12,517 bases of DNA from Candidatus Altimarinota bacterium (GTDB lineage: Bacteria > Patescibacteriota > Gracilibacteria > RBG-16-42-10), in assembly GCA_017984655.1 (NCBI GenBank), contig JAGNZB010000033.1, positions 1 to 12,517 on the forward strand. The letters are read 5' to 3'. Shown piece by piece: positions 1-12,517 of this stretch; position 1 is the stretch's first letter, and each line of letters starts with the position of its first letter. The notes under the pieces were generated by a model that was not told the origin of the DNA, made no database searches, and was given only the letters and a program-made list of their open reading frames with translations. Position numbers and translations under genes: made by a program.

Positions 1-159
1 GCCCATATCAAATCGATAACCTTTGGCTTCAAAAACACTCGCGCGTCCACCAACCATTTCATTTTTTTCAAGCACAGTCACTGCGAATCCCTTCTTGGCT
101 AGTAAGTTGGCGGTCGCAAGACCACCGATGCCACTACCAATAATTACTACTCTTTTCAT
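1..159 (-). CDS. crtI: Phytoene desaturase (CrtI-type), N-terminal fragment
   Basis: Only the first 53 codons lie in the window; the gene runs off the left edge. The translation begins MKRVVIIGSGIGGLATANLL and continues through VLEKNEMVGGRAS to a YRFDMG-like stretch. This is the Rossmann FAD-binding start of the CrtI/amino-oxidase family: the GxGxxG dinucleotide loop at residues 9-14, the acidic residue at the end of beta 2 (E32) and the following GGRA motif. CrtI enzymes desaturate phytoene stepwise to zeta-carotene, neurosporene or lycopene using FAD, at the membrane. The start is the ATG at 157-159, 9 nt after the alkD stop, so it is co-transcribed with crtE and crtB upstream. No Shine-Dalgarno is visible. 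The phytoene desaturase assignment rests on the N-terminus plus the crtE-crtB context. A related carotenoid oxidoreductase (CrtN, CrtO or CrtD type) cannot be excluded from 53 residues. Confidence 0.85.
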   Translation of the reverse strand, partial: MKRVVIIGSGIGGLATANLLAKKGFAVTVLEKNEMVGGRASVFEAKGYRFDMG

Positions 160-168
160 AAATAATTT

Positions 169-873
169 CTATTTAGCCAAATAAGCTTTTCTTTCATCAG
201 GGGAGAACCTTTCAATTGCATAACGCAAACTTGTTCGTGGTAACTGGTGGCGGTATTGATTGAGGAACTTTACCAACACAGTTTTTTCTTTTTTGCCCAC
301 TTCACGAAGCATCCAACCCATTGCCTTGTGGATCAGGTCATGTTTGTCTTTGATCAATGCTTGGCAGACTACTAATGTGGGTTGAAACTCACCTTTGAGA
401 ATGAAATAGTGCGTGCTGACGATGGCGATCCGACGTTCCCACAATGAAGATGACTGGCTGAGTAAGCGTAGGACATCATGATTCTCAGGGTGTTCGCCGA
501 GGTACTCACCGACAATCTTTCGCGCACTGAGGTCGACTAAGTCCCAGTTATTGATCCATTCCGTAGAGCACATATAAAAAGCAAAGATGCTCTGGCGATC
601 CAAAGCACTACCGTGAGCGTACTGGTAACACAATATCATCAAGGCAATCGCCCGTTCTTCATGCCACTTTGATTGCATGAGCTCGGTGATTTCTTCATGT
701 GTGAGATCACTATATTGTTTGGCAAGTTTTCTCAATACTGGCACTCTGATACCAAGGAACAAGTCTCCTTCACCATATTCTCCTGGTCCAGTGCGAAAGA
801 AGCGTTGGGCAAAGGTAGCAGCTTGAGGGTCTTTGAGCTTTTGAATCTCGGTTTTGAGTTGGCGAAGAGGCAT
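169..873 (-). CDS. alkD: AlkD-type DNA alkylation repair glycosylase
   Basis: 234 aa, matching the roughly 237 aa of Bacillus cereus AlkD, a HEAT-like-repeat DNA glycosylase that excises cationic alkylpurines (N3- and N7-alkyl) without base flipping. The catalytic and binding positions known for AlkD are present: W110 and D114 in the NNWDLVD segment, R148 in WERRIA, and W187 in HKAMGWMLREVGK (B. cereus W109, D113, R148, W187). The protein is all-helical with no signal peptide, so cytoplasmic. It starts at the ATG 871-873, 28 nt after the crtB stop, and ends 9 nt before crtI. It is therefore embedded in the carotenoid gene string, and a DNA repair gene there is unexpected. No Shine-Dalgarno is seen; the sequence just before the ATG is pyrimidine-rich. 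The family call is firm; a link to carotenoid synthesis is only positional. Confidence 0.93.
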   Translation of the reverse strand: MPLRQLKTEIQKLKDPQAATFAQRFFRTGPGEYGEGDLFLGIRVPVLRKLAKQYSDLTHEEITELMQSKWHEERAIALMILCYQYAHGSALDRQSIFAFYMCSTEWINNWDLVDLSARKIVGEYLGEHPENHDVLRLLSQSSSLWERRIAIVSTHYFILKGEFQPTLVVCQALIKDKHDLIHKAMGWMLREVGKKEKTVLVKFLNQYRHQLPRTSLRYAIERFSPDERKAYLAK

Positions 874-901
874 AAGGGGAAATCAATAAGGTGACTATAT
901 A

Positions 902-1759
902 TTAGCTCACCATCGCCTGAGCAAGTAACCATATTTTTTCAGTCTTCGACGTCCGTGCCCGACCGGCATAGACATTGTAGTGCTGATCTTCGATTTTCTT
1001 CAAAATAGCGGCATACAAGCGACTGGCCACCTTGACTGCCAACTGACCGTGAGGGTGTAGCATCATAATCCCCTTCTCAGCTTCCAGGTACAGCTCACGT
1101 GCCCTAGCTATTTGCCACTTGAGCATATGAATGAATGCATCATTGCAAACTCTGGAGTGAATAGTGGTGGGGTCGATCTGAAATAACTGGAGCTCGCTTT
1201 GGGGTATGTAGATGCGCTGGCGCTGCTGCCAATCTTCATCAATGTCGCGGAGAAAGTTGGTGAGTTGCATGGCATAGCCCAACTTTTCAGCATAGCGCAA
1301 GGCTTCAGCGTTGCTGAAACCAATAATATAGGTCAGCATCAAGCCCACTACAGCAGCTGACCCATACATGTACTGCTCAAGCTCTTTATAGGTGGCATAG
1401 GTGGATTTCTCCGTATCCTGAAGCATTGCCTGAAAGAAAGATTCACTATAGTGATAAGGAATATGGTACTGATGAAAAATCACTTGTGCTGCATACAATA
1501 CTGGGTGCTCACTAGTTTGTTGTTGGTAGGCATCTTGCCATTGTTTTTGGTGGGCCAATAATTGTGATCGTGCCACACTGGTATCATGGCAATTGTCGAC
1601 GATCTCGTCAGGGAGGCGAAAAAAAGCATAGAGGACATGCACGGCGTCACGGATGTCTGGGGGAAATAACTTGGTGGCAAAATAGTAACTAGTGCCATGT
1701 TGTTTGTTGATCAGTTTTGCTTGAGCAACTCCTTCGAGATAGCGGGGATCAGTACTCAT
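902..1759 (-). CDS. crtB: Phytoene synthase (squalene/phytoene synthase family)
   Basis: 285 aa, typical for bacterial CrtB. It condenses two geranylgeranyl diphosphates via prephytoene diphosphate to 15-cis-phytoene, the committed carotenoid step. The first Asp-rich motif is DEIVD (residues 51-55) after YAFFRLP. The second is in QLTNFLRDIDED (165-176), with D172 and D176 placed to bind Mg2+-diphosphate, followed by the RIYIP segment (182-186) typical of the family. The N-terminal SYYFATKLFP motif (24-33) is also family-typical. The start is the ATG 1757-1759, separated by one nucleotide from the crtE stop (TAA at 1763-1761), so the two genes are probably translationally coupled. Squalene or diapophytoene synthase are the alternatives (C15 substrates). 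The adjacent prenyl synthase with GGPP-type features and the downstream crtI favour phytoene. Confidence 0.92.
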   Translation of the reverse strand: MSTDPRYLEGVAQAKLINKQHGTSYYFATKLFPPDIRDAVHVLYAFFRLPDEIVDNCHDTSVARSQLLAHQKQWQDAYQQQTSEHPVLYAAQVIFHQYHIPYHYSESFFQAMLQDTEKSTYATYKELEQYMYGSAAVVGLMLTYIIGFSNAEALRYAEKLGYAMQLTNFLRDIDEDWQQRQRIYIPQSELQLFQIDPTTIHSRVCNDAFIHMLKWQIARARELYLEAEKGIMMLHPHGQLAVKVASRLYAAILKKIEDQHYNVYAGRARTSKTEKIWLLAQAMVS

Positions 1760-1760
1760 G

Positions 1761-2801
1761 TTAGGCTTGGCGATTACGAATATAAGCTATCATGGAGAGC
1801 AAAGCTGACTGACTTGGCCTATTCCAAGATCTGACCAACCCCTCAGCCTGGTCGAAATAGTGAGTCATTTGTTGCTGGGCATAATTGACAGCCCCGCTAT
1901 TGTTGAACATCAGCCTCAACTCTTGTTGCTGAGCTTGAGTAATTGGTTTTCCCCAATACTGGTGCAACAAGTACTGCTCAGGGGGAGTGCCATGATCCAA
2001 AATGTATTGTGTATAATAGGTATGTTGATGAGCAGCAAGATCCGAAAAAGTACTTTTGCCTAGAGCTGACTCTTCATTGAGAAGATCAAATAGATCATCT
2101 TGGATCTGAAAGGCTAGGCCCAATGCAGTGCCGATATTTCTGCACGCTTCGTAGTCAGATTGTGCCCCATCGGCAAGGGCGACGCCTAGTTGCAATGGGT
2201 AAATGAAGCTATAGCTAGCAGTTTTGAGCAGCATCTTTTGTTGTAACTCTGCTTCACTGACGGTACTGCGGGTCGTAAGATCGACATCAATCATCTGACC
2301 AATAACCAGCTCGTCAATCATTTTCATTACTATTGGCAGCACCTGTCCTGTGGTCGCCAAGGGGACAAGTACTTGATATACCCAGCCAAACAGCATATCG
2401 CCAGCTAAGACTGCTTGGCTCGCAGCCACATGGTCTAGGTCACCATGACGATTATCTGTTTGTAGTCTTTGTTTGGCAAAGACATGCGTGGTGGTAATCC
2501 CCCGCCTTTCATGGCCATGATCCATCCAATCATCATGAATGAGACTGAAGGTGTGTAGCAATTCCAGTGCAATACCCAACTGGATAATTGCATGATGATC
2601 GTGGCCACCCAGAGCCTGGTAAACTAGGTAGCAGAGATAAGGGCGAACACGTTTGCCTCTACTAGTGATCAGTTTGCAGCTATGAATTACTTGATCACGA
2701 ACAAAAGGAACTGTCGTCAGCTCAATAATGTCGGCCATTTTGTGCTCGCACCAAGACTGAAGCTCTTGATTGAATTGCTTCTGAAATTCGACGATCTCCA
2801 T
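1761..2801 (-). CDS. crtE: Polyprenyl (geranylgeranyl) diphosphate synthase
   Basis: Trans-isoprenyl diphosphate synthase that elongates allylic diphosphates with IPP. From the ATG at 2799-2801 it is 346 aa. An in-frame GTG at 2829-2831 would add 10 residues. The ATG is preferred because it leaves about 48 residues before GKRVRP, as in E. coli IspA. Family marks: GKRVRP, a first Asp-rich motif DDWMD in LIHDDWMDHGHERRG, GQMIDVD, KTA and a second Asp-rich motif DDLFD in FQIQDDLFD. The first motif has no two-residue insertion (DDxxD), and a Phe sits five residues before it. In published chain-length rules that combination fits a type I (archaeal-style) GGPP synthase. C20 product is thus inferred and suits the crtB one nucleotide downstream. 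Purely FPP or longer-chain output cannot be excluded. The 57-nt gap upstream shows no convincing promoter. Confidence 0.88.
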   Translation of the reverse strand: MEIVEFQKQFNQELQSWCEHKMADIIELTTVPFVRDQVIHSCKLITSRGKRVRPYLCYLVYQALGGHDHHAIIQLGIALELLHTFSLIHDDWMDHGHERRGITTTHVFAKQRLQTDNRHGDLDHVAASQAVLAGDMLFGWVYQVLVPLATTGQVLPIVMKMIDELVIGQMIDVDLTTRSTVSEAELQQKMLLKTASYSFIYPLQLGVALADGAQSDYEACRNIGTALGLAFQIQDDLFDLLNEESALGKSTFSDLAAHQHTYYTQYILDHGTPPEQYLLHQYWGKPITQAQQQELRLMFNNSGAVNYAQQQMTHYFDQAEGLVRSWNRPSQSALLSMIAYIRNRQA

Positions 2802-2858
2802 AGATAAAAACCACAAGTTTTTCTTGCACACTTTACTGACTACATTTCAAAGAAGCAA

Positions 2859-3470
2859 CTAGCGCTCTGCTCTAAATTGCGGGAGTTCTGCGATAGTGGG
2901 ACGTTTTGCTGCACGTTCTTTGATTTTGTGAATCACATAGCCAAAGGCATTGAGATCGTATTGGTTGACTGCGATCCAAAAATCTTTGCTAGTAGATTGG
3001 AGATGAGCGATCATTTCAGCACTGCGGGGCGATGGCGTCGTACTGGGTAGTTCCGCAAGCTCACCCTCCAAGTAAGCGACAAAATTTAAGTAACGATGAT
3101 ACTGGTGTAGTGGGAAGGCTTGTATGCACAATGCTTTCATCTGATCTAAGGGTTTTGGGGTAAGGTCTCTTAGGTCTAAAATCTGTCTATACGCGGTTTC
3201 CATTATTGTTCGATTCTGATCCAAACTAGCAATCATCTGCAGTATTTCATCGACAAGATGATCATGGAGCGCTTGAGCCTGATCGAGACGACCGACTACG
3301 GACGCAAACGCTATGCACATGTCTTTTAGTTCTTGAGGAGTCACCATACTGGTCAGTGTCACTATCTGGGGTGGTGTTTCTCTCAATCTACCTAACTGAG
3401 GAAGCAGGAGCTGCAGTCTTTCATCTAGTCCTGTAAGATTGTCGTTGCCATACACGGTGTCTGCAGCCAT
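2859..3470 (-). CDS. Hypothetical helical protein in the trmB-carotenoid string
   Basis: 203 aa from the ATG at 3468-3470, which lies 5 nt after the trmB stop. An in-frame TTG at 3489-3491 would overlap trmB and is less likely. I do not recognise a family. The sequence is predicted mostly alpha-helical, with heptad-like stretches (for example LDERLQLLLPQLGRL near the start and LHDHLVDEILQMIASL in the middle), no signal peptide, no membrane segment and no cysteine-rich or nucleotide-binding motif. The C-terminus is basic (HKIKERAAKRP then FRAER). It lies between trmB and crtE on the same strand and is probably co-transcribed with both. Whether it works with the tRNA methyltransferase, the isoprenoid enzymes or neither cannot be told from the sequence. 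Confidence 0.75.
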   Translation of the reverse strand: MAADTVYGNDNLTGLDERLQLLLPQLGRLRETPPQIVTLTSMVTPQELKDMCIAFASVVGRLDQAQALHDHLVDEILQMIASLDQNRTIMETAYRQILDLRDLTPKPLDQMKALCIQAFPLHQYHRYLNFVAYLEGELAELPSTTPSPRSAEMIAHLQSTSKDFWIAVNQYDLNAFGYVIHKIKERAAKRPTIAELPQFRAER

Positions 3471-3475
3471 AGGTG

Positions 3476-4126
3476 CTAAGTAAATGACCAACTGACATAA
3501 TGAATTTTCTTACCTCGGGCGAGGTATTTTCGTTCAAAAGTGGTCAGAAGTGACACTGTAGCACTAATGGGATTTTCATGCACATCAGCTGTTTGGTAGT
3601 GGATAGTACATGGCGTGTCTGCAAGTACCGTCAAAGCGTAGGCATAGAGACCTTCATTATCAGTCTTGAGATGGATAATGCCTCCCGGACGCACAATTTG
3701 GCGATAGATTGCTTGGAACTGAGGGGAGACTAGTCGCTTCTTTGCTTCTTTCTTACGTGGGAATGGATCGGGAAAAGTAATCCAGATTTCGTCGACTTCC
3801 CCGGGTGCGAAGTATTCTTGTGCCCTTTCAATCGGTAACCGACAAAAGCGAACATTGACCAGGCCCGCTTGGAGGGCATTGGTGGCTCCATGCCAAAGAC
3901 GATCCCCTTTTTTATCAATGCCGACAATGTTTACTGATCGCTGAAGAGTACCCAACTGAACTGCAAAGTCACCCTTACCACAACCGAGTTCTAGCAATAA
4001 AGCCTGCTTATTCTCAAATCGAGCTCCCCAGGTACCAGGTAGTGACTTTGTGGTCTCAGGGGAGCTATCAATTACTAATGGCAGGGTGTTGAATTCTGCT
4101 AAATGTTGGCGTTTTCTTCGAGGCAT
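3476..4126 (-). CDS. trmB: tRNA (guanine-N7-)-methyltransferase TrmB
   Basis: SAM-dependent Rossmann methyltransferase forming m7G46 in the tRNA variable loop. From the ATG at 4124-4126 it is 216 aa, the normal size for bacterial TrmB. Visible motifs: N-terminal RRKRQHLAEF; SAM motif I LLLELGCGKGDFA; motif II VGIDKKGDRL; the signature EIWITFPDPFPRKKEAKKRL; LKTDNEGLYAYAL; and the C-terminal substrate-binding TTFERKYLARGKKIHYV. A TTG 13 codons upstream keeps the frame open, but it lies upstream of a good -10 box (4148-4153). The ATG, which also gives the family-typical MPRRKR start, is therefore chosen. It is the first gene of the minus-strand string that continues into crtE-crtB-alkD-crtI, so carotenoid genes may be expressed from a housekeeping promoter. 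Confidence 0.94.
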   Translation of the reverse strand: MPRRKRQHLAEFNTLPLVIDSSPETTKSLPGTWGARFENKQALLLELGCGKGDFAVQLGTLQRSVNIVGIDKKGDRLWHGATNALQAGLVNVRFCRLPIERAQEYFAPGEVDEIWITFPDPFPRKKEAKKRLVSPQFQAIYRQIVRPGGIIHLKTDNEGLYAYALTVLADTPCTIHYQTADVHENPISATVSLLTTFERKYLARGKKIHYVSWSFT

Positions 4127-4147
4127 GGTGCAAAAGTTTCCGCTGCC

Positions 4148-4176
4148 ATCATAGTGATCAGTCAAGACTTTTCCAA
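4148..4176 (-). promoter_or_regulatory. Sigma70-type promoter of the trmB-crt gene string
   Basis: On the minus strand: -35 TTGGAA (4176-4171), 17-nt spacer, -10 TATGAT (4153-4148). There are 21 nt between the -10 and the trmB ATG, predicting a leader of about 15 nt. It places the alternative TTG start of trmB upstream of the transcript. Confidence 0.6.
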
Positions 4177-4183
4177 CTAAAAT

Positions 4184-4192
4184 TGTTAGGAT
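4184..4192 (+). promoter_or_regulatory. Possible extended -10 promoter of the nuclease gene
   Basis: TGT followed by TAGGAT forms an extended -10 whose end is 21 nt before the nuclease ATG, the same gap as at other promoters in this window. No good -35 is visible (only AAGACT at 17 nt), so this is tentative. Confidence 0.3.
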
Positions 4193-4213
4193 GGGATTAC
4201 TAAGCTTCTCCTG

Positions 4214-4798
4214 ATGACTACCAAATTTGCCTACTGGCTCGGTATCTTCTTGCTTGTTCTCGTGATCTCAATCAGCGTCTTGAGTACCCCACTGGTAACG
4301 CGATGGCTCACTGACGAGTCGGTTCCTCAGCTAGCACCGCAGAATGGAGTAGCGTGGTTTACGGTCGATCGAGTAATCGATGGTGACACGATAGTGCTGA
4401 ATACGGAGGAGATTGTGCGCTACATCGGTATCGATACTCCGGAGCTAAGACATCCTCAGATGGGTAAGCAGTGCTATGGGGAGGAAGCAAAGTTGGCAAA
4501 TGAAGCATTACTGGAGGGGCATCAAGTACGATTAGGAGTGGATATCAGTGAGGCTGACCGGTATGGACGATTGCTTCGTTACCTTTATCGTGACGATGGA
4601 GTCTTTATCAATGATGCTTTGGTACGAACTGGATTTGCTTTTGCTTATCCTTATCCACCTGATGTTCGAGAACAACCATTGCTAGCTCAGAGTCAGGCTG
4701 AAGCTAGACAGAAAGAACTGGGTGTCTGGAGCAATTGTGTGATCACCCAAACACCAGCTTCAGGCTATTTTCATACCCAGACACTTACTAGTAATTGA
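4214..4798 (+). CDS. Membrane-anchored or secreted thermonuclease (SNase-like)
   Basis: 194 aa staphylococcal-nuclease-like protein that hydrolyses DNA/RNA phosphodiester bonds with Ca2+. Residues 7-29 form one strongly hydrophobic helix, an uncleaved anchor or signal peptide, so the catalytic domain (about 47-174) should face outside. The micrococcal nuclease active-site residues are present: DGDT with D56/D58 (D19/D21), R69 in VRYIGIDTPE (R35), D74 and E77 (D40, E43), and R119 in DRYGRLL (R87). The C-terminal part keeps NDALVRTGFAFAY and the EARQKELGVWS helix. C87 and C175 could form a disulfide. The start is the ATG at 4214, with TM immediately following and no Shine-Dalgarno. It is divergent from trmB and convergent with the SLH gene. 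A likely role is extracellular nucleic-acid digestion for nucleotide salvage; that is inference. Confidence 0.92.
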   Translation: MTTKFAYWLGIFLLVLVISISVLSTPLVTRWLTDESVPQLAPQNGVAWFTVDRVIDGDTIVLNTEEIVRYIGIDTPELRHPQMGKQCYGEEAKLANEALLEGHQVRLGVDISEADRYGRLLRYLYRDDGVFINDALVRTGFAFAYPYPPDVREQPLLAQSQAEARQKELGVWSNCVITQTPASGYFHTQTLTSN

Positions 4799-4806
4799 GC
4801 CAACAA

Positions 4807-4840
4807 AAAAGAGTAAGGCTGATTTTGCCCTTACTCTTTT
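4807..4840. terminator. Bidirectional intrinsic terminator between the nuclease and SLH genes
   Basis: A perfect 12-bp inverted repeat (AAAAGAGTAAGG at 4807-4818 with CCTTACTCTTTT at 4829-4840) with a 10-nt loop. On the minus strand the stem is followed by six T residues; on the plus strand it ends in TTTT. It sits just after the nuclease stop and just after the SLH gene stop, in the right place to end both convergent transcripts. Confidence 0.85.
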
Positions 4841-4864
4841 GAAGGTCGCAAGTTTTAGTGATGC

Positions 4865-6184
4865 TTATTTTGTAGCAACGACATAAGCACTGGTATCATA
4901 GCGGAAATAACGATAGGTTGACCATTCACTAGCAAGGCCATTGCTTGCCAATGCTCTTACTCTGACTCGGAACTGGTTATCCCCAGCAAGTGGCTGAGTC
5001 TGTAGTGAAGTCTCTGTGACGGTGGTGCTACTAGCGCCAAGCCAAAGTGTGCTGACACTGACACAAGTATCACATGCCAACTCCATCTCGTATTTGTAAG
5101 CTCCAGTCACTGGTGTCCAGCTGATATTGGTGCGACGAGGATAGGTAGCCAGGGTTTGGTCAGGGTTTGGAGCGAGGATGGTTGGTGCTGCAAGAGTTTG
5201 GACATTTGGAGCTGTAGGAGCTACTGCTGGTGTGACATAGCGGAAGTAACGGTATGCTGACCAGTCACTGTACTGACTACTAGCCACTGCTCTGACACGG
5301 ACACGGAACTGATTGTCACCAGCCAAAGGTGGAGTAACGAATGAGGTCTGTGTAGTCTTATAGTTGTTTGGTGAAAGCCACATCGTGGTAGTGCTGACAC
5401 AAACATCACAAGCTAATTCTATTTCATAATAATCAGCGCCAGACACTGCTGTCCAACTCAGCTTTGCCTCACGTGGATAATTTCGGAGGATCTCGTCACT
5501 GGTAGGAGTAATGATTTGTGGGGCTGTCAGTGCAAATGGACTTTCATTGTTGGCCTTTTTGATTTGACGAGCCAAGAGTTCAGCCATTTCACCACGAGCA
5601 AACTTGTTGTCATCACTGACATTGGGGACTGTAAAGAGCTGTTTGCTAGCCTTGTCTTCATAGGCCTTGTACCAAGGATTGGTCACTTGCTCAGGACGAA
5701 GCCCGAGAGTGTTCATGCTGATTTTCAATGCTTCTTGATAACTGACAGGCGCATTTGGTTTGAATGAGCCATCGGGGAAGCCATTGATGATTTGGTTGCC
5801 TTGAGCATAACAAATGTACTTGGCATACCACATGTTTTTGTCGACATCGGAGAAACACTGAGTATCAGTCTGGGCCTCGATATTGGTATTGTTGGCAAGG
5901 AATACCATCTTGAGTAATTCAGCGCGAGTCACGGTATTGTCTGGACGAAAGCTCTGATCACCAAAGCCCTGAACAATGTTTTTATTTTTGACGTAGGTAA
6001 TTGCATCAGCATAAGGGGTGACAGCACTTACATCTTTGAATGTCACTGCTGTACTGACTTGAACATTGGCATTCAGGTCGGCAGCATTGGTACTTGCTTG
6101 CGGAATCAGTAATAAACTAACACTGAGGAGCAAGCAACTAGTGGTAAACAGGTTGTCTGAGAGACGAACTCGAGTCGATGACAT
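4865..6184 (-). CDS. S-layer homology protein with two Fn3-like repeats
   Basis: 439 aa exported surface protein. Residues 1-35 form a signal peptide (hydrophobic core 16-28, likely cleavage after NAA near 35). Three SLH domains follow: about 49-93 (FKDV...YVKNKNIVQGFGD.SFRPDNTVTRAELLKM), 111-157 (FSDV...NQIINGFPDGSFKP) and a weaker one at 169-206. SLH domains usually bind pyruvylated secondary cell-wall polymers and hold the protein to the cell surface. The C-terminal half has two homologous Fn3-like beta-sandwich repeats (about 222-316 and 333-429), both with ACDxCVS, a WL segment, PLAGDNQFRVRVRA and a closing YRYFRY. Cysteines come in pairs (110/125, 259/262, 371/374), suggesting disulfides outside the cell. 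Single gene; a possible extended -10 (TGC-TAGGGT, minus strand 6217-6209) lies 24 nt before the ATG. Its target is unknown: structural S-layer, adhesin or receptor are all possible. Confidence 0.9.
   Translation of the reverse strand: MSSTRVRLSDNLFTTSCLLLSVSLLLIPQASTNAADLNANVQVSTAVTFKDVSAVTPYADAITYVKNKNIVQGFGDQSFRPDNTVTRAELLKMVFLANNTNIEAQTDTQCFSDVDKNMWYAKYICYAQGNQIINGFPDGSFKPNAPVSYQEALKISMNTLGLRPEQVTNPWYKAYEDKASKQLFTVPNVSDDNKFARGEMAELLARQIKKANNESPFALTAPQIITPTSDEILRNYPREAKLSWTAVSGADYYEIELACDVCVSTTTMWLSPNNYKTTQTSFVTPPLAGDNQFRVRVRAVASSQYSDWSAYRYFRYVTPAVAPTAPNVQTLAAPTILAPNPDQTLATYPRRTNISWTPVTGAYKYEMELACDTCVSVSTLWLGASSTTVTETSLQTQPLAGDNQFRVRVRALASNGLASEWSTYRYFRYDTSAYVVATK
4898..5521 (-). repeat. 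Tandem Fn3-like repeat pair inside the SLH gene
   Basis: Two roughly 95-residue coding units (about 5521-5237 and 5188-4898 on the minus strand) are clearly duplicated. Both contain a YPR...SWT.V.GA.YE.ELACD.CVS core and an identical AGDNQFRVRVRA block, joined by a short Pro/Ala-rich linker (about residues 317-332). Confidence 0.8.
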
Positions 6185-6365
6185 AGTAAATAAGGTTAGT
6201 CACCGGTAACCCTAGCACATTGACCATATGCACAGGAAACTAGCTCTGCATTTTCGCTTGCCGAATCGCTAGTTCAGTTCTAAGTGGGAGCATGGTGATT
6301 ATGAAGAGGTGCATTATGCCAGTGGACTGAAACTGTATGTATCGATCAAAAACAAGCCGTGTACT

Positions 6366-6394
6366 TCCGACACATCCTCGCTCCGTGCTACAGT
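6366..6394 (+). promoter_or_regulatory. Possible extended -10 promoter for the small membrane protein
   Basis: TGC-TACAGT (6386-6394) forms an extended -10, 21 nt before the ATG at 6416. A partial -35 (CCGACA, 6367-6372) lies 16 nt upstream of the hexamer. The match is moderate. The rest of the 231-nt divergent gap (6185-6415) shows no gene or clear repeat. Confidence 0.35.
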
Positions 6395-6415
6395 GTCTCT
6401 ATCTGAATCTGTCTT

Positions 6416-6667
6416 ATGAGAATTCCTGCTTTGCTTTCGATGTTCTTGAGAAGACGTTCTCTTGCTGCAAAACCACTGGTAGTGTTTATTTTGCCGCTCA
6501 TTGAGACTCTCTTGGGCAAAGATTTCCTAGATAATCAGCTAGCTAGCTATACTCGAGCAAAGCTGCTTGTAAAGAGAGTGATTATTTGTCTTGGAGTATT
6601 GGTAGTAGTATTTGCTATGCTGCTTTTGGTGATCATGATCTTGTTGATCAAAGAGCTTTGGGGTTAG
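6416..6667 (+). CDS. Small hypothetical membrane protein
   Basis: 83 aa, start ATG 6416. A basic N-terminus (RRR at 12-14) is followed by a moderately hydrophobic stretch (20-33), and residues 52-79 form one long, very hydrophobic helix (IICLGVLVVVFAMLLLVIMI) ending in KELWG. The protein is most likely a single-pass membrane protein with its C-terminus at the membrane boundary. No conserved motif is recognised. It lies on the plus strand 24 nt upstream of the next ORF's earliest ATG and may share its transcript. The small palindrome TTACTT-tct-AAGTAA (6678-6692) after its stop has no T-tract and is not a convincing terminator. Being short and unrecognised, it could be a false ORF, but the membrane-like composition and the promoter-like box upstream support it. 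Confidence 0.55.
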   Translation: MRIPALLSMFLRRRSLAAKPLVVFILPLIETLLGKDFLDNQLASYTRAKLLVKRVIICLGVLVVVFAMLLLVIMILLIKELWG

Positions 6668-6757
6668 TATCTCTTAGTTACTTTCTAAGTAATGAGCCAG
6701 CTACTAGGCAGGGTGATTTTTGTGTGGGATACTAGTAGTTGCTTTAATCATCATCTT

Positions 6758-7312
6758 ATGGAAAAAGATACACAGCTACCTATCCTCAAGTTGGCTGATA
6801 ATATCCCAGCTACCGTACAGTTCGATGGTGTATTGGGAAAAGAATTTCATAATGAAAAATATGATTCTATTTCCTATCTCTACATTCTGTATGATGTCAC
6901 CAACAACAATAAGAAAATGATTTGGTTTGCTACCGAAAAACAACATCAAGCTGTATTAGCACAGAAGATCAGTACCCAAAAAGTCTATACATTATTGAAA
7001 CAGAAATCTGAAGGAGACAAGTACAGTACTCTAAAGGTTTTGGAGCTCCCCAATACCAACAAAAATACATTTGTTGGTAATCAATCAGCGACTAGTGAAT
7101 TGGCTGAGGCAATTGAGAATTATGATCACGCGACATCGAGTAATGAGAAAGTACTACCAGAAGCTGCAGCGTGGGCAATCAAAACTGCGGTGATGTCCTA
7201 TGATATATTTGATCGATCACATGTATGGCCAAAGGATACCAGTATCGAGCAGCGTCTCCATTCACTTGCCAAAAAATTTCTAGCGATGCAAAAAAAGTTT
7301 ACTGATGATTAG
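6758..7312 (+). CDS. Hypothetical protein with uncertain N-terminus
   Basis: 184 aa from the ATG at 6758 (MEKDTQLPILKLADNIPATV...). The frame is open back to an ATG at 6692 (206 aa), but those extra 22 residues look non-coding. I do not recognise the family. The first two thirds are beta-rich (DSISYLYILYDVTNN..KMIWFATEKQHQAV). The C-terminal third is helical and Lys-rich (AWAIKTAVMSYDIFD ... LAKKFLAMQKKF). It is polar throughout, with no signal peptide in this frame. Just upstream, TAGGCA (6705-6710), 17 nt, then GATACT (6728-6733) could be a promoter 24 nt before ATG 6758, which favours that start. In the +1-related frame directly upstream lies a strongly hydrophobic helix (from TTG 6720), which would give a membrane-anchored protein if one base were missing in the AAAAA run at 6762-6766. 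It lies upstream of the ECF sigma gene, with no visible functional link. Confidence 0.65.
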   Translation: MEKDTQLPILKLADNIPATVQFDGVLGKEFHNEKYDSISYLYILYDVTNNNKKMIWFATEKQHQAVLAQKISTQKVYTLLKQKSEGDKYSTLKVLELPNTNKNTFVGNQSATSELAEAIENYDHATSSNEKVLPEAAAWAIKTAVMSYDIFDRSHVWPKDTSIEQRLHSLAKKFLAMQKKFTDD

Positions 7313-7323
7313 TACTTGTTTAT

Positions 7324-7362
7324 CAGCAAGTGAAAGAAACTGAAAAGTAAATTGTAGTATTA
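7324..7362 (+). promoter_or_regulatory. Putative ECF-sigma autoregulatory promoter
   Basis: CAGCAAGTGAAAGAAA (7324-7339), 12 nt, then TTGTAGTATTA (7352-7362). The first element and TTGTAGTA-N-TA recur with the same 12-nt spacing at 8681. Both copies lie 76 nt before the chosen start codon of the gene downstream. The likely -35 core is GTGAAAG and the -10 core GTAGTA, about 17 nt apart, a usual ECF spacing. The surrounding sequences and leaders differ, so the conservation is local to the elements. Confidence 0.72.
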
Positions 7363-7399
7363 CAGTAGCAGTCCCGCAAATCCCCTCCTTACTATTGTC

Positions 7400-7972
7400 A
7401 TGGTTCCTACCCCTGGATTAGAAATAACGGATGAAAAACTGGCTTCTCTAGTCCAGAAAGTTGACAAAGAACAGTTCGGTGTTTTGGTGGATCGCTATCA
7501 AAAAAAGCTCCTTCGCTATGGCCGAAAGTTCTTGGCGGAAACTGGCAATATCGAGGATATCCTGCAGGAAATTTTCCTCCGCGCGTATCAGAATATTCAA
7601 AGCTTTGATACCAAACTAAAGTTCTCTTCTTGGATCTATCGCATCGCGCACAATTTGTTTATCAATGCGCTCAAGAAGCAGTCTCACCAGATTGTCTACT
7701 CTTTCAACTTTGACACCCTGATGCCTCATCCCATCTATGAAGATGCCGCTGTCAGTGAGCGGGAACAGAAGGAGCTACGGAAGATGCTTGATAGTAGTAT
7801 GAATAGCTTGCCAGCCCACTACCGTGAGGTGATTGTTCTTTATTACTTCGAAGAGCTGGATTACCGGGAAATTGCTGATATTCTTCACATCCCGATTGGT
7901 ACAGTCGGTATTCGTCTCCGTCGAGCCAAAGCCCAACTCAAAAAATCTTATCTAAAACTGCATGCAAGATAA
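7400..7972 (+). CDS. ECF-type RNA polymerase sigma factor
   Basis: 190 aa with the two-domain ECF layout. Sigma-2 spans about 25-92: FGVLVDRYQKKLLRYGRKFL, then the -10-recognition and core-binding part NIEDILQEIFLRAYQNIQSFD, then KFSSWIYRIAHNLFINALKK. After a linker, sigma-4 spans about 126-183 (LPAHYREVIVLYYFEELDYREIADIL with the helix-turn-helix IPIGTVGIRLRRAKAQLKK), which reads the -35. No sigma-1 or sigma-3 is present. Start ATG 7400 lies 41 nt after the end of the putative -10 element. The stop overlaps the next gene by 11 nt, indicating translational coupling to a membrane partner, the usual ECF/anti-sigma arrangement. The shared upstream element suggests it drives its own transcription and that of the secreted protein at 8757. 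The ECF subgroup cannot be named from sequence alone. Confidence 0.93.
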   Translation: MVPTPGLEITDEKLASLVQKVDKEQFGVLVDRYQKKLLRYGRKFLAETGNIEDILQEIFLRAYQNIQSFDTKLKFSSWIYRIAHNLFINALKKQSHQIVYSFNFDTLMPHPIYEDAAVSEREQKELRKMLDSSMNSLPAHYREVIVLYYFEELDYREIADILHIPIGTVGIRLRRAKAQLKKSYLKLHAR

Positions 7973-8657
7973 ATCTTCAGCCAACACACTCAAGGATACC
8001 ATCCTAGAGAAAATCGAAAGTGACCAAGTCAAGATGAGACCAAAGCTCTTCTATGTCCTCAAGGTTGGTCTCGTAGCTGCTGTGGGTGTGGCGATCTTGG
8101 TGGTTGTTTCTTTGCTGACCAGTTTTATCTTATTTAGTATCTGGGTTAGTGATCGAGCGTTCTTATTAGGATTCGGTGCTCGGGGTATCAACACATTCTT
8201 GATGCTTTTTCCTTGGCGGTTATTCATCCTAGCTTTCGTATTGGTGGTCATCTTTACTGTTTTGATTCGTAGCTTCCGTTTTGGTTATCGCAGTCCGATT
8301 CTCTACTTCTCCATCATTGCTTTGGCACTCAGTATCGGATCGGGATTCTTCATTGCTAGGACGCCACTGCATCAAGGTCTCTCGGAACGTGATCGAGTGC
8401 ACCAGCTGCCGGTTTTGCCTGGAATCTATCATCATGTCAGTCGCCCTGCTCCCAGTAATGATGTCTTTCGTGGTCTTGTTAGAACGATTATGGAGCAAAG
8501 TATTCGGGTGGAGGATGAAGAACAGCAAATAGTCACGGTGGTTCTGCCAGCCAACTGGTCCAACCGAATCGTGATCAAGGTAGGTGATCAGCTCTTTATT
8601 GCTGGTGATTGGCATGGGGCCACGTTTCGAGCCTATGGCTTGAAGAAGATAAAATAA
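7962..8657 (+). CDS. Three-TM membrane protein, candidate anti-sigma factor
   Basis: 231 aa, start ATG 7962 inside the sigma gene's last codons (11-nt overlap), so coupled to it. Layout: a short charged cytoplasmic helix (1-30, NTLKDTILEKIESDQVKMRP), TM1 about 36-62, TM2 about 84-103, TM3 about 112-132, then a C-terminal domain of about 100 residues that is beta-rich near the end (QQIVTVVLPANWSNRIVIKVGDQLFIAGDWHGA). With an N-in start and three TMs the C-terminal domain should be outside. There is no zinc-type HxxxCxxC anti-sigma motif, and the cytoplasmic part is very short. The anti-sigma role is inferred from gene order and coupling. The KMRP-LFYVLK lead into TM1 reminds me of a membrane-protein family found beside ECF genes in CPR genomes, but I cannot verify this. 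It could instead be a sensor or an unrelated membrane protein. Confidence 0.75.
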   Translation: MQDKSSANTLKDTILEKIESDQVKMRPKLFYVLKVGLVAAVGVAILVVVSLLTSFILFSIWVSDRAFLLGFGARGINTFLMLFPWRLFILAFVLVVIFTVLIRSFRFGYRSPILYFSIIALALSIGSGFFIARTPLHQGLSERDRVHQLPVLPGIYHHVSRPAPSNDVFRGLVRTIMEQSIRVEDEEQQIVTVVLPANWSNRIVIKVGDQLFIAGDWHGATFRAYGLKKIK

Positions 8658-8680
8658 ACCGATCCGACACCTAGTCCAGA

Positions 8681-8719
8681 CAGCAAGTGAAAGAAAATCA
8701 CTGTTCTGTTGTAGTAGTA
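8681..8719 (+). promoter_or_regulatory. Second copy of the ECF-type promoter element
   Basis: CAGCAAGTGAAAGAAA (8681-8696), 12 nt, then TTGTAGTAGTA (8709-8719). It is identical in the first element and in 10 of 11 bases of the second to the copy before the sigma gene. It lies 76 nt before ATG 8757. A start at ATG 8721 would sit directly on the predicted -10, which argues for 8757. Confidence 0.72.
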
Positions 8720-8756
8720 GATGTCGCGACAGCGATTACTATTTATTTACATTTCT

Positions 8757-9524
8757 ATGAACAAGAAACTATTGGCTACGGGTGGATTGGTATCATCTTT
8801 ATTGTTGCTAAGCACGACTGCTGCAGCCTATGCAGCTACTAGTACTGCACCTAGCAGACAGGCACCAATGAATAATAGCCGCATAAGACCAATGCGCAAC
8901 GATGGCGCTTTTGTGACTAAGATGGCTACTAAACTCGGACTGGATGCTGCTACTGTCAAAGCTGAACTTGATAGTGGGAAGACCATCAGAGATATCTTTG
9001 CTGACAACAATATTACAGAGGAGAAAATGAAAACCGTTTTTGGCGGTCGAGGACATGGGGGTCGTGGTCACGGAATGATGCATGATAGTAGTAAATTAAC
9101 TGAAATCGCTACCAAGCTTGGTCTGGATGCTGCGGCTGTCAAAGAACAACTAGCTAGTGGCAAATCATTCAAAGATATTCTGACTGAGAACAACATCACG
9201 CCCGAACAAATCAAGACTGTCTTGGGATCTCAGTTTGAAGCAGGCAAGGGCCCACATGGCCAACATGGACCAAGACAAATGCCAGGTGAAGTACTCGCTC
9301 TCCAAGCCCAAGTCCTTGGCATCACAGTCGAACAGCTGCAAGCTGAGTTTGCAGCGGGTCAGAGAATCACCGACGTACTCAAGAGTCACAACATGACAAT
9401 CGAGGCATTTGATGCGCAAATCAAATCTGCAGCACAAGCAGCACTCACAGCAGGAAACCTCACTGACGAACAAATTACTCATTACCAGAGAATTGTAGGC
9501 AGAGGTTCTCGTATCAGTAAGTAG
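8757..9524 (+). CDS. Secreted three-repeat protein with His/Gly-rich linkers
   Basis: 255 aa from ATG 8757; an upstream ATG at 8721 would add 12 residues but overlaps the predicted promoter. Residues 1-27 form a textbook signal peptide (MNKK, hydrophobic core, AYA|AT). The mature protein has three helical repeats of about 46 residues (51-96, 112-157, 178-223). Repeats 1 and 2 share ATKLGLDAA-VK--L-SGK, D-I and NNIT; repeat 3 is diverged but keeps VLGI, V-Q-L and AAGQRITDVL. They are joined by linkers rich in Gly, His, Met and Arg (GGRGHGGRGHGMMHD; GKGPHGQHGPRQMPG) that could bind metal or act as flexible spacers. There are no cysteines. The repeats resemble short helical hairpins of DUF2680/YckD-like exported proteins, a weak impression. 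The shared ECF element upstream suggests it is an output of the sigma factor, perhaps an envelope-stress protein. It ends before a clear terminator. Confidence 0.85.
   Translation: MNKKLLATGGLVSSLLLLSTTAAAYAATSTAPSRQAPMNNSRIRPMRNDGAFVTKMATKLGLDAATVKAELDSGKTIRDIFADNNITEEKMKTVFGGRGHGGRGHGMMHDSSKLTEIATKLGLDAAAVKEQLASGKSFKDILTENNITPEQIKTVLGSQFEAGKGPHGQHGPRQMPGEVLALQAQVLGITVEQLQAEFAAGQRITDVLKSHNMTIEAFDAQIKSAAQAALTAGNLTDEQITHYQRIVGRGSRISK
8907..9425 (+). repeat. Three internal repeats of the secreted protein gene
   Basis: Coding repeats at about 8907-9044, 9090-9227 and 9288-9425. The first two are also similar at DNA level (for example CTGGATGCTGC followed by GCTGTCAAAG-like sequence). The third is diverged, which points to an older duplication followed by a more recent one. 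Confidence 0.75.
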
Positions 9525-9546
9525 TTATCATTACCACAATAAGGAG

Positions 9547-9583
9547 CCTGGGTGGCAGTGTACAAACCTACCCAGGTTTTTTT
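9547..9583 (+). terminator. Intrinsic terminator after the secreted-protein gene
   Basis: CCTGGGT (9547-9553) pairs with ACCCAGG (9570-9576), immediately followed by seven T residues (9577-9583). It starts 23 nt after the stop codon at 9524. Confidence 0.85.
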
Positions 9584-9626
9584 GAAGTTGAACAGAGCTT
9601 TGGTGATAACTCTGTTTTATTCATGC

Positions 9627-10373
9627 TTAGGTTAGTTTGATAGGCCACTGATACAACCAGGGTTTCGCTTGCTGCTCTCTATACCTCCGTCGCTGTATCA
9701 TTGGCAATAATCGATCATCTTCTTCATCGGCATCAGGATCCAAGTAACTGGGTAGTACTGAAGGATAGATTGGAGGCCGAAATTGTTTGGAAAACTGTAT
9801 CCTGGGGAGATTCTCGGTGAGTTCTTCATCCACTAGCACTTGCTTACCTGTTGCATGAATTGCTTCTGCTGTTCTGTCTACACAATCCCCACGATGAAAT
9901 CCGGTCACTACTATTTGGTCATAGCTTGCAGTAGCCTCTAACACTGGACCCAAATCTGGATAGTTGTAACTACCATCGGGGTTGGGAGTGGTGAAGTCTG
10001 TAAATTTTGCAGCCAGGTGAATCAGCTGATCTGCTGGATCGACATCAACTACTGGTGATGGGGAAAGATCTTGGAAAGTAGTCCAAAGGATATGGAATGC
10101 TCGATCTCGATAACGTTCAGAGATAGTGCGATTCAAAGCACCTGCATAGCATTGCAGTAGGATCTGGTGTACATGGGCACGATGGAGATTGCGAACGATT
10201 TGAGCTTGCTCAGGATGCCGATCAAGTAGCTCAGTGATGTTTTCTTCACTACAGCCAAGCTCCTGGAGCATGGTGGCGGTCACGCGCGGAGTCACAAGAC
10301 CACGGTGGAAATCAACGGTGCTATCGATATATGGCTGGATCGGATAGAGGAAGACGAGCGCTTGTTTGAGCAT
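9627..10373 (-). CDS. Isochorismatase-like (cysteine hydrolase fold) protein
   Basis: 248 aa from ATG 10371-10373; the frame is open to a TTG at 10421, which falls in the predicted -35, so the ATG is chosen. The C-terminal half resembles the isochorismatase/nicotinamidase fold: AAKFTDFTTPNPDG (K123 as a possible catalytic Lys), then YDQIVVTGFHRGDCVDRTAEAIHATGKQVLVDEEL (beta strand, nucleophile-position C164, helix, strand). The N-terminal strand ALVFLYPIQPYID lacks the usual catalytic Asp of ALLVIDMQ, and the middle (about 30-105) is a long helical insertion I do not recognise. It ends in a charged tail (DPDADEEDDR, RRRYREQQ). The fold assignment is by pattern only. It may be a degenerate or non-catalytic member, or a convergent Rossmann-like protein. 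It is a single gene, cytoplasmic by sequence. Confidence 0.7.
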   Translation of the reverse strand: MLKQALVFLYPIQPYIDSTVDFHRGLVTPRVTATMLQELGCSEENITELLDRHPEQAQIVRNLHRAHVHQILLQCYAGALNRTISERYRDRAFHILWTTFQDLSPSPVVDVDPADQLIHLAAKFTDFTTPNPDGSYNYPDLGPVLEATASYDQIVVTGFHRGDCVDRTAEAIHATGKQVLVDEELTENLPRIQFSKQFRPPIYPSVLPSYLDPDADEEDDRLLPMIQRRRYREQQAKPWLYQWPIKLT

Positions 10374-10392
10374 ACACTTGTGATGAGAGAGA

Positions 10393-10421
10393 AGTGTACT
10401 GGTTTTGTTGGTTGATCTCAA
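10393..10421 (-). promoter_or_regulatory. Sigma70-type promoter of the isochorismatase-like gene
   Basis: Minus strand: TTGAGA (10421-10416), 17-nt spacer, TACACT (10398-10393), then 19 nt to the ATG at 10373. Both hexamers match well and the leader would be about 12 nt. Confidence 0.55.
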
Positions 10422-10479
10422 GACTGATTGTGTGACCTGGGGGAATATTACTGATCCATCCTTTAGAACTTCGCTCGTG

Positions 10480-10535
10480 TAAGGTAAAGGTGAAAGTGAA
10501 GGTAAATGGAAAGTGAATGGAAAAGAGTGAAGGGG
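10480..10535 (+). repeat. Purine-rich imperfect GTGAA/GGTAAA tract
   Basis: A strand-asymmetric run of short imperfect units (GGTAAA, GGTGAA, AGTGAA, GGTAAA, TGGAAA, GTGAAT, GGAAAA, GAGTGAA) in the 253-nt divergent gap 10374-10626. The opposite strand is almost pure pyrimidine plus A. No gene is supported here. Confidence 0.6.
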
Positions 10536-10573
10536 GTTGTGTACTATTACTACTCATCATCTTTCTCATTCTA

Positions 10574-10602
10574 CTGACAAGCTCTCTATTCAAGAGTATA
10601 CT
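10574..10602 (+). promoter_or_regulatory. Sigma70-type promoter of the two-TM protein gene
   Basis: CTGACA (10574-10579), 17 nt, TATACT (10597-10602), then 24 nt to ATG 10627. A short inverted repeat TCAAG/CTTGA (10590-10594 and 10601-10605) overlaps the -10 and could be an operator, though it is short. Confidence 0.65.
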
Positions 10603-10626
10603 TGAGAGAAAATTACTAATTTCGCT

Positions 10627-11106
10627 ATGAGAGCTCGTATTTGGATACTGATTATCACTATTCTCGCATTAGCTGGGGGGTACTATTATTTGATGGATCA
10701 ATACGGGGCGACCAATCCAAGTGAGACGGAACTAATGTGGACTATCATTGGTAGTATCGTCTTTTTCTTTGCTATCAGCATCTTTTTGCCGCGTCTGTTC
10801 TTTAAAGGCCTCTATCCTAATGCCAATCAAATCATGAGCAATGGTGGGATCAAATCGAAAGCAAAAGTGCTTGCTCTCCAAGAGACAGGTACTACGATCA
10901 ATACAATTTATTATCTAGTCCGTGTCAGTGTCGAGGTCCACCCAGAGGGTCAAACAGCCTTCCAAGCCAATTTCGAGGCGCCGATTTCACGCCTCAACAT
11001 TCCCCGCATTGGTGATGAGATCTCTGTCATCTTTGATCCTATTGATCATACCAAAATCACCATAGACAATAGTCCGGTGATGCCAGCTAGCGCTCACTCA
11101 TCCTAG
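10627..11106 (+). CDS. Two-TM protein with DUF3592-like domain
   Basis: 159 aa. TM1 is about 4-23 (IWILIITILALAGGYYYLM), a short outside loop follows, and TM2 is about 37-57 (MWTIIGSIVFFFAISIFLP). The C-terminal domain (about 70-150) is a small beta-rich fold on the cytoplasmic side: GIKSKAKVLALQETGTTINTIYYLVRVSVEVHPEG, then a NIPRIGDEISVIFDPIDHTKITID ending. The order (altered-consequence Ala-x-Val-Leu strand, TG-x-x-N turn, V-x-V-x-V-x-P strand, G-(x)n-V-x-(Y/F)DP-x-(D/N)) resembles DUF3592-type membrane proteins. Function of that family is not known to me. Start ATG 10627 fits the promoter 24 nt upstream. The next gene has its own promoter whose -35 overlaps this stop codon. Confidence 0.75.
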   Translation: MRARIWILIITILALAGGYYYLMDQYGATNPSETELMWTIIGSIVFFFAISIFLPRLFFKGLYPNANQIMSNGGIKSKAKVLALQETGTTINTIYYLVRVSVEVHPEGQTAFQANFEAPISRLNIPRIGDEISVIFDPIDHTKITIDNSPVMPASAHSS

Positions 11107-11132
11107 ACAATACTAATACACCACATTATGAT
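11104..11132 (+). promoter_or_regulatory. Sigma70-type promoter of the metallophosphoesterase gene
   Basis: TAGACA (11104-11109, overlapping the TAG stop of the upstream gene), exactly 17 nt, TATGAT (11127-11132), then 23 nt to ATG 11156. It indicates independent transcription despite the 49-nt intergenic distance. Confidence 0.68.
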
Positions 11133-11155
11133 GGTTCCTCATTTTACTACTTTGC

Positions 11156-12160
11156 ATGGGTAAGCTTCTGATCTTGGGGGATACACATTTTGGTGAGAAA
11201 AAACTAGAGCCAGTGATGGTGAAAGCCGTCACTAAAGCGTTTGATCTGGGTATTGATCAGGATGCAGAAGTCGCATCGGCTGGAGACTATATTGAAGCTG
11301 GTGAAGTAGCTGATCGCCATATGCAACGACAAGCAATGCGCCAAGTTCTTGGGGGAATGTTGCAATACCAAAGAAAAACAGGACAACCAATTCATGTCGT
11401 ACCAGGAAATCACGAAAGAAACTTGCACCTTGATCATCTCAGAGATATTGCGCCTGGTGTTGAGCATGAGCTCCACCCTTTGATGTATGAAAAAGATGGA
11501 ATCATTCTTCATCATGGTGACTTGGCTGATACAAAAGACCAGCCACTTACGGCATATTTGGATGCATACAAGGGCCAAAGTACTGCTGCTCTCAAAGACT
11601 ACTTAGCCAATGATCCAGCATTCGCTGCAGACCGCCAAGCATACCATGTTAGAAATATGATCTTTGTCTGGGACTGGATGCGTATTGGTGAAAAGATTGG
11701 TTTCTCAAATATGCGTCAGTTACAGCTGTTCGATTGGATTGCTAGAGGTTCTATTAGTCGATCAATTCAGGCAGCATTGGCTGACAATACTCTCACGCGC
11801 CAAGCAGGAGCAGACTTTGTGCTCAATACTTGGCTTGCTGAACAAATATCTGACGCTTGGGCTGTACTTTCTGGTCATACGCACATGCCATATCACACCT
11901 CATGGGGTCATGATGCGACTGGTAGACAGACAATCATTGCTAATGTTGGCTCAATTTACTCTACAGCGAGAGCACCCACCTCTGTCCTATTGGATACATC
12001 AGCCCGAACGAGCACGATGCTGGCGTTCCGTGACGATGAATGGCGTCCTGAAAGTGTAATCAAGCATGGTGACCCGAAGAGCTTCTTTATGCCTGCTACT
12101 CACCTACCTAAGCCAAAGGTATTGCCAGAAGGATCAGCTGCTCTAAAGAAAGTGATTTAA
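11156..12160 (+). CDS. Calcineurin-like metallophosphoesterase
   Basis: 334 aa with the full two-metal phosphoesterase set: D9 and H11 (LGDTHFG), D44 (AGDYIEAGE), N85 and H86 (VVPGNHER), H120 (LHHGDLAD) and H241/H243 (LSGHTHMPYH). The Asp, Asn and His ligands hold the binuclear centre. H86 is the usual acid. The catalytic order and spacing are normal, so it is predicted active. Between the HGD and GHTH motifs is an insert of about 110 residues (130-235) containing two Trp/Phe-rich helices (MIFVWDWMRIGEKIGF, LFDWIARGSI), which may form a substrate or lid domain. No signal peptide, so cytoplasmic. Substrate unknown: members include nucleases, nucleotide phosphatases and UDP-diacylglucosamine hydrolases, and the last is unlikely without other lipid A genes. 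The C-terminus (about 300-334) is extended and basic. Confidence 0.9.
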   Translation: MGKLLILGDTHFGEKKLEPVMVKAVTKAFDLGIDQDAEVASAGDYIEAGEVADRHMQRQAMRQVLGGMLQYQRKTGQPIHVVPGNHERNLHLDHLRDIAPGVEHELHPLMYEKDGIILHHGDLADTKDQPLTAYLDAYKGQSTAALKDYLANDPAFAADRQAYHVRNMIFVWDWMRIGEKIGFSNMRQLQLFDWIARGSISRSIQAALADNTLTRQAGADFVLNTWLAEQISDAWAVLSGHTHMPYHTSWGHDATGRQTIIANVGSIYSTARAPTSVLLDTSARTSTMLAFRDDEWRPESVIKHGDPKSFFMPATHLPKPKVLPEGSAALKKVI

Positions 12161-12178
12161 CTTCTTCACGTCACTTTC
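12148..12178 (+). other. Weak hairpin after the metallophosphoesterase gene
   Basis: GAAAGTGA (12148-12155) pairs with TCACTTTC (12171-12178) over a 15-nt loop that includes the stop codon. There is no following T-tract, so a terminator role is doubtful. Between it and the Nudix stop at 12243 I see no gene, only a second weak nested palindrome (12213-12244). Confidence 0.3.
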
Positions 12179-12242
12179 CTAAGACTATAATTAAGTGGTG
12201 CGCCGGAAGGACAACTGTAACAACAGCTTATTAGGGCTGCAG

Positions 12243-12517
12243 TTATGCGTGGTCTTGCAACTTCTTTCGAGTGAGAACGAGTATCTGTCGTTGATTGCTA
12301 TCATGGAGCTGCGGCAAACACTCGAGTAGAAACCAGCGTACTTCAAATCGATCCTGATCTAGCAATAGATAAGGATCTTCATCTTCAAGCATTTGCATCA
12401 GAAAGTAGTAAACTGTCTTCAACTCATCAGTGTGACGGGCCGTGTATTTGCCTAGCAGTCGAATAACTTTCAATCGGGTAAAACCAGCTTCCTCTCGTAC
12501 CTCTCTCAGGGCTGCAG
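12243..12517 (-). CDS. Nudix hydrolase, C-terminal part (5' end outside window)
   Basis: The frame is open from the right window edge to the TAA at 12245-12243, about 91 codons. The first visible residues are AALREVREEAGFTRLKVIRLL, which contains the REUxEExGU half of the Nudix box (GX5EX7REUXEEXGU); the leading Gly and first Glu lie beyond the edge. The rest reads GKYTARHTDELKTVYYFLM, then FEVRWFLLECLPQLHDSNQRQIL, consistent with the C-terminal Nudix beta strands and final helix. Nudix enzymes hydrolyse diphosphates linked to a nucleoside or other moiety using Mg2+ bound by the EExG glutamates. The substrate cannot be told. An internal TTG at 12473 is not the true start, because the box lies upstream of it. 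It converges on the metallophosphoesterase gene. Confidence 0.88.
   Translation of the reverse strand, partial: AALREVREEAGFTRLKVIRLLGKYTARHTDELKTVYYFLMQMLEDEDPYLLLDQDRFEVRWFLLECLPQLHDSNQRQILVLTRKKLQDHA

Follow-up and report, generated by a model that had tools for sequence, protein, structure and literature searches.

Probable SigW-type promoters before an ECF sigma factor gene and a secreted-protein gene in a gracilibacterial draft genome

Which regulator reads a two-part DNA element that stands in the same form before the gene of a sigma factor and, a little further along the same strand, before the gene of a secreted protein? The question is raised by contig 33 in the draft genome of a Candidatus Altimarinota bacterium, of which the whole stretch of 12,517 nucleotides analysed here is referred to as the window. 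Gene regulation in the Patescibacteria (CPR) has been little explored because few of these organisms can be grown. The initial annotation had described an identical element at both places, and the pattern CAGCAAGTGAAAGAAA-N12-TTGTAGTA-N-TA does match twice in the window, at 7324-7362 and 8681-8719, and in none of 200 dinucleotide shuffles of the window. Counted from where the element begins, the start codon (7400 or 8757) is 76 nt away in both cases, again as described, and both sites can be written as TGAAAGAAA-N13-TGTA. At the first site, the -35 box (TGAAAGAAA, 7331..7339, plus strand) is an exact match, and motif discovery upstream of sigma relatives gives the same box; the -10 box (TGTAGTA, 7353..7359, plus strand) follows 13 nt past the -35 box, equivalent to N16 from TGAAAG in the counting used for SigW. 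The second site carries exact matches to both boxes, the -35 box (TGAAAGAAA) at 8688..8696, found in the matrix scan, and the -10 box (TGTAGTA) at 8710..8716, both on the plus strand. The sites fall into gaps between open reading frames, the first after a frame ending at 7312 and the second between ORF2, which ends at 8657, and ORF3.

Over their full 39 nt, the two copies share 74% identity, and their 12-nt spacers agree at 3 of 12 positions (counted by hand), so that the likeness is limited to the two boxes. Directly 5' of the -35 core, the same seven bases, CAGCAAG, are present in both copies; they are absent from the family-wide motif. Extra bases shared by both promoters of a locus were considered as a general feature and set aside, since the upstream 12 nt of 26 loci (window included) showed a mean within-locus identity of 4.2/12 versus 3.5 between loci (sd 1.8), without clear effect, and CAGCAAG therefore looks peculiar to the window. 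A weight-matrix scan of the whole window on both strands, with the matrix of the 57-sequence run described below, gave no further site of at least 9 bits, and no -35/-10 pair of the sigma-70 type was seen at either site.

The gene following the first site (7400..7972, plus strand) encodes an ECF sigma factor of 190 amino acids with Sigma70 regions 2 and 4 (Pfam PF04542, 1.3e-18, and PF08281, 9.8e-17), located at residues 29-95 and 129-180 and separated by a gap of 33 residues. This is the domain layout by which ECF (group 4) sigma factors are recognized, namely sigma regions 2 and 4 only, with a linker of less than 50 residues (PMC8103513). The best NCBIfam model for the protein is SigW (NF007223 / TIGR02948), with scores of 131.9 bits against a cut-off of 209 and 121.3 against 243.1 for the SigW equivalog models, both below the cut-off; among solved structures, SigW (5wuq) is the best match at 1.5e-28, followed by sigma-E. 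By sequence comparison, SigW is the nearest characterised sigma factor. The combination of AAC at -35 and CGT at -10 is given as the ECF promoter hallmark in the same source, on the strength of a limited number of ECFs (PMC8103513), whereas the window has AAAGAAA and TGTA. As this hallmark rests on few studied representatives, the missing AAC lowers the likeness and does not touch ECF membership. AAAC occurs in some relatives (L007, L019, L026), and CGTA in most gracilibacterial ones.

Relatives of the sigma factor were compiled from 21 of the 23 loci of one set, L028 and L029 being omitted as weak, partial matches, and from further genomes of the class; of 40 fetched regions, L134, L136 and L137 had no sigma match and were dropped. 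Because 10 of the 58 loci came from a motif scan (L132 was also a sigma match), the key tests were rerun without them. Two-box motif discovery on the upstream regions, with spacings of 12-15 nt allowed, returned TGAAAGAAA-N13/14-CGTATTA in the full run, which used 57 of 59 upstreams including that of the window, the others being too short or masked; the log-likelihood was 265, compared with 59-66 in five shuffled sets. The rerun on 48 motif-independent relatives, with the window excluded, arrived at the same boxes (187.5 versus 54-62 in five shuffled sets), and its model assigned 17.5 bits to each of the window sites, which it had not seen. The spacing found is almost entirely of two adjacent lengths out of the four allowed, 16 or 17 in SigW counting. 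The motif stands before the window sigma gene, and with the rerun matrix 32 of the 48 upstreams of relatives picked regardless of it reach at least 10 bits; the other 16 score below 10 bits, so autoregulation by this motif does not hold throughout the family, although some of the low-scoring upstreams may be due to wrong start codons.

The position of the second promoter is conserved as well. A matrix trained on sigma upstreams only, applied to 260 nt centred on the ORF2 end, detected a site of at least 10 bits in 34 of 46 loci, whereas control windows taken within these loci contained one in 36 of 1322 cases (p 3e-38), and 12 of the 46 had no site after ORF2; with the motif-chosen loci included, the counts were 36 of 54 loci and 35 of 1570 controls. 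At the level of the class, TGAAAGAAA-N13/14-CGTA occurs in 64 of 145 genomes, with 115 sites versus 36 for the reversed pattern, a count that leaves the window sites outside because they carry TGTA. The genomes G001-G059 contain 57 sites, and 28 of them fall in the interval from -2.5 to +3 kb around a gene of the 28 best sigma relatives (E up to 3e-25, the window's own excluded), 26 of these 28 sites on the sigma strand. The 26 genomes with a strong sigma relative hold 47 sites (control 7), and the 33 without one hold 10 (control 7); across these 59 genomes, sites exceed the background solely where a strong sigma relative is present. Judged by sequence, this is a variant of a promoter type already known, kept in gracilibacterial as well as Paceibacteria-type genomes. 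The initial annotation had predicted a recognition motif for an ECF group that may be undescribed; the motif is not alien to known ECF sigma factors, as it has SigW geometry and is conserved far beyond this genome. The proposal of an ECF -35/-10 pair with an autoregulated sigma factor and a secreted target gains support from the comparative evidence. Both elements very probably serve as promoters for the ECF sigma factor encoded after the first of them, with ORF2 most likely its anti-sigma factor.

ORF2 (7962..8657, plus strand), a membrane protein of 231 amino acids and a probable anti-sigma factor, has an 11-nt overlap with the sigma gene, such that the module reads promoter, ECF sigma, overlapping membrane protein, promoter, secreted protein. 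The circuit as originally sketched comprised the sigma factor and its secreted target, and both parts stand; it left out ORF2 between the two promoters. In the structural model of ORF2, an N-terminal helix (7-19) is followed by long helices at 28-63, 85-104 and 112-132 (membrane) and by an OB-fold C-terminal domain at ~162-231; P0005 is a homologue (83%). Neither Pfam nor NCBIfam provided a match, and known anti-sigma families were not matched in Pfam, NCBIfam or the PDB profile search, which listed eight matches at E 1. The motif of class I zinc anti-sigma factors (RsiW/RsrA type) is Hx3Cx2C (PMC7406223), and ORF2, with zero cysteines, lies outside that class.

Given real promoters, ORF2 might be a co-regulated envelope protein, with the sigma factor controlled otherwise, a reading in line with the lack of a known anti-sigma domain and with the just ~25 residues that precede the first hydrophobic stretch (median over 55 ORF2s). 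We consider it unlikely, as the gene 3' of the sigma gene, in many cases with an overlap, codes for a membrane protein in 55 of 58 loci, and as a conserved N-terminal segment ahead of the membrane part is retained in ORF2 proteins that are otherwise poorly alike; furthermore, short anti-sigma factors that wrap around their sigma factor exist, with the class II protein CnrY as an example. For ORF2, the role of anti-sigma factor to the window sigma is the most likely one. A metal-sensing reading was also considered. CusF/SilF are among the OB-fold matches, a CxC motif occurs in the C-terminal half of 3 of the 55 ORF2s of the loci and, by eye, in several database relatives, and Met/His enrichment was noted in 36 targets against 324 other ORFs, not restricted to secreted ones (p 2e-4 for M+H, 6e-10 for G+M+H). 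This reading was not adopted because OB folds are generic, the comparison ORFs are a mixed set rather than secreted proteins only, and CxC is rare.

In the circuit we propose, promoter 1 (TGAAAGAAA and TGTAGTA, 16 nt apart as for SigW) would drive the sigma-ORF2 operon, and promoter 2, with the same boxes, the gene of the secreted repeat protein ORF3. The short N-terminal helix of ORF2 would hold the sigma factor at the membrane, and the C-terminal OB-fold domain would lie outside the membrane and respond to a signal from the envelope. Once released, the sigma factor would amplify its own operon, including the anti-sigma factor, and switch on ORF3. The sequences themselves show the two sites, their geometry, the absence of equals elsewhere in the draft, and the conservation of the sites together with this sigma family; we infer that the sigma factor binds both sites, that ORF2 inhibits it, that ORF2 is oriented in the membrane as given, that the signal originates in the envelope, and what ORF3 does. 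A bolder version, which we regard as quite improbable, would make ORF2 a new kind of anti-sigma factor, a minimal one in which a single helix, anchored to the membrane, clamps the sigma factor while an outer OB fold reads the state of the envelope and possibly binds the sigma factor's own secreted products, as part of a Patescibacteria-wide circuit of envelope homeostasis. A likeness to DUF5666 was found for the secreted target L010 (E 0.001) and for the ORF2 relative P0007 (E 0.004), both below Pfam's cut-off, and the targets L009 and L014 resemble each other by eye; if the bolder version were true, these weak hints would point to a feedback loop closing outside the cell.

ORF3 (8757..9524, plus strand), the predicted target of promoter 2, is according to its translation a secreted protein of 255 amino acids with a signal-peptide-like N-terminus (by eye). 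It contains helical repeats, two close and one diverged, and a Gly/His/Met-rich linker, and at the DNA level there is a 128-nt direct repeat (70%); the AlphaFold2 model displays short-helix repeats at a mean pLDDT of just 63. The order of the window is kept in the Paceibacteria-type locus L013, where sigma gene, ORF2 and motif are followed by the gene of a partial ORF3 homologue (31% over 114 residues). In some other loci (e.g. L129, L130, L131), the gene of the secreted protein is found 5' of the sigma gene instead, where it has a site to itself. Behind motif matches near sigma loci there are, with the sigma genes excluded, 39 ORFs, 32 of which code for short proteins with a signal- or anchor-like start (by eye), belonging to several unrelated sequence types and often rich in Gly/Met/His. 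The other seven are HlyD-like adaptors (L010, L012, L017, L106), an ABC ATPase (L025), an ApbE-like protein (L007) and a doubtful frame (L102). The motif match at L007 falls inside the start of the ApbE-like gene itself and is probably due to chance. HlyD domains were confirmed by Pfam in both near-sigma adaptors tested, L010 and L012.

Forty more of the 115 sites, hand-picked and mostly distant from sigma genes, were inspected in addition. Not covered by an open frame of at least 90 codons are 21 of them, and the products of the genes next to these include HlyD-like adaptors (L156, Pfam-confirmed, as well as L161 and L173, assigned by likeness), secreted proteins of lipoprotein-like and Met-rich kinds, an ABC ATPase (L154) and another ECF sigma factor (L176). 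The other 19 lie inside open frames, where many, within housekeeping genes, look like chance, but three such in-frame sites (L163, L168, L182) still have the gene of a secreted protein, or those of HlyD-like adaptors, behind them. With HlyD-type efflux adaptors and secreted proteins behind the motif elsewhere, the regulon is suggestive of envelope-stress control. An HlyD adaptor was not found in the window's own genome, where an empty answer carries little weight.

The first -10 base of the element varies with the clade of the sigma factor. In loci of at least 10 bits, with the motif-chosen ones excluded, 8 of 10 Paceibacteria-type loci have T there, and 19 of 22 gracilibacterial ones have C (p 6e-5, T versus C); these numbers supersede an earlier count in which C had been present in 25 of 29 gracilibacterial loci, some of them chosen by CGTA. 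The window carries T, the same as the clade of its sigma factor. The sixth -35 base is out of step with the sigma clade, which counts against the proposed reading: here the window has G, as do 18 of 22 gracilibacterial loci, whereas T is present in 6 of 10 Paceibacteria-type loci. The covariation at -10 also bears on the idea that the element is the operator of another transcription factor controlling both genes, with which two boxes at a fixed distance would agree too, as would the identical CAGCAAG reaching beyond the core. We hold this to be very improbable: the boxes are unlike each other and not palindromic, their spacing is nearly confined to two adjacent lengths of four, near-sigma sites favour the sigma strand (26 of 28), no other promoter is seen at either site, the sites track the sigma family across genomes, and the first -10 base changes with the sigma clade.

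As to the origin of the probable promoter-reading sigma factor, the sigma tree places it among Paceibacteria-type sigmas (100/100), apart from those of its class. The Paceibacteria-type clade also includes one record labelled Chloroflexi (L025). A sigma factor of this type in a gracilibacterial-looking genome suggests acquisition by lateral transfer. A caveat here is that the draft may be contaminated (estimate 3.18%), against which speaks P0002, a close ORF3 homologue from a record named 'Candidatus Gracilibacteria' that is independent of this draft. One other genome of the window's family yielded no DNA match. TGA inside aligned frames was noted in several genomes of the same class, and in-frame TGA is expected for Gracilibacteria; P0002 and these TGA codons are the grounds on which the genome is taken to be gracilibacterial.

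How far the element extends in its own genome was assessed in the draft of 1,045,275 bases (92 contigs, 93.45% complete, contamination 3.18%). A genome scan had been proposed from the outset; GTGAAAGAAA-N12-TTGTAGTA with up to three mismatches occurs at six places (four in the reversed-pattern control), namely the two window sites with no mismatch and four others with exactly three. For TGAAAGAAA-N13-YGTA with at most one mismatch, there are seven matches versus 11 in the reversed control, the window's two sites being the only perfect ones. A looser pattern gave three matches versus one in the control, the third at G000:C55:4017-4045. By eye, this match falls inside a dnaK-like gene, at its 3' end, and is followed by a hairpin resembling a terminator and by the gene of an HtrA-like protease. 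As a third promoter it was set aside, being a probable chance match within the dnaK-like gene; an envelope protease such as the HtrA-like one would suit as a target. The expectation of a small regulon agrees with the two clear sites and one doubtful one, and the window's own genome has just the two clear promoters; as the genome is a draft of 93% completeness, more sites may be missing.

Two further Sigma70_r2 proteins are encoded in this genome, on C49 and on C86 (the latter a second ECF), and the promoters could in principle belong to either of them. That is extremely unlikely, with no site of at least 9 bits in the 3.2 kb around either gene (L060, L062), with sites clustering at relatives of the window sigma, and with no sigma-70-type -35/-10 at either place. 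That the boxes are a functionless leftover of a recent local duplication, to which the seven extra identical bases not common to the family might be ascribed, can practically be dismissed, since the spacers agree at 3 of 12 positions only and distant genomes carry these boxes at the corresponding two positions.

With both elements read as probable promoters of the window sigma, the locus offers a concrete and testable set of sigma factor, promoter and target that is conserved in two Patescibacteria groups. The motif predicts target genes from sequence alone and ties the sigma factor to secreted proteins and efflux, the candidate anti-sigma family comes without a named domain, and the first -10 base, differing as it does between the two sigma clades, amounts to a natural experiment on promoter specificity. 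Surprising features are the breadth of the element, the unnamed anti-sigma candidate and the tight layout of the two promoters. A literature search for ECF sigma/anti-sigma systems in CPR, Patescibacteria and Gracilibacteria, conducted by titles and the beginnings of abstracts and with subscription papers outside its scope, found no such system.

Among known systems, E. coli RpoE/RseA features an autoregulated sigma factor encoded with a membrane regulator; both sigma factors are ECFs, and sigma-E is the second-best sequence match of the window sigma, whereas promoter sequence and regulator architecture are unlike those of the window. In the SigW/RsiW arrangement, a membrane protein gene follows the sigma gene, and a membrane protein gene follows it in the window too; ORF2 differs in having several membrane helices, an OB fold and no cysteine for the zinc anti-sigma motif. 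With CnrH/CnrY from Cupriavidus metallidurans (class II), the window would share a very short cytoplasmic part before the membrane helix, if ORF2 is an anti-sigma factor. CnrY is, however, not among the eight PDB matches of the ORF2 profile (E 1), the ORF2 model has one N-terminal helix as compared to the two described for CnrY, and ORF2 has several membrane helices plus the OB fold. On the promoter side, the SigW consensus is given as TGAAACN16,17CGTA in PMC2375139. TGAAAG-N16-TGTA of the window departs from the strict consensus, its -35 box being TGAAAGAAA, without AAC, and its -10 box TGTA, and agrees with TGAAAC-N16/17-CGTA at 8 of 10 bases and in spacing; box order, spacing, TGAAA at -35 and xGTA at -10 are alike in the window and in the SigW promoter of Bacillus subtilis.

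The heptamer CAGCAAG occurs directly 5' of the core two-box motif (-35 and -10) at both predicted promoters of the window, at 7324-7330 before the ECF sigma gene and at 8681-8687 before the secreted-protein gene, and lies outside the family-wide element. An imperfect palindrome at 8712-8741 (84% over 19 nt) overlaps the -10 box and the leader of the secreted-protein gene; among the palindromes listed for the window, none falls at the -10 of the sigma promoter. Elsewhere in the window, both on the minus strand, are two adjoining genes (902-2831) which by eye resemble a phytoene/squalene synthase and a polyprenyl diphosphate synthase, and a gene for a protein with S-layer homology domains (4865-6184; PF00395, 1.7e-28, two stretches).

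The same draft genome (G000) carries a second ECF-like sigma gene on contig C86 (18060-18575; 26% identity). Two TAA codons were counted within its alignment, although an uninterrupted reading frame of 193 codons exists. No motif site of at least 9 bits was found in the 3.2 kb scanned around this gene.

In seven of 54 related loci (L011, L012, L015, L021, L023, L109 and L110) the best site starts inside ORF2, the membrane-protein gene following sigma, 3 nt short of its end, so that the TGA in the -35 box doubles as the ORF2 stop codon. In L012 the site at the ORF2 end is followed by a gene for a cytochrome b5-like domain protein (6329-6775; PF00173, 2.8e-18).

Downstream of ORF2, the Paceibacteria-type sigma operon, of the clade that includes the window sigma, is adjoined in L011 by a gene for an FMN-binding-domain protein (PF04205, 1.2e-7) and in L007 by a gene judged by eye to be ApbE-like; NqrB/RnfD-like genes, likewise recognized by eye, adjoin this operon among L007, L008, L011 and L013. 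The FMN-binding, ApbE-like and NqrB/RnfD-like neighbors of these four loci possibly constitute a target set for flavin electron transfer.
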